64,000 bases of DNA from Aquitalea magnusonii. Its GTDB lineage: Bacteria; Pseudomonadota; Gammaproteobacteria; Burkholderiales; Chromobacteriaceae. The translations under genes and the position numbers were made by a program. Every line of letters begins with the position of its first letter. The stretch's first letter is position 1. The stretch covers positions 1,922,001 through 1,986,000 of the forward strand of contig NZ_AP018823.1 in the NCBI RefSeq assembly GCF_002217795.2, given 5' to 3'. This document shows, piece after piece, positions 1 to 64,000 of the stretch. A model generated the notes under the pieces. That model made no database searches. It had not been told where the DNA came from and saw only the letters and a list, made by a program, of their open reading frames with translations.

Positions 1-3000
1 TTTTACTGGGACCGCCAGCGCCGGCTGATCCGCAGTGAAACCCGGCAGCAGGATTACGATGCCCGTCAGCGCCCCTGGTTTAAGGGGGCCATGGCGCTGG
101 CCAATGACGGCAAGCTGTTCTGGACCGCACCGTATACCTTTTACACCACCCGTCAGATCGGCCTGACGGCAGTCAGTCGCTGGACCGCAGACGATGGCAG
201 CCGCTTTGTCATTGGCCATGACGTAAATCTCAGCAGCCTGGCCAGCTATACCGGCAGCCTGCCGGCCGAGCAGCAGAAAACGCTGGCGTTGCTGGATGAC
301 CAGGCCAGGCTGCTGGTACTGCCCTTGAGCGACCGGCAGCAACAGCAAGCACTGCAGATGCAGCCGCTGGCCACCATCAAGAATGGCCCGCTGGCGCATG
401 GCTACCAGCACTGGCTGCGCCGCACACAACAACCTGGCCTGGTCAGCCGCCACAACGCGGCCGATCAGGACTGGTTCAGCCTGTTCCAACCCATGCACTT
501 TGGCCAGCAGCTATTCTGGATTGCCGTCATTGCCCCACAGTCTGCCTTCCTGCCTGGCACTACCGGCGACCTGCTGGTGCTGGTGCTGATTACCGTGGCC
601 GCACTGGTATGCGGCGGCGTGGTGGCCCTGCGCATGGCGCGGCGCTTTGCCCTGCCCTTGCAGCAACTGGCAGAAGAAAGTGCCCGCATCGGACGGCTGG
701 AGCTGGCCTTGCCGGTCAGCCAGACTGCGCGGCAGGCACCGTGGCAGGAAATCAGCCAATTGGCCGCCGCCCAGGAACTGATGCGCCAACAACTGCTAAG
801 CAGCACCAGCCAACTGCAATATGCCCGCACCCAACTGGAACAAAAGGTTTCCGAGCGCACCAGTGCGCTGCTGCATCAGGTGGCGCTGGTGGAGGCGCTG
901 CTGGACATCATTCCCAATCCGATTTTCTACAAGGGCGCGGATAGCCGCTTCATCGGCTGCAATCAGGCTTATGAACAGGCATTCGGCATCAACCGGCGCG
1001 ACTTCATCGGCAAGCGCGTGCTGGACCTGGATTACCTGCCGCTGGCCGATCGCCAACACTACCAGCAGGAAGACGAAGCAGTCATCGCCCATTGCAGCCG
1101 GGTGGCGCGCGAGGAGCAGATGCAACTTGCCGACGGGCAGTTGCATCATGTGCTGTACTCGGTCACCGGCTTTCGCCATCAGGACAATACGCCTGGCGGG
1201 CTGATCGGCATGATCGTGGATGTGAGCGCGCTCAAGCTGGCAGAGCAGGATGCCCGCGCCGCGCGCCGCATTGCCGAGGCAGCCACCCGCGCCAAGGCGG
1301 ACTTCCTGGCCAATATGAGCCATGAAATCCGCACGCCGATGAATGCAATCATCGGCATGACCCAACTGGCCTTGCAAACCGGGCTCAATCCGCAGCAGCG
1401 CAATTATCTGGACAAGGTTCACATTGCCGCCAATGGCCTGCTGGGCCTGATCAACGACATCCTGGATTTTTCCAAGATCGAGGCGGGCAAGCTTAGCTGC
1501 GAACAGACCGACTTCATGCTGGAGGACGTCATCAGCCAGGTGGCCGACCTGGTGGCCCTGCGGGTGCGCGACAAGGGCCTGGAGCTGCTGTTCGACATCG
1601 CCACCGATGTGCCGCCGCGCCTGGTGGGCGACCCGCTGCGGCTGGGACAGGTGCTGAACAATCTGGTGGGCAATGCCGTCAAGTTTACCGACCAGGGCGA
1701 AATCACCCTGGCAGTGCGGCTGGAAGCCGAAGACCAGGACCAGGTGCTGCTGGGCATCGAAGTGCGCGATACCGGCATCGGCATGAGCCAGGCAGAACAG
1801 GACAACGTCTTCCACGCCTTTACCCAGGCCGACAGCTCCACCACGCGCCGCTATGGCGGTACTGGCCTGGGGCTGAGCATCTGCAAGCACATCGTGGAAC
1901 TGATGCATGGCGACATCAGTGTCAGCAGCACCCCCGGAGTTGGCAGCAGCTTCCGCTTCACCTGCCGGCTGGGCAAGGCCCAGCCGCAGCCGGAGCAAGC
2001 CAGCACCCTGCCCGACATCCGCGGCATGCGGGCATTGGTGGTTGATGACAATGCCGCGGCACGGGAGGTGTTTGCCCACATGCTGCAAGCCCTGCAACTG
2101 GATGCCGAAGCGGTGGACAGCGGCCCGGCAGCACTGCAGTCGCTACAGCGGGCGCAGCAGGCCGGACACCCCTACCAACTGGCATTGATAGACTGGAAAA
2201 TGCCCGGCATGGATGGCGTGGAAACCCTGCAACAGATCCAGGCCAGCGCAGACTTCCCCACCCCGGCCTGCCTGCTGGCCACCGCCCATGACAGCGACAG
2301 CCTGGCGCAAGCACTGGGCCAGACACCGGTGGACGGCATTCTGGACAAACCGGCCACCTTCTCCACCCTGCTGGATGCCATTCACACCGCCTGCCGCCAC
2401 CAGCCGGCACTGGTACGCAACAACAGCGCCCCGCGGCTGGATCTGCCGCAGCTCAGGCAATGGCTGCAAGGCAGCCGGGTGCTGCTGGTGGAAGACAATC
2501 AGACCAATCAGGAAGTGGCGCTGGAATTACTGCGCCAAGTGGGCATCCAGGCCGACCTGGCGGAAAACGGTGCGCAAGCACTGCAGATGGCCGACCAGCA
2601 CGACTACCAGCTCCTGCTGATGGACTGCCAGATGCCGGTGATGGATGGGCTGGAAGCCAGTCGCCAGTTGCGCCGCCAGCCTGCCCATGCCACACGCAAG
2701 ATCGTGGCCATGACAGCCAATGTCATGGCCGGAGAAGAACAGCGCTGCCTGGAGGCAGGCATGGATGATTACATTGCCAAGCCGATCGATATCCAGGTGT
2801 TCTACGCCACCTTGCTGCGCCATTTACAGCCCGATTTGCCACCGCCGCTGCCAGTCAGCAGCACTGCGCAAACGCCGGCAACCGGCAATGTACTGCTGGA
2901 CCGCAACACTGCCCTGCTGCGCATGGGGGGTGATCACACCCTGTATGCACGCCTGCTAAGCCGCTTTCAGGAACGGGAGCACGATGCCGTGCAACGTCTG

Positions 3001-3471
3001 CGCCAGGCGCTGCAGCAGGGAGAAAAAGATGGCGCACGCCGCATCGTCCACAATCTGAAGGGATTGGCCGGCAATATCGGTGCCGATGCACTGGCCGCGG
3101 CCTGCCGCCATCTGGAATACCATCTGGATGGCGATGGCAGCCAGCGGGAAGAAGCCATCGCACGCCTGCAACAGCAATTGCAGCAACTGCTGGCGCATCT
3201 GGAGCAGGAACAGGCAGCAGCACCAGACCCTGCCAGCCCGTTCATCGAGGACAGCCAGGCGCTGATCAGCGCGCTGGCCCTGCAATTGCAGGACAACGAT
3301 ATCAAGGCCAGCCGTACCGCCACCGCCCTGTACCATGCGCTGGCCGGCCACGCCGAGGCGGATACGGCACAGCAGCTATCCCGCCTGGCCGCGCAATACG
3401 AATACGACGCAGCGCTACAGCAGCTCGAACAGCTGGCTGCGCGCCTGCAACCAAAGCCGACAATGCAATAG
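1..3471 (+). CDS. Hybrid sensor histidine kinase (Cache-HAMP-PAS-HK-REC-REC-Hpt), 5' end outside window
   Basis: The frame is open from base 1, so the N-terminus is missing; 1156 residues are visible. Counting from the first codon, residues 1-185 are the end of a periplasmic dCache sensor (YDARQRPWF is the typical Cache motif). A membrane segment lies near 188-210, followed by HAMP, a coiled coil and a PAS domain (about 295-415). The kinase core has phospho-acceptor His441 in MSHEIRTPMN and ATPase boxes DTGIGM and GGTGLGLSI. Two receiver domains carry Asp731 (IDWKMPGMDG) and Asp875 (MDCQMPVMDG), and a C-terminal Hpt domain has His1017 in HNLKG. This is a complete BarA/TorS-like phosphorelay in one inner-membrane protein. 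The HD-GYP response regulator 21 bases downstream is the obvious output partner (inference). The ligand is unknown; Cache domains commonly bind amino or carboxylic acids. Confidence 0.93.
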   Translation, partial: FYWDRQRRLIRSETRQQDYDARQRPWFKGAMALANDGKLFWTAPYTFYTTRQIGLTAVSRWTADDGSRFVIGHDVNLSSLASYTGSLPAEQQKTLALLDDQARLLVLPLSDRQQQQALQMQPLATIKNGPLAHGYQHWLRRTQQPGLVSRHNAADQDWFSLFQPMHFGQQLFWIAVIAPQSAFLPGTTGDLLVLVLITVAALVCGGVVALRMARRFALPLQQLAEESARIGRLELALPVSQTARQAPWQEISQLAAAQELMRQQLLSSTSQLQYARTQLEQKVSERTSALLHQVALVEALLDIIPNPIFYKGADSRFIGCNQAYEQAFGINRRDFIGKRVLDLDYLPLADRQHYQQEDEAVIAHCSRVAREEQMQLADGQLHHVLYSVTGFRHQDNTPGGLIGMIVDVSALKLAEQDARAARRIAEAATRAKADFLANMSHEIRTPMNAIIGMTQLALQTGLNPQQRNYLDKVHIAANGLLGLINDILDFSKIEAGKLSCEQTDFMLEDVISQVADLVALRVRDKGLELLFDIATDVPPRLVGDPLRLGQVLNNLVGNAVKFTDQGEITLAVRLEAEDQDQVLLGIEVRDTGIGMSQAEQDNVFHAFTQADSSTTRRYGGTGLGLSICKHIVELMHGDISVSSTPGVGSSFRFTCRLGKAQPQPEQASTLPDIRGMRALVVDDNAAAREVFAHMLQALQLDAEAVDSGPAALQSLQRAQQAGHPYQLALIDWKMPGMDGVETLQQIQASADFPTPACLLATAHDSDSLAQALGQTPVDGILDKPATFSTLLDAIHTACRHQPALVRNNSAPRLDLPQLRQWLQGSRVLLVEDNQTNQEVALELLRQVGIQADLAENGAQALQMADQHDYQLLLMDCQMPVMDGLEASRQLRRQPAHATRKIVAMTANVMAGEEQRCLEAGMDDYIAKPIDIQVFYATLLRHLQPDLPPPLPVSSTAQTPATGNVLLDRNTALLRMGGDHTLYARLLSRFQEREHDAVQRLRQALQQGEKDGARRIVHNLKGLAGNIGADALAAACRHLEYHLDGDGSQREEAIARLQQQLQQLLAHLEQEQAAAPDPASPFIEDSQALISALALQLQDNDIKASRTATALYHALAGHAEADTAQQLSRLAAQYEYDAALQQLEQLAARLQPKPTMQ

Positions 3472-3492
3472 CCACCTGAAAGCACACCGACC

Positions 3493-4551
3493 ATGGCCGA
3501 CCTCAGACAGCGCCAGAGCATCCTGATTGCCGATGATGTACCGGAAAACATCGAACTTCTGGCCGCCATCCTGGAAGACGAATATGCAATCAAGGTGGCC
3601 CCCAATGGGGAAAAGGCGCTGAAGATTGCCTACTCGGATGCACCGCCGGACTTGATCCTGCTGGACGTGATGATGCCTGGTCTCAGTGGTCACGAAGTAT
3701 GCCGTCGCCTTAAGGCCAATCCCGACCGGCAGCACATCCCGGTGATTTTTGTCACTGCCATGTGCTCGGTGGAAGATGAACGGCTGGGACTGGAAATCGG
3801 TGCCGTGGACTACATTACCAAGCCGATCAGCCCGCCGGTGGTCAAGGCACGGGTGCGCACCCATCTGGCACTGTATGATCAAACGCGCGAACTGGAACGC
3901 ATGGTTGCGCAGCGCACGCGTGAGCTGCTGACCTCGCGCCAGCAAATCATCCAGCGCCTTGGCCGCGCCGCCGAATTCAAGGACAACGAAACCGGCAATC
4001 ACGTCATCCGCATGGCCCATGCCTCGCGCCTGATTGCCGAAGTGGCCGGACTGGGGGACAAGGCACAGGAAATCCTGCAACTGGCCGCACCCATGCACGA
4101 TATCGGCAAGATCGGCATCCCCGATCACATCCTGCTCAAGCCCGGCAAGCTGGACTGCAGCGAATGGAATCTGATGAAGCAGCATCCGCTGATGGGGGCG
4201 GACATCATCGGCAAACACGATGACGAACTGCTGCAAACCGCGCACACTATCGCCCTCACCCACCACGAGCGCTGGGATGGCAGCGGCTATCCTTACGGCT
4301 TGCGTGGCACGGCCATCCCGCTGGTGGGCCGCATCGTTGCCATCGCCGACGTGTTTGACGCCCTGCTGTCGGTACGGCCCTACAAACCGGCCCTGCCGCT
4401 GGAAGTGGCGCTGGACTATATGTATGGCCAATCCGGCTCGCATTTCGACCCGCAGCTGATTCCCGCCTTCAAAAAAGCCCTGCCGGAAATCCTGAAAATC
4501 CACCAGACTTACGCCGACGACAAGACCCAGCCCCCGGCGTACCCGGCCTGA
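3493..4551 (+). CDS. Response regulator with HD-GYP c-di-GMP phosphodiesterase domain
   Basis: The 352-residue protein has an N-terminal receiver domain (about 8-125, phospho-acceptor Asp58 in LILLDVMMPG) and a C-terminal HD-GYP domain (about 150-345). The metal-binding HD pair is His202-Asp203 in MHDIGKIGIP and the signature is HHERWDGSGYP at 257-267. All metal ligands that can be recognised are present, so it should hydrolyse cyclic di-GMP in the cytoplasm when phosphorylated. It follows the hybrid kinase after 21 bases and is probably co-transcribed with it; the kinase's Hpt domain is the likely phosphodonor (inference). The ribosome site before the ATG is weak (GAAAG). Confidence 0.93.
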   Translation: MADLRQRQSILIADDVPENIELLAAILEDEYAIKVAPNGEKALKIAYSDAPPDLILLDVMMPGLSGHEVCRRLKANPDRQHIPVIFVTAMCSVEDERLGLEIGAVDYITKPISPPVVKARVRTHLALYDQTRELERMVAQRTRELLTSRQQIIQRLGRAAEFKDNETGNHVIRMAHASRLIAEVAGLGDKAQEILQLAAPMHDIGKIGIPDHILLKPGKLDCSEWNLMKQHPLMGADIIGKHDDELLQTAHTIALTHHERWDGSGYPYGLRGTAIPLVGRIVAIADVFDALLSVRPYKPALPLEVALDYMYGQSGSHFDPQLIPAFKKALPEILKIHQTYADDKTQPPAYPA

Positions 4552-4611
4552 AAGCAGCAGGGCGCATCTGGCTGCGGCGATGGTAAGCGGTGCGCCAGAG
4601 TGACGGGTCGC

Positions 4612-4642
4612 AAAAAAAGCCCCCGTATCATACGGGGGCTTT
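4612..4642. terminator. Rho-independent terminator between convergent genes
   Basis: A GC-rich inverted repeat with 12-base arms (AAAGCCCCCGTA and its complement, 4616-4627 and 4632-4642) sits between the HD-GYP gene and the convergent chemoreceptor. On the minus strand it is followed by seven T residues, so it fits best as the chemoreceptor terminator. On the plus strand only three T residues follow. Confidence 0.8.
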
Positions 4643-4680
4643 GGCTGTCCGGGACGGGCAGCACCATGCTGCCAAGCCGC

Positions 4681-6552
4681 TTACAGCTTGAACTGCGATA
4701 CCAGCGAGCGCAGGTCGGCACCACGACGCGACAGATCCTGGATGATGGTGAGAATGCGCTGTACATTCTCATCGCTCTCCAGTGCCTTGGCATTAATGCG
4801 CTCTGCACTTTGCGCCATCACGGTGGTTGCGGTGCTCTGCTCCTTGGTTGAGCTGGTGATTTCCGACATGCGCCGCGCGATATCGTGGGTGCTGGCCTTG
4901 ATCTTGCCCACCTTGTCAGCCGCCTCACGCGACAGTGACACCCCGGTGGCCACGCGCTCATTGGTCTTGCTGGTATGGCCGATGGCCACTTCGGTCTGGC
5001 TCATCACGCTATTGATCATCTGCGCGATTTCCACCGTGGCCGATGCGGTGCGTTCTGCCAGCTTGCGCACTTCATCTGCCACCACAGCAAAGCCGCGCCC
5101 CTGCTCACCGGCACGCGCAGCCTCGATGGCAGCGTTCAATGCCAGCAGGTTGGTCTGATCGGCAATATCACGGATCACGGCCACAATGCCGCGAATCTGC
5201 TCGGAATGCGAAGACAGATCGCCCATGGCATTTTGCAGCGCATCCACAGTCTGCACGATGGACTGCACCTCGCTGGCCACTTTTTCCATCGCCTGGTAAG
5301 AGTCTTCCGAGTTTTCGCGCGTGGTGGCCACCAGCACTTCGGTTTCGCCGGCATTGTCGGCAATGTGATTGATGCTGACGGTGATCTCTTCGATCGTTGC
5401 GGCAGTGGCAGACAACTCATTGGACTGCACGCGCGAGTCGGAGGCAATGCTTTCTGCCGCCTGGTGCAAGGCAGAGGTATCACGCGCCAGGGCTTCGGCA
5501 TCGTTGCGCACGGAAACAAACATGCCATGCAGCTTGTGAACGAAGGCATTGAAGGCTTCGGCAATCTGGCCCACTTCATCTTGCGAACGCACCGGCAGAT
5601 GCAAGGTGAGGTCGCCATCGCCGCTGGCCACGTTGCGCATGGCGTCACGCAGCTCGGTCAGGCCGGACAGCATGCGGGCTACCCCGAAGGTGGCCAGCAA
5701 GGCCACCACCACCACGCCGGCAATCAACACGCCTATCATCAGCTCGATCATGTGCGAAACGGAAACCGTGGCCGCGGCCACCGGCACCACCACGCCCAGC
5801 AGCCAGCCGGTCTTGCCGACCGGATACAGCGCAGTCATGCTGGATTCGCCATTGATATTGACGGTCTGCAGCGTACCGTCCTTGCTGATGCTGTTGAGGT
5901 CGAAGCCGGACATCACCTCACTGATTTTCTTCATGCCCGAATCCTTGGCCGGATGGGCAATCACCGAGCCGTCACCCGTCACCAGGAAGGCAAAACCATC
6001 GCCCGGCAGCTTGGAGGACACCACTTCGTCAGCCACCCGCACCAGCGACACGTCGCCACCGGCCACCGCCACCAACTGGCCATCCTTACGCAAGGCCTTG
6101 GCAAAGGTAATGATGGGTTTCTTGGTGGCTGCATCAATGTAGGGAGCGGTGGCAATGGCTTCCTGCGAGTTGCTGGCAGCCAGATACCACGGACGACCGG
6201 TCGGATCATAGCCCGGCGGCACCGGTGTTGAGCCGGTGAACTGGGTCATTTTCTTGTTGGGTTCGCCGACATACATGTCGTCCAGCTTGCCGGCTACTTG
6301 CGACTGATCGAGGATGGGCTTCATGTCCCCCTCGGTAAAGTGCAGCAGCGCAGAGCCGACGATATTCTGACGGGTGCTTACCCATTCGGTGATAAAGCTG
6401 ACCTTGTTATTGGCGGTCTGACTAATCTGATCGCTGATGGAAGAAAGCAGGGCTTCTTTCATCTTCCAGTAAGCCACACCGCAAAACAGCAGCGAGATGG
6501 CCACCAGTATCATCAGAACGAATGCAAGCATTCTTGAACGGAGAGTACGCAT
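4681..6552 (-). CDS. Methyl-accepting chemotaxis protein with dCache ligand-binding domain
   Basis: The 623-residue chemoreceptor has a first membrane helix at about residues 9-30 and a periplasmic dCache_1 domain to about 275 ([12 protein letters not shown] and ITFAKAL are typical of the family). A second membrane helix ([17 protein letters not shown]), a HAMP linker and a long cytoplasmic signalling coiled coil follow. The coiled coil contains the highly conserved hairpin tip [19 protein letters not shown]. It should couple to CheW/CheA at the pole and bias flagellar rotation. There is no CheR/CheB-tethering pentapeptide at the C-terminus. The gene is monocistronic, with an AGGA ribosome site six bases before the ATG. 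The ligand is not predictable; dCache receptors often sense amino acids. Confidence 0.95.
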
Positions 6553-6868
6553 GGAGAATCCTATTCTTATAATTGCTTAAAACCCTACACTGCAGCCCTG
6601 TGCACAAAGGAGCGCCCGCACAGGCTAGATGCCATATTCACGGCTTCACCTTGACACGTCAATACCATTTTAAATGCAACAAGCATTTTAAAAAGAAACT
6701 TGCACACTATCGGCATTGGCAGACATATTCTGCCCTGATTGCCCCATCCCCATCCCCGAAGTTTCAAAAGCCAGCAAGGCTGAAAAGGGCTTTGGGCAAC
6801 ACTTTATTTATTTATTGAACAGTTTCAGCGGACAATCCAGTTATGCGTATAAATTATCTACATCCATG
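6553..6868. other. Intergenic region upstream of the chemoreceptor, no gene
   Basis: This AT-richer spacer lies between the start of the chemoreceptor gene and the HU terminator. It contains a small hairpin (AAATGC, five-base loop, GCATTT, 6672-6688) and the interrupted palindrome TTGACACGTCAA. No coding frame with codon bias or ribosome site was recognised. The chemoreceptor promoter should lie here on the minus strand, but no convincing sigma-70 or sigma-28 element could be assigned. Confidence 0.5.
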
Positions 6869-6890
6869 AAAAAAGGACGCCACAGCGTCC
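6869..6890 (-). terminator. Rho-independent terminator of the HU gene
   Basis: The stem GGACGC, loop CACA and stem GCGTCC (6875-6890) is followed on the minus strand by six T residues (6869-6874). It lies about 40 bases after the stop codon of the HU-family gene. Confidence 0.8.
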
Positions 6891-6928
6891 CTTATATATT
6901 GCCAGCCTCTGGCATGCAGTCCGGTGAA

Positions 6929-7204
6929 TCAGCCGGCCACGGCATCCTTGAGCGCCTTGATGGGAGTGAACACCACCTTTCGCTTGGCCGGAATCAACAC
7001 CGTTTCGCCGGTCTTGGGGTTGCGGCCGTTGCGGGCGGCAGTATCTTTCACCTTGAACTTGCCGGTACTGGCCAGCGTCAACTCACCGCCGTTGACCAGC
7101 TCTTCGCGGATGGTTTGCTCCAGAGCGTCCATGAAGCGCAGGACATCGACTTTGCTGCTACCGGTTTTTTCAGAAAGGATGGCAATGAGTTGTTGTTTGG
7201 TCAT
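6929..7204 (-). CDS. HU-family histone-like DNA-binding protein
   Basis: This 91-residue protein has the HU/IHF fold. The DNA-binding arm signature is RNGRNPKTGE and the C-terminus is KALKDAV, as in HU. It binds and bends DNA non-specifically as a homodimer or with another HU subunit in the nucleoid. A GTG 18 bases upstream would add six residues (MAQEPS), but the GGAG ribosome site lies inside that extension at correct spacing for the ATG at 7204, so the shorter start is chosen. The arm is more HU-like than IHF-like. A dedicated terminator follows and the gene is monocistronic. Confidence 0.9.
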   Translation of the reverse strand: MTKQQLIAILSEKTGSSKVDVLRFMDALEQTIREELVNGGELTLASTGKFKVKDTAARNGRNPKTGETVLIPAKRKVVFTPIKALKDAVAG

Positions 7205-7431
7205 GCTTGGCTCCTGCGCCACTGTAATGATGAAAAAAAGCGTTAAACCGTGAGGTTAACCAGCCAAGCCCTGCTCCAGCAAGGGAAATTTGTGTCTGCC
7301 GCATGGGGGCTCTGCTCACATTCGGCCAACACTGGCAGAAAAAGATGGGCTGCAAGTGGCTTGCTTCTGCTTTTTTGATTACGTACAATTTCAAAATCAT
7401 CAACGCAGCATCCATATCGGGACATCGCGTC

Positions 7432-7728
7432 ATGCCTGCATTCAGCCACGATACAAACACCAGTCGCTTCACCCTGCGCATGCCTGACCATGCACTCAGC
7501 GGTGCCGGCATTGCCGCCGGTCATTGGCTGCACATCGATAGCCAGGCAAGCCCGGTACATGGCAGCCTGGTGCTGGCCGCACTGGATGGCGAGCTGCTGG
7601 TCCGTCGCCTGCAGCGCAGTGGCAAGCATCTGCGCCTGCTGGCCGCCCACCCGGATTACCCCGATATTGACCCGCATTATGGCCAGGACTTTGCCATCTG
7701 GGGCGTCGCCAGCTCCTGCGCTTGCTGA
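7432..7728 (+). CDS. UmuD/LexA-like S24 domain protein lacking the catalytic Ser and Lys
   Basis: This 98-residue protein aligns without gaps to the C-terminal half of E. coli UmuD: GAGI...HID...[20 protein letters not shown] against GGI...IVD...[20 protein letters not shown]. In that alignment the catalytic Ser60 position is Ala21 and the catalytic Lys97 position is Arg58. Self-cleavage as in UmuD or LexA is therefore not expected. The N-terminal cleavage region is also missing (UmuD has 139 residues), and no umuC follows. The start was taken at the ATG opening MPAFSHD; longer in-frame starts upstream lack any family similarity. Function is unknown: it could be a dimerisation partner of a genuine UmuD or a decaying remnant. 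Confidence 0.7.
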
Positions 7729-7767
7729 CTGCACAGCGCAGCCAGAAGCGCAAGGTGAAATCCAGTC

Positions 7768-7795
7768 TTGTCAGTTCTCCCTCCCCGGCTATAAC
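7768..7795 (+). promoter_or_regulatory. Candidate sigma-70 promoter of the second chemoreceptor
   Basis: TTGTCA (7768-7773), a 16-base spacer and TATAAC (7790-7795) lie about 50 bases before the chemoreceptor ATG. This is a sequence match only. Confidence 0.45.
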
Positions 7796-7844
7796 TCAAC
7801 AAGCCAAACGCTTGCTGGGCAAGATAACACCGGGGAACACAACC

Positions 7845-9464
7845 ATGAACATTTCACAAAGGCTGGCACTTACCTTGGGCATTGCCTTGCTGGCGCTGCT
7901 GGGTATCGGCGGCTTCGGATTGTACGAACAGCATCAAGCCAACGCCCGCTTCGAATACCTCAGTGACAACACCTTCCCCAGCATCATCGCGCTGGACGAG
8001 ATGCAAGATGCACTCACCTTGCTGCGTACTGGCACTTATCGCCATGTGATTGCGCATGATGATGCGCAAAAGGAAAAAGATCAGCAGGCCATCAACACCC
8101 AGGACAAGCGCTTTGACGATGCCCTGGCGCGCTATCAGCAAAGCCTGATCGTCAACGAGGAGGACCGCAAGCTGCTGGAACGGGAGCGCAAGCTGATGCA
8201 GGAATACCGCAGCGCACGCGACGCCCTGCTGCAATTGTCCAGGCAACACAAGACACAGGAAGCGGAACAAGCCATTTTCAACGGCCCCATGCGCACCATC
8301 ACCGCCGCCCTGAGCAAGAGTATGGCCGAGCACATGCAGTTCAACTACCGCTTGGCCGCCACCCTGTCCGCGGACAATACCAAGGCTTACCAGCAGGCCA
8401 TCACCACCTCACTGGTCTTCATCAGTATCTGTCTGCTGGTCTGTGGCATCCTGGGCGGCCGACTGTTCCGTCATATCAGAAGCAGCCTGCTGGGCATGCG
8501 TGACGTGATGCTGAATGTGCGCCAGTCGCTGGATTTCCGTCTGCGCGTCAAACTGGAACGCAAGGATGAGGTGGGCGAAACTGCCGAAGCCTTCAACACC
8601 TTGCTGCAACAATTGCAAAGCAGCTTCCAGGACATCCGCCGCAGTGTGGAAAACGTGGACCAGGCCATCGAAGGGATGGCCGCCAACACCTCACAGATTG
8701 CCCGCAGCTCCGAAGTGCAAAGCGAGGCGGCATCCGCCATGGCCGCTGCCGTGGAGGAAATGACGGTCAGCATCAACCATGTTTCTGACCGCGCCATGGA
8801 AGCCAGCAGCCAAACCAGCACCGCAGGCAGCATGGCCACCCAGGGTGGGCAGGTGATCATGGCCACGGTGGCGGGCATCACCCAGGTGTCGGCATCGGTA
8901 CAGGATGCGGCCACCCACATCCGCCAGTTGAAGCAGGATAGCCAGACCATCGCCACGGTGATGGGCATCATCAAGGACATTGCCGAGCAGACCAATCTGC
9001 TGGCATTGAATGCCGCCATCGAAGCCGCCCGCGCCGGCGAAATGGGCCGCGGTTTTGCCGTGGTGGCCGATGAGGTACGCAAGCTGGCGGAACGTACTGC
9101 CAAGTCAACCACTGAAATTTCCAGTGTCATCACCAAGATGCAACAGGGCACCGAAGATGCGGTAAGCAGCATGGAACAGGTGGTGGTGCGCGCCAATCAG
9201 GAAGCCGACAGCGCACGCGAGGCCAATACCGCCATCGATCAGATCCAGTCCAACACGCATCAGGCGATGGGCCTGGTCCACGATATTTCCAACAGCATTG
9301 CCGAGCAGACCAGCACCAGCAATACCATTGCCCAGCGCGTGGAGCAGATTGCCCAGATGGCGGAGGAAAACTCCTCCGCCGCAGGCAGTTCGGCCGATGC
9401 CGCCCGCAACCTGCATCAGCAAGCCAGGACGATATTGCGCACCGTGGCGCAATACCAGGTTTGA
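7845..9464 (+). CDS. Methyl-accepting chemotaxis protein with four-helix-bundle sensor
   Basis: The 539-residue chemoreceptor starts at the ATG opening [12 protein letters not shown]; the frame is open further upstream but without similarity. Residues 8-28 form a membrane helix. An all-helical periplasmic domain (about 30-190) looks like the 4HB_MCP type rather than the Cache type of its neighbour. A second membrane helix ([17 protein letters not shown]), HAMP and the signalling hairpin with [19 protein letters not shown] follow. The ends carry the usual methylation-helix heptads, and no pentapeptide tether is seen at the C-terminus (RTVAQYQV). Function: transmembrane taxis receptor coupling to CheA/CheW. 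Confidence 0.94.
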
Positions 9465-9486
9465 ACCAGGCAAGGCAGCGTCATGC

Positions 9487-9918
9487 TCAGCCCAGATGGG
9501 TGTGACGCTCCGGCCTGGCGCTTGTCTCCATTTCCACCAAGCCCTGCAGGATGCCGCAGGCATCTACGGCTTGTTCATGCTGGCAGCGCTGCCGCAGCGC
9601 ATCCAGTTGCTGCTTGAGCTGCAGCAATTCCGCAATCCGTGCATCTACATGCTGGATATGATCGTCCAGCAAGTGGTTCACGCCGCCACAATCGGCTGCC
9701 GGGGCTTCCATCAGCGCCAGCAGCTGATGAATCTCCTCATGCGTCATGTCCAGCGCCCGGCAATTGCGTACAAAGCGCAGACGCTCCAGATGACGGCTAC
9801 CGTAGCTGCGATAATTATTCGCTTCGCGGTCGGCGGCCGGCAGCAAGCCCGCCTTTTCGTAAAAGCGCACCGTTTCCGTGGTGCAGCCTGCCCGCTGGGC
9901 CAGATCACCAATTTTCAT
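9487..9918 (-). CDS. cadR: MerR-family heavy-metal regulator, CadR/PbrR type
   Basis: This 143-residue MerR protein has an N-terminal winged helix-turn-helix (MKIGDLAQRAGCTTETVRFY), a long dimerisation helix and a metal-binding end with Cys77, Cys112 and Cys121. That spacing matches the Cd(II)/Pb(II)-sensing CadR/PbrR group rather than CueR, ZntR or MerR. It is divergent from a P1B-type ATPase with a typical elongated-spacer MerR promoter between them. It should bend this promoter and activate the pump when Cd, Pb or Zn binds. Exact metal preference cannot be read from the sequence. The C-terminus has a short His-containing tail (HTHLG). Confidence 0.9.
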   Translation of the reverse strand: MKIGDLAQRAGCTTETVRFYEKAGLLPAADREANNYRSYGSRHLERLRFVRNCRALDMTHEEIHQLLALMEAPAADCGGVNHLLDDHIQHVDARIAELLQLKQQLDALRQRCQHEQAVDACGILQGLVEMETSARPERHTHLG

Positions 9919-9936
9919 GTTTGCTCCTCACCGCGC

Positions 9937-9967
9937 TTGACCTTGTAGTTGCTTCAAGGTGTTTACT
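9937..9967 (+). promoter_or_regulatory. MerR-type promoter and operator for the metal ATPase
   Basis: A -35 TTGACC (9937-9942) and -10 TTTACT (9962-9967) are separated by 19 bases, the long spacer that MerR-family activators need. The dyad ACCTTG...CAAGGT (9940-9945 and 9955-9960) lies within the spacer, as in known cadR/pbrR operators. Confidence 0.85.
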
Positions 9968-9995
9968 GTAAGCCAAAGCCGCACAGGAGAACAAT

Positions 9996-12248
9996 ATGCA
10001 GCACTCGCACCCGCACCAGCACGATCAGACCAAGCCAGCACCAAACGGTCCGGCTTATCGCAAGAAAACACACGCGCATGAAACCGACACCGCCTGCTGC
10101 AGCTCGGCCATGCCGGATGCGGCGCAGGCTCCTGCTGCTGCCGAAACCCGCGACGGCTTGCAGCATACGCCTATCCGCATCTTGCAGATGGACTGCCCCA
10201 CAGAGGAAGCGCTGATCCGCAAACAGCTCTCCAGCCTGCCCGGCGTGGAGGCGCTGGAATTCCGCCTGATGCAGCGCCTGCTTACCGTAACGCATCAGCC
10301 CGCCGCCCTGCCCGCCATTCTTGCGGCCATCAGCAGCCTGGGCTTCACCCCGGAAACAGCCGATAAGCAAACGCAGCCAGCCTTGGCCACCAAACCCACT
10401 AGCGCGTGGTGGCCACTGGCACTGGCCGGCGGCGCGGCGCTGGCGGCAGAAGTGGCAGACTGGCTGCAGGCCCCTGCCTGGCTGGCCGCCATGCTGGCAT
10501 TGCTGGCCATCATGGGCAGCGGCATCGGCACTTACAAAAAGGGCTGGGTTGCCCTGCGCCACCTCACTCTGAATATCAATGCCCTGATGAGCATCGCCGT
10601 CACCGGTGCCTTGCTGCTGGGCCAATGGCCGGAGGCCGCCATGGTGATGGTGTTGTTCACCCTGGCCGAGCGCATCGAGGCCCGCTCGCTGGATAGGGCG
10701 CGCAATGCCATCGACAGCCTGCTGCAACTGAGCCCACCCCAGGCCACCGTATTGCAGGCAGATGGCAGTTGGCAGGCCACCGCGCTGGCAGACATCCGCA
10801 TTGGCAGCATTGCCCGGGTGGCACCAGGCGAGCGCATTGCGCTGGATGGTGAAGTCATCCGTGGCCACTCCAGCGTGAACCAGTCCGCCATGACCGGTGA
10901 AAGCATGCCGGTGGAGAAGCAGCCTGGGGACAGCGTGTTTGCCGGAACGCTGAATGAAAGCGGCTCTTTCGAATACCGGGTGGACGCACTGGCGGGTGAC
11001 ACCATGCTGGCCCGCATCACCCATGCCGTGGAACAGGCACAGGATGCCAAGGCACCGACCCAGCGTTTTGTCGACCGTTTTGCCCGCATCTATACGCCGG
11101 TGGTGTTCCTGCTGGCACTGGGTGTGGCAGTGCTGCCACCCCTGCTGGGGGCCGGCAACTGGCAGGACTGGATCTACAAGGCCCTGGTGCTGCTGGTGAT
11201 TGCCTGCCCCTGCGCGCTGGTGATTTCCACCCCGGTTACTGTGGTCAGCGGTCTGGCTGCCGCGGCCCGGCGCGGCATTCTGATCAAGGGAGGCATCTGG
11301 CTGGAGCAAGGTCGGCGTCTGCGCTGGCTGGCGCTGGACAAAACCGGCACCATCACGCACGGCAAACCGGAACAAACCGGCTGGCAGCTTTTGGTGCCGG
11401 GTGATGCCGCCAATGTCCGCAGCCTGGCTGCCAGCCTGGCCAGCCACTCCGATCACCCGGCATCGCGCGCTGTCGCCCGTGCCGCCGCCCAGGACAATAT
11501 CGCCTTGCAGCCAGTCAGTAGTTTTAGCGCCCTGCCCGGACTGGGCGTGCAAGGGGAGATTGCCGGGCGCACCCTGTGGCTGGGCAATTACCGGCTGGCT
11601 CAGCAGCAAGGGCTGGGTTCCGCTGCATTGCAGAGTTTGCTGGAGCAACAGCAAATCCAAGGCAACAGCGTTGTACTGCTGCTGGACGAAGTCAGCGTGC
11701 TGGCGCTGTTTACCGTTGCCGATACCGTGCGCCCGGATAGCCGCGCCGCGATTGCCGCGCTGCAGCAACTGGGGATTCGCACCATCATGCTCAGTGGCGA
11801 CAACCAGCATACCGTCAGCGCCATGGCTGCCAGCGTGGGCATGGATCAGGCCAGGGGCGAATTACTGCCGCAGGACAAGGCCGATGTCCTTGCCAGCCTG
11901 GCCGGCGATGGTCTGGTCGGCATGGTTGGCGATGGTATCAACGATGCGCCGGCGCTGGCGCAGGCGGATATCGGCTTTGCCATGGGAGCCATGGGCTCGG
12001 ATACCGCCATCGAGACGGCAGATGTGGCCTTGATGGAAGACAATCTGGCCCGACTGCCCGATTTTGTTCGTCTGTCGCGCGCCACCCACACCATCCTGGT
12101 GCAGAACATTGCACTGGCACTGGGCATCAAGGCCGTGTTCCTGCTGCTGACCCTGCTGGGCATGGGCAGCATGTGGATGGCGGTATTTGCGGATGTTGGT
12201 GCCAGTCTGCTGGTGGTGGGCAATGGCTTGCGCCTGCTGCGCAAGTGA
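9996..12248 (+). CDS. cadA: Heavy-metal translocating P1B-type ATPase (CadA/ZntA-like)
   Basis: The 750-residue inner-membrane pump exports soft divalent metals (Cd, Zn or Pb) using ATP. The N-terminus is His/Cys-rich (HSHPHQHD and ACCSS), followed by one HMA metal-binding domain whose motif is MDCPTEE, typical of CadA/ZntA rather than copper pumps. The intramembrane metal site is Cys404-Pro-Cys406. The phosphorylation loop is DKTGTIT with Asp448, and the hinge is GDGINDAPAL. The start is supported by AGGAGA eight bases before the ATG. It is divergent from the CadR-type regulator, so metal-induced expression is expected. Choice of metal is inferred from family only. Confidence 0.93.
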   Translation: MQHSHPHQHDQTKPAPNGPAYRKKTHAHETDTACCSSAMPDAAQAPAAAETRDGLQHTPIRILQMDCPTEEALIRKQLSSLPGVEALEFRLMQRLLTVTHQPAALPAILAAISSLGFTPETADKQTQPALATKPTSAWWPLALAGGAALAAEVADWLQAPAWLAAMLALLAIMGSGIGTYKKGWVALRHLTLNINALMSIAVTGALLLGQWPEAAMVMVLFTLAERIEARSLDRARNAIDSLLQLSPPQATVLQADGSWQATALADIRIGSIARVAPGERIALDGEVIRGHSSVNQSAMTGESMPVEKQPGDSVFAGTLNESGSFEYRVDALAGDTMLARITHAVEQAQDAKAPTQRFVDRFARIYTPVVFLLALGVAVLPPLLGAGNWQDWIYKALVLLVIACPCALVISTPVTVVSGLAAAARRGILIKGGIWLEQGRRLRWLALDKTGTITHGKPEQTGWQLLVPGDAANVRSLAASLASHSDHPASRAVARAAAQDNIALQPVSSFSALPGLGVQGEIAGRTLWLGNYRLAQQQGLGSAALQSLLEQQQIQGNSVVLLLDEVSVLALFTVADTVRPDSRAAIAALQQLGIRTIMLSGDNQHTVSAMAASVGMDQARGELLPQDKADVLASLAGDGLVGMVGDGINDAPALAQADIGFAMGAMGSDTAIETADVALMEDNLARLPDFVRLSRATHTILVQNIALALGIKAVFLLLTLLGMGSMWMAVFADVGASLLVVGNGLRLLRK

Positions 12249-12281
12249 AGACAGCCGGGCATGATGTTTGCTTGAAACTGT

Positions 12282-12319
12282 GGCAGAAGCGCCTCCACCA
12301 CCCCGGAGGCGTAGCTGCC
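12282..12319 (+). terminator. Hairpin after the metal ATPase, possible terminator
   Basis: An interrupted stem (GGCAG/CTGCC outside, CGCCTCC/GGAGGCG inside) lies 34 bases after the ATPase stop. It has no T-tract, so intrinsic termination is uncertain; it may be an mRNA-stabilising hairpin. Confidence 0.4.
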
Positions 12320-12362
12320 ACCCTCACCCCGGGTGGCGGAACTTGCTTGCAGGAGCCAGATC

Positions 12363-12971
12363 ATGACACCCAGCACCCCACTTACCCTATTGATTACCCG
12401 CCGCATCAAGCCGACACACCACGCCGAGTTTCACCAATGGATACGCCACGGCGAAGCCCTGGCCAGCCAGGCTTCCGGCTTTCTGGGCTCCGGTCTGCTG
12501 CAACCACCGGCCGGTGACGACAACTGGCAAATCCTGTTTCGCTTTACCGACCAGCACAGCCTTGAGCGCTGGGCGGCCAGTCCTGAGCGCCAGGCCTGGC
12601 TATCCGAAGGTGCCGGATTGATCCAGCACAGCCATGTGCATTGCGCCGAGGGGCTGGATCACTGGTTCGGCCTGCGAACCCCGCCGCGCTGGAAACAGGC
12701 GGTGATGATCTGGCTGGTATTCTTCCCGGTATCACTGTGTTTCAGCCTGCTGCTGGGCGATACGCTGGCCACGCTGCCGGTGGTGCTGCGCGTACTGTGC
12801 AGCACCCTGCTGCTTACTCCGGTGATGGTGTTCCTGTTCATTCCGCTTAGCAGCCGCCTGCTGCACAACTGGCTGCAAAGTGGGCCGCGGCAGCACAGCC
12901 CCTTGCACGCCGAGCCAGCCAGCAGCGCCGCGGGCCACATGCAATGCGGTACAGATCAAGCTTTGACGTAA
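12363..12971 (+). CDS. Antibiotic-biosynthesis-monooxygenase-fold protein with two membrane helices
   Basis: This 202-residue protein has an N-terminal ABM-like ferredoxin-fold domain (about 8-95; LITRRIKPTHHAEFHQWI and FRFTDQHSLERW). Two hydrophobic helices follow (about 112-131 and 143-164), then a soluble tail. This combination is a known architecture for uncharacterised 'antibiotic biosynthesis monooxygenase' proteins of proteobacteria. The ABM fold acts in haem or quinone oxygenation in some members and is non-catalytic in others, so no reaction is assigned. The ATG at 12363 has GGAG at ideal spacing and is preferred over an earlier in-frame start. The gene is independent of the ATPase upstream. 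Confidence 0.75.
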   Translation: MTPSTPLTLLITRRIKPTHHAEFHQWIRHGEALASQASGFLGSGLLQPPAGDDNWQILFRFTDQHSLERWAASPERQAWLSEGAGLIQHSHVHCAEGLDHWFGLRTPPRWKQAVMIWLVFFPVSLCFSLLLGDTLATLPVVLRVLCSTLLLTPVMVFLFIPLSSRLLHNWLQSGPRQHSPLHAEPASSAAGHMQCGTDQALT

Positions 12972-12989
12972 TTTTTACCTCGGGAATGG

Positions 12990-13030
12990 TCGGCATGCGC
13001 GATACCCTCGTTTATGATGAGGGTATCGCG
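12990..13030 (+). promoter_or_regulatory. Candidate promoter wrapped in a 12-base-arm perfect dyad, upstream of the FIST operon
   Basis: CGCGATACCCTC (12998-13009) and its exact complement GAGGGTATCGCG (13019-13030) flank a nine-base centre containing TATGAT (13013-13018). A TCGGCA (12990-12995) lies 17 bases before it. The dyad thus encloses a plausible -10 and sits 35 bases before the FIST start codon. No T-tract follows, so an operator is likelier than a terminator. Confidence 0.5.
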
Positions 13031-13064
13031 CCTTGTTTGCGCCTGATGACTGAGAGTAAAACGG

Positions 13065-14219
13065 ATGTCCACGCCCTGGCACAGTCCGCTGGAAGCCTCA
13101 CAGCTGGAAACCCAGCTACGTTTATGGCAACAGGCCAAGCCCGGCCAGCCCTTGCTGGCCTTGCTGGCGGAATCAGACCGCGACAGGCTGCCACTGCTGC
13201 AAACCTGCTGCCTGCACCTGGGCATCGAACTGGCAGGGGGCATTTTCCCAAGACTGCTGGGCGCACAAGGCTACCTGCCTGGTGGAGCCTGGCTCATACC
13301 CCGGCATCCAGCCAGCCAGGCAGCCCTGCTGCGAATCAACCCGGATAGCACCGCAGCCCAAACCGCGCAGCAAATGGCCACGCAAGTGGAGCAAATGCTG
13401 CAGCACTGGCCGGCCCAACAGGGCAAGCCGACGCTGTTCATGCTCTTCGACGGCATGCTGCCGGACATCGCCTCCACCTTGGACGAGCTGTACCTGCTAC
13501 TGGCCGACCAAGTGTTTTATGGCGGGGTCAATGCCGGTAGTGAAAGCTTCCAGCCCATTGACTGCCTGTTCAACCAGTACCAGACGCTGGGGCACGGCGT
13601 GCTGTGCCTGCTCATGCCCGGCTCGACCAATCCGGTACTGCATCATGGCTACCCAACACCCGCCCAATGCATGACCGCCACCGCCACCGCCTGCAACCGC
13701 ATTTTCCAGATCGACTGGAAACCGGCATTTGCCGCCTATCAGGACATTGTCAAGCAGCAGTTTGGCGCGGAGCTGACGCGGGAAAACTTCTATTCATTCG
13801 GAGTGCATTTCCCCCTGGGCATCATGCTGGCCAACCAGCAGGTACTGATCCGCATTCCGGTAGCCCTGGAAGATGACGGCTCGGTATCCTGCGTGGGCGA
13901 GGTGCCGGAAAACGCCATGCTGATCATGCTGCAGGCACCCGCCAGCCCCGGCACCGGCTGTGTGGAGCAACTGCTGTCCACGCTGCGCCAGCGCCACGGT
14001 AATATCGCCGGCCAGCCACTGCTGGCCTTCTACTGCGCCGGCAGAAGCATGCACTTCGGGGACGATGCGCTGCAGGAAATCCGCCAACTGCACACTAGCA
14101 GCCAGGCCAGCCCCCTGCTTGGCGCACTGACGCTGGGCGAGATCGGCAGTCTGCAGGAATGGGGCTATCCGCTGTTTCACAACGCCAGCATCATCTGCAG
14201 CCTGTGGAAGCAGCCATGA
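13065..14219 (+). CDS. FIST-domain sensory protein
   Basis: The 384-residue protein has FIST_N followed by FIST_C; the C-terminal part LGALTLGEIGSLQEWGYPLFHNASI is the family's conserved end region. FIST domains are thought to bind small ligands, perhaps amino acids, and occur next to signalling enzymes. There is no signal peptide or membrane helix, so it is cytoplasmic. The stop codon overlaps the start of the next gene (ATGA), so translation is coupled to an HD-GYP phosphodiesterase. The likely role is ligand-dependent control of one or both HD-GYP proteins downstream (inference). It belongs to a three-gene operon controlled from the dyad-flanked promoter. Confidence 0.85.
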   Translation: MSTPWHSPLEASQLETQLRLWQQAKPGQPLLALLAESDRDRLPLLQTCCLHLGIELAGGIFPRLLGAQGYLPGGAWLIPRHPASQAALLRINPDSTAAQTAQQMATQVEQMLQHWPAQQGKPTLFMLFDGMLPDIASTLDELYLLLADQVFYGGVNAGSESFQPIDCLFNQYQTLGHGVLCLLMPGSTNPVLHHGYPTPAQCMTATATACNRIFQIDWKPAFAAYQDIVKQQFGAELTRENFYSFGVHFPLGIMLANQQVLIRIPVALEDDGSVSCVGEVPENAMLIMLQAPASPGTGCVEQLLSTLRQRHGNIAGQPLLAFYCAGRSMHFGDDALQEIRQLHTSSQASPLLGALTLGEIGSLQEWGYPLFHNASIICSLWKQP

Positions 14220-15703
14220 ACCGCGATCAGCTGCTTGCCGTCCTGTACGACCTGTCCCTCACCATCGGTCGCGAAGTCACCGTGGATGCCCTGCTGACCA
14301 AGGTGCTGCAGCGCCTGCTGTTTCATACCGGCTGCCCCGCCGGGCTGGCAATCGGCCATGCCCAGGGGCTGGACGCCAGCAGCGGACAACTGCTGAAAGT
14401 GATTGGTGATCATCATCTGCAACAGCAGACCGGCCACACCATCCCGCTACCACCCGGTCTGCTGGGACGCAGCATCCACCCCGGCTGCGATCCCGCCCTG
14501 CTGCAAACACTCACCGGCCAGCCACACTATCAATACGGACTGCGCCTGCCACTGGAACAGCACTACACCATCCTGCTGCTGGCCCCCGTCCCCATGTTGC
14601 AGCACATGCCGCTGGAGCATGTGTTTCCGCCCATCCTGTCCAACCTGGCCCGCGCCATCAAACTATGCCATGACAGCGAACAACTGGCCGAAGCGCTGCA
14701 GCGAGAGCGCAACCAGGCCAAGGCCGAACTGGACAGGGCGCAACGCTTCAGCACCGCCCTGCTCAATGCCATGCCGATTGCCGTGTTTTACAAGGACGCC
14801 GCCGGACGTTATCTGGGCTGCAACCCGGCATTCAGCCGCACCGTCGGCATGCAGGCCGAAGAAATCATTGGCAAGACCCCGGCCGAGGTATGGCCGGCAG
14901 AACTGGCCAGCATGTTCACCCAGAATGATGGCGTGCTGATTGCCAGCCGCCAGCCGCAGTTGTTTGAATATGTGCTGCGCAGCAAGCAAGGGCAGTTGAT
15001 GGACGTGGTGTATGCCAAGGACCTGTTCTACAACGAAGACAACAGTATTGGCGGTGTGATTGGTGCCTTCATCGACATCAGCGCGCGCAAGTCAGCCGAA
15101 GAATCACTGCGCCAATCGCTGATCCAGGCCATCAGTGCACTGTCCGCCGCCATGGTGCATCGCGACCTGAGCACCGCCGGCCATGAAGTACGGGTGAGCG
15201 ACCTGGCGGTTGCCATTGGCCGCCAGTTGGGGCTGGATGAACATCGCCTGGAAGGACTGGGGCTGGCTGCCATGGTGCATGACATCGGCCAGATTCAGAT
15301 TCCGTCGGAAATCCTCACCCGGCCACGCCGGCTTAACCACGAGGAGTTCGAGCTGGTGAAAATGCATGCCGAAGCCAGCTATGAAATTCTCAAGGACATC
15401 CGCTTTCCCTGGCCGATAGCCGAAATTGCCTGGCAGCATCACGAAAACATGGATGGCAGCGGTTATCCGCGCGGCCTGGCCGGTGAAGACATCCTGCTGG
15501 AAGCCCGCATCATCCACGTGGCAGACAGTGTGGAAGCCATGCTGTCGCACCGCCCCTTCCGTCGGCAGTTAGGGCTGGAGCAGACGCTGGCGCAACTAAG
15601 ACATTATCGCGGCACTGTGTATGACAGCCAGGTGGTGGATGCCTGCCTGGCACTCTTTACCGAGCACGGCTACGCCTTGCCGGACAGCAAAAGAAAAAAC
15701 TGA
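14216..15703 (+). CDS. PAS/HD-GYP cyclic di-GMP phosphodiesterase
   Basis: This 495-residue cytoplasmic protein starts at the ATG overlapping the FIST stop codon. Residues 1-150 look GAF-like, a coiled region follows, PAS spans about 175-295 (NAMPIAVFYKDAAGRYLGCN) and HD-GYP about 305-490. The HD pair is His355-Asp356 in VHDIGQIQIP, where the usual Lys after HDIG is Gln. The GYP signature is HHENMDGSGYP. Hydrolysis of c-di-GMP is the expected reaction; the Gln replacement may or may not matter. It is co-transcribed with the FIST gene and a second PAS/HD-GYP gene three bases downstream. Confidence 0.88.
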   Translation: MNRDQLLAVLYDLSLTIGREVTVDALLTKVLQRLLFHTGCPAGLAIGHAQGLDASSGQLLKVIGDHHLQQQTGHTIPLPPGLLGRSIHPGCDPALLQTLTGQPHYQYGLRLPLEQHYTILLLAPVPMLQHMPLEHVFPPILSNLARAIKLCHDSEQLAEALQRERNQAKAELDRAQRFSTALLNAMPIAVFYKDAAGRYLGCNPAFSRTVGMQAEEIIGKTPAEVWPAELASMFTQNDGVLIASRQPQLFEYVLRSKQGQLMDVVYAKDLFYNEDNSIGGVIGAFIDISARKSAEESLRQSLIQAISALSAAMVHRDLSTAGHEVRVSDLAVAIGRQLGLDEHRLEGLGLAAMVHDIGQIQIPSEILTRPRRLNHEEFELVKMHAEASYEILKDIRFPWPIAEIAWQHHENMDGSGYPRGLAGEDILLEARIIHVADSVEAMLSHRPFRRQLGLEQTLAQLRHYRGTVYDSQVVDACLALFTEHGYALPDSKRKN

Positions 15704-15705
15704 GC

Positions 15706-17274
15706 ATGGATGCACCCCTCACGGCACTACCCCACTCCGCCTACACCCTGCAGGCGGCGATTCGGCAATTGCCGGACCGTATCATCATCAAGGACATCAA
15801 CTCCACCTTCATCACCTGCAACCAGCGCTTTGCCGATGACCTGGGCATCAGCATCGAAGCGGTGGCCGGCAAAACCGACTACAACTTCTTTCCGGCTGAA
15901 CTGGCCGCCAGCTACCAGGCGGATGACCGCAAGGTGATGTGCAGCGGCCAGGCAATACGGGTGGAAGAGCCCTATATGCTGGATGGCCAGCCGCGCTGGC
16001 TGGAAACCAGCAAGTCACCGATTTTTGCGCCCGATGGCCAGTGCATAGGCCTGACCGTCATTTTCAAAGACATCACCCAGCAAAAGCAGGACCACGACGA
16101 AATGCAGCGCCGCGCCTGGGCGCTGCAGGCCAATAGCCGTACCAATCAGGCACTGGTGCAGGCCAGTGATGAACAAGCCCTGCTGCAGGCTGTTTGCGAT
16201 GCCATCGTGGCAGACCAGCGCTACCCGCTGGCGCTGATCTGCGGGCTGAGCGACCTCCAGCAAAGCCGGCTGCAGGTACTGTCCGCCGCCGGCCAGGCCA
16301 GGGCGTATGCCAAGCAACTGGAAATCAGCTGGGATGAACATACCGCCCAGGGCCAAGGCCCGATTGCCCGCTGCATTCGCCAGGGCGGCACCATCTCGCT
16401 CAGCCAGTTGGACAAAAGCCCCGACTTCCAACCCTGGCAAGCCGCCGCCCGCCTACACGGGCTGCAAGCCATCGTGGCCATTCCACTGGTGGCCGGGCCA
16501 GACCTGATCGGCGCACTGGCGGTGTATGCCGGCGAAGCCCACTGCTTCGGCCCGGTGGAAGTGCAGGTATTCGAGGAGCTTACCCGCAACGTGCAGTTCG
16601 GCATCCAGTCGCGCCGCACCCGCGTGGCCTACCAGCAATCACTGCAAGAGCAAGCCAGCCAGGCGCAGCTACTGGAAAATGCGCTGGAAAACGCGCTGGC
16701 CGCCATCGCCTCGGTACTGGAGCAGCGCGACCCCTACACCGCCGGCCACCAGAAGCATGTAGCCGAACTGGCCGTGCTGATAGGCCAGGAATTACGTCTG
16801 GATGCACACCGGCTGCGCGGCCTGTACCTGAGCGCAGTGGTGCATGACCTGGGCAAGATCGAGGTGCCGGCAGAAATCCTCAGCAAGCCCAGCCGCCTGC
16901 ACCCGGTGGAATTTGCCCTGGTGAAACGCCACCCCGAAGTGGGTTACAACATCCTGAAGAACATCGACTTCCCCTGGCCCATTGCCGACATCATCCGCCA
17001 GCATCACGAATACCTTGACGGCTCCGGCTACCCGCTGGGCCTGTGCGGCCAGGACATCCTGCTGGAATCGCGCATCCTCACCGTGGCCGACATTGTCGAA
17101 TCCATGTCATCCGACCGCCCCTACCGCGCCGCGCTGGGCATTGGCCAGGCCATTGCCCAGATTCGCCTGATGCGTGGCAGCCAACTGGACCCGGATGTGG
17201 TGGATGCCTGCATCCGGGTTCTGGAGCGCGGTGATTTCACCCCGCACTTGCTGACACTGGAAGCTGAAAACTGA
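15706..17274 (+). CDS. PAS-GAF-HD-GYP cyclic di-GMP phosphodiesterase
   Basis: This 522-residue protein has PAS (about 15-135; LPDRIIIKDINSTFITCN), GAF (about 150-310; QGPIARCIRQGG and AIPLVAGPDLIGALAVYAGE) and HD-GYP (about 330-510). Its HD motif VHDLGKIEVP and HHEYLDGSGYP are canonical. It begins two bases after the stop of the preceding HD-GYP gene and clearly belongs to the same operon. The two HD-GYP domains are closely similar to each other (RFPWPIAEI / DFPWPIADI), suggesting a tandem duplication followed by a change of sensor domain. Predicted activity: c-di-GMP hydrolysis modulated by small molecules bound to PAS or GAF. Confidence 0.9.
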   Translation: MDAPLTALPHSAYTLQAAIRQLPDRIIIKDINSTFITCNQRFADDLGISIEAVAGKTDYNFFPAELAASYQADDRKVMCSGQAIRVEEPYMLDGQPRWLETSKSPIFAPDGQCIGLTVIFKDITQQKQDHDEMQRRAWALQANSRTNQALVQASDEQALLQAVCDAIVADQRYPLALICGLSDLQQSRLQVLSAAGQARAYAKQLEISWDEHTAQGQGPIARCIRQGGTISLSQLDKSPDFQPWQAAARLHGLQAIVAIPLVAGPDLIGALAVYAGEAHCFGPVEVQVFEELTRNVQFGIQSRRTRVAYQQSLQEQASQAQLLENALENALAAIASVLEQRDPYTAGHQKHVAELAVLIGQELRLDAHRLRGLYLSAVVHDLGKIEVPAEILSKPSRLHPVEFALVKRHPEVGYNILKNIDFPWPIADIIRQHHEYLDGSGYPLGLCGQDILLESRILTVADIVESMSSDRPYRAALGIGQAIAQIRLMRGSQLDPDVVDACIRVLERGDFTPHLLTLEAEN

Positions 17275-17295
17275 TGCCTGCAGGGATGAGCAAGG

Positions 17296-18393
17296 TCAGT
17301 GATAGGCCGCCACATCCTGCAAATGCTGGCGTGCATTGCCAGTCCAGTTCTTGCTGCCATACAGGTTCAGGCGCGATATGGCCTTGGTTTGCTTGAGCCT
17401 GGCAAAGTCGAAGTCGCGCAAATCCAGCCAGACCGGGCTGATGGACGAGGCAGACTGAAACGCATAGCGCATGTTTTTCATGTCGGCCGTGGTGGTCCAG
17501 TAGGTACCCACGCCCCGGTTTTCCGCCGGATAGCGTGAATACGGCTCGTAGGCTTTTTCCACCGACAAATCCAGCGGATCTGCCATCAGGCCGATGGGCA
17601 TGGCCACGCTGTGCATGATGGAGGCCAGAAAACCGCGGGCTTCTTCGGCATTATCCGGCCGCGGCAGGGTTTTGAGCAGCCAGTTGGCCCGCACCAGCCG
17701 GGCATCCGCCTGCCAGCCGGTGGGAATGGTTTCGGAGGTGGACGCCGCAAACTTTTTTTCCTGCTTCAGCATGCTGTCGTAGTCAGGCGGATTGGTCAGC
17801 ACGGTAAACTGCCTGCCATGATGGATGACGGTTTCACCCTTGACGATTTCGATGATGGCCGAATCGCCGCTGGCGTCCTCAATGGCAATGTGCTTGGTGT
17901 CCGACGCGTAGTCGATGGGCAGGCGTTTGGGTACCAGTCGCACACTGCGGATGGCAGCAACGGCTTCGGCTACCGTGGCATGGTTATCCAGGATGAAGCT
18001 CAGCCAGTGACTGCTTTCCAGTACCGGCTTTTCCGGCTTGCCCGGCTGCGGCTGTTCGGCACCACCGGTAAAGTACAGGGTATGTGCCACCAGGCCCTTC
18101 TCGTTCATGCCATCCATCGGAAAAACATTGTCAGCATAAACGGCCACACTGCCATAGCGCGCCTTCCAGCGTACGCTATGGGCTGCATTTTCTTCGCTGG
18201 CACCCACGCGGCTGACACCGCGTGGACTGAGTACCAGCGAAGGGCTGACCGGACCAAAGAAATCAAGATTGCGCGAACTGAGCAGATAACCCGGCTGTGT
18301 ATTCCACAGCACGCGGGTGCAGGCTTCGGCTGCCGGCAACAGGGAGACTGCAAGAGATGCGGCAAGTGCGAGAGGTGCAATACCTTTGGACAT
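17296..18393 (-). CDS. Exported choloylglycine-hydrolase/penicillin V acylase-family Ntn-hydrolase
   Basis: The 365-residue protein has a signal peptide ending AAEA, directly followed by Cys25, which becomes the N-terminal catalytic nucleophile of the mature enzyme. Relative to that Cys, Arg at +16 and Asp at +19 (SSRNLDF) match the conserved Arg18 and Asp21 of bile salt hydrolases. TNPP supplies the oxyanion Asn and LVRANW the second Arg. The family cleaves linear amide C-N bonds in bile salts or penicillin V; gram-negative periplasmic members have been reported to cleave acyl-homoserine lactones. An environmental bacterium makes an acyl-amide such as AHL likelier than bile salts (inference). 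It is monocistronic and convergent with the HD-GYP operon. Confidence 0.88.
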   Translation of the reverse strand: MSKGIAPLALAASLAVSLLPAAEACTRVLWNTQPGYLLSSRNLDFFGPVSPSLVLSPRGVSRVGASEENAAHSVRWKARYGSVAVYADNVFPMDGMNEKGLVAHTLYFTGGAEQPQPGKPEKPVLESSHWLSFILDNHATVAEAVAAIRSVRLVPKRLPIDYASDTKHIAIEDASGDSAIIEIVKGETVIHHGRQFTVLTNPPDYDSMLKQEKKFAASTSETIPTGWQADARLVRANWLLKTLPRPDNAEEARGFLASIMHSVAMPIGLMADPLDLSVEKAYEPYSRYPAENRGVGTYWTTTADMKNMRYAFQSASSISPVWLDLRDFDFARLKQTKAISRLNLYGSKNWTGNARQHLQDVAAYH

Positions 18394-18604
18394 GAAAACC
18401 CCCGAGTAAAGTCGGTATCACTCCGGAAAACTGCGCGGCGATACAGGCCATTAGTCTAGGGATGCTGTTTACAGGAGCGGAATGTCATGATGTCCGGTTT
18501 GGCGTCTGGAAATTTCGCTTTACTGGCGAGCCGATTCATCATCAGCCGCCAATGGCGATCAGGCCGGGATGGCGAACGCCACCCATGGCCAGCCTGCAAG
18601 CGAG

Positions 18605-19222
18605 CTAGGCACGCTGCATGAAGAAATCCGCCACCTTGCCGGCACTCACCTTCTGCAACTGGCATAGCTGTTGATGGTCAAGTTGCCTGGCACCATGCTT
18701 GCGTTGCGCCGTCTGCAGCAGGTATTGCAATAGCTGAGCCGCCATGCGGGCATCGGCCAGCGCGCGGTGGGCGCGTCCGGCATCCGGCAGCCCCGCCCAG
18801 CGGGTGAGCGTGCCCAGTTTGTGATCCGGTGCCTGCGGCAGCAAGCGCCGCGCCAGCAGCAAGGTGCAGGCAAAATCCTGTCGCCGCTGCCGCCCCAGCA
18901 AGCCCAGCTCGTGGTCCCAGAACTTGCGGTCAAAGGCTGCGTTATGCGCCACCAGTGGCAGCTCGCCGACGAAATCCGCCACCTCGCGCATGACGGTAGC
19001 CGCTGGCGGCGCGCTGCGCAGCATGGCATTGCTGATGCCGGTAAGCTGTTCGATTTGCGCCGGAATCCGCACGCCGGCATTCATCAGGCTCTGGTAGTGA
19101 TCCACTTCGCGGCCATCCTGCCACAGCACGACGGCGATTTCCGTGGCACGGCTGCCCACGGCGGGCGACAGCCCGCTGGTTTCAAAGTCGAGCACCGCAT
19201 AGCAAGGAGATGTGCTGCTCAA
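18605..19222 (-). CDS. DEDDh 3'-5' exonuclease (DNA polymerase III epsilon-like)
   Basis: The 205-residue protein has the three exonuclease motifs of the RNase T/DnaQ superfamily: DFETSG (Exo I), HNAAFD (Exo II) and HRALADA (Exo III, DEDDh type). It lacks the C-terminal clamp/alpha-binding region of true DnaQ and is probably an accessory exonuclease rather than the replicative proofreading subunit. Its ATG overlaps the stop codon of the small upstream gene by four bases, so the two are translationally coupled. Confidence 0.88.
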   Translation of the reverse strand: MSSTSPCYAVLDFETSGLSPAVGSRATEIAVVLWQDGREVDHYQSLMNAGVRIPAQIEQLTGISNAMLRSAPPAATVMREVADFVGELPLVAHNAAFDRKFWDHELGLLGRQRRQDFACTLLLARRLLPQAPDHKLGTLTRWAGLPDAGRAHRALADARMAAQLLQYLLQTAQRKHGARQLDHQQLCQLQKVSAGKVADFFMQRA

Positions 19223-19422
19223 TTCAGCGCCGCCTTGGCTGCCTCTTCCGGGCTCAGGCCATCAAAAAACATATCGGTAAACCACTCGGCATTTTCTTCA
19301 ATCTGCTGCTGTGCTTCGTCCGGTTTGGCACCGGCGGCAACAAACAGGGCTTCCACTTCGGCACACCATTGCAACAGGGCGATGGTATCCGGGTCGAGTG
19401 CGTCTTCCTTGCGCTTGGACAT
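19219..19422 (-). CDS. Small conserved-looking acidic protein of unknown function, coupled to the exonuclease
   Basis: The 67-residue protein begins MSKRKEDALDPDTIALLQW and contains an acidic helical body with EAQQQIEENAEWFTDMFFDG. A GGAAAG ribosome site precedes the ATG, and the stop codon overlaps the exonuclease start (ATGA). The frame extends upstream by 23 residues, but those cross a region without coding character. No family was recognised. Tight coupling suggests a function with the exonuclease, but that is inference only. Confidence 0.7.
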   Translation of the reverse strand: MSKRKEDALDPDTIALLQWCAEVEALFVAAGAKPDEAQQQIEENAEWFTDMFFDGLSPEEAAKAALN

Positions 19423-19540
19423 GGCTTGCTTTCCATTAAATGTTGAACTGGCGGCATTGTACACGCCCACAGTCAGATACAAGCCATACACTGGCGGATA
19501 TTGCTAGAATCAGCAGCAGATCAATCTGAAGGACTATCCG

Positions 19541-20122
19541 ATGCAAGCGTTTGTCACTGTTGAGCTGGCCAAAAGCTATCGCCTGCTGAACCACGGCCCG
19601 ACCGTGCTGGTTTCCTCAGCCCACGCGGGCAAACAAAACGTGATGGCGGCCGCCTGGGCCATGCCGCTGGACTTTGACCCGCCCAAGGTGCTGGTGGTGG
19701 TGGACAAGGCCACCCATACCCGTGAACTGATGGAAGCTTCCGGCGAATTTGTGCTGAACGTCCCCTGCCGCGCCCAGGCTGAACAGGTATTGACCGCAGG
19801 CAGTTGCAGCGGCAAGGAGGTGGACAAGTTTGCCGTCAGCGGCCTGACCGCCCTGCCCGGCGAAGCCGTGGCAGCACCACATGTGGACGGCTGCATCGCG
19901 TATCTGGAATGCCGCATCATCAGCGAGCCGCACAATCAGCAGCAATATGACCTGTTTATCGGCGAAGTGCTGGCCGCCAAGGCCGACGCCGATGTCTGGC
20001 ACGACGGCCATTGGCAGTTTGACGGCCATGATGACAAGCGCAGCCTGCACTACATTGCCGGTGGCAACTTCTTCAGCATTGGCGAACAGTTCAGCGTAAG
20101 TGCCGACAAGTCGGCCGACTGA
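19541..20122 (+). CDS. Flavin reductase-like FMN-binding domain protein
   Basis: This 193-residue protein has the split-barrel flavin reductase domain typical of the DIM6/NTAB family (STAHAGKQNVMAAAW-like N-terminus here as SSAHAGKQNVMAAAW, then DPPKVLVVVDK, FVLNVP and a C-terminal GGNFFSIGE). Such proteins bind FMN and reduce flavin with NAD(P)H, supplying a monooxygenase or acting as stand-alone oxidoreductases. No partner oxygenase is adjacent, so the physiological substrate is unknown. It has its own short leader and is monocistronic. Confidence 0.87.
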   Translation: MQAFVTVELAKSYRLLNHGPTVLVSSAHAGKQNVMAAAWAMPLDFDPPKVLVVVDKATHTRELMEASGEFVLNVPCRAQAEQVLTAGSCSGKEVDKFAVSGLTALPGEAVAAPHVDGCIAYLECRIISEPHNQQQYDLFIGEVLAAKADADVWHDGHWQFDGHDDKRSLHYIAGGNFFSIGEQFSVSADKSAD

Positions 20123-20123
20123 A

Positions 20124-20148
20124 GCAGACCGCCGCCACGGCGGCCTGC
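20124..20148. terminator. GC-rich hairpin between convergent genes
   Basis: GCAG-CCGCCG, loop CCA, CGGCGG-CTGC lies directly after the flavin reductase stop and before the convergent aminotransferase stop. There is no T-tract on either side, so termination strength is doubtful. Confidence 0.45.
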
Positions 20149-20158
20149 GCGGGGTGGA

Positions 20159-21517
20159 TTACAGTACCTGCTGAACAAAGCTGTCGAATGCCGCCACCAG
20201 TTGCTCGACTTCCGCCACCGTGGTCTGCGGACACACCAGCAACATATTGTGGAAAGGTGTGATCAACAGGCCGCGATTGAGCAGGAACAGGTGGATGATG
20301 TGCTCCATGTCGCTATCCAAAATCGCGTCCGCCTCGCTGCCATTGCGCGGCGGGGTGGCGCAGAACTGGAACTCGGTACGCGCCCCCACCTGCGTCACGC
20401 ACCAGGGCAGCGCATGACGGGCAATCACCGCACGCAAGCCGGCGGCCAATTGTTCGGCCAGCGCAAACATGTGGGCATAGGCTTGTTCGGTCATCACCTC
20501 GGCCAGATTGGCACGCATTGCCGCCATGGCCAGCATATTGGCGGTCAGCGTGGTGCCGATGCCGCTGTGGCCCGGCACCGCTTCGCGCTTGGCCTGCTGC
20601 GCCCGCTGAGCCATTTCCGCGGAAAAACCATACACCGCACACGGCACGCCGCCGCCCATGGGCTTGCCCAGCACCATCATGTCCGGCGTCAGGCCGTGGG
20701 CGCGGGTATAGCCGCCCATGCCGGTGCTGATGGTATGGGTTTCATCCAGAATCAACAGCGTGCCGTAGCGGCGGCATAGCGCCTGTGCTGCCTCCCAGAA
20801 GCCCGATTCTGGCAGCACCATGCCGATATTGGTCATGGCAGGTTCGGCCAGCAGGCAAGCTACCTGACCATCTTGCAACGCTGCTTCCAGCGCAGCCAGA
20901 TCGTTAAATTCCACCACGCGGGTGTATTGCTTGAGGTCGTATACCTGCCCCAGCAGGCTGGCGCGCTGCACCGGCTTGCCATCCACCAGGTCGACAAACA
21001 CATCGTCAATGGTGCCGTGGTAGCAGCCATTGAATACCAATAACTGCTGGCGGCCGGTGGCGGCCCGCGCCCAGCGCAGGGCAAAGCGGTTGGCATCGGT
21101 GGCGGTCATGGCAAATTGCCAGTACGGCAGGCCAAAGCGCCGTGCCAGCTCCGTCGCCACCCAGACCGCATCTTCCGACGGCAGCATGGTGGTGATGCCG
21201 CGCGCGGCCTGCGCGGCCACCGCACGCGCGACCGGGGCCGGGCCGTGGCCGAACATGGCACCGGTGTCACCCAGGCAAAAGTCGACGTAGCGATTGCCAT
21301 CCACATCTTCAAAACTGGCACCTTGCGCCTGCTTCACATACAGGGTGAAGGGGGTGGACCAGTCATCCATCCAGTGCAGTGGCACGCCAAACAGCAGGTG
21401 CTGGTCGGCACGGGCCGACAGTTGCTGTGATTGCGGGCGTGCCGCGATAAAACGCTGACGCTCGGCGGCGTGCAGTTGCAGCGCCTTGTCCCAGTTGATG
21501 CCGTGACGTGTGCTCAT
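20159..21517 (-). CDS. Class III PLP-dependent aminotransferase
   Basis: This 452-residue fold-type I aminotransferase belongs to the class III group and looks like glutamate-1-semialdehyde aminomutase relatives. Conserved features are DVDGNRYVDFCLGDTG near the N-terminus, the cofactor-anchoring LILDETHT (Asp), and VLGKPMGGG with the PLP-binding Lys. It lies 48 bases downstream of a PuuA-like gamma-glutamyl ligase on the same strand and is probably co-transcribed. This suggests it transaminates a gamma-glutamylated or free diamine or amino acid (inference). The substrate cannot be read from the sequence. Confidence 0.88.
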   Translation of the reverse strand: MSTRHGINWDKALQLHAAERQRFIAARPQSQQLSARADQHLLFGVPLHWMDDWSTPFTLYVKQAQGASFEDVDGNRYVDFCLGDTGAMFGHGPAPVARAVAAQAARGITTMLPSEDAVWVATELARRFGLPYWQFAMTATDANRFALRWARAATGRQQLLVFNGCYHGTIDDVFVDLVDGKPVQRASLLGQVYDLKQYTRVVEFNDLAALEAALQDGQVACLLAEPAMTNIGMVLPESGFWEAAQALCRRYGTLLILDETHTISTGMGGYTRAHGLTPDMMVLGKPMGGGVPCAVYGFSAEMAQRAQQAKREAVPGHSGIGTTLTANMLAMAAMRANLAEVMTEQAYAHMFALAEQLAAGLRAVIARHALPWCVTQVGARTEFQFCATPPRNGSEADAILDSDMEHIIHLFLLNRGLLITPFHNMLLVCPQTTVAEVEQLVAAFDSFVQQVL

Positions 21518-21565
21518 CCATTTCTCCTTGATCTTGTAGTGGGCGGACAGCAGCCCGCCATCATG

Positions 21566-22903
21566 TCATACGTGCAGCTGCAGGTGTTCGCGTTCCCAGG
21601 CGGTGATCCCGCGATTGAAGGTTTCGAATTCCTTCTCCTTCACCGCGCAGAAGGCTTGCACAAATTGCTCACCCAGGATTTCCGACAGCTCGGGGCAGTC
21701 CTGCATCAGCGCCACGGCATCTTCCAGGCTGCGCGGCAGCTCGAAATCCAGGTCGTAGGCGCTGTCGCTCATCGGCTCGCTGGGAGTCAGCCCCTGCACC
21801 ATGCCCAGGTAGCCGCAAGCCAGCGTGGCCGCCATGGCCAGATAGGGGTTCACATCCACGCCCGGCACCCGGTTTTCCAGTCGGCGCGCACCGGGGCCGG
21901 ACGGCGGAATGCGGATGCCGCAGGTACGGTTGTCATAGCCCCAGCGCACATTGATGGGCGCTGCCGCATGACGACTGAGCCGGCGATAGGAATTGACGTA
22001 AGGTGCCAGCATGGGCATCACCATGGGCAGGTATTTCTGCATGCCGCCAATATGGTGGAAGAACAAGGGAGTTGCGCTGCCGTCTGCCGCCGAGAAGATA
22101 TTCTCGCCACTGGCGCTGCTGACAATGCTTTGATGGATATGCATGGCACTGCCAGGCTCGCCTTCCATCGGCTTGGCCATGAAAGTGGCAAAGATATTGT
22201 GACGGTAAGCGGTTTCGCGCACCGCGCGCTTGAACAGGAACACTTGGTCGGCCAGTTCCAGTGCATTGCCATGGGTGAAATTGATTTCCATCTGGCAGGC
22301 ACCCACTTCATGAATCAGTGTTTCCACATTCAGTTGCGCTTGCTGGCAGAAAGTGGACAGCTCCTGGAAGAAGGGGTCGAAATCGTTGACGGCATCGATG
22401 GAGAAGGACTGCCGCCCTACTTCGGAGCGCCCGGCACGGCCAGTGGGCGGACGTAGCGGTTCGTGTGGATTGCTGTTCTGGCGGATCAGGTAAAACTCCA
22501 TCTCCGGCGCCACCACCGGCTGCCAGCCACGTGCGGCATACAGCGCCAGCACCTTGCGCAATACCGCGCGCGGGGAAATGCCAACCGGCTGACCGTCAAA
22601 ATCCTCGCAATCGTGTATCACCACCGCCACCGGCTCGATCGCCCAGGGCACCAGCCGGATGGAAGAGGCGTCCGGCACACACACCATGTCCGGATCATTG
22701 GCCCCGACAAAGCGTTCAAACTCGGCAAACTCACCATTGACGGTAATGGTAAGCACCGCCTTGGACATCTTCATGCTCTCTTCCGCCAGGAACAGATCCT
22801 TGGGGACTATCTTGCCCCGCGCCACACCGGTCATGTCCGGAATGACGCACTCCACCTCATGGATGTTGTGCTCGCGAATGAAGTGCTGCAAATGCTCATG
22901 CAT
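21566..22903 (-). CDS. Glutamine synthetase-family ligase, PuuA-like (gamma-glutamyl-amine synthetase)
   Basis: The 445-residue protein has the full glutamine synthetase fold but belongs to the type III/PuuA-like branch. Recognisable elements are PEMEFYL (metal ligands), EVGACQMEINFTHG, KPMEGEPGSAMHIHQS and NRTCGIRIP. In E. coli PuuA links glutamate to putrescine at the cost of ATP; other members act on ethanolamine, aniline or other amines. The next gene is an aminotransferase and a GntR regulator is divergent, so a regulated amine or amino-acid utilisation pathway is likely. The remaining Puu enzymes (PuuB, PuuC, PuuD) are not in the window. Confidence 0.88.
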   Translation of the reverse strand: MHEHLQHFIREHNIHEVECVIPDMTGVARGKIVPKDLFLAEESMKMSKAVLTITVNGEFAEFERFVGANDPDMVCVPDASSIRLVPWAIEPVAVVIHDCEDFDGQPVGISPRAVLRKVLALYAARGWQPVVAPEMEFYLIRQNSNPHEPLRPPTGRAGRSEVGRQSFSIDAVNDFDPFFQELSTFCQQAQLNVETLIHEVGACQMEINFTHGNALELADQVFLFKRAVRETAYRHNIFATFMAKPMEGEPGSAMHIHQSIVSSASGENIFSAADGSATPLFFHHIGGMQKYLPMVMPMLAPYVNSYRRLSRHAAAPINVRWGYDNRTCGIRIPPSGPGARRLENRVPGVDVNPYLAMAATLACGYLGMVQGLTPSEPMSDSAYDLDFELPRSLEDAVALMQDCPELSEILGEQFVQAFCAVKEKEFETFNRGITAWEREHLQLHV

Positions 22904-22916
22904 GTTTTCTCCTTTG

Positions 22917-23046
22917 TGATCAAATGTTCAAAGAAGCCAACATTCCAACACCGCACCAACCCGAATGAATTAAAATGCAAATACCGGAACAGAAGCCGGT
23001 ATCAATCATAGTCATGGCAAAATTTCATGTCAATTTATGATCAAAT
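22917..23046. promoter_or_regulatory. Divergent control region with paired TGATCAAAT repeats (putative GntR operators)
   Basis: TGATCAAAT occurs at 22917-22925, next to the PuuA-like start, and again at 23038-23046, near the regulator. Each is followed by a TTCA after one or two bases. The repeats bracket the AT-rich divergent promoter region and contain the palindrome TGATCA, consistent with FCD-type GntR binding sites. Binding is inferred only from position and repetition. Confidence 0.5.
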
Positions 23047-23129
23047 AATTCATGAAGTGTGAAGCATCACAGCAATACCCCTGCTATGGTATCCTTGTGG
23101 CAAATTCAAATACCGACGACTCGCCTACA

Positions 23130-23777
23130 ATGAAGACTCCCGCTTCCTCCACCCTACAGGACGAAACCTACACCACCCTGCGCCAATGGCTGTCCCTGGG
23201 CCGCTGGCTTCCTGGTGAACGCCTCAAGATCAAACAGCTCGCGCAGGACATGCAGGTAGGAGAAATGCCGGTGCGTACCGCTCTGCAGCGCCTGGTGGCA
23301 GAGAAGGCACTGGCCAACATTCCCAATTGCGGCGTCACGGTGCCGCAACTGAGCCGCACCCAGTTTGACGACATCCTGCAAACCCGCATGCTGCTGGAAG
23401 GCGAAGCCGCCGAAAAAGGGGCGCGCAATCTGAGCAGTGCCGACTTCAAGCTGCTGGAGGAACTGACCGCGACCATGGGCGAAGCCATTCGCAATCACGA
23501 CGTCAAAGGCTATCTGACCGCGAATGAAGACTTTCACATCACGCTGTACCGCGCCTCCGGCTCTGCCATGCTGCTGTCGCTGATTGAAAGCGTGTGGCTG
23601 CACGTCGGCCCGATTTCCAACCAGTTGCATCAGGACCCGCACGTGTGGAGCATCATGAACGACTGCCATGAAGACATGATGCGTGCGCTGCAGCGCAAGG
23701 ACCCGTCCGCCGTGCGTCGCGCCATCGAGCGCGACCTGTTCAATGCCGGCCAATACCTGAAAACCCTGTGCAACTAG
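23130..23777 (+). CDS. GntR-family (FCD) transcriptional regulator
   Basis: This 215-residue regulator has an N-terminal winged helix (about 8-70; LKIKQLAQDMQVGEMPVRTALQRL) and a C-terminal all-helical FCD effector domain. The FCD metal ligands appear in RMLLEGEAA, NEDFHITLY and ECHEDM-like DCHEDMMRAL. It is divergent from the PuuA-like ligase/aminotransferase pair and probably represses it until an amine or acid ligand binds. The ATG at 23130 was chosen because the winged helix begins shortly after it. The frame is open 26 residues further upstream, but those overlap the control region. Confidence 0.88.
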   Translation: MKTPASSTLQDETYTTLRQWLSLGRWLPGERLKIKQLAQDMQVGEMPVRTALQRLVAEKALANIPNCGVTVPQLSRTQFDDILQTRMLLEGEAAEKGARNLSSADFKLLEELTATMGEAIRNHDVKGYLTANEDFHITLYRASGSAMLLSLIESVWLHVGPISNQLHQDPHVWSIMNDCHEDMMRALQRKDPSAVRRAIERDLFNAGQYLKTLCN

Positions 23778-23797
23778 GCAGCCGCCGCGCCACCGCC

Positions 23798-23829
23798 ATG
23801 AAAAAACCGGGCTTGCCCGGTTTTTTCAT
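23798..23829. terminator. Strong bidirectional terminator after the GntR gene
   Basis: A perfect 15-base-arm palindrome (ATGAAAAAACCGGGC, TT, complement) with A/T-rich ends gives U-tracts in both directions. It lies 20 bases after the GntR stop codon. Confidence 0.88.
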
Positions 23830-23968
23830 GCGCCACCGCTTCTGGATAGCAGCAGCCAGGTGCAGGGGGATGCGTAGAGGTGGAAACAATATTGAAGCAG
23901 CAAGGCTGCGGAATCCAACAGCCCCCCGCATGACGTCCGACACGGCGGAAACGGCTTACCGCCAATGC

Positions 23969-24568
23969 CTACAGGCCATACCAGGCCATGAATACCGCAA
24001 CACCACGCGCAACACGCTCGCTTAGCAGCGCCACATCCTCCTCACTCACCACACCAATCATGAAGGCCTGCTGATATTCAGCCTGCACCAGCGACAGCAG
24101 CTGCATGGCAGCAATCCAGCCATCTGCCCGGCGCAAGCGCCCTGCCTGCATCTCCGCCTCCATATACGCGGCCACCCGCCGCCAGCCCAGTCGCGGTCCG
24201 GCGTCAAAAAACTGCTGCGCCGCACCCGCACGCACCAGCTCCCCGGCGATGATGCCGCGCATCGCCATCAAATCAGGACTAAGAATGACCTGCAGGTAGT
24301 TTTCACTAAAAGCGCACAAGGCCGCCGCAATATCACCGCCCGGCACCAGCCGCGCGTAAGCCTGCAACATGCGCTCCTCGGCCAGCATTTTCATCACGCT
24401 TAAAAACAGCTCTTCTTTTGACCTGAAATAGCCATACAGAGTGGCCTTGGAGCCACCGACCCGGCTGCAGATTTCCGCCATCGAGGTGGCCTCATAGCCA
24501 CGCTGCAGAAACAACTCTGCCGCGGTTGCCACCATGAGCTGGCGGCGCTCTTCACTTTTTGTTCGCAT
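23969..24568 (-). CDS. TetR/AcrR-family transcriptional repressor of the divergent efflux operon
   Basis: This 199-residue protein has an N-terminal TetR helix-turn-helix (AAELFLQRGYEATSMAEICSRVGGSKATLYGYFRSKEEL, about 12-50) and a ligand-binding C-terminal domain. It is divergent from a three-gene tripartite pump. The intervening region holds an ideal sigma-70 promoter for the pump with a perfect dyad over its -10 end. It is therefore expected to repress the pump and to be released by a pump substrate. Autoregulation is likely because a half-site (CTGTAC at 24592) is close to its own start. Confidence 0.9.
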   Translation of the reverse strand: MRTKSEERRQLMVATAAELFLQRGYEATSMAEICSRVGGSKATLYGYFRSKEELFLSVMKMLAEERMLQAYARLVPGGDIAAALCAFSENYLQVILSPDLMAMRGIIAGELVRAGAAQQFFDAGPRLGWRRVAAYMEAEMQAGRLRRADGWIAAMQLLSLVQAEYQQAFMIGVVSEEDVALLSERVARGVAVFMAWYGL

Positions 24569-24605
24569 TTTTGCTCCAAAACTGAACTAGCCTGTACGGT
24601 TTTAC

Positions 24606-24653
24606 TTGACGACAATTTTGTCTCACATTATAACTGTACCGTACAGTACAGTT
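24606..24653 (+). promoter_or_regulatory. Efflux operon promoter with TetR-type operator
   Basis: TTGACG (24606-24611), 17 bases and TATAAC (24629-24634) form a near-consensus promoter. The perfect dyad AACTGTAC (24632-24639), six bases, GTACAGTT (24646-24653) overlaps the end of the -10 and the start site, the classical position for repression. Confidence 0.8.
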
Positions 24654-24671
24654 AAAGGCCCTGTCAAAAAA

Positions 24672-26111
24672 ATGGACACCACATCAAGCATGCGCCCCAC
24701 GCGCCCTTGGCTGCAACTTGCCTTGCTCAGCAGCCTGATTCTGGCTGGTTGCGCCAGCATACCGGACCTGGGAACCGAGCCAAGCAGCAAAAACATGCAG
24801 CAACTGCAAAGCCAGCAAACCCTCCCCGCCGGTCAGGCGCAATGGATGAGCAGCAACTGGTGGCAAAGCTATCAGGATGGTCAGCTGGACGACATCATGC
24901 AGGAAGCCCTGGCCAGCTCGCCAGACCTGGCCGCCGCACAGGCGCGCCTGGCCAAGGCGGCGGGCCAAGCCGAACAGGCAGGTGCCAGCGATCTGCCCAC
25001 CCTGGATCTGAACACCTCGGTCACCAAGCTCAAGCAAAGCTACAACAACGGTTTTCCCGTTGCCTTCGTACCGCATGGCTATAACAATTCGGCCAAGGTG
25101 CAACTGGATTTCAGCTATGAATTCGACTTCTGGGGCAAGAACCGCGCCTCCATTGCCGCCGCCGGCTCGGAGCTTGCCGCCGCCCAGGCCGAAGCAGCCC
25201 AAAGCCGCCTGACCCTGACCAGCGCGATTGCCGCCGCCTATGCCGAGCTGGCCCGCCTGTTTGCCGAACAGGATGCCGCCGAACAAGCGCTGACAGTACG
25301 CCAGAACAGCACCGCCTTGCTGCAGCAGCGCTTTGACAATGGACTGGAAACGCTGGGCAGCCTGCGCCAGGCACAGTCCCGCGCCGCCGCCGCCAGTGCC
25401 GATCTGAGCGCGGCGCGCCAAGCCATTGCCCAGCAAAAGCTCAGCATTGCCGCCCTGATGGGGGCCGGCCCGGACCGCGCCCTGAGCATCCGCCGCCCGG
25501 CCGCCAGCCTGCTGCATCCGCAAGGCTTACCCACCACCTTGCAAGCGGATCTGCTGGGCCGCCGGCCCGATCTGGCCGCCGCCCGTCTGCGTGCCGAAGC
25601 CGCTGCCAGCCGTATCAAAGTAGCCCGCGCCGCCTTCTATCCCAATGTGAATCTGTCTGCCTACCTGGGTGTGCAGTCGCTGGGCCTGAGCTATCTGACC
25701 AAGAACGGTTCTGATATCGGCGGCGTCGGCCCGGCCATTTCGCTGCCGATTTTCCGGGGCGGCGCACTGCAGGGCAACTACCGCGTGGCACGCGCCGAAT
25801 ACGATGCCGCCGTGGCCAGCTACAACCAGACCCTCACCCAGGCGCTGCATGATGTGGCCGATGTCATGGCCCAGGAAAAGGAACTTACCCCGCAGCTGGA
25901 ACAACGCCGCCTGGCGCTGAAAACCGCCGAGGAGTCCTACCAGGTGATGCAGAACCGCTACCAAGGCGGCCTGGCCAGTTATCTGGACGTACTGAACGCC
26001 GAGGATAACGTCATCACCAGCCGCCGTAGCGCAGCCAGCCTGGAAACCCGGCTGTTCCTGCTGGATGTCAACCTGATCAAGGCACTGGGCGGTGGCTATC
26101 AGCAAGCCTGA
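24672..26111 (+). CDS. Outer-membrane efflux lipoprotein, NodT/OprM family
   Basis: This 479-residue TolC-like channel has a lipoprotein signal peptide with lipobox LAGC (Cys about residue 27) followed by two OEP repeats. The typical motif LLGRRPDLAAARLRAEAA and C-terminal SYQVMQNRYQGGLASYLDVL are present. It forms the trimeric outer-membrane duct of the pump encoded by the next two genes. The start at MDTTSSMRPTRP was chosen because it places the hydrophobic core correctly; an ATG six codons later is also possible. It is the first gene of the TetR-controlled operon. Confidence 0.92.
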   Translation: MDTTSSMRPTRPWLQLALLSSLILAGCASIPDLGTEPSSKNMQQLQSQQTLPAGQAQWMSSNWWQSYQDGQLDDIMQEALASSPDLAAAQARLAKAAGQAEQAGASDLPTLDLNTSVTKLKQSYNNGFPVAFVPHGYNNSAKVQLDFSYEFDFWGKNRASIAAAGSELAAAQAEAAQSRLTLTSAIAAAYAELARLFAEQDAAEQALTVRQNSTALLQQRFDNGLETLGSLRQAQSRAAAASADLSAARQAIAQQKLSIAALMGAGPDRALSIRRPAASLLHPQGLPTTLQADLLGRRPDLAAARLRAEAAASRIKVARAAFYPNVNLSAYLGVQSLGLSYLTKNGSDIGGVGPAISLPIFRGGALQGNYRVARAEYDAAVASYNQTLTQALHDVADVMAQEKELTPQLEQRRLALKTAEESYQVMQNRYQGGLASYLDVLNAEDNVITSRRSAASLETRLFLLDVNLIKALGGGYQQA

Positions 26112-26148
26112 GCCAGCCCAATCGAACAAGCATATTGAGAGAATCATC

Positions 26149-27297
26149 ATGAGCGAAAATATCCAAGCCCTCCCCGCCGCCGACGCACCGCACAGCGACA
26201 CCCTGCGCCTGGCCAAGCGCAAGAAACTGTTTACCCTGCTGGGCGGTGTCGTCGCCCTGAGCGCATTGGCTGCCGGCGGTTACTGGGTGCTGGTGGCGTC
26301 ACACCACGTCAGCACCGACAACGCCTATGTCGCGGTTGAAGTAGCCCAGGTCACCCCCGAAGTCAGCGGCACCGTACGTGAGGTGCTGGCCGTGGATACC
26401 CAGACAGTCAAGCGCGGCGACATCCTGGCCCGACTGGACGACAATGATGCCAAGCTGAACCTGGCCCAAGCCGAGGCGGAACTGGCACGTGCCGAACGCC
26501 GCGTGCAAGGCTATCTGGCCAGCGATGAAGGCTTGCAGGCCCAGGTTCAGGCCCGCATTGCCGACCAGGCGCGCAGCAATGCCCAACTGGTTTCCGCCCG
26601 TGCCGATCTGCAACGCGCCGAACTGGATCTCAAACGCCGCCAGGCACTGGCCAAGAGCGGTTCGGTCTCCGGCGAGGAACTGAGCAATGCACAAAACGTG
26701 TTCAGCACCGCCAGCGCCAACCTGACTGCCGCCGAAGCCGCCGCCAAGCAGGCCGAAGCCAATGCCCGCGCCGCGCAAGGCTCGCTCAAGGCCAATCAGA
26801 CCCTCACCGTCAACACCACGGTGGACACCAACCCGGAAGTGGCCCTGGCGCGTGCCAAGCGTGACCAGGCCCGCCTGGACCTGGCCCGCACCGTGATCCG
26901 CGCACCGGTGGATGGCGTGGTGGCCAAGCGTCAGGTGCAAACCGGCCAGCGCGTGCAGGCCGGCACCCAGTTGCTGTCGGTGGTGCCGCTGCAGCAAGCG
27001 CACGTGGATGCCAACTTCAAGGAAGTGCAACTGGACAAGGTGCGTATCGGCCAGCCCGCCACGCTGACAGCCGATCTGTACGGCAGCCGCATTACCTACC
27101 ACGGCAAGGTGGCCGGTCTGGCGGGCGGTTCGGGCGCGGCCTTTGCCACCATTCCGGCGCAAAACGCCACCGGCAACTGGATCAAGGTGGTGCAGCGCCT
27201 GCCGGTACGCATCGCACTGGACCCGGCAGAACTGCGCGCCCATCCGCTGCAAGTGGGTCTGTCAATGGAAGTCACCATCGATACTGCCAGCGAGTAA
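26149..27297 (+). CDS. HlyD/EmrA-family periplasmic adaptor of efflux pump
   Basis: The 382-residue membrane-fusion protein has a short cytoplasmic tail, a single membrane helix (about residues 25-45) and the HlyD biotinyl-lipoyl half motif STDNAYV. A long coiled-coil hairpin follows, then TVIRAPVDGVVAKRQVQTGQ. It links the MFS pump of the next gene to the outer-membrane channel of the preceding gene. A GAGAG ribosome site precedes the ATG, and 37 bases separate it from the upstream stop. It is EmrA-like by size and by its DHA2 partner. Confidence 0.92.
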   Translation: MSENIQALPAADAPHSDTLRLAKRKKLFTLLGGVVALSALAAGGYWVLVASHHVSTDNAYVAVEVAQVTPEVSGTVREVLAVDTQTVKRGDILARLDDNDAKLNLAQAEAELARAERRVQGYLASDEGLQAQVQARIADQARSNAQLVSARADLQRAELDLKRRQALAKSGSVSGEELSNAQNVFSTASANLTAAEAAAKQAEANARAAQGSLKANQTLTVNTTVDTNPEVALARAKRDQARLDLARTVIRAPVDGVVAKRQVQTGQRVQAGTQLLSVVPLQQAHVDANFKEVQLDKVRIGQPATLTADLYGSRITYHGKVAGLAGGSGAAFATIPAQNATGNWIKVVQRLPVRIALDPAELRAHPLQVGLSMEVTIDTASE

Positions 27298-27303
27298 GCC
27301 ATC

Positions 27304-28842
27304 ATGACTGACAGCCAAACTTCTGCTGCACCCAAGCCACTGGAAGGCGGCACCCTGTGGCTGGCCGCCCTGGTGCTGGCCGCCGCCAACTTTGTCGCCG
27401 TGCTGGACACCACCATTGCCAATGTGTCGGTGCCCAATATTGCCGGTGGCCTGGCGGTATCTTCCAGCCAGGGCACTTATGTCATCACCTCTTATGCCGT
27501 GGCTGAAGCCATTACCGTGCCGCTCACCGGCTGGCTGGCGGCACGGCTGGGCACGGTGCGGCTGTTCATCGGCTCCATGGTGCTGTTCGGTGTGTTTTCC
27601 CTGCTGTGCGGCATGGCCGGTTCGCTGGAAACGCTGGTGCTGTTCCGCGTGCTGCAGGGCCTGGCCGGCGGGCCGCTGATGCCGATGTCGCAAACCCTGC
27701 TGCTGCGGATTTTTCCCAAGGAAAAAACCGGCGCAGCCATTGGCTTGTGGAGTATGACCACGCTGATTGCGCCCATCATGGGGCCGATTCTGGGCGGTGT
27801 GTTGTGTGACCAGGTGAGCTGGCCGTGGATTTTCTGGATCAACGTCCCCATCACCATGCTGTGCGGCTATGCCGGCTGGAAATTGCTGAAAAGCCAGGAA
27901 AGCCTGCGCGAGAACATCCGCGTGGATGCCGTTGGCCTTGGCCTGCTGGTGGTGTGGGTGGCGGCGCTGCAAATCATGCTGGATGAAGGCAAGAACCTGG
28001 ACTGGTTCAATTCAGCCGAGATCGTGGCGCTCACCGTGACGGCAGTCATCGGCTTTGCCGCCTTCCTGATCTGGGAATTGACCGAGAAAAACCCGGTGGT
28101 GAACCTGCGGGTATTCCGGCACCGCGGCTACTGGGCCAGTGTGCTTACCATCTCGCTGGCTTTCGGCTCTTTCTTTGGCGCAACGGTGCTCACTCCGCAA
28201 TGGCTGCAAAGCTATATGGGCTACACCGCCACCGAAGCCGGCCATGCCACGGCGATGAGCGGCATTCTGGCGGTGCTGGTGGCACCGCTGGTGGCACAGC
28301 TTTCCACCCGTGTCGATCCTCGCCCCTTGGTGTTCATGGGGGTGATGTGGCTGGGTGGCGTCACCCTGTACCGCAGCTTTTCCACCACCGACATGGGCTT
28401 CTGGCAAGTAGCCTTGCCGCTGCTGTTCCAGGGCGTGGGCATGCCTTTCTTCTTTGTGCCGCTCACTGGCCTCGCCATGGCCAGCGTGGAGCCGGAGGAA
28501 ATGGCCTCGGCCGCAGGCTTGATGAGCTTCATGCGGACCTTATCCGGTGCCTTTGCCACTTCGCTGGTGACCACCGCCTGGGAAGACAAGGCCAGCTACA
28601 ACCATGCCGACCTGGTAGGCAGCATCGACCCCGGCGGCACTACCCTGCGCAGCCTGCAGGAGAGCGGAATGAGCCTGGATGCGGCCAGCAACCAGCTCAA
28701 CCAGCTATTGCAGTCGCAAAGCATCATGCTGTCCACCAACCAGATTTTCTGGCTGACCGGCATATCTTTCGTCGTGGCGGCCTGCGCCATCTGGCTGGCT
28801 CCCCGCCCTACCCGCGTGGCGGATACCAGTCAGGCACACTGA
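27304..28842 (+). CDS. DHA2-family (EmrB/QacA) MFS drug exporter
   Basis: This 512-residue 14-helix major facilitator has the DHA2 motif C-like LDTTIANVSVPNIAGGL in the first helix and VITSYAVAEAITVPLTGWLAARLG after it. It uses the proton gradient to expel hydrophobic drugs or weak acids through the adaptor and outer-membrane channel encoded just upstream (six-base gap). The three genes form a complete Emr-type tripartite system under TetR control. Substrate unknown. Confidence 0.93.
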   Translation: MTDSQTSAAPKPLEGGTLWLAALVLAAANFVAVLDTTIANVSVPNIAGGLAVSSSQGTYVITSYAVAEAITVPLTGWLAARLGTVRLFIGSMVLFGVFSLLCGMAGSLETLVLFRVLQGLAGGPLMPMSQTLLLRIFPKEKTGAAIGLWSMTTLIAPIMGPILGGVLCDQVSWPWIFWINVPITMLCGYAGWKLLKSQESLRENIRVDAVGLGLLVVWVAALQIMLDEGKNLDWFNSAEIVALTVTAVIGFAAFLIWELTEKNPVVNLRVFRHRGYWASVLTISLAFGSFFGATVLTPQWLQSYMGYTATEAGHATAMSGILAVLVAPLVAQLSTRVDPRPLVFMGVMWLGGVTLYRSFSTTDMGFWQVALPLLFQGVGMPFFFVPLTGLAMASVEPEEMASAAGLMSFMRTLSGAFATSLVTTAWEDKASYNHADLVGSIDPGGTTLRSLQESGMSLDAASNQLNQLLQSQSIMLSTNQIFWLTGISFVVAACAIWLAPRPTRVADTSQAH

Positions 28843-28860
28843 GCATCGCCAGTCTCAGCA

Positions 28861-28888
28861 AACAGCCCGGTGCATGCACCGGGCTGTT
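28861..28888. terminator. Terminator hairpin after the EmrB-like gene
   Basis: A perfect palindrome with 14-base arms (AACAGCCCGGTGCA and complement) lies 18 bases after the stop codon. Only short T runs follow. Confidence 0.7.
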
Positions 28889-29005
28889 TATGTTTCGCAC
28901 TATGGCCTGGCGCCGCCAGAAACTAGCCGCACCTTCCCAGACAAAGCACGCCGATACTGGCCGTGCCACGCTACCGCCAGGCGGCGCGGCTTTTGTCAGC
29001 CGCGC

Positions 29006-30379
29006 TTACTGCGCGCTGGCCTCGCCACCCAGCGCCTGATACAGCGTCACCTGATTCACCAGCCGGTTGTAACGGTTTTCCAGCAGGCTTACCTCGGCGG
29101 TACGGCGCGTTTCTTGCGCATCCAGCCAGTCCTTCAGCGGTGCGGCACCAGCCTGGTAGCGCAGCCGGTAAAGGTGTTCCGCCCGCTGTGCCAACAAGGC
29201 GGATTGCGTTAGCCGCGCACCCTGCTGCTGGTACTGGCTGCGGGCAGAGAGCGCATTTTCCACATCAGCCAGTGCGGAATACAAAGTCTGGCGGAAGTTC
29301 ACCACCGCCAACTGGTAGTCAGCATCGCTGATGCTGTTATTCAGCTTCATCTGCCGCCACTGCAGGAATGGCAAGGTGATGCCGCTGCCCAGCGTGGCCA
29401 GCGGATTGCTCAATACCTGCGCCAGCCGGCTACTGCTGCTGCCCAGGCTGCCGGTCAGGGAAAAATCAGGATAGTACGAGGCACGGGTGGCATCACCAGT
29501 TGCCAGTGTTTCGCGCAGGCGCAGTTCGGCCGCGCGCAAATCTGGCCGACGCGCCAGCAGCGCCACTGGCAAACCGGCAGGCACATCCGGCAAGTCTGCG
29601 GCAGGCAGGCTGGCACGCCAGGCGACATCGCCCTTGGGCGGTCCATCCAGCAAGATGGCCAGGGCATTCTGCGTTTCGGCCAATTGCTGCTGGTAGTCGT
29701 GCAGGCTGGCTTGCTGGCTGGCCAGGCTTTGCCTTACCGTCAGCACGTCCAGCTCGGCGGCGGCACCGGCCTGCTGCTTGGCCAGCACCAGCCGCAGCGC
29801 CTGTTGCTGGTAATCGACACTGGCCTGACCCAGGGCCAGCCGCTCACGCAGCCAGGCTTGCTTCCAGTACAGCTTGATGGTGCTGCCGATCAGGCTGAGG
29901 CGGCTGCTTTCCATGTCCTGCACCGTGGCGCGCGCCTCCCAGGCCTTGGCATCGCTCTGGTGCGCCAGCTTGCCCCACAAGTCCAGTTCATAACTGACCG
30001 ACAAGCTGGCCGAATGGCTCTGGCTGCTGACGGCATCGCCACCCACGCGCCGGTTGGCCGTGCTCGATTGGCTGAACGAGGGCGTCGGCGCCAGATCGGT
30101 ATCGGCCAAGTCTGCCTGCAGCATGGCCTGGCGCACCTTGATGGCGGCGGCGGCCAGATCGTTATTGCGTTCCAGCACCTGTTTGATCAGGGCATCCAGT
30201 TCGGCATCGCCAAACTGCTGCCACCAGGCCCCCGCCACAGCGGAATTGGCCACCGCTTGCTGGCTGGCTTGCCATTGTGCGGGCAGCGCAAGCGCCGGTG
30301 TCTGATACGGCGTGGCGGTGATGCTGGCACAGCCGGCCAGCAGCAAGCTAGCCAGCAGGATGGGGTTTAATACTTTCAT
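29006..30379 (-). CDS. Outer-membrane efflux lipoprotein (NodT family) of the MacAB system
   Basis: The 457-residue TolC-like lipoprotein has signal peptide and lipobox LAGC (Cys17), then two OEP repeats (YELDLWGKLAHQSDA, LLARRPDLRAAELRLRE). It is the last gene of a macA-macB-channel cluster, 18 bases after macB, and should supply the outer-membrane duct for MacAB. It is clearly distinct from the channel of the TetR-controlled pump 3 kb away, although both belong to the same family. Confidence 0.92.
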   Translation of the reverse strand: MKVLNPILLASLLLAGCASITATPYQTPALALPAQWQASQQAVANSAVAGAWWQQFGDAELDALIKQVLERNNDLAAAAIKVRQAMLQADLADTDLAPTPSFSQSSTANRRVGGDAVSSQSHSASLSVSYELDLWGKLAHQSDAKAWEARATVQDMESSRLSLIGSTIKLYWKQAWLRERLALGQASVDYQQQALRLVLAKQQAGAAAELDVLTVRQSLASQQASLHDYQQQLAETQNALAILLDGPPKGDVAWRASLPAADLPDVPAGLPVALLARRPDLRAAELRLRETLATGDATRASYYPDFSLTGSLGSSSSRLAQVLSNPLATLGSGITLPFLQWRQMKLNNSISDADYQLAVVNFRQTLYSALADVENALSARSQYQQQGARLTQSALLAQRAEHLYRLRYQAGAAPLKDWLDAQETRRTAEVSLLENRYNRLVNQVTLYQALGGEASAQ

Positions 30380-30397
30380 TCTGTTCTCAAGCTGTGC

Positions 30398-32347
30398 TCA
30401 TTCACGGGACAAGGCCACCACCGGGTCCAGCCGCGCGGCATTGCGTGCCGGCAGATAGCCGAACAACACCCCCACCAGGGTGGAGCAGGCAAAGGCCGCC
30501 ACAATGGAGGTGAGCGAGTAAACCATGTTGAAGCTGGCCAGGCGGGCCACCAGCACCCCCAGGCCCAGCGACAAGGCCACGCCCAGCGCACCGCCCAGCA
30601 GGCATACCAGCACGGCTTCAATCAGAAACTGCTGCATGATGTCGCGCTGGCGCGCACCCACCGCCATGCACACGCCAATTTCGCGGGTACGCTCACTCAC
30701 CGATACCAGCATGATGTTCATCACGCCAATGCCGCCCACCACCAGCGAAATCACCGCAATCATCGATACCAGCAGCGTCATGGTGGCGGTAGTGCTGGCT
30801 ATGGTCTGGCGAATGCTGTCGGTATTCATCACGAAAAAGTCCTGCGTGCCGTGCCGACGTGTCATCAAGGCCACCAGGCTTTGTTCGGCAGCGGCGGTGG
30901 ACACATTGTCGCTCACCCTTACCGTTACCGCTTTGAGGTAATCCTGCCCCAGCATGCGGTACATCACCGTGCTGTAGGGCAGCCAGAGATTGAGGTTTTC
31001 GTCGGTACCGAAAGCGCTTTTCTGGGTTTGCGTCACCGCCACCACCCGGCAGGGCAGCTTGCCCAGCAGGATGACTTTGCCGATGGGGTCGTCGCCGTCG
31101 GCAAACAGGGCCTTGCGGCTGTTTTCGTCTATCACCACCTGCTGCGCCTGCTGACTGACGGCGCTGGCATCAAAGGCACGCCCTTGCGCCATGGATACGC
31201 CGCGCACGCGGAAATACTGCTCACCCACGCCCTTCACCTGCGCAGTGACCGCCACATTGCGGTAGCGCAGGGTCACGCTGTCGCTGACTTCCGGGGTGAC
31301 GCTGTCGACAAAGGGCTGCTCGGCCAGCACCGCGGCATCGCGCGGGGTCAGCGTGTGGATGGCATCGGCCTTGCGGTCGCCAAAATGCTTGCCGGGATAG
31401 ATATTGATGGTATTGGTGCCCAATGAGCTGATGTCACTGAGAATGCGCTGGCTGGAGCCGGTACCCAGCGCCACCACCGACACCACCGAGGCAATGCCGA
31501 TGATGATGCCCAGCATGGTCAGCGCCGAGCGCAGCCGGTGTGCCATCAGCGCCCGCCAGGCCATGCCGAATGCCTCGGCAAAGTGCTCGCGCAGCATGCG
31601 CCAGCCGGTGGACTCCGCCCCGCCAACACCCTCAAGCTGCCCAGTCACCGGCATGGAACCGGCCCGCCGGGTATCGGCCACCAGCTTGCCGTCACCGATT
31701 TCGATGATGCGGTCGGCATGCTCGGCCACCTTGCTGTCATGCGTCACCAGAATGATGGTGTGGCCCTCGGCATGCAGCTCGCGCAGGATGGCCATCACTT
31801 GCTGGCCGCTGGCACTGTCCAGTGCGCCGGTAGGTTCGTCGGCCAGAATCACCTTGCCGCCGTTCATCAGCGCACGGGCAATACTCACCCGCTGCTGCTG
31901 ACCGCCGGACAACTGGCCCGGCTTGTGGCCGGCACGCTCGGCCAGGCCCAGTCGTGCCAGCAGGCTGGCGGCCCGCGCAATACGCTCTTGTGCCGGGCTG
32001 CCGGCATAAACCGCTGGCAACTCGACGTTTTGCAGGGCATTGAGTTCGCCCAGCAGATGATAGCGCTGGAAAATGAAGCCGAAATGCTCACGGCGCAGTT
32101 GCGCCAGTTGATCCGGGCTCATGTCCGCCACTGCCTGACCAGCCACACGGTAGCTGCCGCGCGTCGGCGCATCCAGGCAGCCCAGAATATTCATCAGCGT
32201 GGACTTACCAGACCCGGACGCCCCGATAATGGCCACCATCTCGCCTGCCTGAATCTGCAGATTGATGTTGTCCAGCACCGTGACCGTGTCTTCACCGGCG
32301 GCAAAGTCACGACACACGCCGGATAGTTCCAGCAAGGGAATGCTCAT
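30398..32347 (-). CDS. macB: MacB-type ABC transporter (ATPase-permease)
   Basis: This 649-residue protein has an N-terminal ABC ATPase (Walker [10 protein letters not shown], signature LSGGQQQR, Walker B with [10 protein letters not shown]). The MacB permease follows: one membrane helix near 275, a large periplasmic domain (about 300-525) and three C-terminal helices. MacB is a mechanotransmitter that drives substrate from the periplasm through the outer-membrane channel. Known substrates elsewhere are macrolides, haem precursors, enterotoxin and lipopeptides; none can be chosen here. The start lies three bases from the macA stop, so they are translationally linked. Confidence 0.95.
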
Positions 32348-32350
32348 CGC

Positions 32351-33571
32351 TTACATCCCCATCGGCGGCGGGCCGTTATGACCACTACTGCTGCTGGTGC
32401 TGGCACTGGCTTCGCCCAGCACCACCTGTTCGCCAGCGCGCAGCCCGGACAACACCTGGGCATGCACATTATTGTTCAGGCCGATCTTCACCTGGCGCGG
32501 CTGGATCTGGCCGTCCGCCTGCAACACCCGTACCGCGTAGCGGCCATCCTTGCCCGCCACACCCAGTGCATTGGCCGGAATCGCCAGCACACCCTTCACC
32601 TGGCTGAGCACCACCGTAACCTGCGCCGTCATATTGATGCGCAGCTTATGCTGCGGATTGGGCACATCGAACAGGCCATAGTAGTAGATGGCGGTGGATG
32701 AAGAACTGCTGGAGCTGGAGCTGGTGGACGTGCTGCTGGTACTGGTGCTGTCGCTGGAGTCGCTATAGGACTGCGGCGCAGGATCAATGGAGCGCAGGCT
32801 GGCCTGATAGCGCCGATCCGGCTCGCCCAGGATGGTGAAGTACACCGGCAGACCGGGCTTGACCTTGACCACATCACCCTCGGATATTTCTGCCTTTACC
32901 GTCACGGTGTCCAGTTGCGCCAGTTTGACGATGGTGGGAGTGGACTGGCTGGCATTCACCGTCTGGCCCTCTTCCACCGGCAAGGCCACCACCACCCCGT
33001 CAATCGGGGCGAGGATGCGGGTATAGCCCAGATTAAGCTGGGCGGTTTTCAGGCTGATGCGGGCCTGCTGCAACTGCGCCTGCAGTTGCTGGGCGTCGGC
33101 ATCGGCACCATCCAGCGCAGCCTTGGCGCTGTCATAGCTTTCCTGCGAGGTGGCCTGCTGACCCAGCATCTGCTGCTGGCGGGCAAAATCCTGCTTGGCC
33201 TTCAGCAAGGCCGCCAGCTTGGATTTGAGCTGTGACTGATAGCTGCTGACCGAGGCCTGGGCATCTTCCAGCGAATTCTCCTGGGTGCGCGGGTCGATTT
33301 CCGCCAGCAGCTCACCCTTCTTCACACTCTGGCCCAACCTCACCTTGAGCGACTTCACCTGGCCGGACACCTGCGCACCCACGCTGACTTCGCGCAGGGC
33401 CTTGATGGTGCCGGTGGCCAGTACGGTATCTTCCAGATTCATCGGGCTGACGGTGGCGGTCAGATAGTGACTGGCTGGCGGACGCGGATACAGCAGATAT
33501 ACGGCAACGGCCAGCAGCAATACGGCAGCTACCAGCAGGCTGCGGCGGTGCAGGGAAATAAAGCGGGGCAT
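32351..33571 (-). CDS. macA: MacA-type periplasmic adaptor with a serine-rich insert
   Basis: The 406-residue adaptor has an N-terminal membrane anchor (about 11-28) and the lipoyl half TGTIKALREVSVGAQVSGQV. A coiled-coil hairpin follows, then YTRILAPIDGVVVALPVEEGQ and beta-barrel and membrane-proximal domains. Residues about 265-292 form a low-complexity Ser/Thr tract absent from E. coli MacA, placed just before AIYYYGLFDVPNPQHKLRINMTAQV. It is the first gene of macA-macB-channel, divergent from a two-component system, which is the likely controller (inference). Confidence 0.94.
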   Translation of the reverse strand: MPRFISLHRRSLLVAAVLLLAVAVYLLYPRPPASHYLTATVSPMNLEDTVLATGTIKALREVSVGAQVSGQVKSLKVRLGQSVKKGELLAEIDPRTQENSLEDAQASVSSYQSQLKSKLAALLKAKQDFARQQQMLGQQATSQESYDSAKAALDGADADAQQLQAQLQQARISLKTAQLNLGYTRILAPIDGVVVALPVEEGQTVNASQSTPTIVKLAQLDTVTVKAEISEGDVVKVKPGLPVYFTILGEPDRRYQASLRSIDPAPQSYSDSSDSTSTSSTSTSSSSSSSSSTAIYYYGLFDVPNPQHKLRINMTAQVTVVLSQVKGVLAIPANALGVAGKDGRYAVRVLQADGQIQPRQVKIGLNNNVHAQVLSGLRAGEQVVLGEASASTSSSSGHNGPPPMGM

Positions 33572-33708
33572 GAAGGCGTGGGGACTGTTTCTGTTTTAAT
33601 GCTGAAGTATTGCGCCTGGGCCCGGCCATTGCGGTTAATGCAAGGTAAATTATTGTGAATTCATGTAAACGCACTTGGCGGGAAGGCGGGAAACTTCTTG
33701 CCACTGTT

Positions 33709-33737
33709 TTGGCAAAATCCGTACTACAGGGTAAAGT
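33709..33737 (+). promoter_or_regulatory. Candidate promoter of the two-component system
   Basis: TTGGCA (33709-33714), 17 bases and TAAAGT (33732-33737) lie 40-75 bases upstream of the plausible start codons of the sensor kinase. Confidence 0.5.
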
Positions 33738-33810
33738 ATGCCGCAGCCATGCCATCCCGTTGCTGTTAGCGGCTGACATGCTTCCAAACCACCACGCTTA
33801 CAGGCTTCAC

Positions 33811-36213
33811 ATGCAGCCGGCTCCTCGCCACCGATATCTGTTTTTTGCGCTGACAGCCCTGCTGGCAAGCCTGTTCTGCACGCTGACCATGGCGGCCAAT
33901 CCCGCCCCCCACAACTGGCTGGCCGCACACCGCCACTGGCGGGTAGGCGTGGTGCTGCAAGCCCCCTATGCCCAGCTCAATCCGCGCAGCCATTTGCTGG
34001 AAGGTGCCGACGTGGAGGTCATGGCCCTGCTGGCCGGCAAAATGGATGTCACCCTGTCCTGGCGCACCTTCAACAACCAGCAGGCACTGGATCAGGCGGT
34101 GGAAAACGGCGAAGTGGATATCTCGCCCGGCATGCTGCAAACCCCGGCCAGCCTGCATCACTGGCTGTTCTCCCAGCCCTACTTGCGGGTGCCGCACAAG
34201 ATTGTCGGCTTCCCTGACGGCAGCGGCAATGCGGTGGACCTGGACCGGCTATCACTAAGCGAACGGCTGGCACTGGACGGCAAGAGCGATGCACTGCGCT
34301 TTGTGCGGCGCAATTATCCCGAGTTGCCGCGGGTGGAGGTGGCCAACGACCGCGCCGCCCTGCAAACCGTGCAACAGCAATATGCCGAATACGCCATTGT
34401 CGACGAAGCCCAGTTGGCCACCCTGCTCAAAGAGCCGGAGTTCTCCCGCCTGGCGGTAGTGGGTGATCTGGGCTACACCCACCTGCTGCGCATTGCGGTA
34501 CGGCGCGACTGGCCGGAACTGCCTGCCGTGCTGGATCGCCAATTGCAAGACATCCCCGGCATCCGCATGGAACAACTGTATGCGCGCTGGATGCTGCCCA
34601 GCTACCCGCGGCTGATCGACTCGCTGGGTTTCTGGCACCGCATGACACTGGCTTTGCTGCTTTCCACCCTGCTGCTGGCCGGCCTGTTCGGCCATCAGCG
34701 CCGTCAGCGCCGCTGGGCCGAAAAGCGCCTGCTGGCGGCCAGACTGGAGCTGGAAGCCCGCGACCAGGCAGAAGAATCACTACGCCTTACCCAGTTTTCC
34801 ATCGACAACAGCACCGTGGGCATTCTGTGGGTCAACTGGGATGGCCGCATCCAGTATGCCAATCGTGCCGTGGAAAGCATGCTGGGCTTCCCGGCCGACC
34901 AGTTACTGCAACTGTCCTTGCCGGAAGTGCAGCCCTCGCTGGACAACAGCAGTTGGCTGGACCTGTGGAACCAGTTGCGCAACAGCAAGACCCTGAGCAG
35001 CTTTGAAACACGCTGCCTGAAAGCGGACGGACAGTATCTGCCGGTGGGCGTCACCCTGAGCTTTCTCAAGTTTGGCCGCACCGAATACCTGGTGGTTTAC
35101 CTGAACGACATCACCGAGCACCAGAAAGCCCGTGCTGCACTGGAAGAAAGCGAAGCCCGCTTCAAGGGCATGGCCAGCAATGTGCCGGGCATGGTATTCC
35201 GGCTGGAGCGACCGGCAGCACAGCACCCGGTACGGCTGGCCTTTGTCAGCGACGCCAGCCAGACCATGCTGGGCTATAGCCCGCTGGATCTGGTAGGCAT
35301 GCCGGAAGGCTGGCAGGACGTGGTGGCCGATGCAGACCGCGCCAGCTACCTACAGGCCTGGCAAGACGCAGCCAACAACAACCGCAACCTGGCCTGGCAG
35401 GGCCGCATGCGCCATCAAGGCGGCGACATGCGTTGGGTGGACATCAAGGCAGCCGTGCGCTGTTTTGACGATGGCCATGTAGTATGGGATGGCATCGTAT
35501 GGGACATCTCGGCCAACAAGCACAATGAATTGCAATTGGCCGAATCGCGTGGTTTGCTGCGCAGCCTGTCCGCCCACCTGGAATCGGTGCGGGAGGAAGA
35601 AAAAGCCCGTATCGCCCGCGAAGTCCATGATGAGCTGGGCCAGATTCTCACCGTATTGCGGCTGGAAACCTCGATGTGCGAACTGAGCTTCGGTCAGAGC
35701 GACAGCAAGCTGGCCGAACGCCTGCAAGCCATGAAAAAGCTGATCGAGCAGACCTTCCAGATCGTGCGCGACGTCGCCACCGCACTGCGCCCGCCGGTGC
35801 TGGACGCCGGCATCGGTTCGGCCATCGAATGGCAGGCGCGGCGCTTTGAAAAACGCAGCGGCATTCCCTGCCTGGTGTCGGTGCCGGACAGCCCCATCGC
35901 GCTGAGCGACGCGCGCGCCATTGGCGTGTTCCGCATCCTGCAAGAAGCGCTCACCAATGTATTGCGCCACGCCGAAGCCAGCACGGTCAGCGTGGGGCTG
36001 ACCTGCCAGCAGGACATCATCACCCTGAGCATTGCCGACGATGGCAAGGGTTTCGACCCGCAAGCCCATCGCCAGCTACGCTCCTTTGGCCTGGTAGGCA
36101 TCCGCGAACGGGTGCTGTTGCTGGGCGGCAAACTGGATATCGACAGCCAGCCGGACCAGGGCTGCACCCTGACCATCCGCCTGCCGGTAGAAGAAGGAAA
36201 GGAAATCGCGTGA
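33811..36213 (+). CDS. NarL-class sensor histidine kinase with solute-binding-like periplasmic domain and two PAS domains
   Basis: The 800-residue protein has a signal/anchor segment (about 9-30), a periplasmic SBP_bac_3-like domain (about 40-265) and a membrane helix (about 277-296). PAS domains lie at about 325-440 and 455-585, and the HisKA_3 dimerisation domain has His606 in AREVHDELGQ. A HATPase_c domain with ADDGKGFD ends the protein. It senses a periplasmic ligand as binding-protein-type kinases do. The chosen ATG opens MQPAPRHRYLFF; an ATG at 33778 would lengthen it by 11 residues and cannot be excluded. The open frame still further upstream crosses the candidate promoter. It is translationally coupled (GTGA) to its response regulator. 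Confidence 0.9.
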   Translation: MQPAPRHRYLFFALTALLASLFCTLTMAANPAPHNWLAAHRHWRVGVVLQAPYAQLNPRSHLLEGADVEVMALLAGKMDVTLSWRTFNNQQALDQAVENGEVDISPGMLQTPASLHHWLFSQPYLRVPHKIVGFPDGSGNAVDLDRLSLSERLALDGKSDALRFVRRNYPELPRVEVANDRAALQTVQQQYAEYAIVDEAQLATLLKEPEFSRLAVVGDLGYTHLLRIAVRRDWPELPAVLDRQLQDIPGIRMEQLYARWMLPSYPRLIDSLGFWHRMTLALLLSTLLLAGLFGHQRRQRRWAEKRLLAARLELEARDQAEESLRLTQFSIDNSTVGILWVNWDGRIQYANRAVESMLGFPADQLLQLSLPEVQPSLDNSSWLDLWNQLRNSKTLSSFETRCLKADGQYLPVGVTLSFLKFGRTEYLVVYLNDITEHQKARAALEESEARFKGMASNVPGMVFRLERPAAQHPVRLAFVSDASQTMLGYSPLDLVGMPEGWQDVVADADRASYLQAWQDAANNNRNLAWQGRMRHQGGDMRWVDIKAAVRCFDDGHVVWDGIVWDISANKHNELQLAESRGLLRSLSAHLESVREEEKARIAREVHDELGQILTVLRLETSMCELSFGQSDSKLAERLQAMKKLIEQTFQIVRDVATALRPPVLDAGIGSAIEWQARRFEKRSGIPCLVSVPDSPIALSDARAIGVFRILQEALTNVLRHAEASTVSVGLTCQQDIITLSIADDGKGFDPQAHRQLRSFGLVGIRERVLLLGGKLDIDSQPDQGCTLTIRLPVEEGKEIA

Positions 36214-36839
36214 TTCGCGTCATCATTGCCGAAGACCACAAGATTGTCCGTGAGGGCATCAAGCAACTGATCTCGCTGGCCGAAGACATCAGCGTGGTGG
36301 GTGAAGCCACCAATGGCACCCAATTGCTGGAGCAACTGCGCCAGACCAGTGCCGATGTGCTGCTGCTGGACATTTCCATGCCCGGCACCAACGGGCTGGA
36401 AACCATTCCGCGCATCCGCGCACTGGACAATCCGCCGGCCATCCTGATGCTGTCCATGCACGACGAAGTGCAGATAGCCGCCCGCGCCCTCAAGGCCGGT
36501 GCCGCCGGCTACAGCACCAAGGACAGCGACCCGGCCCTGCTGCTGACCGCCATCCGCAAGGTAGCCAGCGGCGGGCGCTACATCGACCCGCAACTGGCCG
36601 ACCGCATGGTGTTCGAGGTAGGTCTCACCGATTCACGTCCGGCCCACACTCAACTGTCCGAACGGGAATACCAGGTATTCGAACGCCTGGTACACGGTAC
36701 CAATGTCAACGAAATCGCCCAGCAACTGAATATCAGCTCCAAAACCGTCAGCACCCACAAGGTGCGGCTGATGCAAAAGCTGCAAGCACACTCGGTGGCG
36801 GACATGGTGCGCTATGCCATCGAGCACAAGCTGATCTGA
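36210..36839 (+). CDS. NarL/FixJ-family response regulator
   Basis: This 209-residue regulator has a receiver domain with phospho-acceptor Asp54 (LLLDISMPG) and a C-terminal LuxR-type helix-turn-helix (about 145-205; LNISSKTVSTHKVRLMQKL). It starts with GTG overlapping the sensor kinase stop codon and is the cognate partner of that kinase. Being divergent from macA-macB-channel, the pair may control this exporter (inference; no binding site identified). Confidence 0.93.
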   Translation: MIRVIIAEDHKIVREGIKQLISLAEDISVVGEATNGTQLLEQLRQTSADVLLLDISMPGTNGLETIPRIRALDNPPAILMLSMHDEVQIAARALKAGAAGYSTKDSDPALLLTAIRKVASGGRYIDPQLADRMVFEVGLTDSRPAHTQLSEREYQVFERLVHGTNVNEIAQQLNISSKTVSTHKVRLMQKLQAHSVADMVRYAIEHKLI

Positions 36840-37262
36840 GCGCGGGCCAACAAGAATCACCGCCAAACGCGGCCATCCGAATGTGACAATATCCGGCACC
36901 GGCGGGCAGAACACGGCCAGGACGGCGGCCAATCCGGGCTACCAGCGCTCACGGCATTGCCCCTCCCCGCACAGAGCGCTGCCGCAAAAACCATCCGCCC
37001 ATCGTCGGCCCCAGGCACGGGAAAACCACAGCACAGCAAGATAATCGTGGGACTGCGCGGCTGGCACAAGCGCACCATCTACCGTAAGATTAGGGGCAAA
37101 ATTTCCCGGCCCCGGTTAAGAACGGATGCTCATCCCGCCGGCCAGAAGAAACCGACCTCACATGACAAGCAGGTCCATCAAACAGCCATATGAGTCATGA
37201 TGTGAGTAACGGCCTGCAATATCGACAGAAAAAGTCAACGAATACAAGGTGTTAAGCTGAAT
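36840..37262. other. Intergenic region before trpG, no recognisable gene
   Basis: About 420 bases separate the response regulator from trpG. A 78-codon plus-strand frame here is rich in Pro, Lys and Arg, lacks a ribosome site and looks non-coding. The last 100 bases are AT-richer and should contain the trpG promoter, but no good sigma-70 match or trp-leader peptide with tandem Trp codons was recognised. Confidence 0.5.
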
Positions 37263-37832
37263 ATGTTACTCATGATCGATAACTACGACTCGTTTACCTA
37301 CAATCTGGTGCAGTATTTCGGCGAGTTGCAGCAGGAAGTACAAGTATTCCGCAACGATGAAATTTCCATCGCCCAGATCGAGGCGCTACAGCCTAAATAT
37401 CTGGTGATCTCCCCCGGCCCCTGCACCCCTAACGAGGCGGGCATTTCGGTAGCCGCCATCAAGCACTTTGCCGGCAAGCTGCCCATCATGGGGGTTTGTC
37501 TTGGGCATCAGGGCATTGGCCAGGCCTTTGGCGGCAAGATCATCCACGCCAAGCAACTGATGCATGGCAAGGTGTCACCGGTACACCATCATAATGTCGG
37601 CATGTTCCGTGACCTGCCCAATCCGGTTAGCTGCACCCGTTATCACTCGCTGGTGATCGAGCGTGAAACACTGCCGGACTGCCTGGAAATCACCGCCTGG
37701 ACTGATGACGGCGAAATCATGGGTGTGCGCCACAAAACCCTGCCCATCGAGGGCGTGCAGTTCCACCCGGAATCCATCCTCACCCAGCATGGCCATCACA
37801 TGCTGGATAACTTCCTCAAGGAATTTGCCTGA
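37263..37832 (+). CDS. trpG: Anthranilate/aminodeoxychorismate synthase glutamine amidotransferase subunit
   Basis: The 189-residue class I glutamine amidotransferase has nucleophile Cys79 in GVCLGHQ and the His-Glu pair in FHPESILT near the C-terminus. It supplies ammonia to TrpE (anthranilate) and, in many bacteria, also to PabB (aminodeoxychorismate). It is followed by trpD, which supports the tryptophan role; trpE is not in the window. An intrinsic terminator-like hairpin separates it from trpD. Confidence 0.93.
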
Positions 37833-37846
37833 CCCTGTGCAAACAC

Positions 37847-37868
37847 CCTGCCCCTGCGGCAGGTTTTT
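37847..37868 (+). terminator. Terminator-like hairpin between trpG and trpD
   Basis: CCTGCC, loop CCTGC, GGCAGG and five T residues (37864-37868) lie 15 bases after the trpG stop and 55 bases before trpD. It could uncouple the two genes or act as an attenuator. Confidence 0.6.
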
Positions 37869-37922
37869 GCTGGTAGCGCACCGCAGCAGGCGGCAATGTA
37901 CCCGAGATTCAAGGACCCCGAC

Positions 37923-38951
37923 ATGCTTACCCCACAAGCCGCACTGAACCGGCTGATTGACGGCAACGAACTGTTTTTTGACGAAATGCTGGACCTGATG
38001 CGCCAGATCATGCGCGGTGAACTGACGCCGGCCCAGACGGCTGCCATCCTGATTGGCCTGCGCACCAAGGTGGAAAGTGTTTCCGAGATTGCCGCCGCCG
38101 CCACCGTGATGCGCGAATTTGCCACGCCGGTACCGGTAAAACAGCGTGAACACCTGATCGACACCTGCGGCACCGGTGGGGATAAAAGCCATACCTTCAA
38201 TATTTCCACCACCGCAGCCTTCGTGGTGGCTGCCGCCGGCGCACGGGTGGCCAAGCATGGCGGACGCTCGGTATCGTCCAGCTCCGGCAGCGCCGATGTA
38301 CTGGAACTGCTGGGCGTGAATCTGAACCTGACCCCAGAGCAGGTTGGCCGCTGCATCGACCAAATCGGGGTCGGCTTCATGTTCGCCCCCAATCACCACA
38401 GCGCGATGAAGCATGTGGCACCCATTCGCAAGGAACTGGGCGCGCGCACCATTTTCAACATCCTGGGGCCGTTGACCAACCCGGCCAATGCCGATCACCA
38501 GATCATGGGCGTCTTCCATCCCGACCTGGTAGGCATCCAGTCGCGGGTACTCAAGCAACTGGGCAGCCAGCACGTGATGATCGTACATGGCCTGGACGGG
38601 CTGGATGAAATCACCCTCAGCGACCGCACCATGGTGGCCGAACTGAAGCACGGCCAGATCGAAGAATACCTGCTGGACCCGCGCGAGCTGGGCTTTAGCT
38701 TCTTCGAACTCAAGGACATCCAGGCCAGCAGCGCCAGCGCCTCGCGCGACATCCTGCTGTCGGTGCTGGATAACCAACCCGGCCCGGCCCACGACATCGT
38801 GGTACTCAATGCCGGTGCGGCCATCTATACTGCCGACCTTTGCGGCACGCTGCCGGAAGGGATTGCCCTTGCCCGTCAGGTGCTGGCCGAAGGCAAGGCA
38901 CGGCAAAAACTGGACCAGTTGATCGAACTCAGCCAGTCCCTGGCCGCCTGA
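37923..38951 (+). CDS. trpD: Anthranilate phosphoribosyltransferase
   Basis: The 342-residue enzyme transfers phosphoribosyl from PRPP to anthranilate, the second step of tryptophan biosynthesis. The PRPP/magnesium motif [17 protein letters not shown] is intact, as are the anthranilate-site sequence [18 protein letters not shown] and HHSAMKH. The ATG opening MLTPQAAL has an AAGGA site; an earlier in-frame start adds nine unlikely residues. Length is normal for the family. Confidence 0.95.
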
Positions 38952-38972
38952 GCCTTATACTTTTCTTTTCGC

Positions 38973-39000
38973 GGCCGTCATTGCCTGACGGCCGGTTTTA
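38973..39000 (+). terminator. Rho-independent terminator of trpD
   Basis: GGCCGTCA, loop TTGCC, TGACGGCC, then GGTTTTA lies about 20 bases after the trpD stop codon. Confidence 0.7.
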
Positions 39001-39033
39001 CTGATTATTGTTTACGAGATTTTGCCTACCATC

Positions 39034-40410
39034 ATGAGCACACCATCCAAAGACATCTTCAAGGCCTACGATATCCGTGGCATTGTCGGTAAAACCCTGA
39101 CTGCGGATGTGGCCCGCCAAATCGGCCATGCCATCGGTTCCGAAGCACAAGCCCGCAAGGTAAAAGCCATCGTGGTTGGCCGTGATGGCCGCCTGTCCGG
39201 CCCGGACCTGAGCGATGCGCTGGCCAGCGGTATTCGCGCCGCTGGCGTGGATGTGATTGATGTGGGCCGCGTAGCCACGCCCATGCTGTACTTTGCCGCG
39301 TACGAACTGGGCACTCTGTCCGGCGTGATGGTGACCGGCAGCCACAACCCGCCGGATTACAATGGTTTCAAGATGATGCTGGCCGGCGACACGCTGGCCG
39401 GTGACGACATCCAGCGCCTGTACCAGCGCATCAAGGACAAGGATCTGAGCCAGGGTGAAGGCGGCTATCGCACCCATGACATCGTGGAAGCCTATCTGGA
39501 CCGCATCACCAGCGATGTAAAGCTGGAACGCAATATGAATATCGTGGTGGATTGCGGTAACGGTGTGGCCGGTGCCTTTGCTCCGGTGTTGTTCCGCCGC
39601 CTGGGCTGCCGCGTACGCGAGCTGTTCTGCGAAGTGGATGGCAGCTTCCCCAACCACCATCCGGACCCGGCCAAACCGGAAAACCTGCAGGACGTCATTG
39701 AAGCGCTGGCCAAGACCGACTCCGAACTGGGCCTGGCGTTTGATGGCGACGGCGACCGCCTGGGTGTAGTCACCAAGGATGGCAACATCATCTGGCCGGA
39801 CCGTCAGCTGATGCTGTTTGCTGCCGATGTGCTGGAACGCAACCCCAAAGCCAAGATCATCTACGACGTCAAATCCACCCGTCTGCTCAAGCCGTGGATT
39901 CTGGAAAATGGCGGCGAGCCGGTGATGGCCCGTACCGGCCACAGCTTCATCAAGGCCAAGATCAAGGAAACCGGCGCCCTGCTGGCCGGTGAAATGAGCG
40001 GCCACGTGTTCTTCAAGGAACGCTGGTACGGTTTTGATGACGGCATGTACGCCGGCGTGCGCCTGCTGGAAGTGCTGTCGCGCGTGGAAGACCCCAGCGC
40101 CGTGCTCAATGCGCTGCCCAACGCCATCTCCACCCCGGAACTCAACCTCAAGATGAAGGCCGAGGGCGAAAACCATGCACTGATCGCCAAACTGCAGAAA
40201 TCTGCCAAGTTCGAGGGTGCTGACGAAGTGAATACACTGGATGGCCTGCGCGTCGAGTACGCCGACGGTTTTGGCCTGGCGCGCGCGTCCAATACCACGC
40301 CGGTAATCGTGCTGCGTTTTGAAGCCGACAATGCCGAGGCCCTGGAACGCATCAAGGCCGACTTCCGCCGCGTGCTGTCTGCCGCCACCGATGCAGCGCT
40401 GCCGTTCTGA
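39034..40410 (+). CDS. Phosphomannomutase/phosphoglucomutase (AlgC-like)
   Basis: The 458-residue alpha-D-phosphohexomutase has the phosphoserine loop TGSHNPPDYNG, the magnesium loop DGDGDRLG and the sugar-specificity loop GEMSGHVFF, all as in Pseudomonas AlgC. It interconverts 1- and 6-phosphates of mannose or glucose in the cytoplasm, feeding LPS and exopolysaccharide precursors. The ATG opening MSTPSKDIFKAYDIRG was used; a TTG four codons earlier is possible. It appears monocistronic. Confidence 0.93.
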   Translation: MSTPSKDIFKAYDIRGIVGKTLTADVARQIGHAIGSEAQARKVKAIVVGRDGRLSGPDLSDALASGIRAAGVDVIDVGRVATPMLYFAAYELGTLSGVMVTGSHNPPDYNGFKMMLAGDTLAGDDIQRLYQRIKDKDLSQGEGGYRTHDIVEAYLDRITSDVKLERNMNIVVDCGNGVAGAFAPVLFRRLGCRVRELFCEVDGSFPNHHPDPAKPENLQDVIEALAKTDSELGLAFDGDGDRLGVVTKDGNIIWPDRQLMLFAADVLERNPKAKIIYDVKSTRLLKPWILENGGEPVMARTGHSFIKAKIKETGALLAGEMSGHVFFKERWYGFDDGMYAGVRLLEVLSRVEDPSAVLNALPNAISTPELNLKMKAEGENHALIAKLQKSAKFEGADEVNTLDGLRVEYADGFGLARASNTTPVIVLRFEADNAEALERIKADFRRVLSAATDAALPF

Positions 40411-40496
40411 TGCGCAATGATGGCGTGATGGTGGCGCAAGGCCAGCTACCGCCGCCATCCACCCGTCACGGCTCTTCACGGATATAGTGCAGCGCT

Positions 40497-40559
40497 GGTC
40501 GCTTGGCTATAATGGCGACCGAACCAGACCACAAGGGACATGCAAGCCATGTCCCTTGT
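40497..40559 (+). promoter_or_regulatory. prmB promoter with inverted repeat around the -10 and a leader hairpin
   Basis: A perfect -10 TATAAT (40508-40513) is preceded by TGGC and flanked by inverted GGTCGC (40497-40502) and GCGACC (40515-40520). Just downstream, within the presumed leader, ACAAGGGACATG (40531-40542) and its exact complement (40548-40559) form a 12-base-pair hairpin with a five-base loop. No -35 match is convincing. Confidence 0.6.
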
Positions 40560-40604
40560 CATTATCGACGGGGCGAAACTCCTCCCTGTCCAGAAAGGAC
40601 AAGC

Positions 40605-41525
40605 ATGTACGCACAGGCTGCCAGCAGCTTTAGCACCGTACGCGATCTGCTGCGTTTTGCGGTGTCGCGTTTCAACCAGGCCGGCCTCACCTATGGCCAC
40701 GGCACCGACAATGCCCACGACGAAGCTGCCTACCTCATCCTCACCACGCTGAAGCTGCCGATCGACCGGCTGGAACCCTATCTGGATGCCCGCCTGCTGC
40801 CGACCGAGGTGAAGGACGTGGTGGACCTGATTGAACGCCGGGCCGAAGAAAAAGTGCCGGTGGCCTATCTCACCCACGAAGCCTGGCAGGGTGAGTTCAG
40901 CTTCTATGTGGATGAACGCGTGCTGGTGCCGCGCTCCTTCATCTACGAACTGCTGGGTGAGCCGCTGCAACCGTGGATCGAACATCCCGAACTGGTACAC
41001 CGCGCGCTGGATTTGTGTACTGGCTCTGGCTGCCTGGCCATTCAACTGGCACACCATTACCCGGACGCCGAAATCGACGCCGTGGACATTTCGCTGGATG
41101 CGCTGGAAGTAGCGGCCATCAATGTGCAGAACTATGGCCTGGAAGACCAGATCCAGCTGATTCACAGCGATCTGTGCGAAGGCCTGGAAGAGCCCTACGA
41201 CCTGATCATCGCCAACCCGCCGTATGTGGATGCCGAGTCGGTGGACGCGCTGCCGCAGGAATACCTGCACGAGCCGGAAATTGCCCTGGGTTCGGGTGAA
41301 GACGGCCTGGACGCCACGCGCGAAATCCTGCGCCGCGCGCCGGACCTGCTGACCGAGCATGGTGTACTGCTGGTGGAAATCGGCCATAACCGTGACATGC
41401 TGGAAGAGTGCTTCCCCAACCTGCCCTTCATGTGGATGGAAACCGCCAGCGGCGATGGCTTTGTCTTCCTGCTGACTCGCGACGACCTGATCAAGGGCCT
41501 GGAGCTGGACGCTGCCGCAGAATAA
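40605..41525 (+). CDS. prmB: Ribosomal protein uL3 N5-glutamine methyltransferase
   Basis: This 306-residue SAM-dependent methyltransferase modifies a glutamine of ribosomal protein L3. The SAM-binding sequence LDLCTGSGCLAIQLA and catalytic NPPY are present, and VPRSFIYELL in the N-terminal half distinguishes PrmB from PrmC. An AGGA site lies six bases before the ATG. The frame extends 34 codons further upstream into the promoter, which is rejected. Confidence 0.94.
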   Translation: MYAQAASSFSTVRDLLRFAVSRFNQAGLTYGHGTDNAHDEAAYLILTTLKLPIDRLEPYLDARLLPTEVKDVVDLIERRAEEKVPVAYLTHEAWQGEFSFYVDERVLVPRSFIYELLGEPLQPWIEHPELVHRALDLCTGSGCLAIQLAHHYPDAEIDAVDISLDALEVAAINVQNYGLEDQIQLIHSDLCEGLEEPYDLIIANPPYVDAESVDALPQEYLHEPEIALGSGEDGLDATREILRRAPDLLTEHGVLLVEIGHNRDMLEECFPNLPFMWMETASGDGFVFLLTRDDLIKGLELDAAAE

Positions 41526-41539
41526 GCCAGCACCCAACC

Positions 41540-41568
41540 AAAAAAGCCGGACATAGTCCGGCTTTTTT
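41540..41568. terminator. Bidirectional terminator between prmB and the LysE gene
   Basis: GCCGGAC, loop ATA, GTCCGGC with A and T tracts of six on the two sides. It lies between two convergent genes. Confidence 0.88.
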
Positions 41569-41594
41569 GCATTCCCCCTTGCCCACACGCTTGC

Positions 41595-42218
41595 TCAAGG
41601 CGTGAAGCCGTAATTCCAGACCAGCAGGCTGCTGGTAAACAACATGATCAGGCCGATGGCGCAATCCAGGATGCGCCAGCTACGCTCCTGCTGAAACAGC
41701 GGTGCCAGCTTGCCAGCAAAAAAGCCGATGCCGACAAACCAGCACACCGATGCCGTGATGCTGCCCAGAATGAATGAGGGGGCGGCATGGCTGCCATATA
41801 CCGAAGCCACGCTGCCAATCAGGATGACGGTATCCAGCCAGACATAGGGATTGAGCAGCGTCACCAGCAAGATGGTGCGAATCGCCTTTTTCCTGTCCCG
41901 CTCCACCGAGCCATCCAGCTGCAACGCCCCCGGATGCAGCGCGGCCCGGAAGGATTTGAACCCCAACCACAACAAGAAAGCCGCGCCCAGCCAGGCCACG
42001 GTCTGCACAAAACCGGGAATGGCACCGATGATCCTGCCCATGCCCAGCACACCACAGCTAATGAGCAGCACATCCGCCACAATGCAGATCAGCACGATGG
42101 GCAGAATATGGCTGCGACCAATGCCCTGCCGGATGATGAAGGCATTTTGTGGGCCGATACCCACGATCTGGCTGGTGGACAGCCCCAGCGCAGCCAGATA
42201 AACATTCAGATTGAACAT
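41595..42218 (-). CDS. LysE/ArgO-family amino-acid exporter
   Basis: The 207-residue inner-membrane protein has about six hydrophobic helices and the family motif GIGPQNAFIIRQG in the first loop, as in LysE and ArgO. It exports basic amino acids such as arginine or lysine. The ATG opening MFNLNVYLAALG has GGCGAG upstream and is preferred over a start 17 codons earlier. In many bacteria the adjacent gene is an ArgP/LysG regulator; here the adjacent LysR is a different subfamily, while an ArgP-like gene lies 5 kb away. Confidence 0.9.
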   Translation of the reverse strand: MFNLNVYLAALGLSTSQIVGIGPQNAFIIRQGIGRSHILPIVLICIVADVLLISCGVLGMGRIIGAIPGFVQTVAWLGAAFLLWLGFKSFRAALHPGALQLDGSVERDRKKAIRTILLVTLLNPYVWLDTVILIGSVASVYGSHAAPSFILGSITASVCWFVGIGFFAGKLAPLFQQERSWRILDCAIGLIMLFTSSLLVWNYGFTP

Positions 42219-42280
42219 GATTTTCTCGCCAGACAAACCGCCGCCTTGCCGGGTGGCAAAGCAAGCCATGAACAGGCGCG

Positions 42281-42314
42281 TAGCTTAAAGTCAATTTGAA
42301 TAGAAGTTAAGCTA
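42281..42314. promoter_or_regulatory. Inverted repeat upstream of the LysE gene (candidate operator)
   Basis: TAGCTTAA (42281-42288) and TTAAGCTA (42307-42314) are exact complements 18 bases apart in an unusually AT-rich leader of the LysE gene. Confidence 0.45.
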
Positions 42315-42346
42315 ATAATTTTTATATATGATAAGAAATTCTAATA

Positions 42347-43288
42347 TCAATTCAGCCCCTGGCCGCTACGATACTCCAGCAAGCCCGGCAACTGACTCTT
42401 GAAAAAGTCAATCAACACCCGCACTGCCGGGGACAAACCACGGCGCGTCGGATACAGCATCACCAGCCGCCCGTCCTTGGGTCGCCACTGCGGCAGCAAC
42501 AACTGCAAGCGGCCATCCGCCAACTCCTCGGCACAGCTATATAAGGGCAGCCCGGCCACCCCCAAACCGGCCAGCGCCGCCTGCTTCAGGGTTTGCACAT
42601 GATCACTGCGCAGCAGCACATTCACCCGCACGTCCTGGCAGATGCCAGAATCGTGGCGTAACAGCAAAACATCCGCATCCCCCTCCTGCGCAGTGAACAA
42701 CAGGCTGCCACGTCCCTCCAGTTGTTGCGGCAATAGAATATCGCCCTCTTGCGCCACCCATGCCGGCGCGGCCAGCAAGCCCCATTGCGCGGTACACAGG
42801 CTGACTTGCACCAGGCTGGAAGACGCCTGTTCGAAGCCAACACCACGCACCACCACATCCACCCCCTCTTCCAGCAAGTCCACCTGACGATTACTGGCCT
42901 GCACCGACAATCTCACCTTGGGATAGCGCTGCATGAAGGCCGGCAGCAAACGTGACAAGGCGGCATCGGCAATGGCTATCGGCATGCTCAGCCGCACCTT
43001 GCCACTTGGCTCCTGCCGGCGCTGGCGTACCGCGGCTTCACCCGCCTGCGCCTCGGCCAGCATGGCCAGGCAATGGGCATACAGCGCCTCACCGGCATCG
43101 GTCAGCCGCACCGTGCGCGCATTACGCTGCAACAAGCGTGTTTCCAGCCTTTGCTCCAGCAAGCTGATACGGCGCGAAAGGCGTGACTTGGGCAGCCCCA
43201 GACTGCGGGCCGCCGCACTAAAGCCCTGCCGCTGCACCACCTGGGAAAACAGAAACAGATCATTCAAATCAAGTGCAAGTGGAGTCAT
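42347..43288 (-). CDS. LysR-family transcriptional regulator
   Basis: This 313-residue regulator has an N-terminal winged helix (about 5-62; FSAAARSLGLPKSRLSRRISLLEQRL) and the periplasmic-binding-protein-like effector domain. The DNA-binding region, with the Lys-Ser-Arg-Leu-Ser-Arg recognition helix, is of the AaeR/DsdC-like subgroup. AGGA is seven bases before the ATG at 43288, whereas an ATG six bases upstream would have almost no spacing. It is divergent from the isochorismatase/SDR/monooxygenase/pirin cluster, with a perfect palindrome between them, and is the likely controller. Confidence 0.88.
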   Translation of the reverse strand: MTPLALDLNDLFLFSQVVQRQGFSAAARSLGLPKSRLSRRISLLEQRLETRLLQRNARTVRLTDAGEALYAHCLAMLAEAQAGEAAVRQRRQEPSGKVRLSMPIAIADAALSRLLPAFMQRYPKVRLSVQASNRQVDLLEEGVDVVVRGVGFEQASSSLVQVSLCTAQWGLLAAPAWVAQEGDILLPQQLEGRGSLLFTAQEGDADVLLLRHDSGICQDVRVNVLLRSDHVQTLKQAALAGLGVAGLPLYSCAEELADGRLQLLLPQWRPKDGRLVMLYPTRRGLSPAVRVLIDFFKSQLPGLLEYRSGQGLN

Positions 43289-43318
43289 GGACATGTCCTT
43301 GCCGCGAATCGGCACACT

Positions 43319-43340
43319 ATCGTTCCACCAGTGGAACGAT
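43319..43340. promoter_or_regulatory. Perfect 22-base palindrome, probable LysR operator
   Basis: ATCGTTCCAC (43319-43328), CA, GTGGAACGAT (43331-43340) sits 31 bases upstream of the LysR start in the divergent intergenic region. It fits the T-N11-A style of LysR boxes. Confidence 0.65.
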
Positions 43341-43482
43341 AACTACGATTTTTCCTACATTTTAGGCCTGGCTACCTTGCCCATAATACGCCCACGCAAT
43401 CAGACCTTTGATACAAGCCCCACCCTAAACAGTCAACGGGGCATGGCCGGATTGCTTACACCACCACGCAAAGGACCAAGCC

Positions 43483-44208
43483 ATGAAAATTCGTCAACTG
43501 CTCAGCGCCAGCCTGATCGGCCTGGCCGCCCTAGCCGCGGCCAGCAGCGCCCTGCCCGCCGCCACAGCCACCACCACCACCGCTGCCCAAGCAAATGCCA
43601 ATCTCAGCATGCTGTCGCGAGACAATGCCGTGTTGCTGTTGGTGGATCATCAGGTGGGCCTGCTCAGCGGGGTGCGCGACACCACGGTGGGCGAGCTGAA
43701 ACATAATGTGGTGGCCCTGGCCAAGGCCGCGCGCACCCTGGGCGTGCCAGTGATTGTGACCGCCACCATGCCGGATGGCATGTGGGGGCCGACCATGCCG
43801 GAACTGATGGCCGCGCTGCCCGGCGTGCAAGTCATCAGCCGCACCATGATCAATGCCTGGGAAGACCCGAAAGTGCGCGCCGCCATTGAAAAAACCGGTC
43901 GCAAGCAAATCATCGTGGCCGGGGTATCGCTGGAAATCTGTGCCAGCTTCCCGGCCCTGTCAGCCAAGGCGGCTGGCTATGACACCCGTGTCGTGCTGGA
44001 TGCTTCCGGCACCTTTAATGAAGCCAAGCGTACCGCAGGCTTGCAACGCCTGCTGGGTGCGGGCATCCCGGTCACCGACTACGCCACGGCAGCGGTAGAA
44101 ATGCTGCGCAGCAATGTCGACCCCAAGGCCCATGCGGTCTACAGCGATCTGGACATGCCGTTTGCCACCCTGGTATGGCAGATGCAAAGCGGCTTCAGCA
44201 AGAAATAA
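43483..44208 (+). CDS. Exported isochorismatase-family (YcaC-like) cysteine hydrolase
   Basis: The 241-residue protein has an N-terminal signal-like segment (about 1-28, MKIRQLLSASLIGLAALAAA) followed by the isochorismatase fold. The triad positions are Asp55 (LLLVDHQVG), Arg120 in VISRTMINAWED where the classical enzymes have Lys, and Cys153 in GVSLEICASFPA. YcaC-like members share the INAW sequence and have no firmly known substrate. Periplasmic location is unusual for this usually cytoplasmic fold. AAAGGA lies eight bases before the ATG. It is the first gene of the probable LysR-regulated cluster. Confidence 0.85.
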   Translation: MKIRQLLSASLIGLAALAAASSALPAATATTTTAAQANANLSMLSRDNAVLLLVDHQVGLLSGVRDTTVGELKHNVVALAKAARTLGVPVIVTATMPDGMWGPTMPELMAALPGVQVISRTMINAWEDPKVRAAIEKTGRKQIIVAGVSLEICASFPALSAKAAGYDTRVVLDASGTFNEAKRTAGLQRLLGAGIPVTDYATAAVEMLRSNVDPKAHAVYSDLDMPFATLVWQMQSGFSKK

Positions 44209-44293
44209 GCCGCCGTAAAGACCCCTGCCAGCGCCCACATGACGACGCTGGCAGCCAACAGCCTTCCATCAAGCCAAACAGGGCAAATTCAAT

Positions 44294-45040
44294 ATGAAAC
44301 AAGCAGATAAGGTAGCGGTTGTCACCGGCGGTTCGCGCGGCATTGGCGCAGCCATTGCCCGCAAACTGGCCGATGAGGGCGCGCAGCTAGTGATTGTGTA
44401 TCGCAGCAATCAACAACAGGCGGAGCATGTCGTTGCCGACATCATCAGCCGGGGTGGCAAGGCGGTGGCCTATGCCGCCGATGTCAGCCAGGAGCAGGCG
44501 GTGCGCAATGTGCTGTCCGCCATCGCCACCCGTTTTGGCCGTATCGACATCCTGATCAACAATGCCGGGATATTTGAAGGACGCAGCCTGAGCGAAGTGG
44601 ATGCCGAACATATTGCCCGTGTCTTCAACGGCAATATGGGCAGCATGCTGCTGATGACCCGCCATGCGCTGCCGCTTTTCCCCGAACACGGCGGCCGCAT
44701 TGTCAATCTGTCCAGCAACCTGATTTATTCACCACGCATCGGCACCGCCATCTACGCTGCCAGCAAGGCGGCCGTTTCGGTGCTGACTCATGCCTATGCG
44801 CTGGAGCTGGGGCCGCGTGGCATTACCGTCAATGCGGTGGCACCGGCCATGACCGAAACCGATATGACCGCAGCCACACCACCGGCGCGGCGCGCAGCCG
44901 TGGCCAATGGCACACCGCTGGGGCGGGTGGCGCAACCACAAGACATCGCTGACGTGGTGGCCTTTCTGGCCAGTGATGATGCCCGCTGGATTACCGGCCG
45001 CACCCTGCTGACCGATGGCGGCCTGACCGATGCCCTGTAA
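44294..45040 (+). CDS. Short-chain dehydrogenase/reductase
   Basis: The 248-residue classical SDR has the nucleotide-binding TGGSRGIG, NNAG, catalytic Ser in NLSSN and the active-site YAASK, plus the FabG-like C-terminus WITGRTLLTDGG. Likely an NADP(H)-dependent ketone or alcohol oxidoreductase; substrate unknown. It lies 85 bases after the isochorismatase-like gene and 13 bases before a small monooxygenase-like gene, suggesting one transcript. Confidence 0.9.
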   Translation: MKQADKVAVVTGGSRGIGAAIARKLADEGAQLVIVYRSNQQQAEHVVADIISRGGKAVAYAADVSQEQAVRNVLSAIATRFGRIDILINNAGIFEGRSLSEVDAEHIARVFNGNMGSMLLMTRHALPLFPEHGGRIVNLSSNLIYSPRIGTAIYAASKAAVSVLTHAYALELGPRGITVNAVAPAMTETDMTAATPPARRAAVANGTPLGRVAQPQDIADVVAFLASDDARWITGRTLLTDGGLTDAL

Positions 45041-45053
45041 GGTCACAACAGAC

Positions 45054-45359
45054 ATGCATGTGTTGACGGTGGAACTCACCATCAAAGCGGAGTGTGTGGC
45101 TGATTTCCTGCAAGAACTACAGCAGTTCAGCCGCTTCATTCTGCAGCAAGAAGCCGACTGCCTGCGCTTTGAAATCTTCCAGGACGCTGACGACCCCTGC
45201 CGCATCCTGCTGCTGGAAGGCTGGAGCAGCCGCCAATATCTGGAACAGGTGCAATTACTGCGCGCGTACTACCAGCCCTATTTCGCCAGGGTGCACAGCA
45301 TGTTTGCGGCAGCGCGCCTGCTACGGCACTGGCAAGCACTGCCGCTGGAGCACAGTTAA
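45054..45359 (+). CDS. Small ABM-fold (YgiN-like) putative quinol monooxygenase
   Basis: The 101-residue protein has the antibiotic biosynthesis monooxygenase fold (MHVLTVELTIKAECVADFLQ, then DCLRFEIFQDADDPCRILLLEGW and Y-LEQV). Such small dimeric proteins oxidise quinols or act as scavengers in quinone stress. It starts 13 bases after the SDR stop; an ATG overlapping the SDR end (45030) would add eight residues. Its neighbours, an SDR and a pirin, are often induced together under electrophile or quinone stress in other bacteria (inference). Confidence 0.82.
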   Translation: MHVLTVELTIKAECVADFLQELQQFSRFILQQEADCLRFEIFQDADDPCRILLLEGWSSRQYLEQVQLLRAYYQPYFARVHSMFAAARLLRHWQALPLEHS

Positions 45360-45483
45360 AGCAAGCCTGCAGCCAGGCAGTACAAGAGCAATACCGGCAG
45401 CAGCACAGCGGCAGCCGGTATTGCAACTGACGTTTAACCACGCTGCGGCCATCTGGCCCGGCGGCAATCAGGACACAAGCACA

Positions 45484-46380
45484 ATGACAGGACTGAAGAT
45501 TTCCGCAGCGGTCCACGGCCAGCCGCTCACCATTGGCAGTGGCTTTCAGGCCCAGCATTTTGGCGAGCAGATGTTCCACGGCCTGATCGACCCGGTGGTG
45601 ATGGTGGACCACTTCCACATGACGGCCCCCACCTTCGAACCACACCCGCACGCCGGGATTTCCGCCGTGACCTATATGTTCGAAGACGCCAGCAGCCCGC
45701 ATGTCAATTACGACTCCATGGGCAATCAGGGCCCCATCGTGCCGGGTGCCCTGCACTGGCTGGCAGCCGGACGCGGTGCGGTGCATACCGAGCAGCCGGA
45801 AGGCGCCAATCCGCACGTGCATGCACTGCAGATTTTCGTCAACCTCCCGGCCAGCAAGAAAATGCAGCCCCCGTTTGCCGTGCATGCCGAGCCGACCGAC
45901 ATCCCGGAATATCAGGCAGCGGGCGTGCGGGTGCGTATTGCCGCCGGCAGCAGTAACGGCATTCACGCCGCCCACAGCGCGGCATTGCCGGAAGCCTTTA
46001 CCTTGCTGGATGGCTTTATTGATGCCGGCCAGCGCTTCACGCATGCGCTGGAGCCAGGCTGGAATGCCATGCTCTATGCCATTGACGCCCCACTACAACT
46101 GACAAGCGATGGACAAAGCAGCGACATCCCGGCCGGAGCAGCCGTTGGCATTGCTCTGGCTGATTCGGCGGCACACGCTGCCCGGCTGCAGATCCATGCT
46201 GAGGCCGGCTGTCACTTTGTCTTGCTGTCCGGCCCGGCGCTGCACGAGCCACTGGTCAAGCATGGCCCCTTCGTGATGAATAGCAGCGAGGAAATCAACG
46301 ACCGCATCCGGGCGTATCAGCGCGGTGAGTTCGGGCAATTGACCGAGGACTGGCTGCGCAACAGCCAGCAGCCCGCATGA
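45484..46380 (+). CDS. Pirin-family bicupin protein
   Basis: The 298-residue pirin has the N-terminal cupin with metal-ligand motif FEPHPHAGISAVTYMFE and the second histidine/glutamate pair in AVHTEQPE, then KMQPPF and a degenerate C-terminal cupin. Bacterial pirins bind iron or other metals, and some are quercetin dioxygenases. The frame is open far upstream, but family similarity begins at the ATG opening MTGLKISAAV. It overlaps the next gene by four bases (ATGA), so it is co-translated with the MFS transporter. Confidence 0.9.
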   Translation: MTGLKISAAVHGQPLTIGSGFQAQHFGEQMFHGLIDPVVMVDHFHMTAPTFEPHPHAGISAVTYMFEDASSPHVNYDSMGNQGPIVPGALHWLAAGRGAVHTEQPEGANPHVHALQIFVNLPASKKMQPPFAVHAEPTDIPEYQAAGVRVRIAAGSSNGIHAAHSAALPEAFTLLDGFIDAGQRFTHALEPGWNAMLYAIDAPLQLTSDGQSSDIPAGAAVGIALADSAAHAARLQIHAEAGCHFVLLSGPALHEPLVKHGPFVMNSSEEINDRIRAYQRGEFGQLTEDWLRNSQQPA

Positions 46381-47582
46381 GCACGCCCAGCCAACAGCCC
46401 GCCACGCAGGCCACCCACTGGCCTGCCGTGCTGATTGCCATCTTTGCCGGTGCCGCCGGTGCCTTCTGCCTGGGCAAGGTGCCGGCAGTGCTGGGGCTGC
46501 TACGCCAGGAGCTGGGACTGAGTCTGGTTGAAGGCGGCTGGATCGCCTCTGCCTTTAACAGTCTGGCCATCGTACTCAGCCTGTTCGTGGGCTTGCTGCT
46601 GGTGCGCTGGAATGCACTGCAAGCAGGCGTCATCGGCCTGCTGCTGTTATTGCTTGGCGGCGCGCTGGCGCTGCCTGCGCATGGCCTCTACATGATGCTG
46701 GCCTCACGGGTGATCGAAGGCATCGGCTTCTTGCTGGTCTCGGTGGCCATGCCCGGCATGATCGTCAGTCTGGCCTGCGATCAGGACAAACGTCTGACCC
46801 TCAGCCTGTGGGCGGTAAACCTGCCGCTGGGTGCCGCTGTCGGCATGCTGCTGACCCCGGCGCTGGCCGCAGTTGGTGGCTGGCGTCTGGCATGGCTGGC
46901 GGGCATGGCATTGCAATTGCTGGCCTTGCTGTTACTGCTGTCGTGCAAAGCGGTTTTCCGGCAGTGCAACCCGCAGGCGCGTCCAAGCACGCCACAAGCG
47001 GCAGCACCGTTTGCCGTGTTACGCCAGTCGGCGGTCTGGCGCTACGGCCTCGCCTTCATGCTGTACACCCTGATGCTGTGGGCGGTGTTTGTCTGGCTGC
47101 CAACCATGCTGCAAGCGCGGCCGGAACTGAGCACCCACACGATCGCGCTGCTGTCGGCACTGGCGGTGGTAGCCAATATTCCCGGCAACCTTGCCGGGGC
47201 CTGGCTGCTCCGCCGCGGCATGGCGCGCGATACGCTGATTTGCACTGCGCTGGGGCTGATGGGCCTAAGCGGCTTGCTGGCTTTCTGGCCCGGCCTGCCC
47301 GCGGATGCGGCCTATCTGCTGTGCCTGCTGCTTTCCTTTTGTGGCGGTGCGGTGCCGCCCGCCGCCCTGTCCTCAGCCCATGGACTCAGCCGCGGCCCGG
47401 TGCAGCTGGCGGTGTTGCAAGGCTATTTCGTGCAACTGGCCAATCTGGGGCAGTTGCTCGGCCCCTTGCTGCTGGCCGCGCTGGTGGCCGGCTCCGCCGA
47501 CTGGAGCGTGGCGCGCAGCCTGTTTCTGGCCGGCACAGTGCTCGCCGCCATCCTGTTTGCCATGCAGCCGCGCAGCCATTAG
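46377..47582 (+). CDS. MFS transporter (CynX/NimT-like)
   Basis: The 401-residue protein has 12 predicted membrane helices; the first carries IFAGAAGAFCLGKVPAVLGLLRQELGLSLVEGGW. It resembles the cyanate/nitrate-type MFS group (CynX/NimT), members of which transport small organic anions or drugs. The start overlaps the pirin stop codon. It may export or import the compound handled by the isochorismatase/SDR/monooxygenase/pirin enzymes (inference). Confidence 0.87.
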   Translation: MSTPSQQPATQATHWPAVLIAIFAGAAGAFCLGKVPAVLGLLRQELGLSLVEGGWIASAFNSLAIVLSLFVGLLLVRWNALQAGVIGLLLLLLGGALALPAHGLYMMLASRVIEGIGFLLVSVAMPGMIVSLACDQDKRLTLSLWAVNLPLGAAVGMLLTPALAAVGGWRLAWLAGMALQLLALLLLLSCKAVFRQCNPQARPSTPQAAAPFAVLRQSAVWRYGLAFMLYTLMLWAVFVWLPTMLQARPELSTHTIALLSALAVVANIPGNLAGAWLLRRGMARDTLICTALGLMGLSGLLAFWPGLPADAAYLLCLLLSFCGGAVPPAALSSAHGLSRGPVQLAVLQGYFVQLANLGQLLGPLLLAALVAGSADWSVARSLFLAGTVLAAILFAMQPRSH

Positions 47583-47615
47583 CATGGCCTTCTTCTGCCA
47601 TCGCCGGAGCCTGCC

Positions 47616-48518
47616 GTGCTGGACCCGAAACAACTGGAAGCCCTGTCCGCCGTGGTGGACAGCGGTGGCTTTGACAAGGCCGCGCGCAAGCTTTTTCTCA
47701 CCCAGTCCGCCATCTCGCAACGCATTCGCCAACTGGAAGAACATCTGGGCCAGCCGGTACTGACCCGCACCAGCCCGCCCGAACCCACCGTGGCCGGACG
47801 ACTGCTGCTGCAACATTATCGCCAGCTCAGCCTGATGGAGGGGGAGCTGATCAGCACCCTGCGGCCGGACGCCGCGCAGCACGCATTCTCCAAACTTAGC
47901 GTGGGTGTCAATGCCGACAGCCTGGCCACCTGGTTTCTGCCTGCGGTGCAAAGCGTGATGCAGCAAGGTCGATTGCTGATTGATGTGATGATGGACGATC
48001 AGGACTACACCCACGAGCTGATGCGCGCGGGTCATGTGGTGGGTTGCGTCGGCACTCGCCCCACGCCGATTCAGGGTGGCGAATGCCATTTCCTCGGCTG
48101 CATGCGTTATCTGTGCCTGGCCACCCCGGCATTTGCCGCACATTACTTTGCCGATGGCTTCACCCCGGCGGCGCTGGCCCAGGCCCCGGCCATCATTTTC
48201 AGCGGCAAGGACGACCTGCACAGCGAATTCCTGCAGCAGTTTGCCGGCTATACGGGGAGCACACCCCACCTCACCCTGCCCACCCCGCAAGGCTTTGTGC
48301 AAGCCACGCGGCTGGGGCTGGCCTACAGCCTGCTACCGGAATTGATGATCGACGATGACCTGCACACCGGCCGCCTGATAGACCTGCTGCCAGGCCAATG
48401 CATAGACATGCCGCTTTACTGGCATCACTGGCGGGTGGAATCTTCGCTGACGCAGGCGCTAAGCGAAGCGCTGCAAACCCACGCCGCCAAGGTATTGCGC
48501 CAGACGCCGCCAGGCTGA
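47616..48518 (+). CDS. LysR-family regulator, ArgP/LysG-like
   Basis: The 300-residue regulator begins with GTG (GGAG six bases upstream) and the sequence MLDPKQLEALSAVVDSGGFDKAA, typical of ArgP/IciA/LysG. This group binds lysine or arginine and controls ArgO/LysE exporters. The only such exporter nearby is at 41.6-42.2 kb, on the other side of the LysR/pirin cluster. Regulation of that gene in trans is a reasonable expectation but not shown by sequence. Confidence 0.87.
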   Translation: MLDPKQLEALSAVVDSGGFDKAARKLFLTQSAISQRIRQLEEHLGQPVLTRTSPPEPTVAGRLLLQHYRQLSLMEGELISTLRPDAAQHAFSKLSVGVNADSLATWFLPAVQSVMQQGRLLIDVMMDDQDYTHELMRAGHVVGCVGTRPTPIQGGECHFLGCMRYLCLATPAFAAHYFADGFTPAALAQAPAIIFSGKDDLHSEFLQQFAGYTGSTPHLTLPTPQGFVQATRLGLAYSLLPELMIDDDLHTGRLIDLLPGQCIDMPLYWHHWRVESSLTQALSEALQTHAAKVLRQTPPG

Positions 48519-48598
48519 GACTCAGCCTGCAACACGATTGACAGCCACCGCCGCGCTAGGCAAGATCACGCGCCCAGTCTGAATGTACCGGAGCCATC

Positions 48599-49033
48599 AT
48601 GGCACAGCACACCCCCAGTCCCGCACAATGGGCAGAACTTGAAGCAGCAGCCCGCCTGGCTGCACGGCATGCCTACGTACCGTACAGCCGCTTTGCTGTC
48701 GGAGCCGCCATTCTGGATGAGCAGGACAGGATTCATCCCGGCTGCAATGTGGAAAATGCCAGCTACGGCCTGGGCAATTGTGCCGAGCGTACTGCCATTT
48801 TCTCTGCGCGCGCACTGCACGGCCTGCAACAAGTCATTGCCGTCTGCATTTACACCCCAACCGCCACGCCCACCTCCCCCTGCGGTGCCTGCCGCCAGGT
48901 GCTGAACGAGTTTGGCCCGCACCTGCTGGTGCGCAGCATCTGCGACGGACCTGACCGCATCGACACCACGCTGGACCAACTGCTGCCGCATGCCTTCGGC
49001 CCGCAAAACCTGACGGATGCAGCGGCATCCTGA
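48599..49033 (+). CDS. cdd: Cytidine deaminase
   Basis: The 144-residue zinc enzyme deaminates cytidine and deoxycytidine to uridines for pyrimidine salvage. Zinc ligands and the catalytic glutamate are Cys61 and Glu63 in NCAERTA, then Cys95 and Cys98 in SPCGACRQ. It is the short tetrameric type. A GGAG site lies seven bases before the ATG, and a terminator follows. Confidence 0.94.
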   Translation: MAQHTPSPAQWAELEAAARLAARHAYVPYSRFAVGAAILDEQDRIHPGCNVENASYGLGNCAERTAIFSARALHGLQQVIAVCIYTPTATPTSPCGACRQVLNEFGPHLLVRSICDGPDRIDTTLDQLLPHAFGPQNLTDAAAS

Positions 49034-49058
49034 TTCTTCAGCACGCTGAAACAATAAA

Positions 49059-49086
49059 AAAACGGAAGCCCAAAGGCTTCCGTTTT
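49059..49086. terminator. Bidirectional terminator between cdd and purL
   Basis: AAAACGGAAGCC (49059-49070), loop CAAA, GGCTTCCGTTTT (49075-49086) has A/T-rich tails on both sides. It serves cdd and possibly the convergent purL, about 140 bases away. Confidence 0.82.
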
Positions 49087-49225
49087 GTTTTGCAGCTCAC
49101 TCCAGGCCTGCCTGGCGCGGCGGACAAGATAGCGCAGCGTCCCTGGGGCAAGGCGCGCCGACACAGACAGTACACTGCGTACGGCAAGGAGGCGAACGCT
49201 GCCACAGGGGTTTTGTCAGCTGCGC

Positions 49226-52200
49226 TTAGCCCACCCAGCGGCGTGCCGAGGCAAACATGCGGAACCAGGCACCGTTTTCGCCCCAGCCTTCCGGATGCCA
49301 GCTATTTTGCACGGTACGGAACACGCGTTCCGGGTGCGGCATCATGATGGTGAAGCGGCCATCGGCGGTGGTGACACCGGTGATACCGGCCGGCGAGCCG
49401 TTCGGGTTCAGCGGGTAGGTTTCGGTCGGCTTGCCGTTGAAGTCCACATAACGCAGCGCGGTGAGCACACCATCCTGTGCGCCCGGCGCAAATACGGCAC
49501 GGCCTTCACCGTGGCTGACCACTACCGGCAACTGGCTGCCCACCATGTCGGCCAGGAAGATGGACGGCGATTCGGTGACTTCCACCATGGTGAAGCGGGC
49601 TTCGAACTGCTCGGACGCATTGCGCTGGAACTTGGGCCAGTGCTGGGCACCCGGAATGATGCCGGACAGATTGGACATCATCTGGCAGCCATTGCACACC
49701 CCCAGCGCGAAGGTGTCGCCACGCTGGAAGAAGGCTTCAAACTGCTCGCGGGCACGCGGGTTGAACAGCACGCTCTTGGCCCAGCCTTCGCCGGCACCCA
49801 GCACGTCGCCGTAGCTGAAACCACCGCAGGCAGCCAGACCCTTGAAGTCGGCCAGCGACACGCGACCGCTGATGATGTCGCTCATGTGGACATCCACGGC
49901 CTGGAAACCGGCACGGTCGAATGCCGCAGCCATTTCCAGTTGGCCGTTCACCCCCTGCTCGCGCAGGATAGCCATGCGCGGACGCGCGCCGGTGGCAATG
50001 AACGGTGCCGCCGGGTTTGCTTCGGTATCGAAGGACAGCTTGGCAAACAGGCCCTGCGACTTGGTATTGGACAGCAGCAGGTGCTCGCTGTCGGCGCAGG
50101 CCGGGTTGTCACGCATGCGTTGCAGACGGTGGCTGGTTTCGCTCCAGGCCTTGTGCAGATCGACGCGGCTTTCGTTGAACAACTCTTCGCCATGATGATT
50201 GATGATCAGGCGGTCCTTGCTGTTGATCTTGCCCAGCACGAACAGCTCGCGGCCAATGCCGGCAGCCATGAAGCGCGAAATCACTTCGGCAGTGTGGGCC
50301 TTCTTCACCTGCAGCACCGCACCCAGCTCTTCGTTGAACAGCACGCGCATGATGCGGCCATGGGTGGCGGCTTCCGGTGTCGGCTGCACGAAATCGTCGA
50401 TCAGGCGCTGGGTGTTCTTGCGCTCGATCACCAGCTCTTGCAAATCCACCGTCAGGCCCACATGACCGGCAAACATCATTTCCGCCAGCGTGGCGAACAG
50501 GCCGCCATCGGCACGGTCGTGATAGGCCAGCAGCATGTCATCGCGCAGCAGGGTTTGCACGGTATTGAAGAAGGCAGCCAGTTGGGACGGGCTTTCCACG
50601 TCCGGCGCACGGCCTTCCATGGCCTTCCACACCTGGCCGTAGATGGAACCGCCCAAACGGCAGCGGCCATAGCCCAGGTCCACCAGAATGATGTCGGTAT
50701 CTTTTTCATCACGCAGTTGCGGGGTAACGGTCTTGCGCACGTCTTCCACCGGGGAGAAGGCAGTGACGATCAGCGAAACCGGCGCAGTCACCGACTTCTT
50801 CTCGCCGTTTTCTTCCCATACCGTCTTCATCGACAGCGAGTCCTTGCCCACCGGAATGCTGACGCCCAGGTCCTGGCTCAGGCGGGAAACCGCTTCCACG
50901 GTTTCGTACAGGCGCGCATCTTCGCCCGGATGGCCGGCAGCGGCCATCCAGTTGGCGGACAGCTTGATGTTGCCGATATGGCTGACAAAGCTGGCGGCAA
51001 TATTGGTGAGCGATTCACCAATGGCCATGCGTCCGGAAGCTGCGGCGTTGAACAAGGCAGTCGGCGTACGTTCGCCCATGGCCATGGCTTCGCCACGGTA
51101 GCTGTTGAAACCCATGGTGGTGACGGCAACGTCGGCCACCGGCACCTGCCACGGGCCCACCATCTGGTCGCGCGCGGTCATGCCGCCCACCGAGCGGTCG
51201 CCAATGGTGATGAGGAAGGACTTGTCGGCCACGGCCGGGTTGCGCAGCACGCGGTAGGCGGTTTCCTTCAGCGGGAAGCGCGAAGCGTCGAACACGCGGA
51301 ATTCCAGCGGTACGGTCTTCACGTCGCGGGTCATGCGCGGCGGCTTGCCCAGCAACACTTCCAGCGGCATGTCCACCGGCTTGTTGTTGAAGTAGTCGTC
51401 GCGGACTTGCAGGTGGCCGTCATCGGTGGCCACGCCCAGCACGGCAAACGGGCAGCGCTCGCGTTCGCAAATGGCGGTAAAGCGGTCCAGGTCCTGCGGC
51501 AGGATGGCCAGCACGTAACGCTCTTGCGATTCGTTGGACCAGATCTGCATCGGGGTCATGCCCTTTTCTTCCAGATGCACCTTGCGCAGGTGGAAGATGG
51601 CACCGCGGCCAGCGTCGTTCACCAGTTCCGGGAAGGCATTGGACAGGCCACCGGCACCCACGTCGTGAATCGACACGATGGGGTTATTGGCACCGTACTG
51701 CCAGCAGCGGTCAATCACTTCCTGACAGCGGCGTTCGATTTCCGGGTTGCCGCGCTGTACCGAGTCGAAGTCCAGGTTTTCGCTGTTGGCACCGGTGTCC
51801 ATGGAGGACGCCGCGCCACCGCCCAGGCCGATCAGCAGGCTGGGGCCGCCCAACTGGATCAGCAAGGCGCCTTCCGGAATTTCATTCTTGTGAATCTGTT
51901 GCTGCTGAATGCTGCCCAGACCACCGGCAATCATGATGGGCTTGTGGTAGCCGCGCATTTCGCCGTCGACAACTTCTTCAAAGGTACGGAAGTAGCCGGT
52001 CAGGTTGGGACGGCCAAATTCGTTATTGAAGGCAGCGCCGCCAATCGGGCCGTCCAGCATGATTTGCAGGGCGGAGGCAATGCGACCCGGACGGCCATAT
52101 TCGGCCTTGTCTTCGCTATACACTTCCCACGGCTGCACAAAGCCCGGAATGTTCAGGTTGGACACGGTAAAGCCGGTCAGGCCGGCCTTGGGGCGCGAAC

Positions 52201-53185
52201 CACGACCGGTGGCACCTTCGTCACGGATTTCACCACCGGAACCGGTGGAAGCACCCGGAAACGGGGAAATGGCGGTCGGGTGGTTGTGGGTTTCCACCTT
52301 CATCAGGATGTCGGTCGGTTCGGTGGTGAAACCGTACTCGGCCGTTTCCGGTGCCGGGTAGAAGCGGTCGATGAAGGCGCCTTCAATCACCGAGGCATTA
52401 TCCTTGTAGGCCACCAGCGTGCCTTCCGGATGTGCATCGTGCGTGTCGCGAATCATGCGGAACAGCGACTTGCCCTGCTCTACGCCATCGATCACGAACT
52501 GCGCATTGAAAATCTTGTGACGGCAATGTTCCGAGTTGGCCTGGGCAAACATCATCAGTTCAACGTCGGTGGGATTGCGGCCCATGCGGGTGAAGTTTTC
52601 CACCAGGTAGACGATTTCGTCTTCGGACAGCGCCAGGCCCAGCGAGCGGTTGGCCGCTTCCAGCGCCGCGCGGCCGCCTGCCAGGATGTCCACACTGGTC
52701 AGCGGCTGCGGGTCCATGTGGACAAACAGCTTGTCGGCATCGTCCAGCGAGCCCAGCACGGTTTCGGTCATGCGATCGTGCAAGAGGCCCGCCAGAATCT
52801 GACGAGCCTCTTCACTTAAAGATACCCCGGCGGTGCTTACCCAGTAAGCAGTGCCGCGCTCGATCCGCAGCACTTGTTCCAGCCCGCAGTGGCGGGCAAT
52901 ATCGGTAGCCTTGGAGGCCCAGGGGGACAGCGTACCCAGTCGTGGGGTCACCAGAAACAACTCGCCCTGCGGCGCTGCGGCATACGGAGCCTCGCCGTAG
53001 TTGAGCAGCTTGCCCAGAATGCCTTGCTGTTCGGTCGAGAGTTCGTTTTCGCTCTCGGCAAAATGCCAGAATTCGGCTTTCAGGCTGATCTCGGGCAGGC
53101 CGGCTTCTGCAGCGGCAGCGAGAAGTTTTTCAAGACGAAACTGGGACAGGGCAGCACCGCCCCGCAGCTTGAGAATGGTCGACAT
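49226..53185 (-). CDS. purL: Phosphoribosylformylglycinamidine synthase
   Basis: The 1319-residue large-type PurL converts FGAR to FGAM with glutamine and ATP in purine biosynthesis. The N-terminal PurS-like domain precedes the ATPase core ([19 protein letters not shown]), and the C-terminal glutamine amidotransferase has Cys in GVCNGCQMM and the HPERVFR end. The length equals that of single-chain enterobacterial PurL (about 1295). The ATG opening [10 protein letters not shown] was chosen; an ORF start 23 codons earlier is not family-like. The long opposite-strand frame is only a codon-bias shadow. Confidence 0.97.
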
Positions 53186-53308
53186 GCAACACTCGCGACA
53201 AGGATCAGGAAAGCGCGTCATAATACAGCAAAACAGGCCGTACATTAAGGCCATTCTGCGGCGAATGTCGGGCTATCAATCGTCCACAGCGCATTTACGG
53301 AACAATAA

Positions 53309-53671
<363 letters not shown>

Positions 53672-53712
53672 TCAGCCCCCCCTGCTGCCGGCCCCACCAG
53701 GCGCAGGGCATG

Positions 53713-53740
53713 AAAAAAGGCCGCATCAAGCGGCCTTTTT
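53713..53740. terminator. Bidirectional terminator between glnB and bamD
   Basis: GGCCGC, loop ATCAA, GCGGCC with A6 and T5 tails, located between convergent genes. Confidence 0.88.
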
Positions 53741-53758
53741 GCTATCCGGCATGGCGGA

Positions 53759-54550
53759 TTATTTCCACACCTTCCACCACGGCATTTCTTCCACCTGCCA
53801 CGGCTGGGTCAGATAAGCACTCTTGGGGTAGTTCAGCGCCAGCACGCGCTTGGCATCGCTTGCCAGTTGCGCCATACCCAGCTTGTCGTAGGCCACCGAC
53901 ATCAGCGCCAATGCTTCTTCCGGATACTTGGTATTGGAGTATTCCTTCACCACGTTCTGCGCGCGGTTGGCCGCTGCCAGGTAAGCGCCACGCTTCATGT
54001 AGTAGCGTGCCACATGCATTTCGCTGCCGCCCAGTGCATCCACCAGACGGTTCATCTTTTGCAGCGCATCCGCACTATACTTGCTGTTGGGGAAGCGGGT
54101 GGTCAGTTCGCGGAAGGCCAGGAAGGATTCGCGCGCCGCTTTCGGGTCACGTTCACTCATGTCCTGACCAGCCCACTTGGACAACATGCCCTGATCGTCG
54201 TTGTAGTAGACCAAACCCTTCAGGTAGTACACGTAGTCCACATTCGGGTGGGCCGGATGCAGCTTGATGAAGCGGTCGGCAGCGGCCACGGCCAGTTCCG
54301 GTTCATTATCCTTGTAATGCGTATAGGCCAAGTCCATTTCGGCCTGCTGGGCATAGCGGCCATAAGGGTAGCGCGCTTCCAGCGTTTCGTACAGCTTGAC
54401 AGCACGGGTATAATTACCGCTGTTCAGTTCATCCCGAGCTTCCGAGTAGAGCTTTTCCACGGTCCAGCCGCGCGTTTCGTCGTAGGTTTCCGTGGTTGCA
54501 CAACCGGCAAGCCCCATCACCAACATTGCTGCTACAACGTATCTTTTCAT
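53759..54550 (-). CDS. bamD: Outer-membrane assembly lipoprotein BamD (ComL)
   Basis: The 263-residue lipoprotein has lipobox GLAGC with Cys17 and five TPR-like repeats (YSEARDELNSGNYTRAVKLYETLEARYPYG is the first). It is an essential part of the BAM complex that inserts beta-barrel proteins. An AAGGA site lies upstream of its ATG, inside the coding region of rluD. Its start codon overlaps that of rluD on the opposite strand (shared CATG). Confidence 0.95.
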   Translation of the reverse strand: MKRYVVAAMLVMGLAGCATTETYDETRGWTVEKLYSEARDELNSGNYTRAVKLYETLEARYPYGRYAQQAEMDLAYTHYKDNEPELAVAAADRFIKLHPAHPNVDYVYYLKGLVYYNDDQGMLSKWAGQDMSERDPKAARESFLAFRELTTRFPNSKYSADALQKMNRLVDALGGSEMHVARYYMKRGAYLAAANRAQNVVKEYSNTKYPEEALALMSVAYDKLGMAQLASDAKRVLALNYPKSAYLTQPWQVEEMPWWKVWK

Positions 54551-55652
54551 GACCGATCCTTACTTTGACTCGGAGGATTATAGCGATATCTCGGAAAACG
54601 AGGTATCTGCTCGACAACAGCTGGAGGTTCCGCTCTCTTTGGGTAGCGAACGCCTTGACGCAGCTCTTGCCAAACTCCTCCCCGATTACTCCCGCAGCCG
54701 CCTGACCCAATGGATCAAGGATGGCCATGTTCTGGTGGACGGCAAAGTCGTCCCCCCGAAAACCAGGCTGCTGGGTGGCGAAAAGCTGGACGTTACCATT
54801 GTTCAGTCAAATGAAGAAATGGCTTTCCATCCCGAAGCCATGGATTTGCCCATTGTTTACGAAGATGAACACATCCTGGTGGTGAACAAACCGGCCGGCC
54901 TGGTGGTGCATCCGGCCAGTGGCAACTGGACCGGCACCCTGCTCAACGGCCTGCTGCACCACTGCCCCGCCCTGGCCCACGTACCGCGCGCCGGCATCGT
55001 ACACCGGCTGGACAAGGACACCAGTGGCCTGATGGTGGTGGCCAAGACCGTTCCGGCGCAAACCGAGCTGGTGCGCCAGCTACAGGCACGCACGGTAAAG
55101 CGCATCTACCGTGCCATTGCCGATGGCGTGGTGCCGTTTGATGGCACCATCAGCACCCAGATTGGCCGCGACCCGCACAACCGCCTGAAAATGGCGGTGC
55201 TGAAGTTTGGCGGCAAACCGGCCATTACCCACGTACGCGTGCTGGAACGCTTTGACAGCCATTCCTATATCGAATGCAAGCTGGAAACCGGCCGCACCCA
55301 CCAGATTCGCGTCCACATGAAGGAAGCCCGCCACCCGCTGGCCGGTGATGCGCTGTACGGCAACCCGCGCCACAAGATGGACGACTACGTGGCCGACGCG
55401 GTCAAGCTGCTGGCACGTCAGGCGCTGCACGCCTACAAACTGGCGCTGGTTCACCCGGCCACCGGCGAAGAGCGCAGTTGGCAGGCGCCGATGCCGGAAG
55501 ACTTCATGCACCTGCTCAACACCCTGCGCGGCGAAGGCGGCGAACGGCTGCAACAGGCCGCTGCGGGTGCAGAAGACGATGCAGAAGACTGGGACGACGA
55601 GGACGATGAAGACGACGATGGCGACATCGAGGTGATTTATGTGCGTGACTGA
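54549..55652 (+). CDS. rluD: Ribosomal large-subunit pseudouridine synthase D
   Basis: The 367-residue enzyme makes pseudouridines in helix 69 of 23S rRNA. It has an S4 RNA-binding domain (RLDAALAKLLPDYSRSRLTQWI) and the catalytic Asp in HRLDKDTSGL. The N-terminus carries an acidic extension (MTDPYFDSEDYSDISENE) and the C-terminus a run of about 20 acidic residues. There is no clear ribosome site, which is notable because the start overlaps the divergent bamD start. The end overlaps pgeF by 14 bases. Confidence 0.94.
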   Translation: MTDPYFDSEDYSDISENEVSARQQLEVPLSLGSERLDAALAKLLPDYSRSRLTQWIKDGHVLVDGKVVPPKTRLLGGEKLDVTIVQSNEEMAFHPEAMDLPIVYEDEHILVVNKPAGLVVHPASGNWTGTLLNGLLHHCPALAHVPRAGIVHRLDKDTSGLMVVAKTVPAQTELVRQLQARTVKRIYRAIADGVVPFDGTISTQIGRDPHNRLKMAVLKFGGKPAITHVRVLERFDSHSYIECKLETGRTHQIRVHMKEARHPLAGDALYGNPRHKMDDYVADAVKLLARQALHAYKLALVHPATGEERSWQAPMPEDFMHLLNTLRGEGGERLQQAAAGAEDDAEDWDDEDDEDDDGDIEVIYVRD

Positions 55653-56394
55653 TCCGTCCAGCCACTGGCTGCAGGCCGACTGGCCCGCCCCGGCCAATGT
55701 GCGCACCCTGATCACCACCCGCCAGGGCGGCCACAGCTTGCAACCCTTCAACAGCTTCAACCTTGGCACTCACGTAGGCGATGATGCCGACGCCGTGGCC
55801 GCCAACCGCGAACTGCTGCGCGCCGCACTGCCGGCCGAACCGGCCTGGCTCAACCAGATACACGGCACCCATGTCGTCAACGCCGCGGAAGTGAGCGACC
55901 GCCTGCTGGATGCCGATGCCAGCTACAGCACCACGCCCGGCACGGTATGCGTGGTGATGACGGCTGATTGCCTGCCGGTATTGCTGTGCAATGCTGCCGG
56001 CAGCGTGGTAGCCGCCGCTCACGCCGGCTGGCGCGGCCTGTGCGATGGCGTGCTGGAAGCCAGCGTGGCCGCCACCGGCGTGGCAGCCTCCAGCCTGATG
56101 GCCTGGCTGGGGCCGGCCATCGGCCCGGATGCCTTTGAAGTGGGTGCCGAAGTGCGCGCTGCCTTCATGGCGCAGGACCCGGCAGCCGAGCAAGCCTTTG
56201 CCGCCATTGGCGAAGACAAATACCTGGCCGACATCTACCTGCTGGCGCGCCAGCGGCTGGCGGCGCTGGGCATTGAGCGGGTATACGGTGGGGATTTCTG
56301 CACGGTCATCGATCGCGAACGCTTTTTTTCCTATCGCCGCGACAAGATTACCGGCCGCATGGCCAGTCTGATCTGGCTGCAGCCGCAAGACTAA
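55639..56394 (+). CDS. pgeF: Peptidoglycan editing factor PgeF (YfiH, laccase-domain)
   Basis: The 251-residue cytoplasmic protein has the metal ligands of the YfiH/DUF152 family: His in NQIHGTHVV, Cys in MTADCLPVLL and His in AHAGWRG. E. coli YfiH was reported to correct misincorporated amino acids in the peptidoglycan precursor, and a polyphenol-oxidase activity has also been described. It overlaps the rluD 3' end by 14 bases, the usual gene order in proteobacteria. Confidence 0.92.
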   Translation: MCVTDPSSHWLQADWPAPANVRTLITTRQGGHSLQPFNSFNLGTHVGDDADAVAANRELLRAALPAEPAWLNQIHGTHVVNAAEVSDRLLDADASYSTTPGTVCVVMTADCLPVLLCNAAGSVVAAAHAGWRGLCDGVLEASVAATGVAASSLMAWLGPAIGPDAFEVGAEVRAAFMAQDPAAEQAFAAIGEDKYLADIYLLARQRLAALGIERVYGGDFCTVIDRERFFSYRRDKITGRMASLIWLQPQD

Positions 56395-56407
56395 GCTCCC
56401 GCTCGAC

Positions 56408-56445
56408 ACGGCAGCCCGCACGTTATGGCGTGGGCTGCCGTTTTT
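56408..56445 (+). terminator. Rho-independent terminator of rluD-pgeF
   Basis: ACGGCAGCCC pairs with GGGCTGCCGT, extended inside by CACG/CGTG, followed by five T residues. It lies 13 bases after the pgeF stop. Confidence 0.88.
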
Positions 56446-56867
56446 CTTGCCCACAGCGCCGCGATGGATGAGAAAAAAGATGAAACGTCATCAATTTTTC
56501 ATGCCAAAGGCGTAGCGGCCACGCAACAAAGGCAGAACACCAGATATTGTGGCGAAACTGCATCAGCACCCAGATGCTTGTCTTTACAGGATTTCCCCCC
56601 GGCACCAAAAGCAGGCAGCCCTGCCCCAAAAAATTCCTACCCCCCTGTAAGCCTTATCTGGCGTGGATTTCACATTTTCTGACGGACTGTCAAGACTTGC
56701 CCCGCCACGCACAGAACACTAGAATTTGGGCCAACCTAGCAGTACAAACATACATATTGTGTTTATTCACAACGAACACACAGCTTTTCAACAGACTTGT
56801 CCACAGCCCGCATCCAGCCACCCGCTGGCCGCACCGGCGAAGACGCAAACCACCCAAAGAGGGCCCC
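56446..56867 (+). promoter_or_regulatory. nrdA control region with sigma-70 promoter and paired NrdR boxes
   Basis: TTGCCC (56697-56702), 17 bases and TAGAAT (56720-56725) form a good promoter. Two imperfect matches to the NrdR box (ACACwATATATwGTGT) lie at 56716-56731 (11/16, over the -10) and 56747-56762 (12/16), exactly 31 bases apart as NrdR pairs usually are. A further 13/16 match is at 56537-56552. The 5' leader is about 135 bases. No gene was recognised here. Confidence 0.65.
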
Positions 56868-59741
56868 ATGCAACTGACCACCTTTGAAGGGCAAACCGCT
56901 GCCGAACTCGGCCGTGCCGCCGCCCCCCAGGCCGACTTCAGCCACTACAAGACCATTCGCCGCAATGGTGCCGTGGTGGCGTTCGAGCCGGTCAAGATCT
57001 CCATCGCCATGACCAAGGCATTCCTGGCCGTGATGGGGCATCAAGGCGCCACCTCCGCCAGCATTCGTGACAAGGTGGCCCAACTGACCGAACTGGTGGT
57101 CAACGCCCTGATGCGTCGCAAGCCGGAAGGCGGTGCCATCCACATCGAAGACATTCAGGACCAGGTAGAACTGAGCCTGATGCGCTTTGGCGAACACGAC
57201 GTAGCCCGCGCCTACGTGCTGTACCGCGAACAACGTTCGCAAGAGCGCGCCGCCCGTGGCGAAGCGCTGACCCAGATCCAGATCAACGTCATCCGCAAGG
57301 ATGGCCGCAAGCAGCCGCTGGACATTCCCCGCCTGCGCGCCGGCATCGAATCCGCCGCCCAGGGCCTGGCCGGTATCGACATCGACGCCATCCTGTCCGA
57401 AACCCTGAAGAACATCTACGACGGCGTATCGCTGGACGAAGTAAACAAGTCCGCCATTCTGGCCGCCCGCTCCATGATCGAACAGGACCCGGCCTACGAC
57501 TACGTCACCGCCCGCCTGCTGCTGGACAGCATCCGACTGGAAATCATGGATGAATCGGTAAGCCAGGAAGAAATGGCCGAGCGCTATGCCGACTACTTCC
57601 CGCAATTCATCAAGAAAGGCATTCAGGCCGAACTGCTGGACGAACGCCTGGCCGAGTTCGACCTGAAAAAACTGGGTGCCGCCCTGGACCCGAAGCGCGA
57701 CCTGAAATTTGGCTACCTGGGCCTGCAAACCCTGTTCGACCGCTACTTCCTGCACATCGACGGCACCCGCATTGAAATGCCGCAGGCCTTCTACATGCGC
57801 GTGGCCATGGGCCTGGCACTGAACGAAGTGAACCGCGAAGCCCGCGCCATCGAGTTCTACAACGTGCTGTCCAGCTTCGACTTCATGTCGTCCACCCCCA
57901 CGCTGTTCAACTCCGGCACCCGTCGCAGCCAACTGTCCAGCTGCTACCTGACCACCATTGCCGACGACCTGGACGGCATTTACGAAGGCCTGAAGGAAAA
58001 CGCCCTGCTGTCCAAATTTGCCGGCGGCCTGGGCAACGACTGGACCCCGGTGCGCGCCATGGGCTCCCACATCAAGGGCACCAACGGCAAGTCGCAAGGT
58101 ATTGTTCCCTTCCTGAAAGTAGTCAACGACACCGCCGTGGCGGTGAACCAAGGTGGCAAGCGCAAGGGCGCGGTATGCGCCTACCTGGAAACCTGGCACG
58201 CCGACGTGGAAGAGTTCCTGGAACTGCGCAAGAACACCGGTGACGACCGCCGCCGCACCCACGACATGAACACCGCCAACTGGATTCCGGACCTGTTCAT
58301 GAAGCGCGTGATGGAAGGCGCGGAATGGAGCCTGTTCTCCCCGTCCGAAACCCCGGACCTGCACGACCTGTACGGCGCCGCCTTCGAAAAGCGCTACCAG
58401 CACTACGAAGCCATGGGCGAACGTGGCGAGCTGAAAGTGTACAAGCGCATTCCGGCCCTCAGCCTGTGGCGCAAGATGCTGACCATGCTGTTTGAAACCG
58501 GTCACCCGTGGGTTACCTTCAAGGACCCGTGCAACATCCGCAGCCCGCAACAGCACATGGGCGTGGTACACAGCTCCAACCTGTGCACCGAAATCACCCT
58601 GAACACCAACGACGACGAAATCGCCGTGTGCAACCTGGGTTCGGTCAACCTGGCCGCCCACATGGGTGCCGATGGCAAACTGGACGCCGAGAAGCTGCAA
58701 CGCACCATCCGCATTGCCCTGCGCATGCTGGACAACGTGATCGACATCAACTTCTACCCGGTGAAGAAGGCACGCAACTCCAACCTGAAGCACCGTCCGG
58801 TGGGCATGGGCATCATGGGCTTCCAGGACTGCCTGCACATGAAGCGCGTACCGTACGCCTCGCAGGAAGCGGTTGAATTTGCCGACGAATCCATGGAAAT
58901 GGTGGCCTACTACGCCTACTGGGCAGGCACCGAGCTGGCCGAAGAACGCGGCCGCTACCCGTCGTACAAGGGCAGCCTGTGGGACCGTGGCCTGCTGCCG
59001 CAAGACAGCATCAACCTGCTGGCAGCCGAACGCGGCGGCTACCTGGAAATGGACCGCACCGAACGCCTGGACTGGAACGCCCTGCGTGAACGCATCAAGC
59101 AACACGGCATGCGCAACTCCAACACCCTGGCCATCGCCCCGACTGCCACCATCGCCAACATCATTGGCGTGTCTGCCAGCATCGAGCCGACCTACCAGAA
59201 CCTGTTCGTCAAATCCAACCTGTCCGGCGAATTCACCGTCACCAACGAATACCTGGTGCGCGACCTGAAAAAAGCCGGCCTGTGGGACGAAGTGATGGTT
59301 GCCGACCTCAAGTACTTCGACGGCAGCCTGGGCCGCATCGACCGCATTCCGGCCGAGCTGAAAGCCATTTACGCCACCGCCTTCGAAATCGACCCGAAAT
59401 GGCTGGTGGAAGCGGCATCGCGCCGTCAGAAATGGATTGACCAGGCCCAGTCGCTCAACCTGTACATGGCTGGCGCATCCGGCAAGAAACTGGACGACCT
59501 GTACAAGCTGGCGTGGATTCGTGGCGTGAAAACCACCTACTACCTGCGCACCCTGGCAGCCTCCAGCGCCGAGAAATCCACCGGTCGCGGTGGCGAACTC
59601 AACGCGGTGGCCAGCGGCCTGAACCCGGCTTACAACGCCGCCGCCGAACAAAGCGCCCCGGTAGCCGAAGTGGACAACACCCCGGCCACCGACGCCAAGT
59701 TCTGCAGCATTGACAACCCTGATTGCGAAGCTTGCCAGTAA
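56868..59741 (+). CDS. nrdA: Class Ia ribonucleotide reductase, alpha subunit
   Basis: The 957-residue catalytic subunit reduces ribonucleoside diphosphates. It is longer than E. coli NrdA (761) because of two N-terminal ATP-cone domains (RRNGAVVAFEPVKIS... and VIRKDGRKQPLDIPRL...), the allosteric overall-activity sites. The active-site Cys is in NLCTEI, and the redox-active C-terminal pair is in DCEACQ. The chosen ATG follows AGAGGG; the frame is open about 100 codons further upstream, crossing the promoter. The final 18 bases and stop codon are repeated downstream. nrdB is separated from it by two small genes. Confidence 0.96.
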   Translation: MQLTTFEGQTAAELGRAAAPQADFSHYKTIRRNGAVVAFEPVKISIAMTKAFLAVMGHQGATSASIRDKVAQLTELVVNALMRRKPEGGAIHIEDIQDQVELSLMRFGEHDVARAYVLYREQRSQERAARGEALTQIQINVIRKDGRKQPLDIPRLRAGIESAAQGLAGIDIDAILSETLKNIYDGVSLDEVNKSAILAARSMIEQDPAYDYVTARLLLDSIRLEIMDESVSQEEMAERYADYFPQFIKKGIQAELLDERLAEFDLKKLGAALDPKRDLKFGYLGLQTLFDRYFLHIDGTRIEMPQAFYMRVAMGLALNEVNREARAIEFYNVLSSFDFMSSTPTLFNSGTRRSQLSSCYLTTIADDLDGIYEGLKENALLSKFAGGLGNDWTPVRAMGSHIKGTNGKSQGIVPFLKVVNDTAVAVNQGGKRKGAVCAYLETWHADVEEFLELRKNTGDDRRRTHDMNTANWIPDLFMKRVMEGAEWSLFSPSETPDLHDLYGAAFEKRYQHYEAMGERGELKVYKRIPALSLWRKMLTMLFETGHPWVTFKDPCNIRSPQQHMGVVHSSNLCTEITLNTNDDEIAVCNLGSVNLAAHMGADGKLDAEKLQRTIRIALRMLDNVIDINFYPVKKARNSNLKHRPVGMGIMGFQDCLHMKRVPYASQEAVEFADESMEMVAYYAYWAGTELAEERGRYPSYKGSLWDRGLLPQDSINLLAAERGGYLEMDRTERLDWNALRERIKQHGMRNSNTLAIAPTATIANIIGVSASIEPTYQNLFVKSNLSGEFTVTNEYLVRDLKKAGLWDEVMVADLKYFDGSLGRIDRIPAELKAIYATAFEIDPKWLVEAASRRQKWIDQAQSLNLYMAGASGKKLDDLYKLAWIRGVKTTYYLRTLAASSAEKSTGRGGELNAVASGLNPAYNAAAEQSAPVAEVDNTPATDAKFCSIDNPDCEACQ

Positions 59742-59939
59742 GGCAAGCAAGCAGGATGGATTGATGCGAAGCAACAACCCGGATGGCACCGGAGCAAAGC
59801 GACGGTGTCCAGCCCGCAGGGCGTGCGAAGCTTGCCAATAAGGCAAGCAGAACAATCAGCGGTTGGTGCGAAGCAACAATCCAGCAAGGCGACGGTGTCC
59901 AGCCCACAGGGCGTGCGAAGCTTGCCAGTAAGGCAAACA
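59724..59939 (+). repeat. Three tandem copies of the nrdA 3' end, each a hairpin
   Basis: A 26-base sequence beginning TGCGAAGCTTGCC occurs at 59724-59749 (end of nrdA), 59824-59849 and 59914-59939, 100 and 90 bases apart. Each holds the stem GCTTGCC, loop containing TAA, and GGCAAGC (the last copy has one change, GGCAAAC). Copies two and three belong to longer units (59765-59849 and 59867-59939) that share TGCGAAGCAACAA and GCGACGGTGTCCAGCCC. These may be terminators or mRNA-stabilising elements or an intergenic repeat family. Confidence 0.85.
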
Positions 59940-60106
59940 AGACCAACAGCAACAAACTGGCCGCTCACCCGGCCAGCCCATTTCCAAACCGCTTGCCCGC
60001 AGGCGGTTTCCGAATGGGGAAGTGTAAAAGCAAACAAGATGGCAGCCCGTCAAGGCCAGCCAGCATCTGAACCAAGCCCACAAGGCACCGACAATCAGAG
60101 ATGCCC

Positions 60107-60499
60107 ATGACACTTCAGGAGTTTTTCAACCGCTACAGCCAGGCCTACTCCGCCCTGGATGCGCGTGCGGTCTACGCCATGTTCACCCGCCCGTTTACCG
60201 CGGTACACCATGGCCAGATCGCCACCTTCGGCAGCAATGAAACCGAGGCGCTCTACCAGGCCACCGTAGGCATTTTGGAGTATTACCGCGCCCAGGGCGT
60301 AAGCAGCGCCAGTTGCCGCATCACAGACGTACTGCCCTTTGGCAGCGAACTGGCCACCGTCAAGGTGCGATGGACAGCACAGCGACAGCAGTCCGAGCCG
60401 TGGATATTCTCCACCGCCTACCACCTGATACGGGAAAACGGCGAATGGCGCATTTACGGCCTGGCGCAATTTGAAGAACACGGGCATCCGGCCCAATAA
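60107..60499 (+). CDS. NTF2-like (SnoaL-type) small protein between nrdA and nrdB
   Basis: This 130-residue protein has the cone-shaped alpha+beta barrel profile of NTF2-like/SnoaL proteins: MTLQEFFNRYSQAYSALDARAVYAMFTRP at the start and WIFSTAYHLIRENGEWRIYGLAQFEEH at the end. This fold is used by enzymes, ligand-binding proteins and toxins' partners, so no reaction is proposed. The ATG at 60107 has AGAG at good spacing; an ATG six bases earlier has none. Its place between the two ribonucleotide reductase genes suggests shared transcription with nrdAB. Confidence 0.78.
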   Translation: MTLQEFFNRYSQAYSALDARAVYAMFTRPFTAVHHGQIATFGSNETEALYQATVGILEYYRAQGVSSASCRITDVLPFGSELATVKVRWTAQRQQSEPWIFSTAYHLIRENGEWRIYGLAQFEEHGHPAQ

Positions 60500-60566
60500 C
60501 CGGACAGGCTTCTCAAGCCGGTTGACCACAGCCGGCTTCGGAAGCAAACCAACGGGGGAAACAGGC

Positions 60567-60839
60567 ATGAGCACCACCCTATTCTGCACCGCCAGCCGTG
60601 CAGCACAGCACCCGGAACAAGACCGCTTTCGCAAGCTGGGCCTGGTGTTGGTAGACCTGCCAGAACCACTGCGCGATACGCCAGCCACACCGCGCACCGC
60701 CATCCGCATCATGCGCCAGAGCGCCATGCTGCTGGAACAGCCCCCATGCCAGCCCGCCGCCGAAACCAGCACCCACACCATGCCGCGCGCGGGCCAAACC
60801 ATCCAGCTGACCACCCCCATCGGCGTGGCCGGCAAATAA
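60567..60839 (+). CDS. Hypothetical 90-residue protein before nrdB
   Basis: The small frame starts at an ATG preceded by GGGGGA, begins MSTTLFCTASRAAQHPEQDRF and ends ITTPIGVAGK-like (TPIGVAGK). It has coding-like third-position GC bias and lies 18 bases before the nrdB start, so it is probably translated. It has no signal peptide or membrane helix, only two Cys residues, and no recognised family. It is Pro/Thr-rich in the second half and may be poorly ordered. Confidence 0.55.
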   Translation: MSTTLFCTASRAAQHPEQDRFRKLGLVLVDLPEPLRDTPATPRTAIRIMRQSAMLLEQPPCQPAAETSTHTMPRAGQTIQLTTPIGVAGK

Positions 60840-60857
60840 ACACGGAGAATGCAAAAC

Positions 60858-61940
60858 ATGTTGAGCTTTGACGATACCCCAGTACAAAAACCGGCAGTCC
60901 CTTCCAGCAACGACAGCCAGCCCAGCGGCCGCGTAAACGCCGTGGACAAGAAAGTCATCAACGGCACCACCGACGTCAACCAGTTGGTACCGTTCAAGCA
61001 CAAATGGGCCTGGGAAAAATACCTCGCCCAATGTGCCAACCACTGGATGCCGCAAGAAGTCAACATGCAGCGCGACATCGAACAATGGAAAACCGGCCAA
61101 CTGACCGAAGACGAAATGCGCATCGTCAAGCGCAACCTGGGCTTCTTCGTTACCGCCGACAGCCTGGCTGCCAACAACATCGTGCTGGGCACCTACCGCC
61201 AGATCACCAGCCCGGAATGCCGCCAGTACCTGCTGCGTCAGGCCTTTGACGAAGCCATCCACACCCACGCCTACCAGTACATCGTGGAAAGCCTGGGCCT
61301 GGACGAAGGCGAAGTGTTCAACGCCTACAACGAAATCAAGTCCATCCGTGACAAGGACGAATTCCTGATTCCCTTCATCGACGTACTGTGCGACCCGGCC
61401 TTCAAGACCGGCAGCCTGGAAAACGACCAGAAACTGCTGCGCTCGCTGATCGTGTTTGCCTGCATCATGGAAGGCCTATTCTTCTACGTCGGCTTCGTGC
61501 AAATCCTGGCACTGGGCCGTCAGAACAAGATGACCGGCGCTGCCGAGCAATACCAGTACATCCTGCGTGACGAATCCAGCCACTGCAATTTCGGTATCGA
61601 CCTGATCAACACCATCAAGCTGGAAAACCCGCAACTGTGGACCGAAAGCTTCAAGGCTGAAATCGTCGAGCTGTTCAAGAAAGCCGTGGAACTGGAATAC
61701 GCCTACGCCGAAGACACCATGCCGCGTGGCGTGCTGGGCCTGAACGCCAGCATGTTCAAGGAATACCTGCGCTTTATTGCCAACCGTCGCATGCAGCAGA
61801 TTGGCCTGGATCAATTGTTCCCGGGCGTGAACAACCCCTTCCCGTGGATGAGCGAGATGATTGACTTGAAGAAGGAGAAGAACTTCTTTGAGACGCGAGT
61901 TACCGAGTATCAGACTGGCGGTGCGTTGAGCTGGGATTGA
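60858..61940 (+). CDS. nrdB: Class Ia ribonucleotide reductase, beta subunit
   Basis: The 360-residue diiron protein makes the tyrosyl radical for NrdA. Ligands match E. coli NrdB: Asp101 (TADSLAAN), Glu132 and His135 (DEAIH), Glu205 (MEGLFFY), Glu239 and His242 (RDESSH). Radical Tyr139 is four residues after His135. GGAG lies 10 bases before the ATG at 60858 but only one base before the ATG at 60849, so the later start is preferred (difference three residues). Confidence 0.95.
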
Positions 61941-61946
61941 TTTGAC

Positions 61947-62016
61947 TGTCAGAAATCGGAAAGGTTGAAATTTTGTAGTCAAAGTTTGGAATTTCCGATA
62001 GCCAAAGTGTGAAATC
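61947..62016. repeat. Three imperfect direct repeats right after nrdB
   Basis: Starting at 61947, 61977 and 62000 are related 16-base sequences (TGTCAGAAATCGGAAA, AGTCAAAGTTTGGAAT, AGCCAAAGTGTGAAAT). ATCGGAAA (61955-61962) and TTTCCGAT (61992-61999) also form an inverted repeat. They begin seven bases after the nrdB stop and precede the composition change. Confidence 0.55.
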
Positions 62017-62021
62017 TCATT

Positions 62022-62071
62022 TGGCACCAAGAAAAAGGCCCTGTTTTAACAGGGCCTTTTTCTTGGTGCCA
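62022..62071. terminator. Very strong terminator after nrdB
   Basis: Perfect inverted repeat with 22-base arms (62022-62043 and 62050-62071) around TTTTAA. The inner GGCCCTG/CAGGGCC is followed by five T residues on either strand, so it works for nrdB and for the convergent AT-rich gene. Confidence 0.9.
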
Positions 62072-62202
62072 TCAAATGTAACCGCTTGCTGGAGCATTTG
62101 TATCGCCCCGCTTCTCGGCCAGAACAGTCATCGGGGGTAAGTATTTCCAATAACCGCTTAGTTTCTGTAGCCGACTGCCAAGGCGGCCTCACTCAAACGC
62201 GG

Positions 62203-64000
62203 TTATTGTGAGCCCATATTCAGTAATAGATGATAAAAAATTATTTCCCGATGACCACGCCAACGTCGTTCCATGCCAATCCATAGATGACCCTTAAAGT
62301 CAAGTGTCCGAATACTACCGTCTGTCAGCGAGTCGATAGTGAACCCAGTGTAGTTTTGGCTCGCAATGAATGCGGAGTAGCCGCTAACCAAAGCATCAAA
62401 ATCATTGACATCGCAATATGCGACGATGAAAACAGGACTAAGAGATTCATTGTCATAGCCTGCGATTTTATTTAGATGATCAGAAATAACCTTGGCGTCT
62501 TTTGAAAACAGCCGAAACGCTTCAAAGATAGAAATTCGTCTGTTTTTTGCATCCGTGATGAAAGCATCAATCTCTCCTGGGCTTTCGCCAGATGTCGACT
62601 TTCCACCTCGCTTCTGATCTCTGAACCCGATACGGGCCTCAGCCATCCGCTTATCAAATAGCGACGTGAACCAATCGTTAATTAAATCCTCTTTGGAAAT
62701 TCGAAAGCTAATACGATCTTCCAGATATTCTGAATGGATTTGCAGGTTTTTTTTCCGCAACAGCAATTCCTGAGCCACCTCAACTACTACATTTTTCAGG
62801 AACTCATGTGGCTCTAGCTCTTGACCAACGATGGTTACATAGTCTTCAAATTCTTTGGATACGATCTGAGAGTAGTGTTTTTTTAGCTGGACTATGCTGC
62901 GTTCCGATGCTTCATTTACCACCTGAATAAGTTGAAGCATGGATTTCTCGTTTGTCTTCACTACTTCATCAGCTAAGTCATCGATCCCCAACTCATCAGA
63001 TGCTTGGAAATTGAGATCCTGGTAGCGGGTTAGAATGTGTTGGGCAATCAGCGTGTCACCACGTTCCATAAGAGCCCTGCAGTAGGGGCGCAGAATTTCT
63101 CGTCGAGCCTGCTGGTCCGGGTTGAGTTTCCCCCAAAAATTGTCGATTTCTTGATCATGAAGCTGTCGGTATGCGTCCAAGATGTGAGCGATCCAGAGCG
63201 GCGGCATATTCTCTGGGGTAAGATCAATTAGGCTGTTGAGAAGCTGAGAAAGTGCATGACGCAGTCCCGTTGTGTCATCATTTATTTCATGGAGAGCCAC
63301 TCGACCTTTGAACAGCATAAAACTGAAGTTGTTGCTTTTATTTTCTTTGCACAACTGTTCCATGATGTCTATACACTTTTCAGGGGATGTTTCGCAATAG
63401 GCAGCCGCAATAATGTAGCGTCTAAACTGCTCGCATTCCCGGTTATATACATCTTCGTCATTTCGTGTAGGACCACCAATATTTTCGTGCGGCATCGAAA
63501 CCTTACGAGCTTCACGGGCATATTCTTCAGGGTGCCCCTTGAATGTTTCTAGGAGTTTGAGTAGGTGCCATTTATACTCATAGATTTGCCATTTTTTGCG
63601 CACCCTCAGAAAATGGGGATTTTTTGTATTGGAAAAACGATCTTGGTCAAAAATGCTTATCGCAGTACCTATTAACCTAGATGCTTGATCATAGTTTCCT
63701 GCATCCCAGGCCGATATGAAGGCTTGCTCAAGGCTAGACAACCCTAAATTTTCGGAATCAGGTGACTGCCGCGTCGCGATTATTTCCTGCAACTCCCGAG
63801 TGCGTGCAATCACATTGCAACGTTCGAGTAATATAAAAAGTTGGTTCAAGGGAACGTATGGCAAGCAACGATCGACTATCTCGTCATACAGCTCCCTCTC
63901 AAGTAGGTTGGTATAAGAACAGAATTGCGACCAAAGATCGTATTTTTCTAGATAAAACGCAGTATCAAATAAGTAAGTAGCTTCTTCGCGAGGACCAAAA
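62203..64000 (-). CDS. Large AT-rich protein of unknown function with C-terminal nuclease-fold-like motif; N-terminus outside window
   Basis: The frame is open from its TAA at 62203-62205 to the right edge, giving at least 599 residues and no start codon that must be used inside the window. Codon and base use are visibly AT-richer than in all other genes here. The N-terminal two-thirds is helical with a repeat-like (TPR/armadillo-style) pattern rich in Leu, Tyr and Glu (YIIAAAYCETSPEKCIDIMEQLCKE). The C-terminal part has GEID (62567-62578), then ISIFEAFRL (codons to 62509), with a later stretch VFIVAYCDVNDF. This order resembles the D...ExK core of PD-(D/E)XK nucleases, but Phe stands where Lys is expected. 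No family is claimed. It is probably horizontally acquired. Confidence 0.75.
   Translation of the reverse strand, partial: FGPREEATYLFDTAFYLEKYDLWSQFCSYTNLLERELYDEIVDRCLPYVPLNQLFILLERCNVIARTRELQEIIATRQSPDSENLGLSSLEQAFISAWDAGNYDQASRLIGTAISIFDQDRFSNTKNPHFLRVRKKWQIYEYKWHLLKLLETFKGHPEEYAREARKVSMPHENIGGPTRNDEDVYNRECEQFRRYIIAAAYCETSPEKCIDIMEQLCKENKSNNFSFMLFKGRVALHEINDDTTGLRHALSQLLNSLIDLTPENMPPLWIAHILDAYRQLHDQEIDNFWGKLNPDQQARREILRPYCRALMERGDTLIAQHILTRYQDLNFQASDELGIDDLADEVVKTNEKSMLQLIQVVNEASERSIVQLKKHYSQIVSKEFEDYVTIVGQELEPHEFLKNVVVEVAQELLLRKKNLQIHSEYLEDRISFRISKEDLINDWFTSLFDKRMAEARIGFRDQKRGGKSTSGESPGEIDAFITDAKNRRISIFEAFRLFSKDAKVISDHLNKIAGYDNESLSPVFIVAYCDVNDFDALVSGYSAFIASQNYTGFTIDSLTDGSIRTLDFKGHLWIGMERRWRGHREIIFYHLLLNMGSQ

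Follow-up and report, generated by a model that had tools for sequence, protein, structure and literature searches.

Judged from its composition and surroundings, the gene at the right edge of the analyzed DNA is an AT-rich, accessory gene that belongs to the cargo of a Tn7-like transposon directly behind nrdB, and we consider it rather probable that its 1256-aa product provides immunity against phages or other invading DNA as a single-gene system, in which a helical sensor is joined to a nuclease effector. The window, that is, the whole stretch of 64,000 nt that was analyzed, corresponds to positions 1922001-1986000 of a single 4.85-Mb contig, and the features on which the argument relies are as follows.

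60849..61940, plus strand: open reading frame (ORF) that we take to be nrdB, the ribonucleotide reductase small subunit gene; its 3' part is conserved in the genus
61947..62030, no strand: left end of the Tn7-like element, starting with TGTCA 7 bases past the nrdB stop codon; the same end occurs in genomes G750 and G751
62022..62071, no strand: 24-bp inverted repeat without mismatches, flanked by A/T-rich DNA, within the element end and resembling a bidirectional terminator
62203..64000, minus strand: last 598 of the gene's 1256 codons, from the ORF list; the N-terminal rest lies outside the window (L003:6001-7973)
62854..64000, minus strand: mostly helical, TPR-like region, residues ~659-1040, from the structure model
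62206..62691, minus strand: PD-(D/E)XK-like C-terminal domain, residues 1095-1256, from the model and conservation

On the minus strand, the frame is open for 598 codons from the window edge to the stop codon at 62203, and following it beyond the edge yielded a complete gene of 1256 codons (L003:4203-7973, minus strand; window positions 62203-65973). The original prediction had put the product at 599 residues or more; the frame it described is real, and the full gene is twice as long. The GC content of the last two kilobases of the window is 0.439 and 0.449, against mostly 0.55-0.65 elsewhere, and the complete gene has a GC of 0.451 and a GC3 of 0.447, compared to 0.554 and 0.783 for nrdB. The original claim of GC-rich DNA as far as nrdB is broadly correct, with the small correction that the window contains one other dip (0.523 at 6-7 kb). 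A chance open frame was rejected because of full-length homologues and a dN/dS of 0.25, the latter for the single divergent homologue pair that was compared (L006 versus L019); on these grounds the gene is a real, conserved one. A promoter scan returned none.

The element that carries the gene spans 19,654 bp (19.65 kb), from window position 61947, where its end reads TGTCAGAAATCGG, to genome position 2003600, where the inverted TGTCAATGTCGG is located. A 5-bp target duplication was not cleanly seen, because one of the five bases differs between the flanks TTGAC and TAGAC. The placement of the right end is supported by genome G748, in which DNA 83% identical to the sequence past this end stands directly behind nrdB. 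On the plus strand the element contains a BcepMu gp16-type HTH gene, tnsA, tnsB, a TniB-type tnsC and tniQ; the last four run in one direction and score above the Pfam cut-offs for PF08722, Mu-transpos_C, TniB and TniQ. Just past the right end, a 763-aa ABC-type ATPase (L004:4149-6440, minus strand) resembles the PADLOC candidate PDC-S06 (E 5.2e-64). On the other side of nrdB, the two genes that precede it are separated by DNA with short direct repeats, 28-68 bp in length and at a spacing of 90-100 bp (window 59724-59950).

The site behind nrdB appears to be used repeatedly. The 3' part of nrdB has matches in nine of ten genus genomes at 91-98% identity, our own genome counted, and in both G750 and G751 it is followed by the same left end, a hairpin resembling the 62022..62071 repeat, and tns-like DNA of 72-84% identity, with different genes in between. 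One cargo protein of G751 matches IetS in PADLOC (E 2.2e-47) and another matches UvrD-type helicase models, while the DNA behind nrdB in G748 encodes an LmuB-like (1.4e-65) and an LmuA-like (2.2e-23) protein. Three cargo proteins of G750 had no PADLOC match; among those without a model are an 871-aa protein with HD-CE and HATPase domains (L047:12658-15273) and a 1289-aa protein with sub-threshold matches to a Cap4 nuclease and nSTAND1 (L047:8716-12585). The 3' end of nrdB (window 61940-61947; loci L047, L048 and L045) seems, from these comparisons, to be a recurrent landing place of Tn7-like elements in the genus, with varying cargo. In a term search, nrdB did not occur in the main text of PMC8649781 or PMC10293859, both of them surveys of Tn7. 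The 1256-codon gene itself is present in our own genome alone, both among the ten genus genomes (one of which is just 61% complete) and among 369 genomes of the class, and together with its codon use, unlike that of the host, this distribution is the opposite of a universally conserved gene with host-like codons.

Following the DNA rightward also revealed a known defense system. Beyond the 1256-codon gene, on the same strand, lie a 94-aa ORF and then genes for HerA (NF042944, 940.9 bits, cut-off 850) and DUF4297 (NF042945, 480.5 bits, cut-off 300), whose frames overlap by 4 bases; for both proteins, structures of close relatives have been solved, 8xau and 8xav among them. The proposal that the window ends at the edge of a defense island is well supported by this pair, both members of which exceed the NCBIfam cut-offs. 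DUF4297-HerA has been published (PMC11291478) as an anti-phage complex of two components with dsDNA-cutting activity. Since the 1256-codon gene is adjacent to the pair, on the same strand and in the same transposon, it could be a third subunit or regulator of this system. We rejected this assignment and regard it as most improbable: relatives of HerA, DUF4297 and the 94-aa ORF were found at none of the 22 other loci holding relatives of the 1256-aa protein (several of these contigs are short), the intergenic gaps contain the 94-aa ORF, the GC3 of 0.447 differs from the 0.705 and 0.733 of the HerA and DUF4297 genes, and the published complex is described as having two components (PMC11291478). 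The 94-aa ORF (L003:8221-8505, minus strand) was likewise rejected as a partner, as it has no family in PADLOC, Pfam, NCBIfam or PHROGs and no relative at the 22 loci. The 1256-aa protein would then work without HerA-DUF4297, which would be a second, independent defense of the same element.

Homologues of the 1256-aa protein are fairly numerous and mostly full length. One search returned 148 at E<=0.001, and the 120 listed ones have 39-87% identity; all of these are unnamed or 'hypothetical' except for one with a source label, and the named ones are from Proteobacteria. Scanning genome contigs with the homologue alignment as the query gave 16 loci, where an earlier scan with the single protein had given nothing useful. 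Matches were also found in 5 of 72,556 plasmid records and at two loci in viral contigs; tblastn against phage records and blastn of the DNA of one homologue against E. coli genomes gave no match. On one contig from the viral collection, a haemolysin-family gene is located close to the homologue (L027:16416-18266), so that this contig may be partly host DNA. Broken copies of the gene are present at L008, L017, L022 and L023.

The surroundings of these homologues were surveyed by a Pfam scan of 30 proteins from 15 of the 22 loci and a PADLOC scan of nine proteins from six loci. PADLOC matched neighbors at L005 (Old and a reverse transcriptase), L011 (NERD), L012 (PDC-S06) and L020 (ThsA), and none at L015 and L016, which is not a frequency estimate as the six loci were picked partly on prior Pfam or annotation hints. 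Genes resembling tns are located 4-5 kb from the homologue at L015 and L020, and TraI_2 conjugation-type genes stand beside it at L011 and L022. The gene thus travels independently between islands and elements. These carriers can also be read in another way, in which the protein is a nuclease-bearing accessory factor that serves, for example, in DNA repair, in the control of the transposon or in the rivalry of mobile elements, since the gene is found on Tn7-like elements (our own, and the tns-like genes of L015 and L020), near TraI_2 genes and on plasmids. We find such a role quite unlikely, given that the gene is not bound to one kind of element and that defense genes were the commonest recognizable special neighbors among the loci tested.

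Database searches placed the protein in no described family. No fitting family was found in Pfam, NCBIfam, PADLOC or PHROGs, and none of the 5027 models of PADLOC-DB 2.0.0, a copy that predates newer systems, matched at E<=1. Sequence searches of the PDB returned FAF1 only for query A4 (E 0.06) and nothing for query A1, and no title or abstract describing the protein was found in the open-licence literature, by which its absence is not proven. The sole trace of a P-loop NTPase is an AAA_10 match inside the helical part (17 bits where 27.5 is the cut-off; E 0.0033), and the protein contains no Walker A pattern. Some strict Walker A pattern occurs in 35 of the 120 homologues, compared to a mean of 4.95 in shuffles, and the loop at residues 1124-1132, just before GEID, is Walker A-like (GxSxSGKS) in many relatives. 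We considered a P-loop at this position and dismissed it as a mere resemblance, because the loop reads SGES in the 1256-aa protein and the pattern is variable.

Structure prediction agreed with the architecture that had been proposed from the letters. The N-terminal 1049 residues are modeled mostly as helix with a TPR-like part, as expected from the suggested long, repeat-like helical region; the ~1040 mostly helical residues are predicted to form a solenoid that is TPR-like from ~740 to 1040. For residues 940-1256, the AlphaFold2 model (mean pLDDT 78.9) has the order helix-strand-strand-strand-helix-strand, which is that of the PD-(D/E)XK core. The best VIA-align matches of the C-terminal model include BstYI, BamHI and McrC, at moderate scores (Z below 8), and Foldseek against the PDB and viral sets gave nothing at E<=0.001; the predicted fold is nuclease-like to this extent. 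RPB5, a non-catalytic relative of the PD-(D/E)XK fold, was also among the structural matches. The two motifs first noticed by eye, GEID (residues 1133-1136) and IFEAFRL (residues 1149-1155), place D1136 and E1151 on the second and third strands of the model, in keeping with their proposed identity as PD-(D/E)XK motifs. The codons of the putative active-site residues, with counts for those of the 120 listed homologues that cover each position, are as follows.

62689..62691, minus strand: E1095, motif I residue in the domain's first helix; kept in 117 of 117
62566..62568, minus strand: D1136, motif II, in GEID; kept in 117 of 117
62521..62523, minus strand: E1151, motif III, in FEAFRL; kept in 116 of 116
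62467..62478, minus strand: H1166-K1169, H-x-x-K of the motif IV helix, with the proposed shifted lysine; H in 116 of 116; position 1169 is K in 115 of 116 and R in the remaining one

The domain is the best-conserved part of the protein: 47 of the last 166 alignment columns are conserved at 95% or more, compared to 12-25 of 200 in each of the five 200-residue blocks that precede residue 1001. At the usual place of the motif III lysine, two residues after the acid, all 116 homologues have phenylalanine, as had been seen in the single sequence, and the other groups of proteins with this domain have leucine or methionine. In a nine-row alignment of all domain groups, the acidic residues and the histidine are invariant, and position 1169 is lysine in eight and arginine in one; within the family of G960 it is arginine in two proteins and lysine in three. 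PMC1913061 describes other PD-(D/E)XK families in which the lysine has migrated from motif III to the helix of motif IV, where it is frequently an arginine. With this known variant and the invariant H-x-x-(K/R), we read the phenylalanine as compensated: the missing lysine looks shifted rather than lost, and the domain is probably catalytically active, a predicted nuclease. Of the two options left open in the original prediction, a shifted Lys/Arg or a non-catalytic binding domain, the former is thereby favored. The latter, in which the domain is a DNA- or RNA-binding module of the same fold and the whole protein a DNA-bound receptor or scaffold, would account for the phenylalanine in 116 of 116 homologues, for the RPB5 chains among the structural matches and for an MvaT DNA-binding fusion in two homologues (see below), and yet we judge it unlikely. 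Binding-only members of the fold usually lose the acidic residues, whereas here three acids and H-x-x-(K/R) are invariant across sequence-distant groups, which is beyond the needs of a binding surface.

The same domain was found on other proteins. A profile of it identified 4 of 398 phylum genomes and 5 of 399 order genomes, our own genome being included in both. Two further families of large proteins, of 1206-1282 aa, end in this domain (L054:5948-9793, L032:5367-9020 and L053:9336-12956): first, G705 and G1083 (1217 and 1206 aa) form one family, and second, the 1281-aa protein of G960 belongs to a family of five, itself included, of 1280-1282 aa. In G901 the third family is represented by a broken copy. 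G719 contains a member of the main family on a contig equal in length to that of L019, and the two were counted as one. The three large proteins have no NCBIfam match and that of L032 has no Pfam match. In G602 (L033), the domain is on a 335-aa protein that is one of nine related proteins, itself included, and its gene stands downstream of an AAA_15-type ATPase gene in a two-gene unit (L033:5257-8016); no defense model matched the 335-aa protein. By hhalign, the C-terminal domain is the sole part in common between the 1256-aa family and the other groups. One more hit, in G953 (L055, E 6.8e-4), was dropped, as the protein resembled, on inspection, a subunit of a type I restriction system and hhalign did not detect the domain in it.

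In two homologues the DNA-binding domain of an MvaT-type xenogeneic silencer is fused behind the nuclease-like domain (P0058, 57.4 bits; L023:9875-11299, 64.7 bits; cut-off 27), and L024 is identical to L023 over the compared gene. The fusion fits DNA as the substrate. The PD-(D/E)XK fold includes members that act on RNA, and the present data do not separate the two, so the effector could also be a nuclease on RNA, e.g. tRNA or mRNA, that stops growth instead of cutting phage DNA; in view of the MvaT fusion and of DNA restriction enzymes as the closest folds among those listed, this seems improbable to us.

For the favored immune role, the sensing, cleavage and defense functions of the 1256-aa protein are ones that we infer, and they could be connected as follows. 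The helical arm would recognize a phage product or phage-made complex, upon which the C-terminal nuclease would be freed or dimerized and cut DNA, either that of the phage or all DNA. Metal ions would be held by E1095, D1136 and E1151, with K1169 functionally replacing the usual motif III lysine, and infection would be halted through direct restriction or cell death.

Several known systems share parts of this architecture. Avs and other STAND/NLR-type bacterial receptors are large and combine a repeat-type part with an exchangeable nuclease-like effector. The 1256-aa protein resembles them in these respects, but it has neither a P-loop NTPase family hit nor a Walker A pattern, and its nuclease-like domain is C-terminal. 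The G602 protein has the same domain with all five key residues; unlike the 1256-aa protein, it lacks a large helical arm, and its ATPase, related to the PADLOC models NsnB and AriA, is a separate gene. The DUF506, DUF790 and DUF1626 families (PMC1913061) are alike in the order of elements, the acids of motifs I-III and a Lys/Arg in the helix that follows strand three, whereas no relation by sequence could be detected between the 1256-aa protein and any Pfam family or solved structure, and its domain is joined to a 1040-residue helical arm. HerA-DUF4297 stands side by side with the 1256-codon gene in the same element, and its own end step is the cutting of dsDNA (PMC11291478); it differs in being two proteins with an ATPase, whereas no ATPase family matched the 1256-aa protein, which is not found together with the pair elsewhere (0 of 22 loci, some of them short). 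More tentatively, and with more doubt than confidence on our part, the C-terminal domain may represent a separate type of nuclease effector (E, D, E, H-x-x-K/R) that is portable: it would have been attached to three or more unrelated receptor bodies (~1050-1110 residues) and, as one half of a two-gene unit, placed beside an ATPase. The 1256-residue family would then consist of single-protein immune receptors that do without an NTPase, the helical arm sensing and the tail cutting.

No curated library names the 1256-aa family, and its kind, the large sensor-effector immune protein, is already known. If the favored reading is correct, the gene would be an undescribed and fairly widespread defense gene, with 148 homologues in one search, and its effector domain, which recurs on other unnamed large proteins and whose active-site residues can be read from the sequence, would be a direct handle for finding more defense systems. 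The 3' end of nrdB, as a Tn7-like landing place with changing defense cargo, would be a useful spot for further systems.
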